From contig OX359249.1 in NCBI GenBank assembly GCA_947179485.1, positions 54,323,402 through 54,387,401 on the forward strand: a stretch of DNA of 64,000 nucleotides, read 5' to 3'. Positions within the stretch are counted from its first letter, which is position 1. Each line of letters starts with the position of its first letter. The DNA is from Allacma fusca. Its lineage: Eukaryota > Arthropoda > Collembola > Symphypleona > Sminthuridae. Shown here piece after piece: positions 1 to 64,000 of the stretch. The translations under genes and the position numbers were made by a program. Under the pieces are notes generated by a model that was given only the letters and a program-made list of their open reading frames with translations, made no database searches and was not told where the DNA came from.

Positions 1-380
1 GGAGGATATAATAGAAAAAATATAACCCACCATAGTCATGGTTATCTTATTTAACAAATAAACGAACGTAAATGGTTCTACGAGAGGGAGAGCAGTGGAA
101 TGAATTCTGAATAATGTCTTCTGATACCGTTTGTATTTTTAAAAATTAAATGTCACACTAGTAGTCGTATTAATAGTAGTAATACCCGTTATTTTTAACG
201 TAAACATAACAATCACTATCGGAGAAAACATTGGAGCGGCATTTATGTAAATCATTTTGTGTTGAACTTGTATCCACTAATAAATGTCCATATGGTTTTG
301 ATGTTGCATCTCTATAAGCATATTCTAGTACATCATTCTTTTTACCAAAGTTTATTTGTCAACCCAACGTGTTAACAACC

Positions 381-769
381 TGAGTATTTAACGAATTTAA
401 AAAGAATCAAATATTTTGCATTTCTTGTTAAAGTTGTTGCCTTACGATAGTAGAAGTTTTGAAGGCTAAAAATTACAGCATATTTCTGTGATGACTTTCC
501 CGACAAAACAGGTTTCCCCATTGATTCTACCATTAAGTTATCTAGAATTAGTAATATTGGAATTTCGTTTCCTTCCGGTACATCGTAGTCTAATCCTCGT
601 ATAAATTCAACGCTATTATTTGTATACTTTTAATCGTATTAAAAAGCATAGGTTGATAATCTATATAGCCAAAAATCACTCTTTGTACTGGTGGGACAAA
701 TATTTCATTTCGACGTTGTATTATTTCCGACACTAGTACACTTTGCCCTCCATGACTAGGAGCAGCCAT
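381..769 (-). pseudogene. Polinton/Maverick packaging ATPase remnant
   Basis: Read on the minus strand from an ATG at 769, the translation shows a degenerate Walker A-like stretch (PSHGGQS, where an intact P-loop has GKS/T), then a segment with VPPVQRVIFGY. After a stop and frame change near 600 it continues with a Walker B-like ILLILDNLM and a downstream sensor-like region. This order and spacing match the A32/FtsK-type genome-packaging ATPase of Polintons and related viruses. It lies beside a type-B DNA polymerase relic on the same strand, as in Polintons. The lost P-loop lysine, the stop and the frameshift mean it is dead. Identification is by motif reading only; a translated search would settle it. 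Confidence 0.6.
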
Positions 770-914
770 TTTTTAAATTCTCAGGAACTTTTAACTTGTA
801 ATCAAACGTATCTCCGTTCGACATTTTGAAATGAAATGAAAAGTTTTATTCAACTACAGCATTATTTAAAACAATCCCAAAAATTTATTTTAATACTTAT
901 GTTACAATTTGTAA

Positions 915-3900
915 TTTACTTAAATAATGTAATATCTTTATGACCCAATGAAAAACGTGTTTCTTTAGTTATCCAGTACCTCTTAGAATCAAATGAGCTT
1001 AAAGCTTTCTTATTAATAGAAATTGTGTACACCGCATGCTTTTAATTACGTGTTGAATTCATACATACATCCCATACCATACCTTCTTCTAATGATTTCT
1101 AATACGTTTCTCATGTTAACATATTATCTCGGGTGACATTACATATTCCCTTTGATTTTCTTAATGTATTCATTTTTTCAGGTTTATTAGGATTACTCCT
1201 CATACGAGTAAAACAGTATAATTTCGGTACAAGAAAAACACCTTTAATTAGGATCTGTTTTGCTATCTCATCCTTCATTAGCCCTAACGTACCTTTTCAT
1301 TCGCCGGTGTAAAGTACAGTAAAACCTCCTTATAGTCACTTCGCAGGGAACCGTATATAAAAGTTGACTATAGAGAACGTTGACTACTGAGTAGTCAACT
1401 AGTTGACTATTCCGAATATATACAATTATTTGCTGAATAATAATAATAATAACAACAATAGTGGTTTTATTGGTCGATACTTAGACCACAGCCGTTACAA
1501 CCCCAGAATATTTGTTAAATACGCTACTATGGAACTCTGGGATATGCAAAATTTGAAAAATGCTACATAAGTAATACATAATTGAATCAATCAGAAGTTG
1601 AAGAAGTAAAAAAAAAGCCCGGATTTTTTAAATAATGTGACTATATGGAGAGTTATAAATTCTTCGGGACAGAAATTATGCTAGATAATAGAAAGGTTAT
1701 GACTATTGGGAAGTTGACTATTCGGAAATTATTTAACATTACAGTATACGGGCGAATCGCCGGGCCAAATTATTTTATGACTAGAGAGAAGTTGCTTATA
1801 GCGGTAGTGACTATAAATAGGTTTTACTGTAAATCCCTTCGACTATATTCAGCTTTTTCATATACACTTAGATTAAATCTTTTATCACCAGAGTTATAAA
1901 TTTGTTTGATTTCTTCAAAGACATCTTCTGTAATTATCAAATAGACTAAACTGTCTGTGTCACACATTGCTAACATTGCGTTTACACGGGAGTAGTGCTT
2001 CATTGTGCAGTTGTAATGAAAATCAAATAAGTGTTCTTTACTAATATCCAGTATAGAACAACACACACCTACCACATAATCAAGCAAAACAGATAATTTT
2101 TTAAAATAAAATATCACAAGAGATCCTATAAATATTATCTCCACATCTTGTAATGTTGGTTTCCTACCCCATTTCTTGCATTGTGCCTGTGTTCGTGCAA
2201 ATTGACTATTTCGATGTTTCCTATTGTCTTGAATTGTTTTACCAAATGCAAAAATTACTACGTCCTTATTCTGTTTTTTTTGCTAATTCAGATGTCACAG
2301 CTGCTCGTCTTTTAGCAGAATATTGAACAAAGTCTCTACCCCACATTGATTGTTTAAATATAAGAATTCTATGTACCTTCACTAATTAAACTCCTAATTG
2401 TAAGTACATTTTAAGAGCACGGCAATGTAATCAATAATTAGTTTTTGTAGATAGACTACATACCAGTTTTTCTTGTTTCAATTGATTTTTACTAGATCCT
2501 GTTCTACCCAAAAGTGACTGAGAGTAAGTAGACAATTCATCATAACTAACGCGAGTTCTTTCTGGAAATGAGGGTAAATCATTTAAATAGTCATGGAGAT
2601 GTTTAGGAAAATCCACTTCAAAAAAGAAACCTACCTCATCCTCATTACCGATTCCCAAAATCCAGTCAGTCAACTCACTTAAACTTTTCTCCTCATATTT
2701 TTCTTTTGGAAACCATTCATACCCAGAATATGGTAAACTTTGAGTCATGGCATAACCATATAAATTTGTGAAATGATAATACATTAAATAGCTACTTGGT
2801 TGATGAGGAACATATTTGGATCCCATGTACTTATTATTAACCTCTACATTCTTTTACATTGTTGTAGTAATTCCCCCTCTTATTACAGATTCAAAAAAAA
2901 GATATATGTCAATTGACTGTATGTTGTCGAATTCCATCCCACTTTTCAGTAAAATTGCGTCTTTGATGAAACCTGGAAATCCTAAGTAATGGGCAGGATC
3001 TAAATTGAAAGAATTCACCATATTTGTTCGAAAAGATTCAAATATACAACAAAGTAGTATAACATCTGTAAAAACATACAAATTGTGATAGTCACGCATT
3101 GTATTACATTTAAATGTATTCCGAAACAAATTTGCATGAATATATCTCTAATAAATTCCTCTTTTAATTCTGAATAGAAATACTCTTTGGATGGAAGAGA
3201 GGTTTCCTCAAATTTAGAAAAGTCATTCATCCATTCATTTGGATAAACTCCTTTTTTATATAGAAATTCACATTGCTGGTCAGAAAAGCTTGAAAACTCT
3301 CGTCTTTAATGAAAAACTCCCGTTCCATCTTTTCTTGCTGTTGCAACAAGTTTGTATAAACTATTAGGAAGAAAACGTAGACTGTCTACAAATCTGATGT
3401 AATTATGTTTTGTTGTTGTTATTGTTAGGCTAAGATGCTTCTCCCGTGTCACAGGAATTGAGTCTACCTTCGGAATATTATCGTTGTCTAAACCTTCTAA
3501 AATAAACTGTATATCAAAATTTAAGTTATGGAAAAATACTGGAATAACATTTCTTATTTTTGCATTTAGATTAGAATCAACATGACAAAACCCTTCTATA
3601 GTATTAGTAATATGGTCATGATGTATAACTTTGACCTCGTCATAAGTAAATTCGAATTTACAAAAGTAGCATTTCATTGACTGATCGCGTTCCATTTCAA
3701 ATTCTGGAGTTAACATAGGAACAGCTACGTTGTTTTTTGTGCTTCTCTAATCTCATCAAAGTATATTTGGGTTTGCCGTATTAAGCTGTTTGCGAAAACT
3801 TTTCCAGTATCCTCACCTTGATAGGTTTCGCTGCATTCAATATCAACTCCGATACCTTCGATCACATAAGAATAACCACAGGGAATATGTTGGGAAATTT

Positions 3901-3985
3901 GTGTTGTATTATTAGGGTGGTCAAAGTTACACATGGATTTTTTACATTTATCTCCTTCAGAACACATAGAAGATAGGGTTAACAA
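915..3985 (-). pseudogene. Polinton-type protein-primed DNA polymerase B, decayed and interrupted
   Basis: Minus-strand fragments in changing frames follow the order of a Polinton family-B polymerase. The N-proximal piece (3985-3725) contains PCGYSYVIEG. Next comes a Cys/His segment with CYFCKFEFTY and HHDHITNT followed by IPVFFHNLNFD (3716-3306), part of the exonuclease region. Then come LDPAHYLGFPGF and RGGITTTM (3230-2854), a further piece at 2826-2431, and a segment with MCDTDSLVY, matching the catalytic DTDS motif (2144-1830). The C-terminal part, with SFDSKRYWITK, resumes at about 1315-915 beyond a MITE. Several frameshifts and stops rule out function. It is an old genomic copy and is described as it stands. 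Confidence 0.8.
1317..1829. mobile_element. pogo/Tc1-type MITE inserted in the polymerase relic
   Basis: The ends are near-perfect inverted repeats of 23 bases (two mismatches), starting CAGTAAAACCT at the left and ending AGGTTTTACTG at the right. Both are flanked by TA (1315-1316 and 1830-1831), the target duplication of Tc1/mariner/pogo elements. The 513-bp interior has no coding capacity and holds repeated TTGACTATTCGG-like phrases. The polymerase reading resumes on the other side, so the MITE postdates the Polinton. Confidence 0.8.
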
Positions 3986-4033
3986 TTGTTAACAATCTGC
4001 ATATACAACAACAGATTGCTTTAAACTCCGATT

Positions 4034-4419
4034 GGGGTCGGATTTTCGTAAATCTCCCTGGAAAATTATTTATGAATTTCCCTGCTGACTATTATCTCCC
4101 TGCTGGTAGGACCTCAACGATTTCAAAAATCCCTGCTGATAATAAGGTCAACGATTTTCAAAATCCCTGTTTCCAAAAAAAATCCCTTAAAAGACGTGAA
4201 ATCCGTGCCTAACTTGGCCAATCAAGCCAAAAATTCCTGTTTACATAACAAATTTCCCTGAAACCCGTCAACAAATTTGAAAATCCCTGCCAAAAAAAGG
4301 TTAACGATTTTAAAAATCACTGTTCGTAAAAATAAATCCCTTCCCTTTGAGATTTTCCCTGCCAGAAATATTTTTTCCCTGGGAAGATTCTTCCCGTCTT
4401 CCTACAAAATTCCGACCCC
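4034..4419. mobile_element. Short element with GGGGTCGGATTTT ends, copy 1
   Basis: The ends are inverted: GGGGTCGGATTTTCGTA at the left and TACAAAATTCCGACCCC at the right. The interior is a degenerate array of phrases such as AAATCCCTGCTG and GGTCAACGATTTT. Fuller or partial relatives lie at 47951-48289, 23800-23960 and 28650-28950. No clear target duplication is visible here. The CAGGGG...CCCCTG ends of the 47951 copy suggest a non-autonomous hAT. Confidence 0.6.
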
Positions 4420-4469
4420 TTTAAGCCATCGAGCAATCACATAAAATATATGTACCTGAATGTACTTAG

Positions 4470-5574
4470 CAGAGCTGCGTTCAAGTCAAGTTATTTTGGA
4501 TAACTTGACTTGAACTCGACTTGAAAAATTGTCTAAACGAGATATCCGCACTTGTGCTTGATGAATCAAGTTTCTCAAGTAACTTAAATATTCAAGTACC
4601 CGATTTTCAAGTTCATTTTGTAGAACTTGAACTTGATTAGAACTTGACGTTCAAGTTGGACACACAACTTGTACTTGAACTTGATTATTCAAGTATTTTT
4701 TTCGTAAATGAATAAACCATACTAGAAATTGCGTCCACAAATATATTATTACAGCTGGTAATAGTTAGGCCGTAATTAGGATAAACAAAACGGCATGCGG
4801 ACAATGTTCTTTACTTTAAAATTGCTAAAAATTTTAAAATACATGATCAAATAAATTTTAGCGTTGTAGTCTAATTTACTAATTTCTATAGTTAACAGGT
4901 TAGCAATCATATTATTGGCCTGTTCACATTATGTTGCACTCGTTTGGTGAGATTAACCAGCAGTTATAATCATGAATATTTGCCGTCATTAATTTTACTT
5001 AACCAATTTTTATTTATCAGATTGGTGTTCATCTGCGCCATCATGTTTAATATCAGCAAAAATCATTCTTACAGGGAATAATAAATTGCTCTTATACTTC
5101 TTGTTAGCTTCAGAACAGGTGAACTAAACAATCACTTCATTTTTATGATGGAACAAAGAACCCCGAGTATCAAGAACATTCTTATACAAAAATAAGTCGG
5201 GACTTTTAATTATTCAAAGTATGGAAACGGGACACAAGAATTCTTCTCGATCTCGACCACTGGGCTTCGTGGAGGCGACTTTAATGCCGATGGAATAAAA
5301 ACAAACACAAAGATGTTATTATTATGATGATTTGCATTCAATATTATTTTTAGTGGGATGCAAAGGTGCCACTAATTACGCAATGCTTACATTGCTTTTT
5401 AGTGACAAAAATCCAAGTTATACTCAAGTTTTATTCAAGTACTTCCATTCAGTGTACTTGAACTTGACTTGATTTTGCTATCAAGTAATAAATTATTAAC
5501 TTGAACTTGATTGAACTTGAACTTGAAAATTCAAGTTAAAATTACAATTTCACTTGAACTTGAACGCACCTCTG
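4470..5574. mobile_element. hAT-like non-autonomous element with TCAAGT-rich arms
   Basis: The ends are inverted repeats, CAGAGCTGCGTTCAAGT at the left and ACTTGAACGCACCTCTG at the right (one mismatch in 17). Both arms are filled with degenerate AACTTGA/TCAAGTT phrases, leaving a non-repetitive centre at about 4700-5400. The architecture matches the element at 49603-50802, which has a perfect 8-bp duplication. Here the flanks (GTACTTAG and TATCCTAT) do not match, so the edges may have been altered. There is no transposase. Confidence 0.6.
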
Positions 5575-5579
5575 TATCC

Positions 5580-7050
5580 TATATATTCGCCTTCATACAA
5601 TTAAAGCGTGTTCTCGTGCTGCCTACATATATGCCTATATGGCCGCGTGTATGCAGGCGTGCATTTCCTATTTAATAGTCATTTTGTCTGCGAAAACCAT
5701 TGCACCCTATTTTGCCTATACTTTTTTCTGAAAATAGCTCGCACCCTATGGGCTTACAAGTAGGCCTACATGTAGGATAGGCTAGCATCTTTGATCTGAG
5801 CATATATACGTACGCGCATTTTGATTAGAGGCAAAGCCGTTCAGAAACTAATTTGTACTAGTAACAAAGTAGACCATTGCCATTACTAATTACAGGTATA
5901 CCCATGCTATTTATCCCCTGCGTGACTTCAAAAATTAGTTACAAAAAGACCATTTGGCTTTCAAGGTAACTTGTTCGTAGTTCGTTTTCCATGACGGTTA
6001 TGTCAAGCCTTCATTTTTTGAAATATTTTTGAAGTGATATCTTGATATTATTTTAACCAAGTCGTTTTTTATAGCCACATCCGCCTCTCCTTGCATTGAT
6101 TTCCAGTCGAATCGGACGGGACAACTCTGGGACTCAATTATTGCCGCAGTGTTATTGCAGGACAGGATGCAATCTTCTGTGGAACACAAAAATTGTTCCC
6201 CACATAAGCTATAGTCGTTATGAAAGCAAGTTACCCCACCCACAAGCAAAAAGGTCCAGAGAAACCTTTCACTACTAATTTGTGAAAACACCTAGTGGAC
6301 AAGCAGTTTGGGTATATTAAGTGAAGTGATAGGCTTTGGCTCTATTCAAATTACGAGTGCGTATTTATGCAGATCAAGAATGCCTCGAGACCATTTTGAT
6401 TATGCTCAAAGGTTCTTCTTAACTAGTACCATGTTCTGACGGTTCCTTTGGCTTGCTACTTTAAGCAGGTCTTGTTGTGTAGTCACGAAAATTCCCTCCG
6501 AAATTCGACTGTATTTCTTGAATTTTATCGTGCCAGCCCTGACTCCTCCTCGAATTTTTACATGAATTCTCCTACGTGCATGAAGAATTTTTGGAATGTT
6601 TAGGAGCTCGCATCTTAATGGTATTTAAACCAAGTAACCAATTTGTATTTCCTTATAGGATTAAACATTTTAAATGGATCTCTTTCAGAATGACATTTGT
6701 ACTAGTGTTTCTGTTCGATATCGTGAATTCCCGAATTCTCTATTTTTCGTACCATTCACTTCAAAAAAATATTTCCCCCTATAGTTAGCTAAGTAAACCT
6801 ATATGTGTAATAGGCAGTCACCTAGGTCTGAAGGTAATCTAAAGGTGTCTGCCTATTACACATGTAGGTGTATATATGTAGGTATATATAAAAATAATCA
6901 CTCCGAAATCCGACTGTAGTTGAATTTCAATTTCAACTACAGTCGCTACTAATTTCGCCCTCCATCAACCTTTTATCAAATGCATTTTCTGTTCCTCCGA
7001 GTAAGTCCACTTTTTATAATAAGCAGTTATAAGAAAAGTGATTTTTTTTC
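5580..7050. repeat. Relic interspersed repeats: (tgcctat)-rich patch and an approximately 650-bp repeat unit
   Basis: 5600-5800 is a degenerate run of TGCCTATAT and GTAGGCCTAC phrases, as also at 10800-11000, 11290-11720 and 21780-21980. From about 5920, landmark phrases (ATCTTGATATTATTTT, CCAGTCGAATCG, GACGGTTCC, GTGCCAGCCCTGA) recur in the same order at about 9290-9930 and 9900-10540, so this is one copy of an old repeat unit. I see no supportable gene; the open frame at 5998-6291 on the minus strand lies in this repeat. Confidence 0.5.
6806..6872. repeat. Imperfect hairpin in the relic repeat
   Basis: The phrase TGTGTAATAGGCAG is followed about 35 bases later by its reverse complement, CTGCCTATTACACA, giving a stem of at least 14 pairs. 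It may be the paired ends of a tiny MITE of the (tgcctat) family. Confidence 0.45.
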
Positions 7051-7059
7051 TATTTTAAG

Positions 7060-9260
7060 AAAAAAGAGAAAAATGTGAAATTGAGTATTGGCCGATCCAC
7101 AATATGGCCGATCAGGATGCTGACAGAAACTTGAGATCATTAATTCAAACTGCTAGAGACAATTTCTCATTGCTGAATCCTGAAGATAGTCGTTGGCCCT
7201 GTCATTTTTGCGAACAGCTTTGCAAAAGCAAAGGAGGATGCAGAGGACATATCACACGACCACATCAAAGTCAAAATCGAGCATATATAGCAAATGAAAT
7301 ATTAGAAGAAGAAATTGTTACTGCCGCACCTGCCTTCAGAGAAATTTTGAAGAATGAGCTTCTAATTATTTTACGAATGAATGACCTTCTTATAACCAAT
7401 GAAAGTAATCATGTGATATTTGAACAAATTCTTTCATTATACACAATAACACTTCATAAATGTGAGAAAGAATTACCAGGTCCAGAACATCCGACCAAAA
7501 CGTTTTATAACATCCGAAAATCAAAATGCTTTCAAACATTAGACAATGGTTATGACCACTCTACTAACCCTCAACGAGCAACAAAGCGTAAAAGACAAAA
7601 ACGAAGAGCACAATATGATAGAGAAAAGATGCAGTGGTTATATTATAATCTAAGAAATAAAGCTGTAAACCAAATTATTAAAGACCGAAAAGACCAGGGA
7701 TGTACAGTCGAACTTGATCAACTGTATGATGAATTCTCTACAAGATGGGAGACACCCAATGACAAATGTAGACCAGCTTCAAATCCTGTTAATCAAGATG
7801 AGTAAAACAAACTTGACGAAGAATTCGATATTATTGTAGGTGAAAAAGAAGTTGCATTCCAAATATGCCGGCTTAATTCAAGAACTGCAGCAGGTAATGA
7901 TGGAATACATTCACGATGGCTTAAAGCAACAACGACAGAATCTTCAAAGATCCTTGCAGCAGTAACTACATACATGCTGAATTTTAATTTTGTACCGGAA
8001 TTTATGAGGGAAGCAAGAACTGTACTGATACATAAAGGTGGAGATGAGAAAAATCCAAAGAACTTTCGTCCCATCACAATTTGCTCTTTAATTAGAAGAG
8101 TAGTGGAAAAAGTGCTAGATTTTACAAATCCCAATATCAACACCGGATTCAATGATTTATGCTAATACTAAAGTGAAAGGTCTAGGAATTATAAAGGCAT
8201 CTTGGGAGGCATTTATACAATGATATAATGCAAGTGAACATTTACAAAATTGTGGTGTACAAGTTCTTTCACAAGTTCGAGATCTGGAATTAGAGAAACA
8301 ACTTTGTCTGTCGAAACTTAATCTTTCAGAAGACTTCAAGACTACCCTGGAACATTTAAAACCGAGCCAATTATACATGGCAAATAGATTGGATGTTTCA
8401 TCGCTCCCATTGCCATCTACAGAATCTCAAACAACTGTCACTAAACAAATTAAGACGTGTAAACTAATACGAAATGAACTCCAACGTTTAGAATACGAAA
8501 AATGGTGTAAACTTCCTACTAAAGGACAAGGCGTCATTCAATACTCCGAACACACAGCTGCCAATAAATGGATAAAAAGCAAAGCCGGCCTTTCAACATC
8601 GGAATGGACGAATGCAATTAAAATGGCTACAAATGTTTTGCCAGTAAAAACCAACCCCGGATACAGCCAAGGAAATAGCCGTTGCCCGAGGGGGGAACTA
8701 CTTCGAAACAATAGACACCACAGCATTCGCTCACTTATAGCTTCTAAACTAAAAGAAACAGGCTTAAGAGTTGAGGAAGAAATATACTGTATAGACAACA
8801 ATAATACAAGTAGAAGAGCAGACATTCTTGTCTACGACCACATTACCAGGAAGGGATACATAATAGACCCTACAATTAGAATGGAACAAGACCTCCATCA
8901 AGCGGACAATGCCAACTACGAGAAAAAATCTATTTATGATCCATGCATACCTTACTTCCAAAGTAAATTTAATTTACGTGAAATGGAAACAATAGGATTG
9001 TATATAGGTGCTCGTGGAACAATTTAAAAATTTTTTGTAAAATTTCTAAAAAGATTTAGAATTTCAAATACTGTTATCGATGAAGTTGTAGCAATAGTGC
9101 TAAAAAGTGGTGCTTTAATATGTAATAATCATTTATATAGAAATTCATAACACATTATACTATCAAGTATGATATAATACACTAGGAAATAGTATACTGA
9201 GTCAATGTATGGCTACTTCTGTTGAGAAGCAGTGTCAATAAAGTCTTTATATATATATGT
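7060..9260 (+). mobile_element. R2-type LINE, copy 1 (internally deleted)
   Basis: The element spans a short 5' leader, a decayed coding region (7104-9027) and a 3' UTR ending GAAGCAGTGTCAATAAAGTC at about 9250, followed by a short (TA)n stretch. The same 3' UTR ending occurs on the minus strand at 16765-17026, which fixes the 3' end of the family. It interrupts the old repeat units that lie on both sides. Confidence 0.8.
7104..9027 (+). pseudogene. R2-type reverse transcriptase/endonuclease polyprotein, decayed
   Basis: From the ATG at 7104 the protein starts with a C2H2-type finger (CHFCEQLCKSKGGCRGHITRPH region, about residues 32-53), a basic linker (KRKRQKRRAQ), then a TAA at 7803. The same frame continues with the first RT block (AGNDGIHSRWLKA and NPKNFRPITICSL) up to about 8150. 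There the reading jumps to a C-terminal part, so the catalytic RT blocks with the DD pair are missing. The C-terminal domain (8377-9027) carries RADILVYDH and GYIIDPTIRMEQ, the restriction-like endonuclease (PD-D/E-K type) of R2-class LINEs. The CCHC knuckle just before it has been deleted. Several stops confirm it is dead. Confidence 0.8.
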
Positions 9261-9269
9261 GATACGAGT

Positions 9270-10790
9270 ATTCCTTTATTGAAGTATTTTAGAAGTAATA
9301 TCTTGATATTATTTAACTAAGTCGTTTTTTTGTAGTCAAATCCTGGATCAGGACGCATAATTTAAATTCCTGATTTAGAGGCTTCATTTAGTGCAATATT
9401 TTAGAAAGATGGATTAATATTTATTTGACCAATAGTCTAATCCGCTTCATTTAACATTTAATTCCAGTCGACATAGACTGGTCCTCAATGCTCCTAAATT
9501 TTGCAAATGACTTCACCCTTCCATTAGACTTTCTCCAAGATTAAAATTCCCTCATTTCCAGCCTTCATGTATTGCCATATTCTAGAAAGATATGGCAATA
9601 TTATTCTAACCCAGTCGTTTGTTGTACTCAAATGCATAAACTTTATAATGATGAGATTTTGATGTGGCTTTGACCGTTAAAATATTGTCCCTGTGTAATT
9701 TCGGGACGGGATCGGCATGTAAAGTTGTAATGAACTTCCTTATTCTTGCAGGATATTCTTAACACAAAATTTTTGACGGTCCCAATAGCTTACTACTTTA
9801 ATCAAGTTTTAATTTCCAGTATAAAAGAAGTTCGAATTCGGATAGTAGTTGAATCCTGTCGTAGTGCCAGACCTGAATCTTCCTGAAATCGTTAAAGAAT
9901 TCATTCGTCCTGGATGAAATACTGGTTGCAAAATTTTGCATTCAAATTTAATGAAATCCTATCAGGTTTTGGCAGTAAAGGTTATCGCTTGAAATGGTGC
10001 TAATGGTTTCGGAGTTTTCTTGTTTTGTTGGGGACGAGAGCCTCAGATTTTGACCCTCAGATGTAATCCTCGTTGCAACCTACATTGGAATCCAATCGAA
10101 TCGAACGAGACAGTACAGTATGTCTGGGCAGATATAATGACTACCACAATCGGACCATTCCGTTTGAACAATTGTAGATAACTCAACTCTCCCTGTAAGA
10201 TTACATCTTTTAGTTTCGTCACTCTAAAAGCTATTCCTTAGAATTATGGCATTTCGGAATGGATTTGTTCCGGTCGGGAACGGGACGGGAAAATTTTAGG
10301 ACTCAAATGTTCTCCCCATATTATTTGGGGTCCGGATCGCACGCCTATATTAACAAAATTGTTTATCCTTGGAGGTTTTTCTTATCACATAATATTTTTA
10401 AGGTGCCCAATAGAATCCTAGCTACTACATTAATAAAGTTCTATTTTGCCGTAAAAATACTACTGAAGTTGAATCCAATCGTCTTGCCAACTCTCAACCT
10501 TTCTGAAATCCCAAATGAATTTACCCATCCTGGATGAAAGATTTTGTGAAATGATTTGGATCTGTTATGTTAATTATATTTTAACCAAATCGTTTTCTTT
10601 TATATTTAATTCCAGTCGAATCGTACGGGACAGTAAAGAGTGCTGGGCAGCCGAAATTATTTTCCAAGTTGGATCATTCCATTTAAAGTAATGTAGTATA
10701 GTAATGGATAGCTCACCCAGCAATGTCAAATCTTTTAGAGGTATCACTTTAAAAGATGCGCTTTTAGTGTGGTGGGCAAAGATGGGCAAA
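9270..10790. repeat. Two further copies of the approximately 650-bp relic repeat
   Basis: Phrases from the 5920-6580 unit recur in order at 9290-9930 and 9900-10540, for example ATCTTGATATTATTT, TTCCAGTCGA, ACTTTAATCAAGTTTTA, TCCTGGATGAAA. A third partial start begins near 10570 (AACCAAATCGTTTTC, TCCAGTCGAATCGTACGGGA). The open frames at 10259-10537 (plus) and 10574-10789 (minus) lie in the repeat and share no recognisable domain, so I do not call genes here. Confidence 0.5.
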
Positions 10791-11720
10791 TGAAGTCCCT
10801 AAACCTAAAACCTGCCTATTTTCTTTCAAAAAGTATCGCCATCCTATATAGGCCAATAGGATGTTTCAACGAAAAGAAGAGCCTTATTACCAAGGGTCAA
10901 GTACTCTAACTGCCTGCCTATTAGCCTATATCTGTCCTAGTGTGCATTTCTTGCCTGCCTATTTTTGCTGTATAGCTTGTGACAGCCTATAGGCGATACA
11001 AACCTAAAAAAATATATAGGCGATATAATTGTGAGTTTTAGATAGTGAAAGCCGTGACTATGATGGCCCCGAAGGGGCCTTCACAGTCACATTGACACCC
11101 CTTTCCAGCTCTAAACTAACCTAATCTGAACGTCCGAAACGACGGGGTTAGGTTTTCAATCCGGAAAGCTGGTATGCCCTCGTCATAATTACATCGTCAT
11201 AATTACGACAAGTTGGGACACTTATCGTAGTTCGGAAAGTTGGGACACTTATCGTAGTTCGGGGACAGTTATCGTAGTTGCCCCATGTTCCGCTCACCAC
11301 TAATGCCTAGCCTTTACTTGAACAAACTTGTGCCTGAATAGCCCAGCCCCTTGTTCGGAAATAACCGAATAGCCTAGATTTTCCCTAAGCCTATATTGTA
11401 GTGGTGATTGCCCAGCCTAGAACCTCGCCTAGATTTTTATCTCAACTTGCAGCATCCTAGAGCCTTAGCCTATTATAGAGCCTAGAATGTAGGCAGGCGT
11501 CCATGTTTGGTGGTGGGATTTCGGAGGAACAATCTTAAGATTCTCTAAACAATTTGAATTGTACCATCCACCACAAACATGGGCCTCTGTATAACCCCAG
11601 CCTATATCCTGCCCAGATTCAAAAATCATCGGCGGCCCCACCTCATAGTCTATAAGCACTTAAGCAGAGCTTGTACAATTAAAGCACCCCCCCCCATTTA
11701 CGGCATCCAAGAGCGCTTGG
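10770..11720. repeat. Patchwork of (tgcctat)-rich repeats, a palindromic repeat and a short tandem repeat
   Basis: A CAAAGATGGGC end at about 10777, resembling the ends of the 48358 and 21800 elements, leads into degenerate GCCTATA phrases (10800-11000 and 11290-11720). At 11040-11160 lies a repeat with GGCCCCGAAGGGGCC and AACTAACCTAA...TTAGGTT, also present at 29070-29160. At 11180-11285, three imperfect copies of TTGGGACACTTATCGTAGTT stand in tandem. There is no gene. Confidence 0.5.
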
Positions 11721-13365
11721 CGGCTTAGCCTACCCAGAAAGGTGTATGTAATTGCTTGTACGATCTGTAGGTAAAGAACTTCTGGACCTGGGGTGAGTGA
11801 TTTATTGCCCACATCCACTGTGTAAGTGCTCACGTAAATTCTTCTACTCTAAAAATCTTGTCAGCCAAAAATGAGCGACTTCCCCACTTGCTTCTCTATT
11901 TTACCAGCAACTGGATTTAGGCTGTCTTTTCCCCACTGCCTTGTAAGTCTCAATTTGAATATTAGTATAAGTGTAATTTATTAACTATTTATCGATTTTG
12001 TTGAAAGTTTTTCTGTAATTAATACCAAGTTTGTTTCTGCTGGAATCAAAACATACTTGGTGGAACCTGCGTGATTCCTTATTGTTGTCACCAGTTTCCG
12101 GAAAGTTAATGCCAGTTATGCTGTCAGTGAGGTTAAAATATACTTGGTTTGCCTTACGTTAATCATCATTGTCAGTACCCGTTCTCATTCAATTAATACA
12201 CATTATAGTCTCGGTGTTCCGAATGGGATCAGTAAAAAGAAGTTCTTTGATAATTTTCCGAACAATGCATTTTTGTGGCACCTTTTTTATAAACATTAGT
12301 AATAAGGTGAGTATTTAATTAATCATCAATACTTCGGCAGTGTTGATCGATTATTTTTGTATTTATATTATTAAATGTTTCAAATTGAAACAAATATCGT
12401 TATATCGTCCTTCGATATCGTTATCGCCATTTTTAGGATGAACGATAACGATATTAACGATATTTAAAAAATGACCGATATGCCAATGCCTACTCCATAC
12501 ATGTAGCAGAGCTTGAACTATGATTGTAAACTCAAGTGCAGAATGTAGGTAAACCTATTTCTTATGTGTATATGAAAAGGTGCTCTAGAGTGCTCGGACT
12601 CGTGATATCCGCAAGCAAGTTGTTACAGGACGAGGTCGCCGAAGTTCGTCTTTTTTTAACTTTTGAAAAGTAGGTAAGGGTTCACTCTGACCCTTTAAAT
12701 TTCTTTTATGTTAAGAAGCGAAATGTTAAGAAACGAAGGACCTGAGTGCGCGCGCACCATGCAATATCCTTTGATAACCTTTTTTACAAATCCTTTATTT
12801 TGTAGATTCCTGTATTCCTATGAAATGACTTCCGAAAATTCGTTTCCTTTCCCTTCCATTGTTTCTTCTCCCGAAATTTCGTATGGAACCTGGATGAAAA
12901 TATATGATAGGCTAGTTTCCTGTGAAGATTGGGAGGACTTAGACTTCGATATTTGGGTACGCGTTAATCATTCGTAAGAAAACCATGAAGACGTTCGACA
13001 TCACATTATTGGACTGTTGAAAATGGCAAACTGTATTGTAAATTAGAAACTGTTTGTGACGGTTGCTAAAGTTAATATTATTCACCGCTTGCTGAGTAAA
13101 CAAAACAGCTTCCTGGCATTATGATTTTAACCATGCCTGGCTACTGATATATTTTCCAAAGGGACCATTTACCTGCTTTCGATTAGGGTCCTTCTAAGTA
13201 GCCGTAGCTTTTTCAGACCTTACTCGGGTCACTCTAAGTAGCTGCATGTTTAATAAATTGCATTGTGTGTCCTGTGACCTACGCATAGGTAGCAACAAAC
13301 CTGTTAAGCGCTGGATTCTTGTGGGAACCTTTCCAGTTGTGACACCAATCATTCACTATACAGTG
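11720..13365. other. Unassigned interval
   Basis: No gene is supported. 12020-12170 contains a worn copy of a phrase family (ACTTGGTGGAACCTGCGTG, GTTATGCTGTCAGTGAGG) that also occurs in tandem at 16190-16345. 12400-12480 is rich in ATCGTTATCG-like runs. An open frame at 12708-12977 on the plus strand has no recognisable motif and no splice context that I can defend. Confidence 0.4.
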
Positions 13366-13935
13366 GTCGGACTGGTTCAGTTTGGTTCAAAAAAATCAAT
13401 TCAATTCAGTTTATAAGCTAAATTGAATTGAACGAGTGTGATTCAATTCAATTTGACAAATTTCAGTTCAATTCAGTTCAGTTTTACTATATGAACTGAA
13501 TTGAACCATGAACCATTCAGTTCAGGGAGATTTTTAAAAGCAGAATTCCAATGTGTTTATGTTCGATAACGTTTGGTCCCGGTAACGATTTTGCCAGTCT
13601 TAAAAATGTCAAAAATCGACATTACCCAGTATCCATAAATACTCAAAAATTTGTGACTTCCGCTGCAGCAATATATTTTTATGATTGCTGGGCGACATTA
13701 TTTTTTGCTAATGACATCAGGGCATTGTACCCGGGTTTTATAATACCCGGCCGAACATCGGGTATTGAATTACCCATTCCCAATACCCGCCGGGTATTTG
13801 TGTTAGCAGTAGAGCAACTGGCTAGAAGCCATAACTGGATTTCCATTTTGTTCGGTCCAAATTGGTCAACACAGACGGCAGTATTCGTGATCTAACCATG
13901 CTAACCTAAGCCGGGTACCCCGTTACCCGAATGGC
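13366..13935. repeat. Simple-sequence patches: TTCAGTTCAATT-rich and ACCCGGGTAT-rich
   Basis: 13366-13530 begins CAGTGGTCGGACTGG and consists of degenerate TTCAATTCAGTT phrases, resembling one arm of a hAT-type element whose other arm I cannot place (20470-20610 has similar phrases). 13715-13935 holds TACCCGGG/CCCGCCGGGTA phrases. Confidence 0.45.
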
Positions 13936-14675
13936 CCCAAAAAAATTATTTAAGGTCCTGGTATGGTTTTGAACACATTTGCGTCGTCAGTTTGGCCTTA
14001 AACACAGTATTTCAGAAATCGGCCGAGGGGACACTTTTGTCCTCATCACGGGACGTCGCTTATGAGAAACCTACACGATGTTACACATGCCTGGCTGTAT
14101 GTTTAAATAGCAAAAGTCAAGTCTAGTCCTAGTCTTGTCTCTTTAGCTGGTTCCCTAGTCAAGTCTAGTAAATTTCCCTAGTCACATTATATTTTTTGCA
14201 AAAATTCCTCCGTCTTGGCTAACAATGCATGAAAAATGTTATTTTCAAAATCTTGAGTTAAAATTTTTCAGATTTTAGAGAATACATCTAGCAAAAAATT
14301 AACTCATGTTAATTTGCATGCAATGACGTGTAAATGAGAAACAACACGTGTAGTTTACAACATCAATATGAGTATAATATTTATTTAAATTTTTGAGCAA
14401 TCAACAAATGTCAATTTATAAAGTAGTGGTTGAACTTTCCTATCTTATAAATCGGGATTTAACATGGGGATATTATCTGGTATATAAAATCTCCACTGGG
14501 CGCACCAAGGGAAATACCCAGTACACGTTATTGAATTTGTAGTAGGTTGTACGATGGTATAAATTCATTGTACCAGACAGTTACTGAACCACAAAATGAG
14601 ATATGACATTGTTAAAGTGCACGTTAGAAAGATTGGTTCTCTGGTTTGTGGAGGGGGTTTGGGGGAAAGGAAGAA
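13936..14675. other. Unassigned interval with a CTAGTCAAGTCT-rich patch
   Basis: 14118-14200 carries AGTCAAGTCTAGTC phrases related to those at 17870-17955 and 18880-19005, possibly the arms of a larger broken element. The remainder is AT-rich with no recognisable gene. Confidence 0.35.
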
Positions 14676-14683
14676 GTACCAGG

Positions 14684-15791
14684 CAGTGCTCTCAATTTTA
14701 CTCATTACTCGAATTTTTCATAAAGTGAGTAAGTGAGTATTGTACTTACTCGTACTCACATCTGCGAGTATGAGTAAGTAATGAGTAAGTAATTTTAAAA
14801 AGGTTGATGTTTAAGTAAGTAAGGAGTAAGTACGAACACTCATTCCCCAGTGTAATGTAAGTAATGAGTAAGTAAGACGAAATGCAAAGTATCAAAAAGT
14901 AAGTATTGAGTAAGTAAACTCTTCTTTACTGGAGTAAGGGGGCATGCATAAATTATATAACGCTAATTTGCCACATTTTTGACCACCTCCGACCCCGAGT
15001 AACGCATACGTAACGCTGTCATCTAACCCCCACTATCATACATAACGCAATGATAATTAATTTATGCATAACTTAAATAATTAGTGCTAAAATTATATCG
15101 GAATACTCCCATTAACCTTATTGTGTTAATCCAACTTTTATTCCAATATAGCTACATCGCATTCTGTGAAAGGGCACATTATACACAAATATTTTCAATA
15201 AATATGCCAAGAATGCCTACGCGTTAAAATCGGGTCTAATCAAATATTGCGTTACGTAAAAGAGTACACAGGTACTACCTACTGTGCGTGACGTTAGCGT
15301 AACGTTAAGAAAAACCACCACCGACCGTCTAAGCGTTATATAATTTATGCATGCCCCCTAACTACCATAGAAAAAATGTTCTCCGACAATGTCCATGACG
15401 TATATATGGCTTATGGAGTCAGATAACACAGGCCATAGGCAAACAATGCCTTTAAATACTTGCGACGATGCAACTCGTTAAACTTGAGTGGTTGACTACA
15501 TGGGAGATGACTTGAAAGATGGGAGTGATGTGAATTATATTTGAAAATGAGTAAGTATTACTTAAGTACTATGCAGGCAAAAGTAAGTAAAGAGTAAGTA
15601 ATATCAGCTTATTTTTGCGAATAAGTAAGTAAAGAGTAAGTATTACACTGCGACCCGAAATTTTGAGGGAGTAATGAGTAAGTAAGATAGCCACTATGAA
15701 GCCCCTGAGTAAGTAAAAAGTAAGTACTGGACATCATGAGAGACACAATTATGAGTAAAGAGTAAGTAAGGGTGTCTAAATGAGAGCACTG
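14684..15791. mobile_element. hAT-type non-autonomous element with AGTAAGTA-rich arms
   Basis: The ends are CAGTGCTCTCA and TGAGAGCACTG, a perfect 11-bp inverted repeat of hAT type. They are flanked by a perfect 8-bp target duplication, GTACCAGG (14676-14683 and 15792-15799). Both arms are filled with degenerate GAGTAAGTAATGAGT phrases. A Harbinger MITE sits in the centre (14938-15358). There is no transposase. Confidence 0.92.
14938..15358. mobile_element. Harbinger-type MITE nested in the hAT element
   Basis: The inverted ends begin GGGGGCATGCATAAATTATA and continue ATAACGC (about 28 bases). They are flanked by TAA on each side (14935-14937, 15359-15361), the 3-bp TWA duplication of PIF/Harbinger elements. 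The 421-bp interior is non-coding. Confidence 0.9.
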
Positions 15792-15799
15792 GTACCAGG

Positions 15800-16760
15800 T
15801 GTGTGGTTGGTACTAATTGAAAATAAACTGTTAATGACTATGACAAAACACGTACGTTGTACCGAGTGTTTTTTGGATGTACTAGCAGCATTGGTGGTAG
15901 TAATTTTTCTGAAACAGGTGCTGACAGCAAGGAATCACATGTTTTGATTCCACTGGCAACAACTTGGCATTAATGAAGACAAATTTGTTCTGACAATGAG
16001 CAATCTCGTAAGCTACACCGAGTGTTTTAAAGAGCCCGAGATTTAAATGGTATTAATACCAGTTGACGTGATGTTTGTAATTAGTAAAATGTTGGGGGTG
16101 AATCAGAGTATAAGGAATTGATCTATGGCTGAATTTAATACATGAATATGTAAGCGAGGTTGTATCTGATTCCTCGTTGACAGAACCAGTTTTTCTTCAA
16201 ATAATACCAACTGTGCTCTCGGTGGGGTGAAATATAATTGGTGGAACGTGCGTTATTTCTAATTGTTAGTCCCTGCTTTCCTTCAGTTATTACCAGCTAT
16301 GTTCTCGGTGGGGTTAAAATATAATTGGTAGAACTTCCGTGAATTGGTAAAGATTAATATCGAAAATATTCCTAGTGAAGTGACTAAACTTGTTTTGTGG
16401 GTAAAATCTCTTAGGATTGGAGGGGCCGCTCGCAGGAATCGCTGATTATATATGTTGTAGAGTTACACAATTTCCTCCAATAGAACGCCAACTGTATTCA
16501 AGGTTCAACAAGTGCCTGGTACAATGTAGTATACCAGGTATTTTTCCTGGTACAAGAAAATGTGTAAAAAGTTTGTGTAGTGTGAACTACCACAATCACA
16601 CCAAGTTTATGATCGAGGGCCTCCACCAGGAAGGAAAGCGTATCTCAAATAATTGTGTTTTTAATTTTAGTTGCTTGAAGAGTATTAATAGATTTGTTTT
16701 CCAAAAATGAAATGTAGGAAACGTAATGTAGCTTTCATTATGATCAATTGCATTGTTAAG
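15800..16760. repeat. Relic repeat with an internal tandem duplication
   Basis: Two related blocks at about 16195-16260 and 16275-16345 share ATTACCA.CT.TGTTCTCGGTGGGG and AAATATAATTGGT.GAAC phrases. The same phrases occur more worn at 12050-12160. 16532-16552 is a short hairpin (TACCAGG, TATTT, CCTGGTA) also seen at 30392-30416. The Cys-rich open frame at 16417-16710 spans this hairpin and is not supported as a gene. Confidence 0.4.
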
Positions 16761-16764
16761 GAAG

Positions 16765-17690
16765 AAGAGAGAGAAAGACTTTATTGACACTGCTTCTCAA
16801 TAGAAGTAGCCCTTATGGACTCAGTATACTATTAACAATTTTCAATTAAGTAACTAATTAGTATAATTTATGACTTATAAAGATGATTATTACAAATTAA
16901 TGCACTGTTCTTAAGAACTAAAGATACTATTTCTTCAATAACTTTCATTGGTATCCTAAATCGTTTTAGGAATGATACAAAAAAATTTGAAATTGTTCCT
17001 CGTGCCCCAATGTACAGTCCAATTGTTTACACTTCTTTTGAATTGAATTTTGATTGAAAGTAGGGGATGCATGGATCATAAATTGATTTCTTTTCTTGAT
17101 TCACTTTTTCAGGCTGGTGAATATCTTGTTCCATTCTTATTGTTGCATCTAAAATATATCCTTTTCTAGAGTTTGGTTCAATAGCAAGAATGTCAACTCT
17201 TCTACTTGTCCCATTTTTGTCTTCACAATACACTTCTTCTTGTACTATATATTTATTTTCTTTAAATTTTGTAGCTAACAATGAGCGAATGCTGTGATGA
17301 CGATTATTACGTAATAATTCACCTCTGGGGCATTTACCAAGGATATGTCCTAAGGTTTCAAACTCATTGCAATATCGGCAATGGCTATTACCTTGGCTGT
17401 AACCCGGATTTGATTTATTAGGCAATACGTTTCCGTTCATTTTGATTGCATTTATCCATTCAGATGTTGATAACCCAAATTTATTAGTTATCCATTTGTT
17501 AGCAGTGGGACATTCGGAAAATTGTGTGACACCTTGTCCTTTACTTGGAAGCTTACTCCATGTTTCATATTCAATCTTTTACAATTCATTCCTAATAAGT
17601 TTACATTTCTTTATCTTCTTTTTTGGTTGCTGTTTGTCAATGTTATTCATTGATTCTTCTATATTGCTTCCTATAACTAAAAACATATAA
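16765..17690 (-). mobile_element. R2-type LINE, copy 2 (5'-truncated, minus strand)
   Basis: The 3' end (GACTTTATTGACACTGCTTC on the plus strand, 16778-16797) and the 3' UTR match copy 1. The coding end at 17027-17440 encodes the CCHC knuckle (CRYCNEFETLGHILGKC) and the restriction-like endonuclease with RRVDILAIEP and GYILDATIRMEQD. Upstream to about 17690 the reading still matches copy 1 (KCKLIRNEL, KLPSKGQGV, LSTSEWINAIKM) but has a stop. RT is absent, as expected for a 5'-truncated insert. Compared with copy 1 the two differ clearly but are the same family. Confidence 0.85.
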
Positions 17691-17956
17691 AAAACATATA
17701 ACTAAAAACTAGTTTTCCCTAAACATTTCTACGCGACTCAGAGGACAATTTCATGTTTTATTCTGTCGAAACAAAAATCATATACTTATGTACTTAAGCA
17801 TATTAAACGGTACAGGAATTTCACTCTGGCTCTAGATGTGATTTTCAGCTACATGAGGGAGCCTCAAGTAATTAAAACTTGACTAGCTTTTCCATGGAGT
17901 CATGCAAGTCAAGTCTAGTCAAGTCGTGTGTTTTCGCAAGTTGCCCTAGTCTATTC

Positions 17957-18875
17957 GGAGTATGGAGATAAGCCCTCCGACATTTCCCCTCCGCACATAA
18001 TCCCTCCGGTGATTATCCCTCCGGATATATTCCCTCCTGCAGTTGGAGATTATCCCTCCGTCCCATGGGTTGGTTGTACGACAGCATGAGTCACTGCAAC
18101 TTATATTCCAGTTGTTATAGCAACTGTGATTCCTAATTCGTTGAACACAAATCATAACAAAGTCAATAAGAAACTACGGGTATTCTTATTTCGCTAATTA
18201 CAATGCTCTATAGTTCAAAATGAATGAGACTCGGTCAGTCAGTAGTAACTTTCCACTTCCACCTACTCCCGATTATATTCAAAAACATTGCTTTTCCTGC
18301 TTGCTGTTTCAAAATGAGTCAGGTTAACGTCAGTTACATAGATCGCATCAATCAACTTTTAGAAGCTGAAAATTAACTGTTTGAAAAGAACAGAAATATT
18401 TAAATCGGTATTTTGTACCGTTGCTTAGAATATAAAAATCCTTGCTGCTCTTCCAGAATCCACATGACGGCAGATCGTGGACTTTCTTCAGAAGTGAGAG
18501 TTCTACGATTGACTGACTCATCAATCATGTTTCAATGTTTTTATACGACTATTTAAAATGGATTGTTTGTGATTTTGATAGCATATTATGTACAAATAAA
18601 TCGTTTCTTTTCCCGATTGATTGCTCCCGAAATGCAAACCTGACCCTAAACCTAACCGCTGAACATAAATAAAAGCTACTGATATTTGCGATTGTAGTTT
18701 ATAATCGAACTAAATATGTTAATCCATCGTTGATTTTATTTTTGACTACATAGTGTTGCCATGGAAAAATGCTTCTGTTGTTTCAAACTGAGGGATTATC
18801 TCCATTTTTGGAGGGATTATGTCAGAGGGGTTGTCTCCGGAGGGAATATCTCCCGAGGGAATATATCCGACCACG
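17957..18875. mobile_element. Probable TIR element with CCCTCCGG-rich arms
   Basis: Exact 8-bp repeats, GTCTATTC, stand at 17949-17956 and 18876-18883. They bracket 919 bases whose arms carry TCCCTCCGGTGATTATCCC-like phrases in opposite orientation (GGAGGGAATATCTCCCGAGG at the right). The terminal inverted repeat itself is weak. The insertion splits a block of CTAGTCAAGTC phrases. Confidence 0.6.
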
Positions 18876-18883
18876 GTCTATTC

Positions 18884-20340
18884 TAGTCAAGTCACATAAT
18901 AGTAACACAATTCGTAGTCAATTCTAGTCTATTCTTTTACATCCATTTTGCTTCCTAGTCTAGTCAAGTCTAGACTTTCGTAGTCAAGTCTGACTAGACT
19001 AGGGCAGCAGTGAGATAAGGGCATAGATGGGTGTTTTTCTCCCCCTCTGCCTCTTTGTGCGAGGGATGGAATATAGCCTGCTCGCACTCTCCCTCGTCAT
19101 CAATCGAGCGACACGTTATGGGTTGTCCTCGTCCTCGCCCTCGTGAGGGGCTACTTTTAAAATACACCCCTCTCCCTCGCACTCATGAGGGTCCTCGTTA
19201 TTTTATATTACACGTAAATAACCCCCCCTACAATTTCCTACAATACCTGTGCCTTCAAATAACTTTTTCGCGGACACTTGTTTAAAATACGACAACTTCA
19301 ATATGTGTCCACATTCCTCCCAGTTCTGAACGTACGGAACTTTTGGATAGCTTAGAAAGTTTATAAAATTTCCTACAACCAAGCGTTCAAAACAAATTTT
19401 TAAAAAATTGTTCAAATAAACTACTGTATTCAAAATAGTGTCCTTTATTGGTGTAGGATTTACCCAGGTATTTGGGTACAGGTACATATTAGGTTTCGTG
19501 GTTGACATAATTGTAAAAAGTATAAAAAACTTGAACAATTTACAATGTTTTTTCGATTTTGTCCTGAAAATAACGTAAAAAAGAAGTTTAAAAATCTAAT
19601 TCGTCGGTGCCTATCTTCCTTATATTTTAATTGTCGGCAACATGGAAAACATTCAGTAGTCAAACTACAATGTTTTGTTATAAAAGACATTTTTGTTGGC
19701 CTTTGACAATAATTCTTCATTATAATCGATTCAGTAGCTCAGAAAATGGCTATTATTGATCAAAGCTGTTTTCTACGTCTCCGGTTAATAAAGATTAGTC
19801 ACAAATAGGTTCCATAACCTCATACCAGTAATATTCAGTAGTAGGGTCTGAAAACAGCATTAATCGAATATAAAGCCCAGGTGCCCTTGTTTACAAATGA
19901 CCATGTCTCCCCGAAATCCTTAAATGAAATTTGTTTCCGGAGTTTAATATCAGAAATTTTAACCTAAAAAAGAGGACCTTTTACTTTTAAAAATTAAGAC
20001 TGGGATTTTTGCGCAGGGCCATAAACCATGTACCTAAGACGTTATGAAGTTGGTCTTGCTACAGAACAATATATGTATGATTTTAGCATAACGATTAAGG
20101 TAAAAGAAGGTCGTGAGGGCTTAAATGTGTACTCTGCCTCCCCCTCTTTCGTTCACATCCTAATCATAGGTCCTCTCCCTCATGTTCATGAGGGCGCCTA
20201 AAATAAACGTGTACTCGCCATCACCCTCGCAGTTTGTGAGGGCGAGGACGAGGGAGAGGGCGAGGCATCCCTCAATCCCTCGTGAGGGTGCCCATGTATG
20301 GATAAGGGAAGGGACAGGGAGGGCATTTTTAAATCAATGT
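18884..20340. repeat. CTAGTCAAGTC patch followed by a CCTCG/CGAGGG-rich composite repeat
   Basis: 18880-19005 is CTAGTCAAGTCT-type sequence. 19020-19200 and 20110-20310 are CCCTCGTGAGGG-rich arms with similar outer phrases (GGGCATAGATGGG and CCCATGTATGG), probably the ends of one TIR element of about 1.3 kb. Between them, minus-strand open frames (19203-19538, 19460-19720) carry no motif I recognise. Confidence 0.4.
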
Positions 20341-21360
20341 ACAAGCACACGGCACGCAACGCAGCACGCTTTGGCTTTAGCTAGAATTGGCGCTCGGCGT
20401 CCTCTCCCATTGCATTACATAGCATGCTTCCACCGACGCAGGCGGTGGCTATGCTGCTCGTATCTTTAGAAACCGTTGGGTTTTGATTTAGTTCAGTTTA
20501 ATATAATTCAAAATTTTACTGAATTGAATAAACAATCTAGTTTTAATTCAGTTGAGCACGTGACAATTCACTGAATTGATTAACTGAATTGAACCGTTTC
20601 GATCAGAAAGTTGTGACGTTGCCCTATCCCTATACAAGCCATGTCCAGAGCAAAAGCAGCATTAAGCAGTAATAAACCCGATGCAATGTCTCTGGATTTC
20701 TTTGTTGATAAAAATATGCGTACGTTACGTAAGTATACGCATACATGATGTACTTTATTAAGTGTGTTTCATTTGTGCACATTACACCTTTGTTAAGTTA
20801 ACGTAACGCTTCAAAACATTTTTCAGCACAAGATTTTAATATTTTTCATATGAATTAAAAATGGAAAGTGCAAATTAGACTTGTTTCAAATTAGCTCGTT
20901 ACATAAAGAACTTCTGCTCATTTAATACTCTCACATTAATTGCCATAAAAGACGCTAACCAGAGATGTACAAAGGAAATAGCCTTCCTTCAAGCCTTCGA
21001 AGGTGCAAAATCAGTAAAAATTTCCCCTTCAACATGTCGTAGAATGAAGCCCTCTAAAAAATCTGCCTTCCTTCCAAAATACATACACTCATTTTTGCCT
21101 TCAGCCTTCTTCTAAAAGTCGCCTTCCTTCAATTTTAAACTGCAACCCGCTTCAAAACGTTTTGCACCAGCAGGATTCAGTGCAGTGAAGGTGCGGGCAC
21201 ACATTGTCAGTTGTGAGTTCACGAATTGGCTGTATTATGGCGCTAGCAGTAAAACGTCGTTGCAGATGCTATGCTTTCACGTTATAGATATTTCGTGTAC
21301 CTGGACGTAGAGGGCTAATATTTAGGAACCCTTCCTTCACCATCCTTCACTGCTAGTTTT
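20341..21360. repeat. Low-complexity interval (TTCAGTTCAATT and CCTTCCTTC patches)
   Basis: 20470-20610 carries ACTGAATTGAATT phrases similar to 13366-13530. 20985-21355 carries GCCTTCCTTCAAGCCTTCG phrases at both ends. Nothing else is recognisable and no gene is supported. Confidence 0.35.
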
Positions 21361-22310
21361 TTAGGGGCGAAGCGAAGCTAGAGTCCCTATTACGAAGGTC
21401 GGGCTTTCTGCCTGTCTGTAGAGGTTGTCTTGTCCGCACGATATCTGCAGATTCATTGCTACTACATACTACAAAATGTTTACCGGGACAGATCAGGCAA
21501 AACGGAAGAACCCTATTGTTTTTGAAGGACATTGTGTCATTCGTTTGACCTCAGAAAATTAAATGAGGTCACGTATAAACTCATAGTAATACATATGTGT
21601 TCACAATGGGGAGTACAGCTTGCCCCATCTATTGTAGGATTATTGTAACATTGAATTGACTGCTGTCACGACCACCAGAGGTCGGGAGTACTTGTACATG
21701 GTGTTTTAAAATCGAATATGAAACGTTTTGCACAACTTAACAGTAATACATTCAAGGAAACACATTTATAAACCATTTAATGCGCAATGATATACTTAAG
21801 CGCAAAGATGGGCCCCTTGCCTATATCTAGGCCCTTTTATATGCAAAAGTTCTAGGGAGGAAGCAAAAAAACAAGAATCTAGGCTAGGATATAGGCAAGG
21901 TTCAATGGGATTTATATGCAAATAAAATATGATATGAAGTTTGGGGAATAAATACAGGCACCTAGGATATTTAGGCTAGGGGCTTCATAAATAAATATAA
22001 TATGAAGGGAGCAGGTATGCTACTGATGCCGACATGCCGAGTAGGGGTATAGTCATGCAACTGAGGCACTGAACAATAAAACGTATGCATATAATTTCGA
22101 AGAGGAATCTAGAAGTTATTTGCATTGGGAAATACCTACCTTTTTTACTACAACAAATTAGCAATGGTTGTAAAAATGCCAAGAAGTAAAGCATGTTATG
22201 GAACGATTGTTAGGACATCTGGTCGACAATGATGTAACAAATTTTCAGCGTGGAACAGACCAACAGATCAACAAACCAACAGACCAACGTAGCAAAAAAT
22301 ATATATAGTA
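21361..22310. repeat. Interspersed repeat beginning AGGGGCGAAGCGAAGC
   Basis: A dispersed-repeat type opening (AGGGGCGAAGCGAAGCTAG, GGTCGGGCTTTCTGCCTGTC) runs to a closing CAACAGACCAACG run at about 22290. A (tgcctat)-type insertion with a CAAAGATGGGC end starts at about 21806. The open frame at 21985-22194 (minus) lies in it. Class unknown. Confidence 0.35.
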
Positions 22311-22429
22311 TTATTAAGTACAGGATATTTCGTCGTACACACGTGAGGGGTTTTCGGTTTTCTGTAGGGACTTAAAGGGTGTACTTATATAGGGAAGCAG
22401 TAGTTTTGAACTTGAACTTCGGAAGGACG

Positions 22430-22706
22430 GGGAAAAATTAAAAACTTCGCAGGAAAATTCCTTTCCTAGCGGAATGTGTAAAGTGTCGCACATGCCACCA
22501 CGGGTTACGGGTTCAAATCTTACTGACGACAAAATTTTTCAAAATGAAAACATGGGTTTTGAAATTAATTACGAACGCCGTTAGGTATTATTACATACTA
22601 AGTAATTATGTTTTGAAAACGGAAGTATACTGTAAACATAGGTTAGATTATTGTTTCAAAACGCAAGCATAAACACAGGTTAACACACGCATGAAATTTA
22701 AACAGA
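22430..22706 (+). repeat. tRNA-like SINE, copy 1
   Basis: About 275 bases match the reverse complement of 30848-31137 closely. The head contains a B-box-like GGTTCAAATC (22510-22519) and a loose A-box-like TAGCGGAATGTG some 30 bases upstream, the layout of an RNA polymerase III promoter in a tRNA-derived SINE. The tail ends TTAACACACGCATGAAATTT. Confidence 0.6.
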
Positions 22707-22784
22707 GAAATACTTATGGGACAGTGTTATGCACCGTATGTGCATGTGCATTTACGACCCTGGTATAAATCGAGCGTTCAATTA

Positions 22785-23759
22785 GGGAACGTCCATCAAT
22801 GATGTCATCCTCTATGTGGGTGAGTCAGTTTTGACTTGGATGACCAAGTAAGTATGACAGAGTCAGTGGGTCTCTTCAGAACTAGGTGATATCACCCTCA
22901 ATTCAAGCGCTCACTACTCACAATTCATACTGAAAACTTGAGCCATCTTTGGGCATATTGTTTTTAACACAAAAATCGCAAGCTTCTTTTTTTCAAATAC
23001 TATCCCCGTCTGTTACATACTAATTGCGAGTATAGCTCCTTATTGAGTGATTACCTTGCGGAACCGTACTCGAACTCGTACTCGAAATCGAAGCATCGAG
23101 TATGAACTCCAATCCAAGGTACTCGTACTCGCCACATATACGAGTACTCAGGAAAATACTTGAAATAAGCGACCGAGTTCCATTTCAGAACCCGAACTTG
23201 TTTCATACTCGCGAGTACGGAACTGTAAATACCGAAATCCCGTACTCGTACTCGTGCCGTGACTCGAGTCTTCATACTCGAGTATTTAATAATAACAAGA
23301 CCACAATTGAACAGTGATTTGTCTCCACCAATGGACATTCTCTTAGGATCCAATAAGTCATTTTAATTTAATTTCATATTAGCGCCTTCGTCTCTTTACT
23401 GGAAATTCAAAAGTTTGCAACACTTGTGTGCACGTGTACGCGTACTCGTATATTGAGCATGTGGTACTCGAACTCGAACTCGATAACCCTTATGAGTATT
23501 TTTATTGGACTCGTACTCGTTTGATACTCGTAAGTATGTGAAAAATCGTTACCCGTACTCGAAACCCATTTCAAGTATCGAGCTATAATTGCGAGCCTTG
23601 AAGTGAAGGAATTTAAGGAATGACAACGATGCGACTACGTTTTTAAATTGTGTTATGTATATATTTATACGCTAAAATCGTTGATTTGCCGGTCTTACAG
23701 CATAGCCAATAGGTGATGTCACCTAGCATTTTAGCATGACATCATTGATGGACGTTCCC
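22785..23759. mobile_element. Harbinger-type non-autonomous element
   Basis: Perfect inverted ends of at least 24 bases start GGGAACGTCCATCAATGATG. They are flanked by TTA on both sides (22782-22784, 23760-23762), the TWA duplication of Harbinger elements. The 975-bp body is non-coding. Its centre (23050-23590) is a degenerate CTCGTACTCGAA array, which may be a separate nested element. Confidence 0.9.
23050..23590. repeat. Degenerate ACTCGTACTCGA array
   Basis: Imperfect runs of TACTCG/CGAGTA phrases in both orientations lie inside the Harbinger element. The overlapping open frames on both strands (23051-23353, 23102-23317) are products of the repeat. Confidence 0.7.
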
Positions 23760-23762
23760 TTA

Positions 23763-24228
23763 CATTTCATAGTAAATCCGTTTACGGCTTCTACTGGGGA
23801 CAACTTTGTTGTCCCGCAGACAATTCCCTCTCGTCCCGAAATCCCCGCTGAATCTTAAGTTCCTGTAGGGAAATCGTCAACTCGAAAATCCTTTTTGAAA
23901 AGGTCAGTTATTTTCGAGATCCTTGTTAACAAAACAATTTTCCCTAAAAGACCCCAATAATTTTGAAAACCCAGCTAGCTACGCGGCCAACGGCGTTAGT
24001 ATGAAACCAATAAGGGAGCATGCCTGTTTTTGGGGGAGATGATGATTTTGTGTATCAAGGCGGTGGTGGGGGTAACCTTGCTGATGATGTTTCGCCGATT
24101 CTGTCAAAAATGAAAGGAATAAATCAGGATTATTGTTAGGCAATGATTTAAGTAACAAAATGTTATTGTTGAAAGACCACTGATACATTTTATAAACATA
24201 CGTAAGTCATACATTAGTCTGAAACTCT
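23763..24228. repeat. Partial copy of the AAATCCCTG element family and flank
   Basis: 23810-23960 carries CCCCGCTGAATCTTAAGTTC and GAAATCGTCAACTCGAAAATC, matching the 28650-28950 copy. 23960-24228 has no recognisable feature. Confidence 0.5.
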
Positions 24229-24236
24229 ATGACAAC

Positions 24237-25110
24237 TAGTGGTCCCGACCTTTCAATTCTGAATCAAAAAAACTCGATTCGATTCAATTCAATTCAATTC
24301 TGATTCATCATTTTTCTATTAAATTCAAAGAATGAATTGAATCATTTCATTCAATTCACTTCATGAATGAAATCACGCGGAATGCCTTGAATCGCGATTC
24401 AAATGATTCAAGTGCAACGAATTTGTTTGCATATCCTGCTAAAAATGCATCTAATAACGCATCACATTAAAAAGCTCGTACATGTTTCTGAGAGACACTT
24501 TTGACTTTTGCTGGGAATCCAACTTTTCAATTATTTTATAAACAAGAATTTTTGTATATCAAATAGATGAATTATGATTATAATTTGTTATCACAGCATT
24601 TACTAACAGTCCAATTTAGGTCGTAATGTGACAATTAATTAGCAGGATATGCAACTCGAAACAGTTAATGTTGTAGTCAACCCTCGCTATAAGGGATGCT
24701 CGTGGAACCGGCAGGATTTGTCCCTTATGAGCATAGTGTTATACATTGTGTAAATGGGAATCGTGACTGTAAATTCCAATCCCTTATATCAAAAAATCCC
24801 TTATAATGGTAACCCATATAGCGAGAGTTCACTATATTGACAATTTTAGTGCTAGTGAAATTGTTTGACTTATATTCTTCCGCTGTTTTATGTAGTCATT
24901 ATAAAGTTCATAAATAAAATGTTTATGTTGCCACCTTTTACTACCTGAATGATTTGAATCGTCATTCGGTTCAATTCAGCACGCAGAAATGAATCAAATT
25001 GATTCCTGTGAATCGTGAATTGAATCGAATCACACTTATTTCATTCAATTCATAATTTGAATTGAATCAAAACGAATATTTTGAATTGAATTGAAAGATT
25101 GGGACCACTA
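24237..25110. mobile_element. hAT-type non-autonomous element with GATTCAATTC-rich arms
   Basis: The ends TAGTGGTCCC and GGGACCACTA are inverted, followed inwards by a further shared CTTTCAATTC. A perfect 8-bp target duplication, ATGACAAC, flanks them (24229-24236, 25111-25118). The arms consist of GAATTGAATC phrases and the centre is unique sequence with a small pogo-like MITE. There is no transposase. Confidence 0.9.
24676..24832. mobile_element. pogo-type MITE nested in the hAT element
   Basis: The inverted ends GTCAACCCTCGCTATA and TATAGCGAGAGTTCAC (14 of 16 match) are flanked by TA (24674-24675, 24833-24834). The body is 157 bp with inner CCCTTAT/ATAAGGG phrases. Confidence 0.75.
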
Positions 25111-25141
25111 ATGACAACCATGAGCGTTCCGAAAACTCTCC

Positions 25142-25417
25142 TTACGCAGGAGTGGCTACAAAATCACGCCCGTCAATCACACAAGCAAAGTCTTCCGATG
25201 TAAGCTGCAGAACTAAATGAAAATTGGTGGAATTGTAGACACTACTAATAGTGTTCACGTTCACACAAACCACAAACATCGTGCCATCTCCCTTCCTCGC
25301 TCTAATTTTTTCATGTTGAATCCCATAAGAAAAATCCATTTTCGCAACTCGAATAAAATCCAAACTAATGTTCAGACATGTCACTATACATAAGTATATG
25401 TACAATAAGCGCTGCAC
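25142..25417 (-). CDS. Unrecognised open frame of 91 codons
   Basis: This minus-strand frame begins with a hydrophobic stretch (YIYLCIVTCLNIS) and continues with a mixed, protein-like composition (FIRVAKMDFSYGIQHEKIR, DGRDFVATPA). It is outside the neighbouring hAT element, so it is not an obvious repeat shadow. I recognise no family, and no splice sites clearly define it as an exon. It may be chance or a gene fragment. Confidence 0.2.
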   Translation of the reverse strand: MQRLLYIYLCIVTCLNISLDFIRVAKMDFSYGIQHEKIRARKGDGTMFVVCVNVNTISSVYNSTNFHLVLQLTSEDFACVIDGRDFVATPA

Positions 25418-25654
25418 GTGTTAATATATTTACATTATTAAAACAAAGCGCTTTTGTAAAAAATTATCGTTTTTGATTTTGTCCCACGAAAGGCTCCCGC
25501 ACGGGACGAGTTACAACGACTAGACCAGTGGCAAACGACCTGTTGGGTGCTGGACTGTGGCATAACGCCTTTACTTTTTCAATTTATTAAATTTTATGAA
25601 ATTTCCTGAAATTTAGAAAATTCCCCGAATTCACGTAAAAATCTTATTTAACCG

Positions 25655-25808
25655 CACAAACGAATTCCCGGATCACTGAAATCGTGGAAACCAGGTTTTG
25701 ATGTCAATTGGAAGTTTTTAGACATTTCATGATTTTCTTTCGAAACATGAAATTTTGAATTTTGTGGCGGGGAAGGTATTTCCCACGATTACTCCATTAC
25801 TGATCCAT
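25655..25808 (-). mobile_element. Small MITE with TCACTAAAATCGTGGAAA ends, copy 1
   Basis: The block runs from TCACTGAAATCGTGGAAACC through TTTTGTGGCGGGGAAGGTAT to TTTCCCACGATT and is the reverse complement of the copy at 26606-26722. The two copies flank the Harbinger element in opposite orientations. Confidence 0.55.
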
Positions 25809-25811
25809 TAA

Positions 25812-26577
25812 GGGAGCGTTCACAAATGACGTCATCCAAAATACTGGTTTTTAGGCACCCAGTCACACACTTGTCATCAATCATCATCATTTGATGAAAC
25901 GACGCACCCACCCCATGTAATGACGTCATCATCACCAGGGTTGCACAATTGAAAATGCCCTGGGTTTTATGCCGAATTTGTGGGTCTTATCGAAAACACC
26001 GGGGCAAAATGCCCAAAATGTCTGCACTAGGCTGAATATGCCCAAAATTATCAAAAAGCCAAAAATGCACAAACTTCCATGGCATTTTTAATTGTGCAAC
26101 CCATGATGGGTGACGATGAAGTTTTCGGAATTCATTTAATTCACGCGAGGCTGCATTAGTTAGATTTGTTTTCAGCTTCCTTTTATTATACTGGAATTAT
26201 GGTGGTACTTTTAAAGGAATAAAGGATTGTATCGAATGTTATATAGAATCTCCCGAATTTTTCGTACTAGGATGTCCTAAAAACGGTTTCCTGGATAGTG
26301 TGAAACGAAATATCGGTACGCTTTAGGCTTGTAGTTTGAATTTCTAATTCTTTTTAAAGCGATTATTTTAAATTGCCTATTCACACAAGTTTATGTCAAG
26401 TAAGGTTGATTCAAACGACCAAAACTTTTAACGGTTAAGCAAAACAATCATTGGTAACATTCGTCGGTTGATGACGTCATCATTTGGCCAAATCCACCCT
26501 ACCACTGCGTCATCAACATCATCATCTCCCGTTAGCACCCACCCACTATCTTGATGACGTCATTTGTGAACGCTCCC
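25812..26577. mobile_element. Harbinger-type element with TGACGTCA-bearing ends
   Basis: Perfect inverted ends start GGGAGCGTTCACAAATGACG and run through TCATC, flanked by TAA (25809-25811, 26578-26580). The interior has many CATCATCA/TGATGA phrases and a nested hAT-like MITE at 25936-26102. It is non-coding. Confidence 0.9.
25936..26102. mobile_element. hAT-like MITE nested in the Harbinger element
   Basis: The ends CAGGGTTGCACAATTGAAAA and TTTTTAATTGTGCAACCC are inverted repeats; the interior carries AAAATGCCC phrases. No clean 8-bp duplication is visible. Confidence 0.6.
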
Positions 26578-26605
26578 TAACCGCACAAACGAATTATTCC
26601 CGGAT

Positions 26606-26722
26606 CACTAAAATCGTGGAAAATACCTTCCCCGCCACAAAATTCAAAATTTCGAAAAAAATCAGGATATTTCGACAAAATTGCGAATCGAAAAACCTGG
26701 TTTCCACGATTTTAGTGACATG
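26606..26722 (+). mobile_element. Small MITE with TCACTAAAATCGTGGAAA ends, copy 2
   Basis: The ends TCACTAAAATCGTGGAAA and TTTCCACGATTTTAGTGA are perfect inverted repeats around ACCTTCCCCGCCACAAAATT and AAAAACCTGG. It is the reverse complement of the 25655 copy. The open frame at 26484-26768 runs through it and is a shadow. Confidence 0.65.
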
Positions 26723-27000
26723 TCTGAACCATGCATGCAACAATTCATTCAATGAACTAGTTCGTTAATTGTACTTTTCTAAAATATTTCAAGATTTGAG
26801 TGAACTTGAGTGAACTCAAAACTTATCAATTTATGTAACGAATGAGTTTGAATCCAACTGTTTGGCAAATGCAATGAACGTGAATGAACGTGAATGTCTA
26901 GGTACGATTAAGAGATCTGAATTGAACTGCATGAGAGAATACGTATTACGGAACTCTGATTTAATGATAATGATGATTAATAACTCTGCCATATGCGGTA

Positions 27001-27974
27001 TGGTACCATACCCCAGAATAACACCCTAGACCCATACCCCAGAACCATACCCCAGAATAATACCCTAGAACCATACCCCAGAACCATACTATAGAACCAT
27101 ACCCCAGAACCATACACCAGAACCATACACCAGAACCATACACCAGAATAACACCCTAGACCCATACCCCAGAACCATACCGCAGAATAATACCCTAGAA
27201 TCATACACCAGAACCATACCCCAGAACCATACCCCAGAACCATACCCTAGAACCATACCCCAGAACCATACACCAGAACCATACACCAGAAACATACACC
27301 AGAACCATACCCCGGAAACACCAGAAACATACACCAGAATAATACCCTAGAACCATACCCTAGAACCATACAGCAGAACCATACCGCAGAATAATATCCT
27401 AGAACCATACACCAGAACCATACCCCAGAATAATACCCTAGAACCATACCCCAGAACCATACCCCAGAACCATACACCAGAACCATACACCAGAACCATA
27501 CCCCAGAATAATACCCTAGAACCATACCCCAGAATAATACCCTAGAACCATACCCCAGAACCATACCCCAGAATAATACCCTAGAACCATACCCCAGAAT
27601 AATACCCTAGAACCATACCCCAGAATAATACCCTAGAACCATACCCCAGAATAATACCCTAGAACCATACCCCAGAATAATACCCTAGAACCATACCCCA
27701 GAATAATACCCTAGAACCATACCCCAGAACCATACCCCAGAACCATACACCAGAACCATACACCAGAACCATACCCCAGAATAATACCCTAGAACCATAC
27801 CCCAGAATAATACCCTAGAACCATACCCCAGAACCATACCCCAGAATAATACCCTAGAACCATACCCCAGAATAATACCCTAGAACCATACCCCAGAATA
27901 ATACCCTAGAATCATACCCCAGAACCATACCCCGGAATAATACCCTAGAACCATACCCCAGAACCATACCCTAA
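27001..27974. repeat. 13-bp/26-bp minisatellite
   Basis: Basic 13-bp units CCATACCCCAGAA, CCATACACCAGAA and TAATACCCTAGAA alternate in ordered and variant combinations, giving a 26-bp higher-order unit over most of the right half. The array is nearly 1 kb. Several minus-strand frames of repeating Tyr/Gly/Trp/Val composition are by-products of the period. Confidence 0.95.
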
Positions 27975-28055
27975 AGCCGTTCTTTGCCAGCTTACAAAAA
28001 ATTGACAAAACATGAATCGTAATATGTGCATACTCTCGTGCTGCCACACGTTTTA

Positions 28056-28621
28056 GGGAAGTGACACAAATGGCATCATCACAGTTGAAGGCATTTTGCT
28101 ATTCCCCTACCCCTTCATCATTGGGAATCATTTTTTAGTCCAACCACCCACCCTCCTTGGATTGTGATATCATGAATGCGCATTGTATGTTTGAAATGTT
28201 GTAGTAGCCGGTAATTTTGAATCCACGTGGATTGATAATTTGCAAGCGTAAAAATAAACAATGCATACCGCTTTATCGTCCATCTATTTTTAAAAATCTT
28301 TTGAGAAAGGAATAGGATTTCGAGATTTCATCTTATAATTAGGCCACAGTGACGATTTATCGGCTCAAAGTTCATCATGAATGAGGAAAACAACTTATGG
28401 AATTATTTTTGTTTTCATTATAGTTAATACACTAGGGCATTATTTTATTTCCTGAAAATGTTAGCTAATAATTTATTGTAGTGAGCATAGATGTATTTGA
28501 CGAAATACAACGATGACATCATGTAACGAAAAATTTACCCACCCACTATGTCACTTACTGTCACTATATTTCGGGGGTTAACCTACCTACTAGGCTGGTG
28601 ATATCATTTGTGCTACTTCCC
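28056..28621. mobile_element. Harbinger-type MITE
   Basis: The inverted ends GGGAAGTGACACAAATGGCA and (right end, reversed) GGGAAGTAGCACAAATGATA are followed by TCATCAC/TATCACC. They are flanked by TTA (28053-28055, 28622-28624). The 566-bp interior is non-coding. The outer GGGAA and inner CAAATG-TCATC phrases resemble the elements at 22785 and 25812. Confidence 0.85.
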
Positions 28622-28649
28622 TTATTTTGTTTTAATAAAAACTACACCT

Positions 28650-29160
28650 GAAATCCGTCAGTGTTCTGATTTTTGTAAATCTCCTTGCGAGATCGTTTTT
28701 AAATTTCCCTGCTGAATCTTAAGTTCCTGCAGGGAAGTCATCAACGATTTCGAAAATCCTTCTTGGAAAAAAGGTCAACCGTTTTCGAGATCTCTGTTTA
28801 CAAATGGATTTTCCGTAAAAGATGCCAACAAATCTCTGCCAAAATAAGGTCAACGAATTCCAAAATTCCCTGTCTACAAATTTTTTCCATGACAGAAATT
28901 GTTTTACCCTGAAAAAGAATCTTCCTCTCCTCCAACACAAACCGTCCGCAATTTACTTTTGAAGGACCTCATATACGTTGCTCGTTTGATTAAATAAAGC
29001 TTTGGTCGTTAGAATTTTAATGTTTTCACGATTCCTCAATCGTGAACATGCCACACACAGTAAAGCTGGTTAAGGGGCCATCGCAGTGACAATGACGCGC
29101 CTTTTCATTCGAACTAACCTAACCTGAACGTCTGAAACGCCTGGTTAGGTTTCCAAATCC
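28650..29160. repeat. AAATCCCTG-family copy and AACTAACCTAAC repeat
   Basis: 28650-28950 holds TTTTTGTAAATCTCC, CCCTGCTGAATCTTAAG and GGTCAACGAATTC phrases of the family seen at 4034 and 47951. 29070-29160 repeats the AACTAACCTAACCTGAACGT block of 11100-11160. No gene. Confidence 0.55.
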
Positions 29161-29355
29161 GTAAATTTGGATTGCACCCAGAACTTGTTAAAATATTTAA
29201 TCATCGACATTACGGGATTCTTAATTGTAAGGACCTGTTTGACTTTAATTGATATCGCATATGCCTTATATAGTACATACATATACCGGGTACACCTGAC
29301 GGAGATTCCCATTTCCCGCACCAGTTTAACCTTAATTGATACCAAGTATATACAG

Positions 29356-30276
29356 GGGTGAGGCAAGAAGCTTGGACGGTGACTTTGGGCACCTTAACTT
29401 TTTGCGCGCTTTATTTACAGTTACCTAATTTTGTAATTATGTTGATAATAGTAATAGCAATGTGTGTACTGAATATCAACGTGCTACTCCCGCCGATGCC
29501 TCCACAAATAGCTCCGGAAGTTGAAGGTAGCATTAAATACCTTTCCCCCGGAAGCTGTACGAGGAGCATCTGTCAGGGGGAAAATCGGATTTTGTGGTAA
29601 CTCTTGCTTCAACATACTTCTTTCTCAGTGACTGCAATGCCGATCGCCGGATTTATTATTCTAAGGCATTTACGGTCACTGAGACACCCCCGTGATCCAG
29701 AGGAAGGAGAGGTTCGACTCGAAGATCATGGTCGTAGGAGCGATGACTGGAAGGGGAGTACTACCTTTAATTAAAGTGGCTCCAAAAGTCAGTGCTGCCT
29801 ACTATGTTGGCCGCGTTTTGAGTCCCTCACTTGAAAAGGAAGTGCCACGAATTTATTGAGAGGACACATCAAATGTCTTCGTACATAACGACGCGGCAAG
29901 TTCCCACACGGCCAGATTTACCCGGGCATATTCAGAAGACCTCCACCGGAAAACTGGTATAACCTTAATTTAGAATAAGGAAATACCAGTAAAGTCACCG
30001 GACACCAGCCGTATGGACTTTTTTGGATTCGTTGCTTTAATACAGACAATTGGAAAAATAAAAGTATCTTCCATGTCGGGGCCTTGGAAACTTCTAATCT
30101 GATACCTTCAACTTCCGGAGCTATTTGTGGAGGCATCAGCGGGAGTAGCACGTTGATATTCAGTACACACATTGCTAGTACTATTATCAACATAATTACA
30201 AAATTAGGTAACTGTAATTAAAGCGCGCTAAAAGTTAAGGTGCCCAAAGTCACCGTCCAAACTTCTTGCCTCACCC
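29356..30276. mobile_element. 921-bp element with 174-bp inverted ends
   Basis: 29356-29529 and 30103-30276 are inverted copies of equal length with five mismatches, starting GGGTGAGGCAAGAAG. Each arm encodes the same hydrophobic frame (IMLIIV.AMCVLNINVLLP, then MPPQIAPEVEG). The 573-base centre has no recognisable coding. I find no clean target duplication (flanks TATATACAG and TCAGTATAC), so the class (foldback, MULE-like or other) is open. Confidence 0.75.
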
Positions 30277-30339
30277 TCAGTATACCTAGTACTTCTTCCT
30301 TTCCCCAAAATCCAGCTTATTTCCTGGTGTAGCAAATTT

Positions 30340-30735
30340 CTGGTACAATTGTATTGTACCACTGTAGACGCTTTTCACAGCGTACATTACTTGCACCAGG
30401 TATTTTTCCTGGTGCAATCCTTTCGCAACTTCCATATATTGCACCAGATATAATCTCTACGTAAAATCCCTAGGTACCAGGTAAGAAAATTTAACCCTGG
30501 TGTATTCTAAAACAATCAGGAATGTTCTACAACTTCCTGGAATTTTTTAGAACGGTCTGGAATTTTCTACAAAGTACTGGAATTTTTTAGTACAGGTCCA
30601 AGAAAGATCCGCAATTTTCGGAAAGTCCTAGAACGTTCGGTAATTTTTGAAAACGTACTGGAATGTTCTGGAATATTCTACAAAGTTCTGAGATATTTTC
30701 ATAAAAGTGTAAAAATTCTCGAAAAGTTCGATTTT
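30340..30735. repeat. Hairpin and CTGGAATTTT-type degenerate minisatellite
   Basis: 30392-30416 is a near-perfect palindrome, TGCACCAGG-TATTTTT-CCTGGTGCA. 30500-30730 is an imperfect array of about 20-30-bp units built on CTGGAATTTTCTACAAAG. It is non-coding. Confidence 0.6.
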
Positions 30736-30847
30736 TCTAGACAATTTATTTTAGAAAATATGAAGCTACAACTGAAAATGTAACTTACAAATGAGCTGAG
30801 CAGAAACCCCAAAGAATTAATTATGAAATGCAGCTTTGCCAGTACAG

Positions 30848-31137
30848 TAATCACACGAGCTATTTCTCTGTTTAAATTTCATGCGTGTGTTAACCTGTGT
30901 TTATGCTTGCGTTTTGAAACAATAATCTAACCTATGTTTACAGTATACTTTCGTTTTCAAAACATAATTACTTAGTATGTAATAATACCTAACAGCGTTC
31001 GTAATTAATTTCAATATCCATGTTTTCATTTTGAAAAATTTTGTCGTCAGTAAGATTTGAACCCGTAACCCGTGGTGGCATGTGCGGCACTTTACACATT
31101 CCGCTAGGAAAGGAATTTTCCTACGAAGCTTTTAATT
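30848..31137 (-). repeat. tRNA-like SINE, copy 2
   Basis: This is the reverse complement of 22430-22706 with few differences. The B-box complement GATTTGAACC lies at 31054-31063. A second tRNA-like phrase, GGGTTTGAATTCC, follows at about 31214-31226, preceded by TGACCTAGTGACC, and may be another SINE head on the plus strand. Confidence 0.6.
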
Positions 31138-31259
31138 TTTTCACGCCCCGGCCGGTAATAGTTTTTTGTATGTAGAGTAGCTGTGACCTAGTGACCTGAC
31201 CCACCGATTGGCTTGGGTTTGAATTCCGTGACATCTTTTTAAAGAGGAGCTGTCCATGT

Positions 31260-34200
31260 ATTTTGGCTTGGACGCACAGTTTACTTAATTATTATATTAG
31301 TAATAGATAGATAGATTGTTGTGTGGTTGTTGCGATGACGGTTCAGGAGACATCACAACGATGGCAGCAGTGTACCGGCTTTCACTTCACCCCTTAAAAT
31401 TAATACAAAGAAGGAATTACCGGGAAGGAGGACGCAGTGAATTTTGCGTTGATTTCTTAGACTTTCGTTATGCTTTCAGATACGACATTATATTTTGCCA
31501 GGTGCTATGGCTATGGTTATGTTATATGTAAGTACCATACGAGAATCAAGGTTGGAAATAAGATGGAAAAATGGAGGAACTGCGACGGTTCTAGTGAATG
31601 TAAAGCACTCTTTATTTTAAATGCTACGAGAGAAGAACTTCTGGAACATAAGTGTTCTTTGCTTCTTTTTGTGTTTCTGACAGGCTATGAGTTAGGCATG
31701 ATTTTTCTTCCATTCATTTAATCACCAAGAAATTAGTACACACAAGGCAGGGCAGGAACGTTCTAGGTTATTCTAGAATAATTAAAACTAAAAATAGTCG
31801 ACATAACAATGAATGAGTGGAGTGGTCCCTCAGTGATAGTATGTGGATAGGAACTCTGAACCCTAAGGCCCTTTACTTAATTAGAGAATCCGGTGGGCGA
31901 AAAAGGTAAAAAAAGGTTGAAAGTGACGAGCAGACGTTGCCTACAGTATAGATGCAAATCACCTCTCAAGTTCTGTGCTGGATAATGTAATTGTTGCATG
32001 AGCCCAAATAGTGCTGGCCTGAGCACAGCTGGAGTTTTGGATTGTGCGAAGACTGCATGTTCACAATCGATCCAGCTATACTGGATAGGACGTAACCGTA
32101 GAAATTATGTGGATTTCTGGAAAATTTGAGCTTAACTTTTATTGATGGGAAATTGTGTTTGAGTGGGTTTGTTGAAATTAAGTGATGCTAATAATTTGGG
32201 TGTAAAAATAATAGTGGGAATAAGGCTTGAAGAACTGTGTTGCTTTGCCTATACCTATACGAAGGGTGGTTTATGCGTTTAGGGTGATACAGATTGATAC
32301 GTGAGGAATGGAGATTGTAGGAAAAGAGAGTGAAATAGGGCTGAAAAGGAATGTGTTGACATGATAAAGATTGTGTGGTCCTGGGAGAAGTTTAAAAAAT
32401 GAGGTGCTGTAGGCATAGTTTGTGAAGAGCTCCTAAAAGAAGGAGTGGAGAAGACTGGAAGGCTGAGTAGGGAGTGCTTGGATGTTGGATGGAGATTTGG
32501 TAGTACTGGTATTGGGACTTGGGAGACTATTGGTGGTGGTAGGTATTAGCGTATTAGGTATAGGTTGGTTGAAGGCGTTGGAAGGCTTGTGCTTGTGCTT
32601 GTGGTGGAAGACGGAAGAGTGGAAAAGTGGAAGAGATGGAAGGAGGACATTGCGCAGTTGGTTGTTGTCGTAGTGAGTGACTGAATGTGAGTGTAGCTCT
32701 CTGACTCTGTGTGTAGAGTTTAGCGTTGTTGGGCAAGTCCGATGAATTGGGGTTTCTTCTTCGCCTCGTCATGCTCCCAGAGTCTCCTAGCCTAAACTCG
32801 TACACTTAATCTACAATATAGGAATTGGAAATGAGTTGTCAGTCCTCATCTTTTCTCTCCGTGTATTTCTGCTTCTTGGCTAGGTTTTGCTGTAAAGCAG
32901 GCATTTCTAGTATCTGGCCTGACTCTTTTAGCTACCAAAAGTAAATATCCGTGCTATTGATAGAACCGTGTAGTTTACTTACTTGTTCCTTGTTCACGCA
33001 AATTATTTCCCTCTTGGAAAATTCTCTTTCCCAGTAGTATTGCATAATCCCATTTTAAACTCCTTTCACATCAAACCAACAGTTTGCATTTGCTCTAACA
33101 TTTTACAAGTCACGTCTTATTGTTAGCTCTAAACAAGCAGGAGCTCTTGTCCCTTGCGTGTACACTACTTAACACTTTCTTCTTGCCTTCTCTTACATTG
33201 TTTTTCATTTCACTCACACTAGTGTACATTTGAGTAATAATTATTTTAATTTTAAATACACTGTGAAAGCCTCAATTGATTAGATACACGCTTAATGGGA
33301 CAACCTAGTAGTGAGTATTTGTAGTGTACTTCCTTTCTCGAATGCACCGTTGGGTTGTGGAAGGTGGAAGCAGATCTAATTAATACATTTTTATATTTAG
33401 CCATTTATTTATGTAATGGTAAATGGTACACTATCCAAAGCACACATGTCTACTATATAGCACAGTATTCATTCTTCTGCGACTGCATCTGGTGTGTGAT
33501 TAAGCTGCATTGAAAATTCTGCAAGTACTACATGTCCATATAAGTGCTGTTAATGAGTAGAACTTCACTCGTATTGTCAAAATTCTCAGTTCGGACTCTA
33601 AGGGTTTCAAGTAATAGCAACTTCCCACTCCAGAACTCATGCTCATTTTACGCTTCGAATAAGAATTACTGGAAAAGTTATTCTCGTGTTGCACACTCAT
33701 CATCTTTTGACCATCGAATGAGTGGTGAGGGAAAGTAGTGTCAAGTTTTGATCTGTTGGGGCCTACTGGTCATTTAAATGCACGCCGGGATTGTCTACTC
33801 TACACGTCCGTTCTTTCGGGTACTATTTTCCCAATCCAGGTTATAACTTGTAAATACTGGAATGGCACAAGTTATCACCTTTAGGGAGTCCAATATTATA
33901 TGCTTGAGATCCAAGGTTCATAGATAAATTAGTTATTTGAATTTTTGAGTCACCACTTCCTGTATGTTAGGGTAATATTGCGCAAATATAACCAGCGCCT
34001 TATTGCGGCTTTTGGAGGGCGTATTTCACCCTAAAATGTTAAGGGTGTAGAGGTGTAGTTTTTGATGTACCCGCGACTACGGGGGAAAATTATATTCTCT
34101 AGTTGAACAAAATAATGAATTTGATAATAATGTATTGTTTTACTTGCACGAATCCTAGAGTTTGTGTTCCGACACATTTTTATTTAGGTGAAAACCTAGC

Positions 34201-35190
34201 CAGCCATTAAAGATTTGGAGTAACTTCTTTGAAAAACAAAATCAAATGTTTGCTTTTGCTATGCTTTTGTATGAAAGAACATTATGAAAGCATTATTTAC
34301 ATTAGGGATTTACTTGATTTAATTTGCTTGAAAGAGAGTACTGGAACCAGTGTCAGTGTCGTATATACTTAGGAAACGTTTGTTTGGTGGAGCAATACTA
34401 ACTGAAGGGATAGACGTATGCCCCCTCCTGAATTAATTTTATTCCAAACTTGGTCCAGAGCTCATTTATCTCTTGTAGAGATAGGTGACTGAACAAAGAT
34501 TTTTTTGGATTTGTCTAATGCTAAACTCCTTGTTAAGCTTCATTTTTTAAACTACTGAAGAACAGACAATCTGAAGAAATCCTTCTGCATGCTGTATATC
34601 CCTGAAAATTAAGTATCAAGTCCTTGCACTCTGTAGTTTTAAAATTAAAGTCTTTACATACATCCCCGAATATAGCATAAAGTGTAGCAACTCCCGTACG
34701 AGATTGAGATTAAATGTTTATAACAAAGAACTCCCATCGTCCTGTTACCCTGTTAATTGTAAATTCAGTTTTTATAGTTGTGTTCAATAGATTTTGTAAG
34801 TAACATATAGTGAGCTGATAATAAGGTAGCAGTGAGGTAGTAATAGTAGGGAAATAATAGTAACTGATTTAATAGTAAGTTCATTAATAATAAGCTATCT
34901 TAGGAAAACAAAATTACTTTACAGGGTTAGTATTTTTGTGTTTTGATTATCTTGGTTATGAAATTATGATTAGAGGGTAAATAACGAAATTCTTTCCCTT
35001 AACTTCTGGGTTTTGTGATACAAATCTGAGCCCACTAAGGTGACCCTATCTGATTCTTCCGAGTAAAGTTCTCTCCCTATTAATGTTTAAAGAGCTGCCA
35101 TGAAATGTTAATACATGGTTAGTCCGTTGTGAATATTATTAAACTAATCCGTATCAATGTACGATTAACCTTTTAATTTGGTATTTTCAG
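31260..35190. other. Upstream region of Rbfox, unassigned
   Basis: No coding exon can be supported. 32400-32700 is strikingly G-rich on the plus strand (GGTGGTGGTAGG, GGAAGAGTGGAAAAGTGG), which could mark a transcribed or promoter segment. Short open frames at 31316-31721, 32482-32673 and 33544-33738 have no recognisable motif. Rbfox genes commonly have distant alternative first exons, so this may be intron. Confidence 0.35.
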
Positions 35191-35361
35191 CATACCGTGC
35201 AGACGGGTAACATGGCTTATGCAGGACCTACCTCAGGAGGCATTCAAAATGGCGAAATTCCAAATCCAGTTGGTATGACCCAACTTCAGACAACAAAGCT
35301 TGATAAAGAAAGCTTTAGTTCAGTGTCCGGAGTTACCAGCCAAGCCGTTGAGCAACAAACG
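35191..35361 (+). CDS. Rbfox1: Rbfox exon: low-complexity N-terminal region
   Basis: This is the first of eight exons I can place for an Rbfox/Fox-1 RNA-binding splicing factor, which binds (U)GCAUG in introns and acts in the nucleus. The exon follows a TATTTTCAG acceptor and ends at a GTAAAA donor. It has 171 bases, phase 0 at both ends, and encodes a Gln/Ser/Thr/Gly-rich segment (QTGNMAYAGPTSGG, ending QAVEQQT). The reading stays open at the acceptor, so the start codon is in an upstream exon I cannot identify, unless the internal Met (NMAYAG) is used. It is assigned to the gene by frame and by joining in phase to the next exon, which carries the RRM start. Confidence 0.85.
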
Positions 35362-35453
35362 GTAAAAATAAGTGTCAATTTTCAATGAGCTGACTGTGAA
35401 ATCCGTAAAAATAACTGATGCTGGTAATTCTTTGTTTCGCCGGACTGCTTTAG

Positions 35454-35660
35454 CAAACTGAACCGGAATCGGATAGCAGTACTCTGGTGGTTGTGACAGG
35501 AGGAGCAAATAACGTTGGAGGAATAAATCAGGGCACTTCAACTTCCACTCAAAGTTTAAACGATTCGTCTTCCGTTGTTGGAAAAAATCAGCCCAAGCGG
35601 CTTCATGTTTCAAATATTCCGTTTCGATTCAGAGATCCTGATCTTCGGGCAATGTTTGGG
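35454..35660 (+). CDS. Rbfox1: Rbfox exon: start of the RRM
   Basis: The acceptor is CTGCTTTAG and the donor GTAGGT. The exon has 207 bases, phase 0. It ends with [20 protein letters not shown] and MFG; LHVSNI is the RNP2 strand of the single RRM, nearly identical across animals. The intron before it is only 92 bases. Confidence 0.97.
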
Positions 35661-36128
35661 GTAGGTTAATTAATTTTTTTGGTCGGTCTCATCACCAGTG
35701 CATTATGAAATATGAACCTGATAATTCACAAAAATTCATATCTACAGTACAAACTCCAGTTTAGGTATAATTACTTGTTCTTAAAATGGAGTTGAAGTAA
35801 ATGTGAGAGGTTCTTTCTTGACTGGAATTGGAGCGTCTCAAATATTTCAGAGTTCAACATTATTTTATATTTAAACCTAGTTGTAACCATAGTTGCTTGA
35901 AAGAATCGAAGCAGAAGTTCATATTGTGTAAGTTTCGATATGCAACGGATTCCTTCCCTGTAATTCTATTCGGTAGTGATTCGATAGTGTCGGTGTTTCG
36001 AATTCATTCACAGAGAGCGACTTTAGGAATTTAATACTATATTCTGCTTACCTAGTGAAGGGATTGCCATTATTTTGTACAAGTAAAAATATTTGAAATA
36101 CGTTTTTGCTTAACTGTAGCCAACGCAC

Positions 36129-36697
36129 ACTTGTCACCGGACCCGAAAAAACCCTTGTTCGTTTTTCAGCTAAAAATGAACATTCAAAATAAATTATTTA
36201 AAATAAATTTCATGAAATGCCGAGTTGGGACAAAACATCTTGCAAAATATTTTTGCTCTAACCCATTGTGAACAGTTCCACTGGATCTCGTCCTGTGAGC
36301 TCCTAGAGCTGGAATCTATCACGCTATGTTGGATTACTGTTCGGATTTGACGAATATGGGAAAAGTAAAAAAGTACAAAACAAGTATGGGCTTTTTCGTA
36401 GAGGCACTACCGTTGCTGTCACATTGCCGGAATTTTGGTTTAAATGTAATTAATTTGAATTAAATGTATTTTAACATGATAATTTCCCAAGTTTTTCAAG
36501 GAAAAAGACAAAATAGTGAAATTCTTGTTTCTTTGTCAAATGCCTTATTTTTCTTATTCAAGCAAAAATATTTTGCAAGAAGTTATGTTCCAACTCGGCA
36601 TTTCATCAAATTAATTCAAAATCAACTTTTTTTTAATACATATTCATTTTTAGCTGAAGAACGAACAAGCGTTTTTTTGAGTCCGTTGACAAGTGTA
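36129..36697. mobile_element. Inverted-repeat element in an Rbfox intron
   Basis: About 130-140 bases at the left (from ACACTTGTCACCGGAC to AAAATATTTTTGCT, ending about 36253) are repeated in reverse at the right (36565-36697), including ATGAAATGCCGAGTTGG and CAGCTAAAAATGAA. The copies are clearly diverged. The interior is non-coding and no clean target duplication was found. Open frames at 36464-36712 and 36709-36984 (minus) are not supported as genes. Confidence 0.65.
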
Positions 36698-38564
36698 CAT
36701 CACTTCAACTAGCGTATATATTTTTCCGACCGTTTTGGTAATTTAGTATTAGTGACAGTGATCAAAAAATTTAAATTAGTTTCAATGTATGGCAGAACAC
36801 TTCGCTTCCTATGGTAACAGGAGAGGGAGTAATATGTAATACATATACAAATAATATATTTTTGTTCCATGCGTGTAAGTAAAGATGTGGACTTTAAGCA
36901 CTGAAATACTGAATATAATTGCTCATACGGTAAATAAAATAATAAAACAGCACATGGGAAAGATAAATGTATCGTATTCATCATATGACACAGAATTGCA
37001 GGTAGTGAAAGAGAAATCAGAACCTGGTCGTAAATAACTAGTTGTAAGTTTTGTAAGTACAGAAAAGGGTAAAAGAAGTTACATTCTTACAAGGGATCTA
37101 TTTATGGTGCACTCTACAGAGTGTCTTTGCACTAAAAGTTACAACAGACCCATTATAGTCAGTACTGAGCGTTAACTTCCGCCAGTAATTATGTTTTTTT
37201 AATTTGTCCAATTTTAATGCAAAATTCAAAACTCAAAATTTTGAATGGGATTTAATATAGGACGTTCTAAAACTTTTCTTCACGCAGTTAACTTGCAAAA
37301 AAGTTAATTTCTCAAAGAAGACCTTCCCCATCGTTTATGTTATAACACCATTCGTATAATTCATAGGTAATTAAATACTTCGATTTAATGTGCAATTTCA
37401 AAACTATCTACCACTACACGTATAAAATTCTGTTGAAGTACTTACTGGCCCTTTTGAGTTTTTATACATGTTTCAAGTTTGAATGCGCTCTCAAGTTGCA
37501 CCTATGACTGATGGCTGTTATGAAATGGTTTTTTTTATTAGTCTATCTCAATAAAAAAAAGCATGCTATTGTAATAAGTGGAAAAATATTGCAGGTACAT
37601 ATTTCCGATTTCGAAATGATTCAATGAATTGTATGCTTATGCCTGCAACAACTTGAGTTTAGCTCACTATAAATAAGGAATCTATAAATCATCCAAAACT
37701 TTAAGGATTCAGTATTGCGAGAATTCATAGAAAATTGGAAATTCTGTAGAAGATTTGGGAAGGAGTCTGATTATTTCACGTTTCTGTAGAAGCAAATGCT
37801 TCAAATTTGATGACAGGAAATCGCATAATTAGAGTCGTTTTTAAAAGTAATCAGGAGAAAACTAGGAGTTCCAGATGAATGTATTGAGTAAGCTTTGCAT
37901 ACATACGTGATACTAAACGTTAGATGTTCATTCATAATGAAGAATATTTGCGACTCGCGGTTACAACACAATAAATACCAGTTTTAATATCTAAATTAAT
38001 TAGTATTCTAACTTTCAGGGTAGTTTCATACCTCTGAATTCAGGTTGTTAATGTAAGGCTCTGATATGTATCCAAATGTCAACATCAATGTTATATACTC
38101 TGTACTCCCCACCATAATTGCGCCACATGGGGTTATATAATGATGGAAACCGCAGATTTGTATTATCATTGTTTCCTCGCAAAAGCATGACGGGATTTCT
38201 TTTACTGACTTGATTGGATGTAATTACTGGAAATTTGTCTAAATGTGAATAATGCTGAGTGTTACAATGGCTGAAACGAAGATGCTAGAAAAATTATGGA
38301 TGAAAACGCTCTTTAGTCTTTATAATTTTAATAAGCTAGTTGGAATTGGTAGTTCATGACTGAAAATTCAGCTGCCTGGAAATTGTTGAGCTGAAATAAA
38401 TTTGGCTGGTCAAATTGAATATTTGCAGCTGAAAATTTTATTGGCTGAATTTTGTTTTGGTGGATAATATTTTGGTTGTTGTATCGGTAGTCTGTAGTTG
38501 ACGTTCAGTCTCCCTGTGTTGTGCCAAGTACAGTATTTTGATCAACTTAATGCTTATGTTGCAG

Positions 38565-38618
38565 CCGTTTGGGCCCATTCTAGATGTGGAGATTATATTT
38601 AATGAGCGAGGGTCCAAG
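38565..38618 (+). CDS. Rbfox1: Rbfox 54-nt exon: middle of the RRM
   Basis: It follows a TTATGTTGCAG acceptor and ends at GTAAGA. Its 18 codons encode FGPILDVEIIFNERGSK after a Pro. The 54-base size equals that of the corresponding vertebrate RBFOX exon. The final Lys joins the next exon to form RNP1. Confidence 0.97.
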
Positions 38619-38979
38619 GTAAGAAATTTTTACTCATCACCGTTCTTTGTACGTACTGTGGATGATATTATCAGTGAATATAAAGCTACTTGACCTACCA
38701 ACTCAAACAGAACTTCCGACAGGATCTTTTCCTTAATGTAGACGTCTAAAGTTGATTATTATTGGAAGTTCTTTCTAGTGTGCATTTTGTAGTTAGGCTT
38801 TAAGGGTGATCATAGTCGTTGTTGACTATTTTTTGTTTCCAGGCTTTAAAGCTGTAAGTTAGTGTAGAGGAAATGAACTTGATTCTTTGTATGAGAAAAT
38901 ATTTGCAAATGACCATGATGTTGTGTTTGAAGATGTGAATGGCAAAATGACTGACTTGTTGCCCCTGACTTTTGTATAG

Positions 38980-39072
38980 GGTTTTGGTTTCGTAACATTC
39001 GCCAATTGTACTGATGCGGAGCGAGCACGCGAAAAACTACATGGCACTGTGGTAGAAGGGCGCAAAATTGAG
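38980..39072 (+). CDS. Rbfox1: Rbfox 93-nt exon: RNP1 and end of the RRM
   Basis: It follows TTTTGTATAG and encodes [20 protein letters not shown] then [18 protein letters not shown] is RNP1. The length of 93 bases equals the vertebrate exon whose skipping gives a dominant-negative protein lacking part of the RRM. The donor, GTGTGC, is weak, and a TGCATG lies directly on it (see the regulatory entry). The phase is 0 at both ends, so skipping keeps the frame. Confidence 0.97.
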
Positions 39073-39075
39073 GTG

Positions 39076-39081
39076 TGCATG
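39076..39081 (+). promoter_or_regulatory. Rbfox binding motif (UGCAUG) on the 5' splice site of the RRM exon
   Basis: The six bases TGCATG occupy positions +4 to +9 of the intron following the 93-nt exon. Rbfox proteins bind this motif, and vertebrate RBFOX genes autoregulate skipping of the equivalent exon. Binding here would cover the splice donor. The site is seen directly; its use is inference. Confidence 0.6.
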
Positions 39082-39374
39082 CCGACTCACGTATTTTTAC
39101 TTACTCGAATCTTTATATGTCTACGTATAACTTTCAGCTTTTTCACTGCGGCTCTAACTTTTGCTTTCCGCTACGTTTTCGTTGCTTAATTAATCTGCAC
39201 TGTAGAGTCAACGCAGAAGATCCAGATCAGTTTTATTAATTTTGCTGAACCATGCCTTTTATCTCATCTACTAATTGCAAGAGTAGTAATGATGGTTGTC
39301 ATCCGCTTATCTATTTTCGTCGTTAAGGTAAACACCATAATCAATGGTATACAGTTTATTGTATCTACACCCTA

Positions 39375-39412
39375 TTGTAGATATATATATATATATACAT
39401 ATATATATATTT
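39375..39412. repeat. AT microsatellite
   Basis: A run of TATATA broken by a few other bases, in the Rbfox intron. Confidence 0.8.
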
Positions 39413-40071
39413 ATTAATCTTCATTGTTAACGGTAACAGCATTCCACCAGTCCTGTTTATTGCATTGCAGTATATTGTAGTGAGAAGTAATTTTGGACTT
39501 TCAGGATTTGTGTTAAATGAGCAACTGCAGGTATTTTAATAAGTAAGAAGTTTTTGAACGTCCTTGTTTATCCAAAAAATAGACTTTTGAATATGTTTCT
39601 ACGCTGTTTAAAACCAGGCGCTCACGTAAGAGGGATTCACGAATACGGCTTTAGTATATGCTATTATAATCTGAACAGATTTGTGGTGGCGGTTGTTCAT
39701 TTATGTGTAATAATCTATATTCGATAATTGTATATCATTACAGCCTGTGATTCCCAGGTAAATGATCCATAAGATGCATAGGTAAAAATGTGCGATTCTA
39801 AAGCATGGCCGAACAACTACTGCTACTTTCTGTCTTCATATGTTCAAATGATCAAGTGGAACGAAATCATTTTTGAACTTTAATTTAAAAACATACCGTA
39901 GATTCCGTCATGTATACGAAGGAACAAAATTAACTTTACAGCTGTCTGTCATGAGTTCACTGCATAATCTATGGCTTGGTTTAGCCTATGGGATATATTA
40001 TACTGAAATTATTGCTACTATAACCGGTATTGTACGATGCAACGTGTGGTATGGCAACTAATGAATCGTTA

Positions 40072-42923
40072 TTTTTTTTTTTTTAGGGTTGAAAAGGTCA
40101 TGATTTATTAACCGAACATAGAAACTTTACAACGAATCAATGACTAAATGTTATTAGCATTAACGTATATAATAAACATTTAATGAAGTATTCACAGACA
40201 GCGAGACGAATTTTCGTAGGGGTGCTCATCTTAAGCATCCACTCAAAACAGTATATTAGGATTGTATGACCATCCGCCACTGTTTGCTTCCAGCTTGCAA
40301 ATGGTCTGATTATTGTTAAATTTAGAGTCTAATGTCTATGCTCTCACTATTTGCTCGAATTGCAAATTGCAAACAGTCCCAGTAGATAATAAATCGACAT
40401 AAAGTACCATTTGATTTGTGCTGAAAATAATCAAGGTAAATTATTTCAAATAGTTTCTGGCACAAACGGTTTTTGGGTTTAGTTTGAATAGGGGCCTTAT
40501 TGAAGACCAGATATATGTCCTCATAAATCACTGCATAGCACGCATTTAGTACATGCAATAGGCACTTGTTATGTATATTGTAGGTCTGACAGCCTTTTGA
40601 CTTGAAGTCTTCTTCCCAGCGGAGACCCGCTCTTTCTAGTAGCTTGCTGGCATATGACCACATATCATTAAAGAAGGGACACATTACATAATGTTTTGCT
40701 AGAGGATTTATCTTGTGGCAGAATGGACAATTTTTATGATTACTTAATCCCATTTGGAGAGCCATTGCAGGAGTACATAGGGCTCCATGCCAAATTTTCC
40801 AGGTGATTTCCTCTTCTTTGAGACTTTTGCAGAGCTTAAGATTTTGCCATGGATGTAGCTTCATCTTGGAAATTATTTCAGAGTTAAGTCTGAAAGACGA
40901 TAATTTCCAAAGACATTCCGAATAAAGCGTCTTAGTGCTAATGTGTACATAACACTGGTCCAAATCATTGAAGATTGCGTAATGTGTAGTACTATCTTTG
41001 ACTTTTAGTATATACCCATACAAATCTTTATATTTACGTTTGATCAGATCCAGCGATCTTCTTTTGTAGGCGGGAAAGTAGGCACTTACTTGAGGGTCAA
41101 TTAGAAGGTCCGCAATGCTGGATATATCCATCTTTCTCAAGAACTGATATTCTTCCGCGGATACGTAATGCTTACAACTTATGGTGTGCATTTCTTCAGG
41201 CGAGATGTTTATAACTATTAGTCTGGTGGTTTTGACACTGTTAGTTATATTTGTGTAAAAACTATTTGTATTTTGAGATTCACCATTTCGTAAGTAATCG
41301 GTTATTATATTTTGTGCCTCTTGCTCGAAGTATGTATTGTAATGACCGTTGTAGTGTACTATAGCTTGACGGACACGGAAAACTTTGATCATGGCGCGTG
41401 GGTTCTTGATATTCATTCCTCCAACTATACTGCTGTTATATATGAACGCTTTTTTCACCCAACATTTTCCTGACCTCCACAGATATGACTCTATTGAGTC
41501 TGTAATTCTACTTAGAAAGTCTTCCGGTGGATCCAAAACTTTCAAACGAAACCATAACACTGGTATAATGAACATGTTAAGAATCTTTGCTCTCATAAGG
41601 AGATTTGCGTTTGGGAATTTGTTTTCATAGAAGTTGATTTTGGACATGAAAGCATTCCACAGTTCCTGCCAATTTTTAAGGGGAAATGTATCATTTCCAA
41701 AGAGAACTCCTAAGATTTTAGTACCAGAAGTGTTTATGGGGAAGTCACAGTTAATGCTTTTTGAAGCCCAGTTACCTAAGAGTAAACAGCTACACTTGTC
41801 ACGGTTAAGTCTACTTCCAGAGAAGAGCATATATAATTTTATTTCATTTTCAACCACTAAGAATTGTTTGACGTCGCTAATCATTATGTGAGTGTCGTCT
41901 GCATATGCTGACAGATACGTTGTGGGCATTCTATTATACGGTGCAGGAGCAATTTTCGAAAGATTTTCAGACAGCCTCAGTAGCATGATTTCACTGGCAA
42001 GTATGAACAACACGCTAGCCACTGGGTCACCTTGTTTAATACCCCTATGCACTTTAATTGGAGCAGTTAGTAATGAGCCCATTTTAATCCTTATGACGTT
42101 GTTGTTGTATAATGTCTGTATGTATGTAATCGTGGAGTCAGGGAAGTTAAGAGTTTGTAGACATGTAAACAGAAATTCCCTGTTTACATTGTCAAATGCA
42201 CTTTCTTGGTCTAGTGAAACTATAGCTCCTTCAGTTATATTATTGGTGGCATCTCTCAGGAAATTTAAGTTATTATAAATAGACCGTCCGGGTACGTTGC
42301 ACGTTTGGTATTTACCAATTAAGCTTCCAATCACAACCATAATTCTATCTTTAATCACTATTGCCATAATTTTATAATCCGTATTGCATAGGCTAATGGG
42401 TCGATAGTTTTTTAAGTTGGCTGGGTCACCTTTCTTGTAAATTAAAGAGATAATTCCGGATCTTAGGGATAGCGGAAGTTCTTTTTGTTTTGTGCATGTG
42501 TTTATCAGCCATAAAATTATATGTTTATATAGTTCGGCAAATCGCTTGTAAAACTCAGCAGTGAGCCCGTCGGAGCCGGGCGACTTTCTTGTTTGAAGTT
42601 TGCCTATTGCACTATTAGTTTCATCTGATGAGTAGTATCTGTCTAAGATTACTTTTTGAACGCCTGTTAACTTGGGTAGCTTATTTAGGTAGTCAGATAG
42701 ACTAGTGTTTAATGGTGGATGTGCGGCATATTTTTCATTAAAAAAAGTCCGAGCATATTCTACTTTGTCAGATTGTGACAGACCCGAAAGTGCACTCTCA
42801 ATGTTTACAGTCATTTTACCATTGGGTAGTTTGGATAATTGCTCCTTTTCAGGTTTCACTCTTATTAGCTCAATCATTTGTTTAAAAGCGTCAGCTTGTG
42901 AGCTAGTTTGATAATTTTGAGTT
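40072..42923 (-). mobile_element. Tx1/L1-type LINE, antisense in an Rbfox intron, cut by the gap
   Basis: On the minus strand the element has a long ORF, a 3' UTR of about 235 bases (40321-40087) and a poly-A tract read as T's at about 40071-40084, marking its 3' end. The coding frame is open into the N run, so the 5' part (endonuclease and any ORF1) is missing from the assembly or the copy. The intact frame suggests a young insertion. Confidence 0.9.
40322..42923 (-). CDS. LINE ORF2 (reverse transcriptase), intact but 5'-incomplete
   Basis: The frame runs without a stop from the gap to 40322; the first Met (42877) opens an 851-residue stretch, and 15 more codons are open before it. RT blocks are in order: KSPGSDGLTAEFYKRF (residues about 98-113), LKNYRPISLCNTDYKI (about 155-170), QTCNVPGRSI, the first catalytic block SLDQESAFDNV (about 221-231), KQGDPVASVLF (about 281-291) and the catalytic YADD (about 325-328). 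A Cys/His knuckle CPFCHKINPLAKHYVMC lies at about 715-731. The set fits the L1/Tx1 superfamily. The apurinic-type endonuclease expected at the N terminus would lie in or beyond the gap. It may encode an active RT if full length. Confidence 0.92.
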
Positions 42924-43123
42924 NNNNNNNNNNNNNNNNNNNNNNNNNNNNNNNNNNNNNNNNNNNNNNNNNNNNNNNNNNNNNNNNNNNNNNNNNNNNN
43001 NNNNNNNNNNNNNNNNNNNNNNNNNNNNNNNNNNNNNNNNNNNNNNNNNNNNNNNNNNNNNNNNNNNNNNNNNNNNNNNNNNNNNNNNNNNNNNNNNNNN
43101 NNNNNNNNNNNNNNNNNNNNNNN
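42924..43123. other. Assembly gap (200 N)
   Basis: Exactly 200 undetermined bases, a conventional gap size, at the 5' side of the LINE. The Rbfox exon that should follow the RRM exons is not found in the flanking sequence and may be hidden here. Confidence 0.99.
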
Positions 43124-43986
43124 GAATATTTAGATTAGATATTTAGACAAAATTATTTGCTTCCAATTTAGCCACAACTGACGCATTGCAAGAAAGTCAC
43201 ATGTGAAAGCATGCAGGCTTACAGTCAAAAGCTGTGTAGTGTAACTCGGTAGATATTTTATTTAAAGTACTATTTTATCATTCAAATGTATTTAAAAAAA
43301 TTAATGAAAAGGCTTAGACAAAGTTGCATTTGTATTTGTATGCATACAAATCAGTAATCGTAAAAGCATTTAACAAGGTAGCTACTAGTTATAAAATCAC
43401 TAATTTCTTAATGCTTTAGTGAGAAAATTAATTTTCCCATGCTATAAATTTTGGAACCAAAGGCAAGGTTATCATTGCCTGTGTCTAATTTTAAGTGGCA
43501 AAGTTTTTCGTCTCTGCTTGTCGTTTGTCATTCTACATTGGAAGTTGCTCACTTACAATGTTACAATTGTAGTCGTGTTGACATCTATAAATTCGCAAAC
43601 ACAATTGACTTTGTTGTAACGACATCCCGCGAACATGAATCCACCGTTATACGTAGCGTGTCTTTACAGAATATAATATTGATAAATGTTACCATTGTTA
43701 ACTCGTTACTACTGCATGCCGTTACATGCATAATAAGTATCGTTACAGAGAGGGGAGAGCCGTCATGCAACTGTCCAACAGTCAATTGTATAGAGTTTAC
43801 AATCACGTTGTTTTTGGTTCCAAGTTTTATAGCAACCGAAAATTATAATTGTCATAAAGTCTGGTTATTTAAAAATTCGTCGTATAATTAAACAGCCTTC
43901 TTTAATTACGAGCAGTGATTTATATGCATACAAAAACAACTCTAAGTTTTTTACTTTTAGTTAATGCTTGATTTGTCTTATTTTAG
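43124..43986. other. Rbfox intron with GCATG motifs and one unassigned open frame
   Basis: TGCATG at about 43713 and a nearby ACATGCAT lie about 250 bases upstream of the next exon, plausible Rbfox sites. A plus-strand frame of 146 codons (43451-43891) is long for this composition but carries no motif I recognise and no evident splice sites, so I leave it uncalled. Confidence 0.4.
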
Positions 43987-44041
43987 CGGTGTCTACTATG
44001 ATCCATTTTTGGCTGCTACCGCTGCGGATCCACGAGTTCAG
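43987..44041 (+). CDS. Rbfox1: Rbfox exon: GVYYDPFLAA segment
   Basis: The acceptor is CTTATTTTAG and the donor GTATCA. It has 55 bases, entering with one base of a split codon and encoding GVYYDPFLAATAADPRVQ. This Tyr/Asp/Ala motif is typical of the arthropod Rbfox C-terminal domain. Confidence 0.9.
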
Positions 44042-44209
44042 GTATCACTTAACTATTTTATCTATATAGTCTGTAGAAGTCACAAAACTTGCACACTTCT
44101 GTTGCCATCTCCATTCCTGGGAGAATTCTGTAATAGTTCATCAAAACACTGGATAACAATTATTCCTCAATAAAATTTATACTTATATTGCATATTAAAT
44201 TCTGAATAG

Positions 44210-44312
44210 GCTTCGTATGCAGCTGCTGCCTCGTACACTGCTGCAGCAGCCAGGGCTGCATATGCTGGAGCTGCTGCTGCTCAACTGCTGGTGTGGCTGG
44301 ATTTGTTCCTGG
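44210..44312 (+). CDS. Rbfox1: Rbfox alanine-rich exon, with an apparent 1-base deletion
   Basis: After TCTGAATAG the exon encodes ASYAAAASYTAAAARAAYAG and more alanines. Near 44282 the expected frame is lost: the frame that meets the next exon reads AGVAGFVPG and is shifted by one base relative to the first half. The exon has 103 bases, and 104 would restore phase to the next exon. The donor is GTAAAT. Either a base is missing in the assembly (a CC/C run) or the allele is broken. Confidence 0.85.
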
Positions 44313-44409
44313 GTAAATGAAATATTTTAATGCTTACTTGTTTGCCAACCGATGATAAAAGTTTCCATCATAGCATATAATTAATTTAACTTTTAATGTT
44401 TTGATAAAG

Positions 44410-44473
44410 ATATGGAAGAGAGTTTCCCGAAACCTATCTGAGCCATAACATTGGTCCTGTCACCGGTTATGGG
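44410..44473 (+). CDS. Rbfox1: Rbfox exon: YGRE...VTGYG segment
   Basis: It completes a split Gly codon and encodes YGREFPETYLSHNIGPVTG then YG. The donor is GTAATT. The acceptor, TTGATAAAG, has a poor pyrimidine tract, so this exon may be alternatively used. Confidence 0.88.
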
Positions 44474-44565
44474 GTAATTATTTTCATTTTCTATATTGAA
44501 TATAACTTCGTATCATGGAATTTTTGTGCGAGTGGCTTTTAAACTTCACTGTTCTATGATTTCAG

Positions 44566-44610
44566 ACTGCTGTGTATAGAAGCGGTTACAATCGTTTTGC
44601 TCCCTACTAA
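44566..44610 (+). CDS. Rbfox1: Rbfox terminal coding exon
   Basis: After TATGATTTCAG, 14 codons encode TAVYRSGYNRFAPY followed by TAA. The GYNRFAPY ending is the conserved C terminus of Rbfox proteins, which acts as a nuclear localisation signal in vertebrates. Confidence 0.97.
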   Translation, partial: TAVYRSGYNRFAPY

Positions 44611-47600
44611 ATTTGACGCCAATTTTAAAACATCTTGTTGTGAAAGGTGAATAGTTGAGAATACGAATGATCGTACACTATTTCAGCACAACTTGGGCAT
44701 GAATTTTACCGGACTTTTCTAGCCTGAAGATGTCTTTGAGATACTGTTAGCCATGATAGTCATTACAAGATATGTTTTCGAGTTGTACAAAGCTTCAAAA
44801 TAATTTATTGAACACAATGTTACTATTGATCTAGTTAATTATAGCATTGACGGCCCTTCGTTGTTGGACCGGTATGTTGCTGAAAAGGCGTTTAATCATT
44901 AACGTACGAAATAGCACAATTACACAGGGACTGGACGAAGTTTGTCTCACCTATATCTATGAGTGTCAATCAACTCATTTTTGAAGTTTAATATTTCTTG
45001 TTGATGCGTACCTATAAATTCCTCGAATTTAGGTAAAGTAATATTGCTATTTTAAATCTATTCACTGAATATAATGTTATTCATACCTTTGATTTACAAG
45101 GATATTCTATACAGAATATCTTTGTAATATTCTCTAAGTTCAATCCTGCATTTTATTATTGTTCCGTTCACTTATTTCTCGAGATTTTTGTTTCATTTAT
45201 AAAGTCTCATCGTAAAACTGATAATACTCAAGTTGAATATCATAGCTGTTAAAGAATATTGATATTGCGTTATTAGAAATGTAGCATTAGGACATCATAC
45301 GTTATTCTTTACTGGATCTACCAGTTGTGAAGAGGCTCAAGACATGTTAGTGAATATATATGGTCAATACGGTTATTAAGTCAATGATGAAACCATTCAT
45401 TAGTAAGGATTTATAAAGTACTCCAGCTTGCCATTACTGGAACTTACTGTTGGTAGTCTTTAACGGTGTTTAAATGTAGCGTTGTAATTAATTTCAAATA
45501 TCAGTAGTGTATTCATATTGGTTTCACTTTTACAAGCGAACTGAAATTCTTACAAAACTGTATTGATGGGTGGATGGAATGTTAAAATTTTTTACCATTT
45601 GTGAGATTCGAAACTTAGGCAGCTCCAAAAGCAACTGGGCAGAATGGATTTGTTGAAGTCTGTTAAAATGCCGTCACGGTAGTTCGTAATTTGCTGTGTA
45701 AGTAACTGCGAAATTTGAATATAAGTGTGTGACAATTAACAGCCATGCTTCACAGATAGACCAATAATTCAAATGTAATACTATAACGCATAAAATAAGT
45801 TGATTTATGATTTGATATTGTTGTCATTGTGAATTCATAAATGCATGTTAATATTGCATAAATGCAAATACATGCCGATTCTCATCGCCATGTTGAAATG
45901 TGGAAGAAAGACTAGTTTTTGTTTTACTGGTTACTTGTGTTATTACTATCGGAATATTAATTTTATGCTATATTGTATTAGCATTGTATAATGTATTTAT
46001 TTGTCTTAGAAAACTTAATTTTGATGCAGTCGGTGTATATACAAGTTCAAACGATATTACAATGCTAGGATACTATCTATAGATATTTCGGAGCAAAACT
46101 CAAAGAAATGGGTTACGGTGCGAAGCGTATTGTCTAATACAATGTAATGATGTCCTATAATTTAGAACTACTTAAGTGAACTAAACATGCATATAGTGTA
46201 ACTTAAGTTCCGCATTTCGTTCGAAAGGCGAATTTGTGTTTAAGCTAATGTAAGTCATATTTTTGCAGGTCTATGATCTGAAATGAAACCTATGTTCAGT
46301 TATGTAGAAATGTTGCTAGAAAACTTGATAAGCTGTCAAATGCTATTTTAGGCTAAAAAATGCTCATTTACTTGAAATACATGAACAAATACAAGTGAAT
46401 GCGTCAATATTTACAGCAAGATTGCAATGCACTGGGTGATAGCTGATGCAGACTTTGTTAAACGCAACAAAAAATCAGCGTGAATTCTCACCATGACAAA
46501 ATGTCATAATTAGTTCAATTATAGCGATAGAGCCAGTATATAAACTATATTAGTGCACATAGAGCAACAACAAACAATTTTGAATCTCATTAAGTCTCTC
46601 TTTTCTCTAAAACTGTCATATAATTGTGCATACTTAAGCACAGAATCTAGAAGACAATTTAGGATAAAAATCGATTAATAACTATAGGATTACTTATTAT
46701 CATTGCTGACAAAATTGTTAAAGTTGTAGCTCACAGGTTTGTTAAGATTCTCACTCATGGAGGCAGCCTTTAAATTAAGGAGTTAATGACAGGCATATTT
46801 ACAATAAAGCAAGATGGTAGTATTGATTCATTAGTAAAGTTTTGCACATAATATTTCTCAGTTATCTACGGGAAGTTCAGTCATTGTAACTTTATATTAT
46901 TAATTTTAAGGTAAAAAACTTGTTTCGGCGGGCAGCTCTTAACTATAGTACAACCTATTGAAATTGCCTGGGTTTTGATTGCACAATTCTAGTAGATGCC
47001 ATACACAGAAGCTGTTGAGCGTTATAACTGACAGAGTCGCCTCCATTTTAAGTAATCTAAAACATTGGGCGACAAACTTAGTGATTTACAGTCAGTAACT
47101 ACAAACATTACATAAATATACTCATGTGATTAAAATGAAATTATTATGTATTCTGTTATTCAGCGTAATTATTGTGCTCTGATGTACTCGTATTCTTGAC
47201 TTTTCATTAAATAAAAATTTATAAATTGATTTTTTTACTCTAGTTCTTTTAATTGCAGTTATAAAGTCGATTAATGACAATATGTGAGTAGTGAATACTC
47301 GCTACTCAGTTCAACTACTGAAAATTAGTAGTTTTAGTATATTGGTGAAATTGAAATTATGAGATCGCATTAAATAAATGCTTGCAGTTTGCAGGTTAAA
47401 TTATTACATTACTAGTTCCTTAATTGTAAGTAGGGTTGCCGGTAGTCCTGATTTGATTGTCATCTGATGAGCATGAATTTACTCCTGATTTCATGGTTTT
47501 GCCGACTTTTCGTTTGGGGACAAAATTTCCGTCATTTGCAGCCAATTATTTTCAACAAATAGCGTTAGAGGTCTACAGTATGACATTTCTGGAATAAAAA

Positions 47601-47950
47601 ACTGCAAAAATGATATTCTTAACCATACGATATATCGTTTAGACTCGATTTATCGACTAGACTGGAATTCAAAGACACGTGAGAATTTAGACTAGAAGTA
47701 GACTTGAACTGCTGAGAATTTGTAGGAATAGACCAGGAGTTGACTAAAAAAATAATTTATTAATGCTATTCAAGTCCTCTTTTCAAAACCTTGACTAAAA
47801 CCATTTCCCGAATACTAAACATTGCGACGACTGCACAAAGTTCATGTATCTCGCTCAAATCAATCACATACCAGCATACATGGGACGGGACCTACTCATG
47901 AGTATTGAGTAATCTACTCAACTCATACTCGCACTCATACTTGTGAGTTG
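44611..47950 (+). other. Rbfox 3' UTR and downstream flank
   Basis: AT-rich sequence with no supported gene. AATAAAA at about 47209 is one possible polyadenylation signal, but the 3' end cannot be fixed. The short frame at 45900-46082 is hydrophobic and unsupported. 47640-47760 has TAGACTAG phrases and 47890-47950 CTACTCATACTCG phrases, likely repeat fragments. Confidence 0.4.
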
Positions 47951-48289
47951 CAGGGGTCGGATTTTTGTAAATCTCCCTGGAAGATCATTCTGAATTTCCC
48001 TGCTGGTAGGTACTCAAGGATTTCAAATATCCCTGCTGAAAAAAAGGTCAACGATTTTCAAAATCCCTGTTGGCATTAAAAATCCCTTACATGACATGAA
48101 ATCCCTGTTTGCTTAACAAATATTCCTGAAACCCGTCAACAAATTTGATAATCCCTGCAAAAAAAAGGTCAACGTTTTTAAAAATCCCTGTTCGTAAAAA
48201 TAAATCCCTTCCCTTTGAGATTTTCCCTGCCAGAAATATATTTTCCCTGGGAAGAATCTTCCCGTTTTCCTACAAAAATCCGACCCCTG
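47951..48289. mobile_element. Short element with CAGGGGTCGG ends, copy 2
   Basis: The perfect inverted ends CAGGGGTCGGATTTTTGTA and TACAAAAATCCGACCCCTG enclose AAATCCCTG/GGTCAACGATTTT phrases. The flanks GTGAGTTG and AAGAGTAG match at 5 of 8 positions, a possible worn hAT duplication. Same family as 4034-4419. Confidence 0.75.
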
Positions 48290-48357
48290 AAGAGTAGTAT
48301 TTAATATTTCGTGCTACTCACCACGTGAATATGAGTTGCGGGGTTTTTGGTGTACAC

Positions 48358-48636
48358 CAAAGGTGGGTGCATACCCTACATGTATGCCTACAAGTAGGCA
48401 AAATTGTACTCTAAAATCAAAAAAAATTGGTGACAGCTTGTTAGTGATTGATTGATTACCCACGGCTCCTCCCGTAAAAAATTGACCCATCCATACGCGC
48501 GAAAATCGTATCGCAATGTTTTTCCATTGCGAGAGCAAAGGATTTCTAGATCAATAGATTTCTATATATATATATATAGGTAACCTTTAAGGTATATGCG
48601 AATACCTTAAAGCCTACATACATTTGCCCATCTTTG
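48358..48636. mobile_element. hAT-type MITE of the (tgcctac) family
   Basis: The ends CAAAGGTGGG and CCCATCTTTG are inverted with one mismatch and are flanked by a perfect 8-bp duplication, GTGTACAC (48350-48357, 48637-48644). The interior has ATGCCTACAAGTAGGC phrases like the patches at 5600, 10800 and 21800, showing what that patch family is. Confidence 0.88.
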
Positions 48637-48861
48637 GTGTACACAAGTGAGTAGGAGTGCGAGTAATAAAATCGCTTCCTATGCTACTCGTCAGCAACGG
48701 TTTTATCCTTGACAGGATTACGCCAAATCGATTGGGATTGGAATGCATCACAACTAATCTAAACGGCTAAATTATTAATGTGTCACAGCATTGCGACCCT
48801 AAAGATTGCATTTTCATGAGAATCACAATATGCACATAATCATTCATACCAAGCATTTTGC

Positions 48862-49124
48862 ACTAGCACGTAAAAACAGGAAGAAGTTGCTCGAAAGTAG
48901 CAGCAGACTTGCGCTTTTCCTCATCTCGGCCGTCCACACAATTGCATTACACTGCTGAAGCCTGAAGCATTCATGAAACATATCTCCGAGCGCGGAGTAT
49001 ATCACTATTTGCTTATTTATGCACATATGGCCAAGTTACTCTAATACATCGCAAACTCAATGTTTACATTTTTACATTACAGATTCCTCAATGGTTTTGT
49101 CTGCTTGAAGTATGTAAATAAATG
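48862..49124 (+). repeat. Left terminal inverted repeat, 263 bp
   Basis: It begins ACTAGCACGTAAAAACAGG and ends TATGTAAATAAATG. Immediately inside lies a possible splice donor (ACTTAAG|GTAAAG, 49175), so transcription into the element from this end is conceivable. Confidence 0.95.
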
Positions 49125-49602
49125 CTACATTTGTACTATTAATCGTCATAATGAGAATGGACTTAAGGTAAAGTCTGTGCTCTTCGTCAAGGGACCAGGT
49201 CACCCTTAAAAATGACCCTTACAAAATATAATAAAAATGAAATGGAACAAATAATTAAAAGCCGTTAAAACTGATTCTAATCCCAATTCGTATGCATTTG
49301 TTACAATAAAAACTCCAATCCAATTTATTCAAATTTTTACCATAAATTCCAGAGCCGCAGTGCTATGCCAGACCTTTTTTACAAAGCCATTACTGTTTAA
49401 GTTTAATGTACATACATACGTACCATAACTGCATATGACTTTATGATTCCCCTTAGTGTATTTAGGGGTACTCTAGTACACAAGATACTTCCATTAACTG
49501 TTTGAGAAGTATCATGCAAGTGGTTTCCCCTGAAAATCTTAGACCCTCTCTAACCCAATATAGAAATTGACTGACAAAATAATTGAGTACCTAGATTGTA
49601 GC

Positions 49603-50802
49603 CAGTGCTGCGATCGGGTCAAGTAATTTCAAAACTTGACCATGAACTTGACTTGACCACGAAACTTCAAGTAATTTTCAAGACACAACTTGAACTTGAT
49701 AACTCGCGTTCGTGTAATTACTTGACTTGTCAAGTTCAAGTAATCAAGTAACTTTTGTAAGACCCGAACTTGATCAAGTAATTAAAGTTCCAAACTTGAC
49801 TTGAACTTGACTTGACCATGACTTGAACGTGACTTGAACTTGACAATTCAAGTTAAGTATCACAAAAAATAAGGCATGACCACAATAAGTCGAACTTACA
49901 TCAGCAAATTATTTCCTTCAGACTGAAAACCAAAGCGCATTCAGAAAACAATTTTACTACTACTTTTTATTTAAAACCATTCGAGGACAACTTTGAGCGT
50001 GTACATAATACAGTAAAATTTCGATATAAGGGACTATACAATTTATAAAGGAATTTCCTTGGAAATGAAAGTTGGGGTCAAATAAATGATATCGATATTT
50101 AATTATAAACTGAGCCATTATAACGGACTTTCACTGTATATCTGACGAGTTTTACATAGTCTCAAGTTTTATTTAATGTTCATGTATGCATATATACATA
50201 TACCTATTTGAGCATTACGAGTATGTATTCTTAATTTAAAATTTAATACTAGTATTTACTTATTTATTAAACGCTTTTTGTAAAGAGCCATCCAAGCTCA
50301 TTTTATACTGGAATTTATTTACACAAGTTGAAACTAATAATTCTAAACAACAATATGAATTATCAAGATAATTCTTTGATTTCATGGAGACGCCGCTGCA
50401 ACAACTAACAATGAGCAACGTCTGGTAAACAAGACCTTTAAAAAACGGACTGTGCAAACAATATACCCTGGACACGACATGAAATTGGATTGTGATTTTG
50501 AAATTGCTTCCGTCCTTTATGGCATGCGCAATCTAAAATTACTTGAACTTGACCATGAAATCTCAAGTTCATGGTCAAGTTTTTTCTTTCCATTACTTGA
50601 CCCTGAACTTGACTTGAGATTCAAGTAAATTTCTCTTACTTGTACTTGAACCTGACTTGTCTTAGAATGTCATGGTCAAGCCGAGTACGTACTTGAACTT
50701 GACCCGAAAGATTCAAGTAAAAAAATTTACCTACTTGAACTTGACCCGAACTTGAACTTGACTTGAAAACTCAAGTATTACTTGAACTTGTCCGCAGCAC
50801 TG
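49603..50802. mobile_element. hAT-type non-autonomous element (TCAAGT arms) nested in the MULE-like element
   Basis: The ends CAGTGCTGCG and CGCAGCACTG are perfect inverted repeats, followed inwards by CAAGT phrases. They are flanked by a perfect 8-bp duplication, ATTGTAGC (49595-49602, 50803-50810). Both arms are degenerate ACTTGAACTTGACC phrases. It is non-coding and 1200 bp long. Confidence 0.93.
50011..50136. mobile_element. pogo-type MITE nested in the hAT element
   Basis: The inverted ends CAGTAAAATTTCGATATAA and TTATAACGGACTTTCACTG (about 15 of 19 match) are flanked by TA (50009-50010, 50137-50138). 126 bp. Confidence 0.75.
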
Positions 50803-50810
50803 ATTGTAGC

Positions 50811-51909
50811 GAATTCATTTCCAGAAATAAAAATGCTTAGGTCATTTTGTCGAGTCACAAAAGTAATGACAAATTGTGTATTGCAACCTGTAGGTTTCAC
50901 AGATGAAATTGTGACGCATTTTCGTTTTTGAATTTATGAGGATAACTTCAAAACTGAATGGATTTTGCCGATATCAAAGCATTCGATGCAATAATCAAAT
51001 GTATTTTGAATACTAACTCGATTACAAATATTTTTGTCGATTTCATATGGATTTATGACTTCTTCTAGGTACATTATATCCATGAGAAGATGAGTCAGAA
51101 GATTGAGTGCAAACAATTATTTATTCATCTTCAGTACTCATTTTGATTATGATCACATTTACGCTTCCACTTCCTTGATAATTAGGGTGCTTATCGATTA
51201 CACATATTTTTGTTCGATTTCATATGAATTTAAACACTTGAAAGAATATATTTAAGAGTACAATAATTCCAATAAAAATACCCCAAAAATACGAATGAAA
51301 TGCCGATTCGAATTCTTATTCCGCCTGGAATGACTAGCCATGGGGACCATACAAGAAAACATTATGTAACAAAATTGGGCTTTCTTACCGCCAATTGCTT
51401 CCCAATTTTTCATAATGATAGAGGAAAATAATTTCTGACTCCACGTGGAAACTAGTGCTACCCATTAATTTATCCATTTTGAGGAAATGGTAATAACTGA
51501 GGATCTATAAATTAAATTCTTAATGATGGACGAAGTCTTTTATCTTCGCCAAGGTACGAGCTCACCCTTAGAAATGTCCCTTCGAAAATATTTTTTGTGC
51601 AGAATGGTGTCTATAAACAAAGTATAAATAATAAATTATATTCTATGATCTATCTATATTTTCATGATTTTTGGATAGTGTAACCTGTGTATAAACAAAT
51701 TGGTCAACATGCAATAAGTAACTGCTTACCCTCTAAAAACGTGGTATTCAAACATACAAATAAAGAAACCATGAATTTCAATCTAGTTTAATATAATCTT
51801 AACCATGATTTTAAACTGAAATTATTTGAAGCAAGACTCAACGAGCCATATATCGATATATATCCATCCAAATTGACCAAATCTAGATTTAATTACTATT
51901 TAGTAGAAA
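50811..51909. other. Interior of the MULE-like element, unassigned
   Basis: A minus-strand frame of 60 codons (50934-51116, with INPYEIDKNICNR) has protein-like composition but no recognisable family. Related phrases, CGATTACA.ATATTTTTGT..GATTTCATATG, occur twice (about 51015 and 51198). 51528-51595 holds a copy of the 65-base subterminal motif. The 3' UTR of the gene to the right must lie at the right edge. Confidence 0.4.
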
Positions 51910-52062
51910 CTACTTCCGTTGTTCTGGCTTTGTAAGGCCACTAATGTTGCGCATGTTCTTATTATAACGCTGATGTTTTCGCCGATTTTTCTGAATAGTC
52001 CGTCCCAATTTCGTTTTTCGAAATTCTATCTGCTCTAGTCGTTTTCGATCTTTTAATGTCAT
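51910..52062 (-). CDS. Unknown transposon-borne gene, exon 5 (terminal)
   Basis: This is the last exon of a five-exon gene of 185 codons. After the acceptor GTGTTACAG it encodes 50 residues, strongly basic (MTLKDRKRLEQIEFRKTKLG, then QKNRRKHQRYNK and NISGLTKPEQRK), ended by TAG. The basic stretch suggests nucleic-acid binding or a nuclear signal (inference). No domain family is recognised. Confidence 0.8.
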   Translation of the reverse strand: MTLKDRKRLEQIEFRKTKLGRTIQKNRRKHQRYNKNMRNISGLTKPEQRK

Positions 52063-52284
52063 CTGTAACACATAATGACAATTTTAATTACACAATATTC
52101 CATGACGCGAGAATATTCTACTCCATGAAAAGTACATAAGCTAGGAATTGGAAGCCATAACAGACGGTTTGGGAAAATCGTTGCAGATTAGTACTACTGA
52201 TGCTCTTGAGATCGGGAGTATATAGATGGCATCTTGTATAAACTAAAATTTGAAAGTAATTGCATAATTGCAGTAGTGCATTAC

Positions 52285-52338
52285 CTCCGAACCATTATCA
52301 CCAGCTTCCCGTTCGCCTTCCTGGCTGCTACAGGTGCC
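52285..52338 (-). CDS. Unknown transposon-borne gene, exon 4
   Basis: 54 bases between the acceptor TTTTTAG and the donor GTAATG, phase 0. It encodes the acidic GTCSSQEGEREAGDNGSE. Confidence 0.8.
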
Positions 52339-52735
52339 CTAAAAATACAAATGTATAAAAATATAGTGCAATGTAAAACACAGTAGAGCAAGTTAAGTAA
52401 CTTTTCGAGGAATATGTTGCTTTGGTATTGTTACATATGTTATTCACTATTCTTTGAAAGTAAATTTTCAAAATTGCGAGTTCGAGTTAACACGTTTAAA
52501 CAACCTGAGAAATGTAATAATGAATACTGTACAAAATAACGAGTATCACAATTCCATACGATTTTCATTGTACTAGTTTCAAATATGTAACGTTGTAACT
52601 CCAACAAATGGTACTCAAATTATTTCAACAGATTGTCTTCTTGAAATATAATAAAGTGCAATTATGTTGTACGCAATGAAAGTATAAATCACTGAACAAA
52701 AATAACGGTGACAAATACATGAAAGAAATAGTTAC

Positions 52736-52957
52736 CTCCTCAACATGATCATCTTCAGGTCCCTCCAGTACTCCTACCTCATGTTGAAAAGTATCCAGCA
52801 AAGTATCACCAGAGGTTGATTCATCCGATTCTTCATTGTGTTCACCAACCTCCCTCTTTACTTTGGTGCGACAGTTCTCCCTTGGATCCACGTAAGCTGC
52901 AGGAGCGTTTGGTGACCACCAGTCAATGGCTTGATGGAACACCACATCTGCACGAGT
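52736..52957 (-). CDS. Unknown transposon-borne gene, exon 3
   Basis: 222 bases between the acceptor TTGGTAG and the donor GTAACT, phase 0. It encodes TRADVVFHQAIDWWSPNAP then AAYVDPRENCRTKVKREVG, followed by an acidic Ser/Glu/Asp tail (EESDESTSGDTLLD, GPEDDHVEE). The WWSPNAP motif could anchor a homology search. No premature stop occurs. Confidence 0.82.
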
Positions 52958-53100
52958 CTACCAATACAAGAATTCATTGAAAACAAAAGTAGCAAAGTAA
53001 CTAGACTGGTCTAACAGTATATAAAATCACCAGGGAAATATTAACAGAAAATATATCAAGTGTAAACCAAAAATAGTTAGCTACTTCAAAATGTCCTTAC

Positions 53101-53196
53101 GAAACGAAGGTTTTGAGGTAGTGGTGGCTGGGTATCTGGAACAAATGGTGGGGGGATCACTGGAGGTTCCTTTGGTTTCCATGAGTAGATGGGCAT
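53101..53196 (-). CDS. Unknown transposon-borne gene, exon 2
   Basis: 96 bases between the acceptor TTTTTAG and the donor GTAAGG, phase 0. It encodes a Pro-rich stretch, MPIYSWKPKEPPVIPPPF then VPDTQPPLPQNLRF. Translation could begin at this Met if exon 1 is skipped. Confidence 0.82.
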
Positions 53197-53543
53197 CTAA
53201 AAATACAAACAAGTACAATGCAACATTACAACATGTGAAATGAATGTGTGAATGTAACGTGTGAAGTGGACCTAATTAATGATTCAATGGCCCCTTTGGA
53301 AAAAAATGAGCGTGGGCCTCCTGCAATTTTCTACGGCCATATATGCATAAACCGCTGTTCCGACTAATGTCGCCCAGTCACATTTTTTAACATTATTTAA
53401 ATAATCATAACTATCTTATTACTACATTGTTTGTGAGGCTCAACAGAATATATCGTTAAAAAATTACGAACAATATCAATTTAGTTTTAATGAAATTTTT
53501 TCAATAAACATTTTACTGAGCCTTAACAAGTTAATGTACTTAC

Positions 53544-53576
53544 TTTGTCTAACAAGTTTGTTTCGGTGTAAGGCAT
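53544..53576 (-). CDS. Unknown transposon-borne gene, exon 1 (start)
   Basis: The ATG at 53576 opens MPYTETNLLDK and is followed by a consensus donor, GTAAGT. Together the five exons (33, 96, 222, 54 and 153 bases) make 185 codons plus stop, with every intron in phase 0 and 143-397 bases long. Upstream, TTCTATAG could be the acceptor of a leader intron whose donor (ACTTGAG|GTAAGG, about 53894) lies just inside the right terminal repeat, which would make that repeat the promoter. The gene fits no family I know. It may be an accessory gene of the transposon or a captured host gene. Confidence 0.75.
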
Positions 53577-53913
53577 AATTAAAACCGTATAATATCTATT
53601 AATTCTATAGAACACTAGAACACTTTGACAAAGAAAATACAATTTCAAGTTGAAGAAAACTAAAAAGTTGTACATCCGCTATGGTCCAAGCAATTCGCTA
53701 GAGTGGATAAGAAATAGCGATGCATCATAACTTCGCGCCACATCAACCATCAACCATAACGATATACATGAATAGTTTTTTTTATTTTTATAATTTTATG
53801 GTTATAAACAACACGTAAAGTTCGACAAAAAAACTTTTCGCAAAGGGAATTTCTTAGGGTGGCCTGGTACCTTGGCCAGGATCGGAGCCCTTACCTCAAG
53901 TGCACCATGCAGT

Positions 53914-54176
53914 CATTTATTTACATACTTCAAGCAGACAAAACCATTGAGGAATCTGTAATGTAAAAATGTAAACATTGAGTTTGGGATGTATTAGAGT
54001 AACTTGGCCATATATGCATAAATAAGCAAATAGTGATATACTCTGCGCTCGGAGATATGTTTCATGAATGCTTCAGGCTTCAGCAGTGTAATGCAATTGT
54101 GTGGACGGCCGAGATGAGGAAAAGCGCAAGTCTGCTGCTACTTTCGAGCAACTTCTTCCTGTTTTTACGTGCTAGT
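53914..54176 (-). repeat. Right terminal inverted repeat, 263 bp
   Basis: Reverse complement of 48862-49124 with three substitutions. It probably contains the promoter and first exon of the internal gene. Confidence 0.95.
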
Positions 54177-54185
54177 GCATTTTGC

Positions 54186-54850
54186 ATTGCACACCAATGT
54201 GGGAATTATTGAGGGTTTGTTTAAATTTCTGGATCAAGATCAAGATCAGACCATCATGATAATCTTAAACAAACAAAATCCTCTCTTCTAAGTTGAAAGA
54301 GTGGATAGTCTATAGTATCCGTCTCCGTGATGGTAAGAATCAAATATTCGCGCGCTCTTGATGCATCCACGACCATATAACTGCGCAGCTAGCCAGTTCA
54401 TGTACTATTTGCTGTCATCGCCACTTACATTTGCTTTGCTTAGCCAACAATAGTTGGCTGTGCAGTGCTAGTTCTGTTCTAATTCGAGCGAGTGGATAGT
54501 GTCCGCGTCTCCGCGTCCGTGATGGTAAAAATTCGAATTCGAATCGGAATTATATTCAAAAAATTCGAATTCGAATCGGAATTATATTCAAAAAATTCGA
54601 ATTCGAATCGGAATTCGAATCGGAATTATATTCAAAAAATTGGGGTATCCGAATCGGAATTAGAATCGGAATTATATTCAAAAAATTGGGGTATCCGAAT
54701 CTTGATTAGAATCGGAATTATATTAAAAAAATTGGGGTATCCGAATCGATATTAAAATCGGAAAACAATTCACCACGGTATTTGTATCCGAAATTGGTTT
54801 AGAATAAAAACAAGGGTATTCGAATCGGTTTTCGAATATTTTTTAACGAA
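54186..54850. repeat. Small duplication and GAATTCGAATCGG microsatellite
   Basis: A phrase AGTGGATAGT...CCGTCTCCGTGATGGTAA occurs at about 54299 and again, altered, at about 54490. 54530-54840 is a degenerate array of ATTCGAATCGGAATTATATTC units of about 30-45 bases. The open frame at 54492-54755 is a by-product. Confidence 0.75.
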
Positions 54851-54999
54851 TTCCGATTCCAATAAAGTATCGATTTCATTGGGGTTTATACTGTTGATAA
54901 GTGCGAGAAAATGTTCATAGGAAGCATTTTTGGAAAGCCGCACACATGCAATTATAAAACCCAAAGGGCAAGTAACGATCGTTTGGTAAACGAAAAGTG

Positions 55000-55440
55000 T
55001 ATGGTTGGCGGGGATGTCAACGATTAGTAAACACGATTAATGATTACTAAGTATTAATCATAAATCGTTAATTTAGTAAGCTTGGATTTTTTGAAAGAAT
55101 CGTTAATTGTAATAATCAATTAACCGTTTTCAAAAATCAATCATCAATTGAAATCATCAATTAACCGTTTTCAAAAATCAATCATCAATTGTAATCACCA
55201 CTTTACCGTTTTCAAAAATCAATTATCAATTGTAGTAATCAATTGACCGTTTTCAAAAATGAATTATCAATTGTAATAATCAATTTACCGTTTTCAAAAA
55301 TCAATCATCAATTGTAATCATCAGTTTACCGTTTTCAATAATCAATCATCAATTGTAACCATCAGTTTACCGTTTTTAATAATCAATAATCAATTGTAGT
55401 AATCAATTATTAAATTATAAATCATTAATCGTTCATTGTA
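55000..55440. repeat. Degenerate tandem repeat of about 43 bp
   Basis: Units containing TTTACCGTTTTCAAAAATCA and ATCATCAATTGTAAT recur about eight times with many substitutions. Confidence 0.8.
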
Positions 55441-55469
55441 AATGAAATTCAAAATTTAGCAAGAAGTAT

Positions 55470-56030
55470 TTTGTAATCGGAAGTGTAGATTTAACAATAA
55501 GTAATTTGTAATCGGAAGTGTAGATTTAACAATAAGTAATTTGTAATCGGAAGTGTAGATTTAACAATAAGTAATTTGTAATCGGAAGTGTAGATTTAAC
55601 AATAAGTAATTTGTAATCGGAAGTGTAGATTTAACAATAAGTAATTTGTAATCGGAAGTGTAGATTTAACAATAAGTAATTTGTAATCGGAAGTGTAGAT
55701 TTAACAATAAGTAATTTGTAATCGGAAGTGTAGATTTAACAATAAGTAATTTGTAATCGGAAGTGTAGATTTAACAATAAGTAATTTGTAATCGGAAGTG
55801 TAGATTTAACAATAAGTAATTTGTAATCGGAAGTGTAGATTTAACAATAAGTAATTTGTAATCGGAAGTGTAGATTTAACAATAAGTAATTTGTAATCGG
55901 AAGTGTAGATTTAACAATAAGTAATTTGTAATCGGAAGTGTAGATTTAACAATAAGTAATTTGTAATCGGAAGTGTAGATTTAACAATAAGTAATTTGTA
56001 ATCGGAAGTGTAGATTTAACAATAAGTATC
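55470..56030. repeat. 35-bp satellite, about 16 near-identical copies
   Basis: The unit, GTAATTTGTAATCGGAAGTG plus TAGATTTAACAATAA, repeats without visible change until a broken last copy at about 56025-56055. More worn related phrases (ATTTGTAATCG) continue to about 56190. Confidence 0.95.
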
Positions 56031-56189
56031 TAATTTGTAATCGGTGTAGATTTAAGAAGTAATGTGTAATAATTGTAATCGTAACTGAATTTTTACTAAA
56101 AAATAATTTGTAATTGAAACCTAACCTAACTTCAGTAAAAATTAATTTGTAATCGTAACTGATATTTTAGCAGAAAGTATTTTGTAATC

Positions 56190-56730
56190 GCAATCATCAA
56201 TCACTTTGTTCATAAAGTAGCCATTAATCTTAATATATAATACGGAATTCGAAACGGGACAGTTTTTTAATAATTTGTCTCGCCTGATGATGTTAAACAC
56301 GTCAAGCCCGAAAACTTGCGCATTATAAACTTGTAAAAAACTAATTTACTTTAAAAAGATACCTGTAACCATATAAAATAATTATTTTTGTTGCTGTATC
56401 ATATGCAGTTACTACTTACTACAAGTTCGTAGTAATGATCTGATTGTAATCATTCAGTTGAGCGTGTTTTCTGCGCTTAAATTTATATTAAATGATTGCG
56501 TGGTAATATATAGAGAAAAATGAGGGTGCTCAGTGTGGACGTATTTTCAAATACTCCGTTAATAATAATCCGAAAATAGAAGCAATTTTTGGATTCTGGA
56601 AGTGCTAGTGGGGTCATTGCAATCCGAATTCAGGTTTCTTTGCCGTGAGACTACTTTAGTGAACATTTACCATTTATTTGGCGAATTATACAGATAAAAG
56701 TGATCTCTTGGAATAAAAGTCATCGCAGAA
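56190..56730. other. Unassigned interval, probably including the LINE 5' UTR
   Basis: AT-rich with no gene. The part nearest 56730 should be the 5' leader of the LINE that follows; its 5' boundary cannot be set. Confidence 0.35.
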
Positions 56731-56760
56731 GTGAAGGGGAAACCCTTGAATAGCCTCACC

Positions 56761-57853
56761 ATGGCTGAGGCTAACATACGAAAGTTTGGCTTTGTCATCG
56801 AAGGTGACCCTGAACTTAAGATAAAGAATTATGTAGATGCTGTAGTGAGAATTGTAGAAGAGTGCAATATAGACTCATTTGGATACGTCAGAAACAACCT
56901 AGGTCTATGGGTCAAAACAGAAGACAAGTTAACAAGCTAAAGTCAGAAAGTATGCTGGAAGTGAAGGACAGAACACTAAAAATGTGGCAGTACACGAACC
57001 CTATTAGACAAGTTAAGCTAATGCATGTACATCCCTTCTTTACAAACGAAGCCATATGCAAAGAACAAGCAATGCACGGAACTATACAGACCCAAATGAA
57101 AACTGAACTTCTCTACCTTCCCAGCGGTAGAGCAACTACAATTAAAAGTTTCATTAGAACTGTAGGCATGTCCTTCAGGCGAGACCAAATACTACCATCA
57201 AAACTAAGCCTGGAATTTGAAAAAGAGTTATACATATGTTGTCACAACACAAGTAGGCAGAAAAAAATGTTTTGTTTGTGGAAGTACATCACATGTGAGT
57301 AAAGACTGCCATCATATGGTAAAACAGGAATTAAACTCTCACGTCATGGAAGTGACTGGGGCCGGGGCTCCAGATAGTGAAAACCCATCGTATGCTTTGG
57401 TTGCTAGCGTAAGCAATACACCTGCATTTTTGCATGCACGTAGACAGAAACCAATTTTCAGAAAGACCGAAGCAAGTGAAAATAAGACAAGCAACTATTT
57501 CCAAGCCACAAGCACTGAACCAAAAACAGCTAACCCTACTTTGATTAAAACTAGCACGCCCTCTAAACGAATTCTTGAAAAAAACATCTTTCACGTTGAA
57601 ATCGTCAGTCTCAAGAGACTCCTCTACACAAGGAGAAGCAACATTGAACTGGAATAATTACAATGCGTGGAAAGACTGGAATTTCTTTGATGGAAATCCT
57701 CCAATGTCAACACATGAGCTCCTCAACATACTTGATGAATATGACCAAAATCACATTGTAACAATTGCATATGACAGAAATAAGTTTATAGAACTCCTCC
57801 TAAAGCAGAAAAAAACTCTTAAAGAAACTCTCACTAAAACAAAAACTATCTGA
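56761..57853 (+). pseudogene. LINE ORF1 protein with CCHC knuckle, frameshifted
   Basis: ORF1 proteins bind LINE RNA. The N-terminal piece starts MAEANIRKFGFVIEGDPELK. The next piece, one frame over, has VKLMHVHPFFTNEAICKEQA, an RRM-like arrangement seen in Tx1 ORF1. It is followed by the knuckle CFVCGSTSHVSKDCH (CX2CX4HX4C) near 57256-57300 and a Ser/Thr-rich tail. At least three frameshifts are needed to read through. Confidence 0.75.
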
Positions 57854-57881
57854 AATTATGCAATCAATCAATTAATCGTAA

Positions 57882-58130
57882 TGCCACTTAACATACACAC
57901 ATACAATATCCAAGGAATTCTCAACCCTAAAAAGCAAAAATAACTAATGAAATATCTACAAATAATGAAACCAGATATACTATGTATGCAAGAAATAAAT
58001 TTTGATCCAAGGCTGCACACTTTCAATAGTATCAAGTACTACTCTACATATTTTAATACAAAAGCATTCGCCATCCTCACAGTCGAGTTCAGCACAAGCT
58101 CCAAGGCAGTCGTAGGCCGGGAAGTGAGAT
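57882..58130 (+). pseudogene. LINE ORF2 endonuclease N terminus (fragment)
   Basis: MPLNIHTYNIQGILNPKKQ is followed by a TAA, then MKYLQIMKPDILCMQEINF, the N-terminal apurinic-endonuclease motifs (the metal-binding Asn and the QE pair). It ends at a stop at about 58130 with no further domain. Confidence 0.8.
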
Positions 58131-58364
58131 AATTGAGCTCACTGTCTGACATGTATAGTTTGGACCGGGTAGATTTTGTTCCCTAATATTATGACAGGAA
58201 TACTTCTTATTTCTTCGATAAAATGTCTGCAATGTTTTAATACATAATCTCCAACGGAGCATAGTTGGCTTTTTAGCTCAGGGCTTTCCAAAAGCTATCC
58301 CGTTCGTGGTGAGGTCCTTCCGTTGACATTGCATTTGGTCGAGGTTTAGATCATGCCAAATGGA

Positions 58365-59641
58365 TCAACTATCTTCTGGTTGGCTACATCCTCTAGCTTC
58401 ACTGTTGACCACAGTATCTTTGGAACATATTTGCCTTCTGGTACAGACATCTCCAGTTGGAAGCATTTTTACCCATCGCACGCTACGAGTACAAGTTGGT
58501 ATCTCATGATGGCTATTCCATGGTACATCACAGAGTGGAGTTATATTATTTTTAGTTAACTCTTCTGTTGCTATTGCCCTTCCAATCATTATAATAATGA
58601 TCATGGTGGTGGCTAGTGCTGGTCTTGCTCTTCCTTTCCTCTGAATAGCCTTTAGTGTTTTTTCACAATAAAGTAACTGTCTATACGCTCTTTGGTAACT
58701 TGTGTTAGTAAACACATAAATCAGGTGGTTTAGGCAGGGAGAGCTCCAAGTTAGGGCTGAACTGATTTTTTGAAGAACATAGGGTAGTTTCTTCTCTCCT
58801 GGATTCATGACAGACGAAATCAGCGCTGGTAAGTAACACAACATATAACAACACACTGAAATTGTTACACTTTTTGTTAGTTGATTTTCGGCTGGGCTGG
58901 TTTCGAGGTCCTGAGATGTTGGCACTTGAGGTAATCGATTCATGTGTACTCTGATTGAACTTTTAACTTCTCTTACGTAAAATAGGATTGCAGAATAGCA
59001 ATAGATGGTTGCCAGAATGGGTCCGATTATTCCTATGGACACTAGAAATGCATTAGGAGAACTGCCGTGTTGATCTTCGCGAATGGTACAAGAAGGAGTA
59101 GTCCCATTGCGAAGTCTCAATGCCCCCAGATACCTCCGTATGGTAGACACATTAATTACGTACCACCAGATAAGGATTATCGCAATTGTTTTTCTTGGTC
59201 GGAAGTAGTGGTTATATTTGTGGTTACGCACTATACAAATGTACCGATTTAATGTTATTGCCATTATTGAGAATAATGAACATGCTAAGTTCCCGTAGAA
59301 TATAAACGATACCAGTCGGCACATAGTAGGATTCCAAATCCAAGTGGCTTCAGTATGTTTTACTGATATTAATGGAAGTTGTATGGAACTAAATAGTACA
59401 TCGACATACTTAGATTCAAAATTAGCCATGTTGCCGATTGTTTCATGAGTTCGGTTGAATTGCATAGAGCGAGTATAGTGATCGAGTTTCCAATGGTTCC
59501 AATAATTGCTAAGATAGAAGCATATATAGCCAAAATGATGGCTGACTTGCCATGAACGTCCCAACTTCCTTTTTCATTCCTTTCCCCTTTCTTGCTGTTG
59601 TACGGTTGCAGGCTAATGTAGCTGGGATCAACCCTAGACAT
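58365..59641 (-). pseudogene. Tre1/moody-like G-protein-coupled receptor with one frameshift
   Basis: Rhodopsin-class receptor of the Tre1/moody type (cell migration and glial barrier receptors in flies). From the ATG at 59641, TM1 carries the GN motif (IIGTIGNSITIL). At 59406-59407, within TM2 (LILNLS / VDVLFSSIQLPL), the frame shifts by one base. Downstream are TM3 with NRY in place of DRY (ITLNRYICIV), typical of this family, the CTI motif of loop 2 (TTPSCTIRED), TM6 (CCYMLCYLPALI), and TM7 with NHLIY, lacking the usual Pro of NPxxY. The frame then runs on about 85 residues, including MIIIIMIG and a Cys-rich tail. It is intronless here, so a retrocopy, a pseudogene or an assembly error are all possible. 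Confidence 0.8.
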
Positions 59642-59779
59642 AAGAAGGCTGTGATCTATTTTTCGGGTCGAACTCAATTTCCCTTTTGATGGCGAGTCAT
59701 GAGAACTGATGGCTTTTTCGGTTCTGGATTATTATTTCTGACCACCGTCTCCGTATTTATAACAATGATATCAGTAGTT

Positions 59780-60430
59780 TGGAGTTTTAAATACTTGGGA
59801 GTACATATTGATGAAAAGCTTAATTTTCGCGAGCATTTTGACTATGTTGTTAAAAAGGTTACAAAAACTATGGGGGCCATTATGAGAGGAAGACGAAGCC
59901 TTTGTGAGAAGACCACAAGACAAGTTATAAATGTGTTTATTTTTTCACATATAGATTATTGCCTGCTAGTATGGTGTAGTGTTTGTAAGACAAGACTCGA
60001 CTTACTGCAAAACAGGGTAGACAAGTTCCTCCTGCCACTTCTTACATCTAAGTCAAAGCTGCAACCCCAGTACTCCCTACCGTACATCTATGAGAACTAT
60101 GGTGTTCTTAGCATTTATGAAAGAATAACCTACTATAGTTGTAAGCTTGTCTTTTCGGTATCGCACTACGGTCACTGCGTACATTATACTAATGGTGCGG
60201 TTTTGTTTAGATGTATTTCATCACGGCCTCGCTATTCCTCCAGTATTGCTTTGTTCCATCCTATGACAAAAGCTAGTATATCTACCAGAAATATAATATT
60301 TGGCTGTGTAAAAATTTATAATGAACTACCAGCTACCCTACTCATACGTGAATGTTTGTCTAAAGGGTTTGATAAGATGCTGACTAAGCATATACTTGTA
60401 AAACGAAATGATAGTTTGGGTTTTAGCTGA
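59780..60430 (+). pseudogene. C-terminal end of a LINE reverse transcriptase
   Basis: From FKYLGVHIDEKLNFREHFD the frame continues through HIDYCLLVWCSVCKTRLDLL and QNRVDKFLLPLL to a TGA at 60430. This is the post-RT thumb/C-terminal region common to Jockey/CR1/RTE-like LINEs, after the catalytic blocks. It is 5'-truncated, with no RT core. Upstream residues (59699-59780) do not look homologous. The intact 210-codon frame suggests a fairly recent insert. Confidence 0.75.
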
Positions 60431-60434
60431 ATAT

Positions 60435-60945
60435 GATTGGTAATTGCTGCGCTCAAATAATAATTGAGACGTGAACGGAGAGAGAGTTTTGTTCAGACAA
60501 TAGTTTATTGAGCGAATCAAATCCCAAAATTGTACTGATTTTACATGCTGAATATGTACGCTATTTATACTAAAGTTTAGAGGGACAAAATGTGTCAAAA
60601 ACAACTTTAACGTAAATTGTACAAGTAAAATCTAATTATAGTTTACAATAAGAATTGTAGGGGAAAGTAGAATTATCCAATTTGTTGTTCTTAACTAATT
60701 AACATATACGCGAGCAGGCTCTCGTCCGTGGTTTCCTCTTACCACAGGATTGAGAGGTAATCAATGGTTTAAAGTTTGTGTGTGTCGTCATTGGCATTGA
60801 AACTCATGCTCAACCGCACACAAATGGGAAACCTGTTATGAACGGGGATTCCTTGTGTGGACGGGAAACCAGAAGGTCTTGTCCACACTTACAATATAAA
60901 GATAAAGAAACACGTAATTAATACTTGTTTCACAAAGTCATCTTC
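60435..60945 (-). repeat. Probable 3' LTR of the BEL/Pao element
   Basis: Lying 3' of the pol relic on the minus strand, it has a TATA-like TAGTATAAATAGCG (about 60560-60573) and, about 60 bases on, CAATAAAC as a polyadenylation signal, the order expected in an LTR. A purine-rich AAAAGGAAGA at about 60940 could be the polypurine tract. The exact ends are uncertain because the 5' LTR is outside the window. Confidence 0.45.
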
Positions 60946-61162
60946 CTTTTGGGGAATTTTGTTTGTGAGCAAAGGTACATATGTACACGTCCGTATTTGC
61001 TGAGGTAAATACATAGTTATGTAATAATATTGTTTGCATAGCACAACAATATATGTTTTAAATTGATTTGTTTATCTGCATTATGAATTAGACTCTTTGT
61101 GTCCAGAGTGAAAACCAGCATTTATGTTGATCTCTTAGACACAATTAATAAAGTTAATAATA

Positions 61163-64000
61163 TTAATAATTAAGTTTTGGTTCTTCATCATTGACGGGTA
61201 ATTTTGCAAGTTTTTTGATTGGTCGAACAATTTTTTTTATTATCTTCTTTGGTTTGCCCTTTTCCTCCTTATAGGAGCCTTCGGTTTCGATGGTTGTAAC
61301 TCGAGTTAAACCACCCCGTCTCGGATGTGTTGTCTTGACTCGTCCCATTCTACAGCGGAAGGGTGACAAGGAATCGTCCACAATCAGAACCAAGTCCCCG
61401 GGTTTGACATCAGGTTTCACTGTATGCCATTTTTGAAAACGTTGTAGCGTTTTTAAGTATTCAACTTGCCATCGTCTCCACATCTCGTCAGAACGTCTTT
61501 GAATCAGCTGGAATTTATCCAATCGGTTCATTGGGATTTGAGTGAGGTCTGGTTCCGGGATCCCCATTAGTGAGGTTCCTACTAGAAAATGGGCAGGGAT
61601 TAATGCATTGAAATCCTCTGGATCTGCTGACATGGGAGTTAGGGGTCTGGAATTTACGAGTGCTTCCGTAAAAATGAGAATAGTCTCAAATTCCTCCCAG
61701 TTGTAAGACTCGTGATCGAGTATCTTCTTTAAATATGTCTTCACTAATTTAACGCACGACTCCCAAGCCCACCGTGGTGTGGTGCCTGTGGTGCGTTAAA
61801 ATGCGGATTAACATGATCTAATTGAAGGTCAGGAAGAATCTTATCCTGAGCATGCTGGAGTTCGGTCATCATTTCCATGGTTGATGTCATGTAATTTTTT
61901 GCTCCGACGAAGTTCAGTCCATTGTCTGAATACATGTCCTTTGGCCTTTCTCGTCTGGACATGAATCGTCGCAGGGCTAACAGGAATCCTTCGTCATGGA
62001 ACTGACTAATTCTAAATCAATAGCCCCAGTGGCTAGACAAGTAAACAAGCATATCCAAACGTTAAATCGCCCACTTTGATTGCCCGAAAAGTTCTTTAAT
62101 TCATAGGGTCCAGCATAATCCACTCCTGTGGCTAGAAATGGTCTAGCTTGTTGGACTACTCGGTAGGCGGGATACATAGCCATTTGTTGCTTCATGGTTT
62201 TTACTGTGAAGCGATAGCAAAGTATGCACTTATCGATAATACCCTTTATGACTCGGTTTCCTCCATAAATCCAGTATTTCTGTCGGAGGTGATTCTATGT
62301 TGTACCATGTCCAGCATGAGCCAATGTTTGATGGACTTGTAAAATCATTGACTTTACCACTGGATTTTCTCCAGGTAATATAGCGGGATGTTTACTAGAG
62401 TAGGTTAGATTTGAATGGCGCAGTCGTGCTCCCACTCGCAAAATTTGTTGCTGGTCCATGAATATGCATGTATGGTTTCAAGTGCTTATCTTTACTTTCC
62501 TTGGGCGGTTGGCTGGTTAAATCTTGAATAATTTTCCAAAAATACTTGTGTTGTAGTATTTTAACGAGATGATCTTCTGCCGTACTTAGTTCCATTGGAG
62601 TAACAGGGATGTTCCAATGAATTTTGAAACCTTTCTTGGATTTTATACGTTCCAAGAGTGTCATAACACGTAAAATCCTTTCCCAAGAAGAGATATTTTG
62701 AAGCTGGTCCAGTCTATCGGGTAGTTCATTTTTTGCAGAAATGGCCAAAATGGTTCGTTTTTCTTCCCCTTTGGTATCCGTGACGGATTCCAAAGTCGAA
62801 ACGACATGTTGGACGTTAGAAAGCCATGAGGGTCCACTCCACCGCAACGGATGCTGGGGCAATTCTTATGGGTGAATACCTCTCGACGCACAATCTGCGG
62901 GATTATCTTCCGATCTCACGTGATGCCACTGGGTTGAATCCGATATATCTTGAATCTGTTGAATCCTATTGGCCACGTATATTTTCCATTTGTTTGGCGG
63001 AGAATTAATCCAATGTAGTACAATTTTTGAATCGGACCAAAAATGAGAATTTTCGATTTTGATATCCGAAGTTTTCTTAACATGTTCCATAAGTTGTGAC
63101 AGGAGTACTGCACCCTGTAACTCTAATCTTGGCAAGGTGAGCACCTTAATTCGAGCGACCCTTGTTTTGGCTACCACTAAGCGAGTGGTAATTTGCTGAT
63201 CGCGTCTATCTCTCAGATATACACAAGCAGCATATTCCTCTTCGCTGGCATCTGCGAAACCATGTAGTTCCCATACTGATTCTTGGTTATGATGTAAACT
63301 TCTTGGAATTTTAATCTGTTCGATGTGTGGCAGATTAGTTTTGTATTCCATCCAGGCGTCTTGAAGGTCTTTGGGTAAGGTCTGGTCCCACTCCATATTT
63401 TTAAGCCATATTCCTTGCATAAGTATTTTGGCCTTAATAATGGTTGGAGCCAACCATCCAAGAGGGTCATATATTTTCGATATTTCTGACAGAAGACTCC
63501 GTTTGGTGCGTGACTCTCGACTATCCAGAGAGAGTTTAAATTAGAAGTCATCCGTTGCAGGATTCCATTTCAACCCGAGGGTCTTCACCGTATCTGATTC
63601 ATCGATGCTCAACGGGAGTTGTGTTTCTCGGTAGTCCGGTGGCACATTTTCGAGTAATTTTGTTGAATTGGAGCTCCAATTTCGAAGCGAAAAATTTGCA
63701 GTGGCCAGCATTCCTATTAGCTGTTTGAAGTTGCACAGCAATTTTTTCCGACTCGCATGATGTCATAAAGTCATCCATATAAAAATCATTAGTTACTGCC
63801 TTTGTAGCCTGCGGATATGCATCCCTTTCATCCTGAGCTACTTGTAGTAGAGTGCGACAAGCTAAAAATTGAGCTGGGGACGTACCAAAGGGAATGACAG
63901 TCATCCTATAACTTTTTAGTGGTTGGGATAGACTTGGTCTCCAAACAATACGGCAGTAATCTCTATCCTCGGGATGTACTAAAACTTGTCGATACATAGT
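61163..64000 (-). pseudogene. BEL/Pao LTR-retrotransposon pol polyprotein, decayed, continues past the window edge
   Basis: Read on the minus strand from 64000. RT is represented by MYRQVLVHPEDRDYCRIVWR and the catalytic FYMDD. After a frame change comes a linker (63741-63541), then RNase H with HGFADASEEEYAACVYLR, LPRLELQGA, FWSDSKIVLHWI and NPADCASRG (63453-62866). Integrase follows, with TGVDYAGPY and YSDNGLNFVGA (62195-61750); the reading breaks at HHGG, where the catalytic Glu should follow. The C-terminal DUF5641-type domain (FQKWHTVKPDVKPGDLVLIV, 61744-61163) ends at TAA. At least four frameshifts or stops make it inactive. Domain order RT-RNase H-integrase with this C-terminal domain is diagnostic of BEL/Pao. 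Confidence 0.9.

Follow-up and report, generated by a model that had tools for sequence, protein, structure and literature searches.

Some Mutator-like elements (MULEs) of maize, yeast, Arabidopsis and, in a small number of cases, arthropods carry a second gene beside the transposase, and in the published account the roles of these genes are mostly unclear (PMC6446971). The maize element MuDR has long inverted ends, duplications of the 9-bp class, and two genes: mudrA, which is the transposase gene, and mudrB, whose function is unclear (PMC6446971). The arthropod MULEs Ghost and Spectre also have two ORFs, the extra ones being of RING and C2H2 zinc-finger type as described there (PMC6446971). 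Muta elements of Aedes aegypti make duplications of 8-9 bp, often have long ends, and include many deletion derivatives moved in trans; the account of Muta1 and Muta5 describes a transposase gene alone, and Muta derivatives carry host fragments (PMC5225508). Rehavkus is described as a MULE-like group whose elements have a PHD finger and make duplications of 9 bp; their ends measure 26-400 bp, a minisatellite precedes the 3' end, and a single ORF is listed for them (PMC6446971). Animal counterparts of Pack-MULEs have already been described (PMC8277862; PMC5225508): in animal Pack-TIRs, a gene lies between inverted ends without a transposase, and the cargo reported is host sequence (PMC8277862). 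A 2026 survey of arthropod MULEs presents complete elements as having one ORF; elements of six species had two, which were counted into the transposase length (PMC13359780).

We analysed a window of 64 kb (the whole stretch of DNA studied, C5:54323402-54387401 in a 393-Mb assembly of 91 contigs) from the springtail Allacma fusca. It contains an element of 5,315 bp (48862-54176) whose borders stand as they were first read: inverted arms of 263 bp with three mismatches, flanked by a perfect 9-bp target site duplication. Its features are as follows, in window positions (L numbers refer to other loci of the same genome):

48853..48861, no strand: left target site duplication, GCATTTTGC, same letters at 54177-54185
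48862..49124, plus strand: left terminal inverted repeat, 263 bp, three mismatches to the right arm
49171..49229, no strand: subterminal repeat, with a diverged inverted partner at 53828-53882 and an extra copy at 51533-51591
49603..50802, no strand: nested hAT-like insertion, 1.2 kb, with the 8-bp duplication ATTGTAGC and ends CAGTGCTGCG
51910..52062, minus strand: last exon, basic C-terminus, with homologous exons in L013, L045 and L046
52285..52338, minus strand: exon 4, with a 54-base homologue in L013
52736..52957, minus strand: exon 3, the WW..NAP..YVDPRE segment and acidic part, with homologues in L011, L013, L021, L045 and L046
53101..53196, minus strand: exon 2, probably the first coding exon, ATG right after the AG acceptor, recurring in L011, L013, L021, L045, L046 and L048
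53203..53259, minus strand: stretch that holds the internal-deletion junction (transposase gene removed), bounded by the limits of the L009 and L011/L013 matches
53544..53576, minus strand: 3' end of the probable leader exon (exon 1 of the sequence-only reading), donor kept in L009, L011 and L013
53914..54176, minus strand: right terminal inverted repeat, 263 bp, three mismatches to the left arm
54177..54185, no strand: right target site duplication, GCATTTTGC, same letters at 48853-48861

The ends place the element in a family with other members. Used as a query against its own genome, the left end gave 25 matches (each arm counted separately), and no second copy of the ends or of the gene was found elsewhere in the 64-kb window. 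Three other copies have both ends. The sister copy L009 (on contig C10) has ends 98-99% identical to those of the window, and L010 and L011 have diverged further; in L013 and L021, a single end was seen within the stretch fetched. Both flanks were compared for four copies (window, L009, L010 and L011), and each has a perfect 9-bp target duplication, within the range of 8-11 bp that characterises MULEs. The inverted repeats are long, as in that superfamily (263 bp in the window, about 390 bp in L011). The window ends may formerly have been longer, since diverged subterminal repeats lie inward of the 263-bp arms; the repeat at 49171..49229 is probably the inner part of such a longer end. Scans of the window against Rfam and for tRNAs returned nothing.

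The near-identical arms and the perfect duplication had been taken as signs of a recent insertion. They stand as observations, and the dating they were meant to provide is loosely supported, because the identity between the arms of a DNA transposon is not an insertion clock, the segments in common with L009 have diverged by 2-10%, and a nested 1.2-kb hAT-like insertion is already present. The sister copy has an empty site where the window holds this insertion (49603..50802), which is foreign to the MULE proper.

The copy that reveals the gene content of the family is L011 (650-8870, 8.2 kb). Between ends related to those of the window, the left one interrupted by an insertion, it has a leader donor at about 1925, a transposase frame of 629 aa and then, on the same strand, exons 2 and 3 of the window gene. 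The frame matches PF10551 (MULE transposase, 6.1e-14), with C2H2 matches below the cut-off, which supports the assignment to Mutator-like elements made from the sequence alone and distinguishes the family from Rehavkus, listed with its one ORF. The same copy answers whether relatives carry the gene or a transposase: here both are present. L013 and L021 likewise carry the gene. The relatives are damaged: exon 2 of L011 and the last exon of L013 have each lost one base, and in L021 exon 4 differs by one base and long insertions are present. Within the window's own subfamily, no copy with an unbroken transposase was found, and the L011 frame stops before the C-terminal part. By eye, the transposase tail contains a SWIM-like CxC..CxH pattern; a Pfam search with E up to 1 did not recover it.

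The window itself has no match to the L011 transposase. Its alignment with L009 stops at 53259 and those with L011 and L013 break off at 53202, immediately ahead of exon 2, which places the deletion junction between 53203 and 53259. In L009 the loss is the complementary one: exons 2-5 are gone, and residues 1-208 of the transposase persist, in two frames. By these comparisons, the copy in the window derives from a longer element by deletion and has no transposase.

The minus-strand gene was originally read as five exons, amounting to 558 bases including the stop (185 codons), with GT..AG introns that are in phase 0 throughout. The exons and splice sites hold, and the GC content of the exons (46% overall) exceeds that of the introns (28-35%). 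The coding status of exon 1 is doubtful. Its ATG is ATA in L009, and there is no ATG at this place in L011 or L013, but the donor that follows (GTAAGT) is kept in all four copies (window, L009, L011 and L013). An ATG directly after AG opens exon 2 in seven of the eight loci seen (window, L011, L013, L021, L045, L046 and L048), the eighth, L043, having a disrupted exon 2 start. Because the exon-1 ATG is not conserved whereas the donor and the exon-2 ATG are, exon 1 is best read as a leader; translation probably starts in exon 2, giving four coding exons and a protein of 174 residues.

A gene model assembled by eye from AT-rich sequence, in which GT and AG are common, could in principle have no coding history at all. 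We give this explanation practically no weight, and regard it as refuted by the recurrence of the gene, the synonymous bias of its changes and its association with transposases. The exon borders and the protein recur in other elements. The dN/dS between the window and L013, L011 and L021 is 0.31, 0.24 and 0.42, respectively, and when the window-L013 pair is read in either shifted frame, dN exceeds dS. Among the relatives, which are decayed copies, the values are 0.25 (L013-L011), 0.53 (L013-L021) and 0.63 (L021-L011); in the comparison with L045, synonymous sites are saturated. The gene is thus more than chance, given that exons, splice sites and frame recur in relatives, with dN/dS of 0.24-0.42 in the window comparisons and dN above dS in the shifted frames. 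In the window-L013 pair, the clearest constraint is that on the core of exon 3 (changes at 9 of 25 synonymous and 5 of 86 nonsynonymous sites) and on the last exon (11/21 and 6/67), with changes mostly synonymous in both. Constraint is weak in the tail of exon 3 and in exon 4 (3/11 and 10/43), and there is little in exon 2 (3/23 and 7/73). The weakness in exon 2 and the two higher ratios among the decayed copies weigh against the reading given below. These substitution patterns show past constraint within the family, and do not amount to proof of present selection on the window copy.

We then searched the genome for homologues of the small protein, using two queries, retaining matches with E<=0.01 and scoring the best candidates, so that the counts are lower bounds. 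The protein matches at least 26 loci. Among the matches listed, 20 of the 26 loci lie no more than 12 kb downstream of a MULE transposase match and on its strand (within 2.2 kb at 15 of the 20), none has the other orientation relative to a transposase, and the chance of such a placement is 0.0006 per locus. A looser count, with one query and all rows up to E 10, gave 19 of 28 loci. At the remaining six, no match to a MULE transposase lies within 12 kb: these are the window, a locus on contig C12, and four known by match alone, at C5:1612395, C5:50256939, C9:8487024 and C9:38883763. In the other direction, the transposase search gave at least 78 matches, or at least 40 loci after joining. Among the matches listed, no such gene lies within reach at 20 of these 40 loci, which counts against a two-gene reading.

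This distribution bears on whether the gene was captured from the host, as in an animal Pack-MULE. Animal Pack-TIRs exist (PMC8277862), and six of the 26 loci lack a nearby transposase match, of which the window and the C12 locus were inspected. But the homologues follow the MULE transposases of several families, with order and strand fixed, and of the six loci, one is the window itself and another lies behind a transposon-like set of ORFs with a PHD finger. While the cargo of Pack-TIRs is host sequence, that of the window element is the family's own second gene: 20 of the 26 homologues follow MULE transposases, and four are known by match alone. We consider capture very improbable. The sequence-only reading had left open a choice between a novel accessory protein and a captured host gene; its first half gains support from the 20 loci behind transposases, and its second half finds none. 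Because homologues stand behind MULE transposases on the same strand at these loci and in several families, we regard the gene as an element-borne second gene. Its product is probably a hitherto unnoticed helper of the transposon, and not something stolen from the host.

The proximity to transposases also raises the question of whether the exons are simply the last exons of the transposase gene itself, surviving a deletion of its catalytic part. They lie directly downstream on the same strand, and a GTAAGG that occurs in phase 0 within the transposase tail of L011, L013 and L026 was noted by eye as a possible donor. The long transposase frames speak to this point. There are nine stop-free frames among the transposase matches (844-901 codons, 51-63% identity), and we fetched the DNA behind three of them (L045, L046 and L047). 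L045 (63%) is followed by MPKYVWRP.., KKKDVVHVRTLNWWASNAPPYVDPRE.. and a basic last exon, and L046 (51%) by MQRYVWIPKEPP.., EKLDIIVEKEIDWWASDAPYPYIDPRE.. and a basic last exon. In both, the transposase ends in a stop well before exon 2 (603 nt in L045, 898 nt in L046), with last residues that are similar by eye. Together with the leader donor, which is kept, and the exon-2 ATG at the acceptor, which is kept in seven of eight loci seen, this argues against a transposase tail, which we consider unlikely. Among the matches listed, three of the nine long frames have no second gene in reach; one of them is L047 (57-58% family), where the 4.2 kb behind the frame contained no clear homologue (best profile E 0.05).

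The homologue on C12 (L048) has the same kind of start, an ATG after AG opening exon 2. Upstream of it, on the same strand, are ORFs that include a PHD finger (L049, PF00628, 1.1e-7); the others, DDE-like among them, have no Pfam match above the cut-off. L048/L049 might be a Rehavkus-like element, which we offer as a lead only. The locus L045, a MULE by its transposase, has tandem repeats near its 3' end, as Rehavkus has its minisatellite.

In the small protein, a conserved aromatic segment (WW..NAP..YVDPRE) is accompanied by an acidic middle part and a basic C-terminus. No credible match emerged from searching it against Pfam, NCBIfam and PDB; Sigma70_ner (E 0.016) and similarly weak rows were taken as chance. 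No Pfam zinc finger was matched, in contrast to the RING and C2H2 extra ORFs of Ghost and Spectre, and viral and prokaryote contigs scanned with the protein contained no relative. A structure model of five exon-3 homologues was poor (pLDDT 58.8), showing little beyond a single helix at residues 2-17. A literature search, with most subscription papers and Repbase beyond its reach, returned no recognised description of the protein.

We propose, as the likely explanation, that the window element belongs to a two-gene MULE family with a spliced second gene, and that internal deletion has left it non-autonomous. This proposal takes its anatomy, family, deletion, conservation and past purifying selection directly from the DNA. 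A full member would consist of long inverted ends, a leader exon, the MULE transposase gene and then, on the same strand, the spliced second gene, opening at an ATG placed exactly on a splice acceptor; in MuDR, by comparison, the second gene is not arranged behind the transposase on the same strand with its start at a splice acceptor. In full elements, one leader could serve both proteins by alternative splicing, joining either the transposase exon or the ATG of the second gene (..GACAAA|ATG..). In the window copy, the transposase is gone and the leader stands directly before the second gene. Such a copy would be moved by a transposase acting in trans, and may be a source of the helper only. 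The least certain step is the function: place, conservation and composition suggest that the small protein may aid transposition by binding the DNA of the element or the transposase, a part comparable to that of maize MURB by role alone.

It is possible, although we lean slightly against it, that the protein represents an unnamed helper family (MPxYxW..WW..NAP..YVDPRE..basic end) common to several animal MULE families and to a PHD-finger Rehavkus-like element. It would then be an ancient second gene of that entire group of transposons, its place in the gene order and its exon borders conserved, and deletion derivatives such as the window copy may be helper-only sources. If the PHD-type element truly has it, the gene would link MULEs to that group independently of the transposase. 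The small protein is a concrete candidate to add to or remove from transposition assays. And if a conserved, constrained and spliced second gene does extend across several MULE families of one animal, then annotating these elements by a single ORF misses part of their gene content.

The MULE of the window itself carries an insertion, a nested 1.2-kb element (window 49595-50810). Its ends, CAGTGCTGCG, are hAT-like, and its 8-bp duplication, ATTGTAGC, is perfect. Comparison with the sister MULE copy on C10 (L009) revealed the empty site there, with a single ATTGTAGC. Within the nested element of the window, ACTTGAACTTGA-type repeats are numerous. The rest of the window holds the following features:

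3306-3746, minus strand: DNA polymerase B, weak match under the cut-off (PF03175)
27005-27971: large minisatellite, 13-bp unit, 75 copies
40322-43129: reverse transcriptase ORF (PF00078)
55098-56193: large minisatellite, 41-bp and 35-bp units, the 35-bp units 99% matching
58365-59573, minus strand: long ORF with a rhodopsin-type GPCR match (PF00001, 4.5e-26)
61163-63540: pieces of a Pao-type retrotransposon (PF05380, PF18701)

The GPCR-type ORF is likely a host gene near the MULE.

Two other loci of the genome carry homologues of the second gene. The MULE L045, related by its transposase, bears a minisatellite with units of about 70 bp (about 1660-3040), placed after the second gene and before the inverted end, a trait that the literature ascribes to Rehavkus (PMC6446971) and to aphid Phantom elements. 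At the C12 locus (C12:35513200-35518850; L048 1-2701 and L049 1-3001), transposon-like ORFs accompany a second-gene homologue; the ORF set that precedes this homologue is unlike that of the window family and includes a PHD finger. We call this element Rehavkus-like as a lead.

The second gene also seems to differ in structure between copies: when read by eye, the related copies L013 (5894-6000) and L021 (4439-7460) seemingly have an extra short intron within the stretch that corresponds to the single, uninterrupted exon 3 of the window. This pattern may reflect a precise intron loss within exon 3 in the window lineage.
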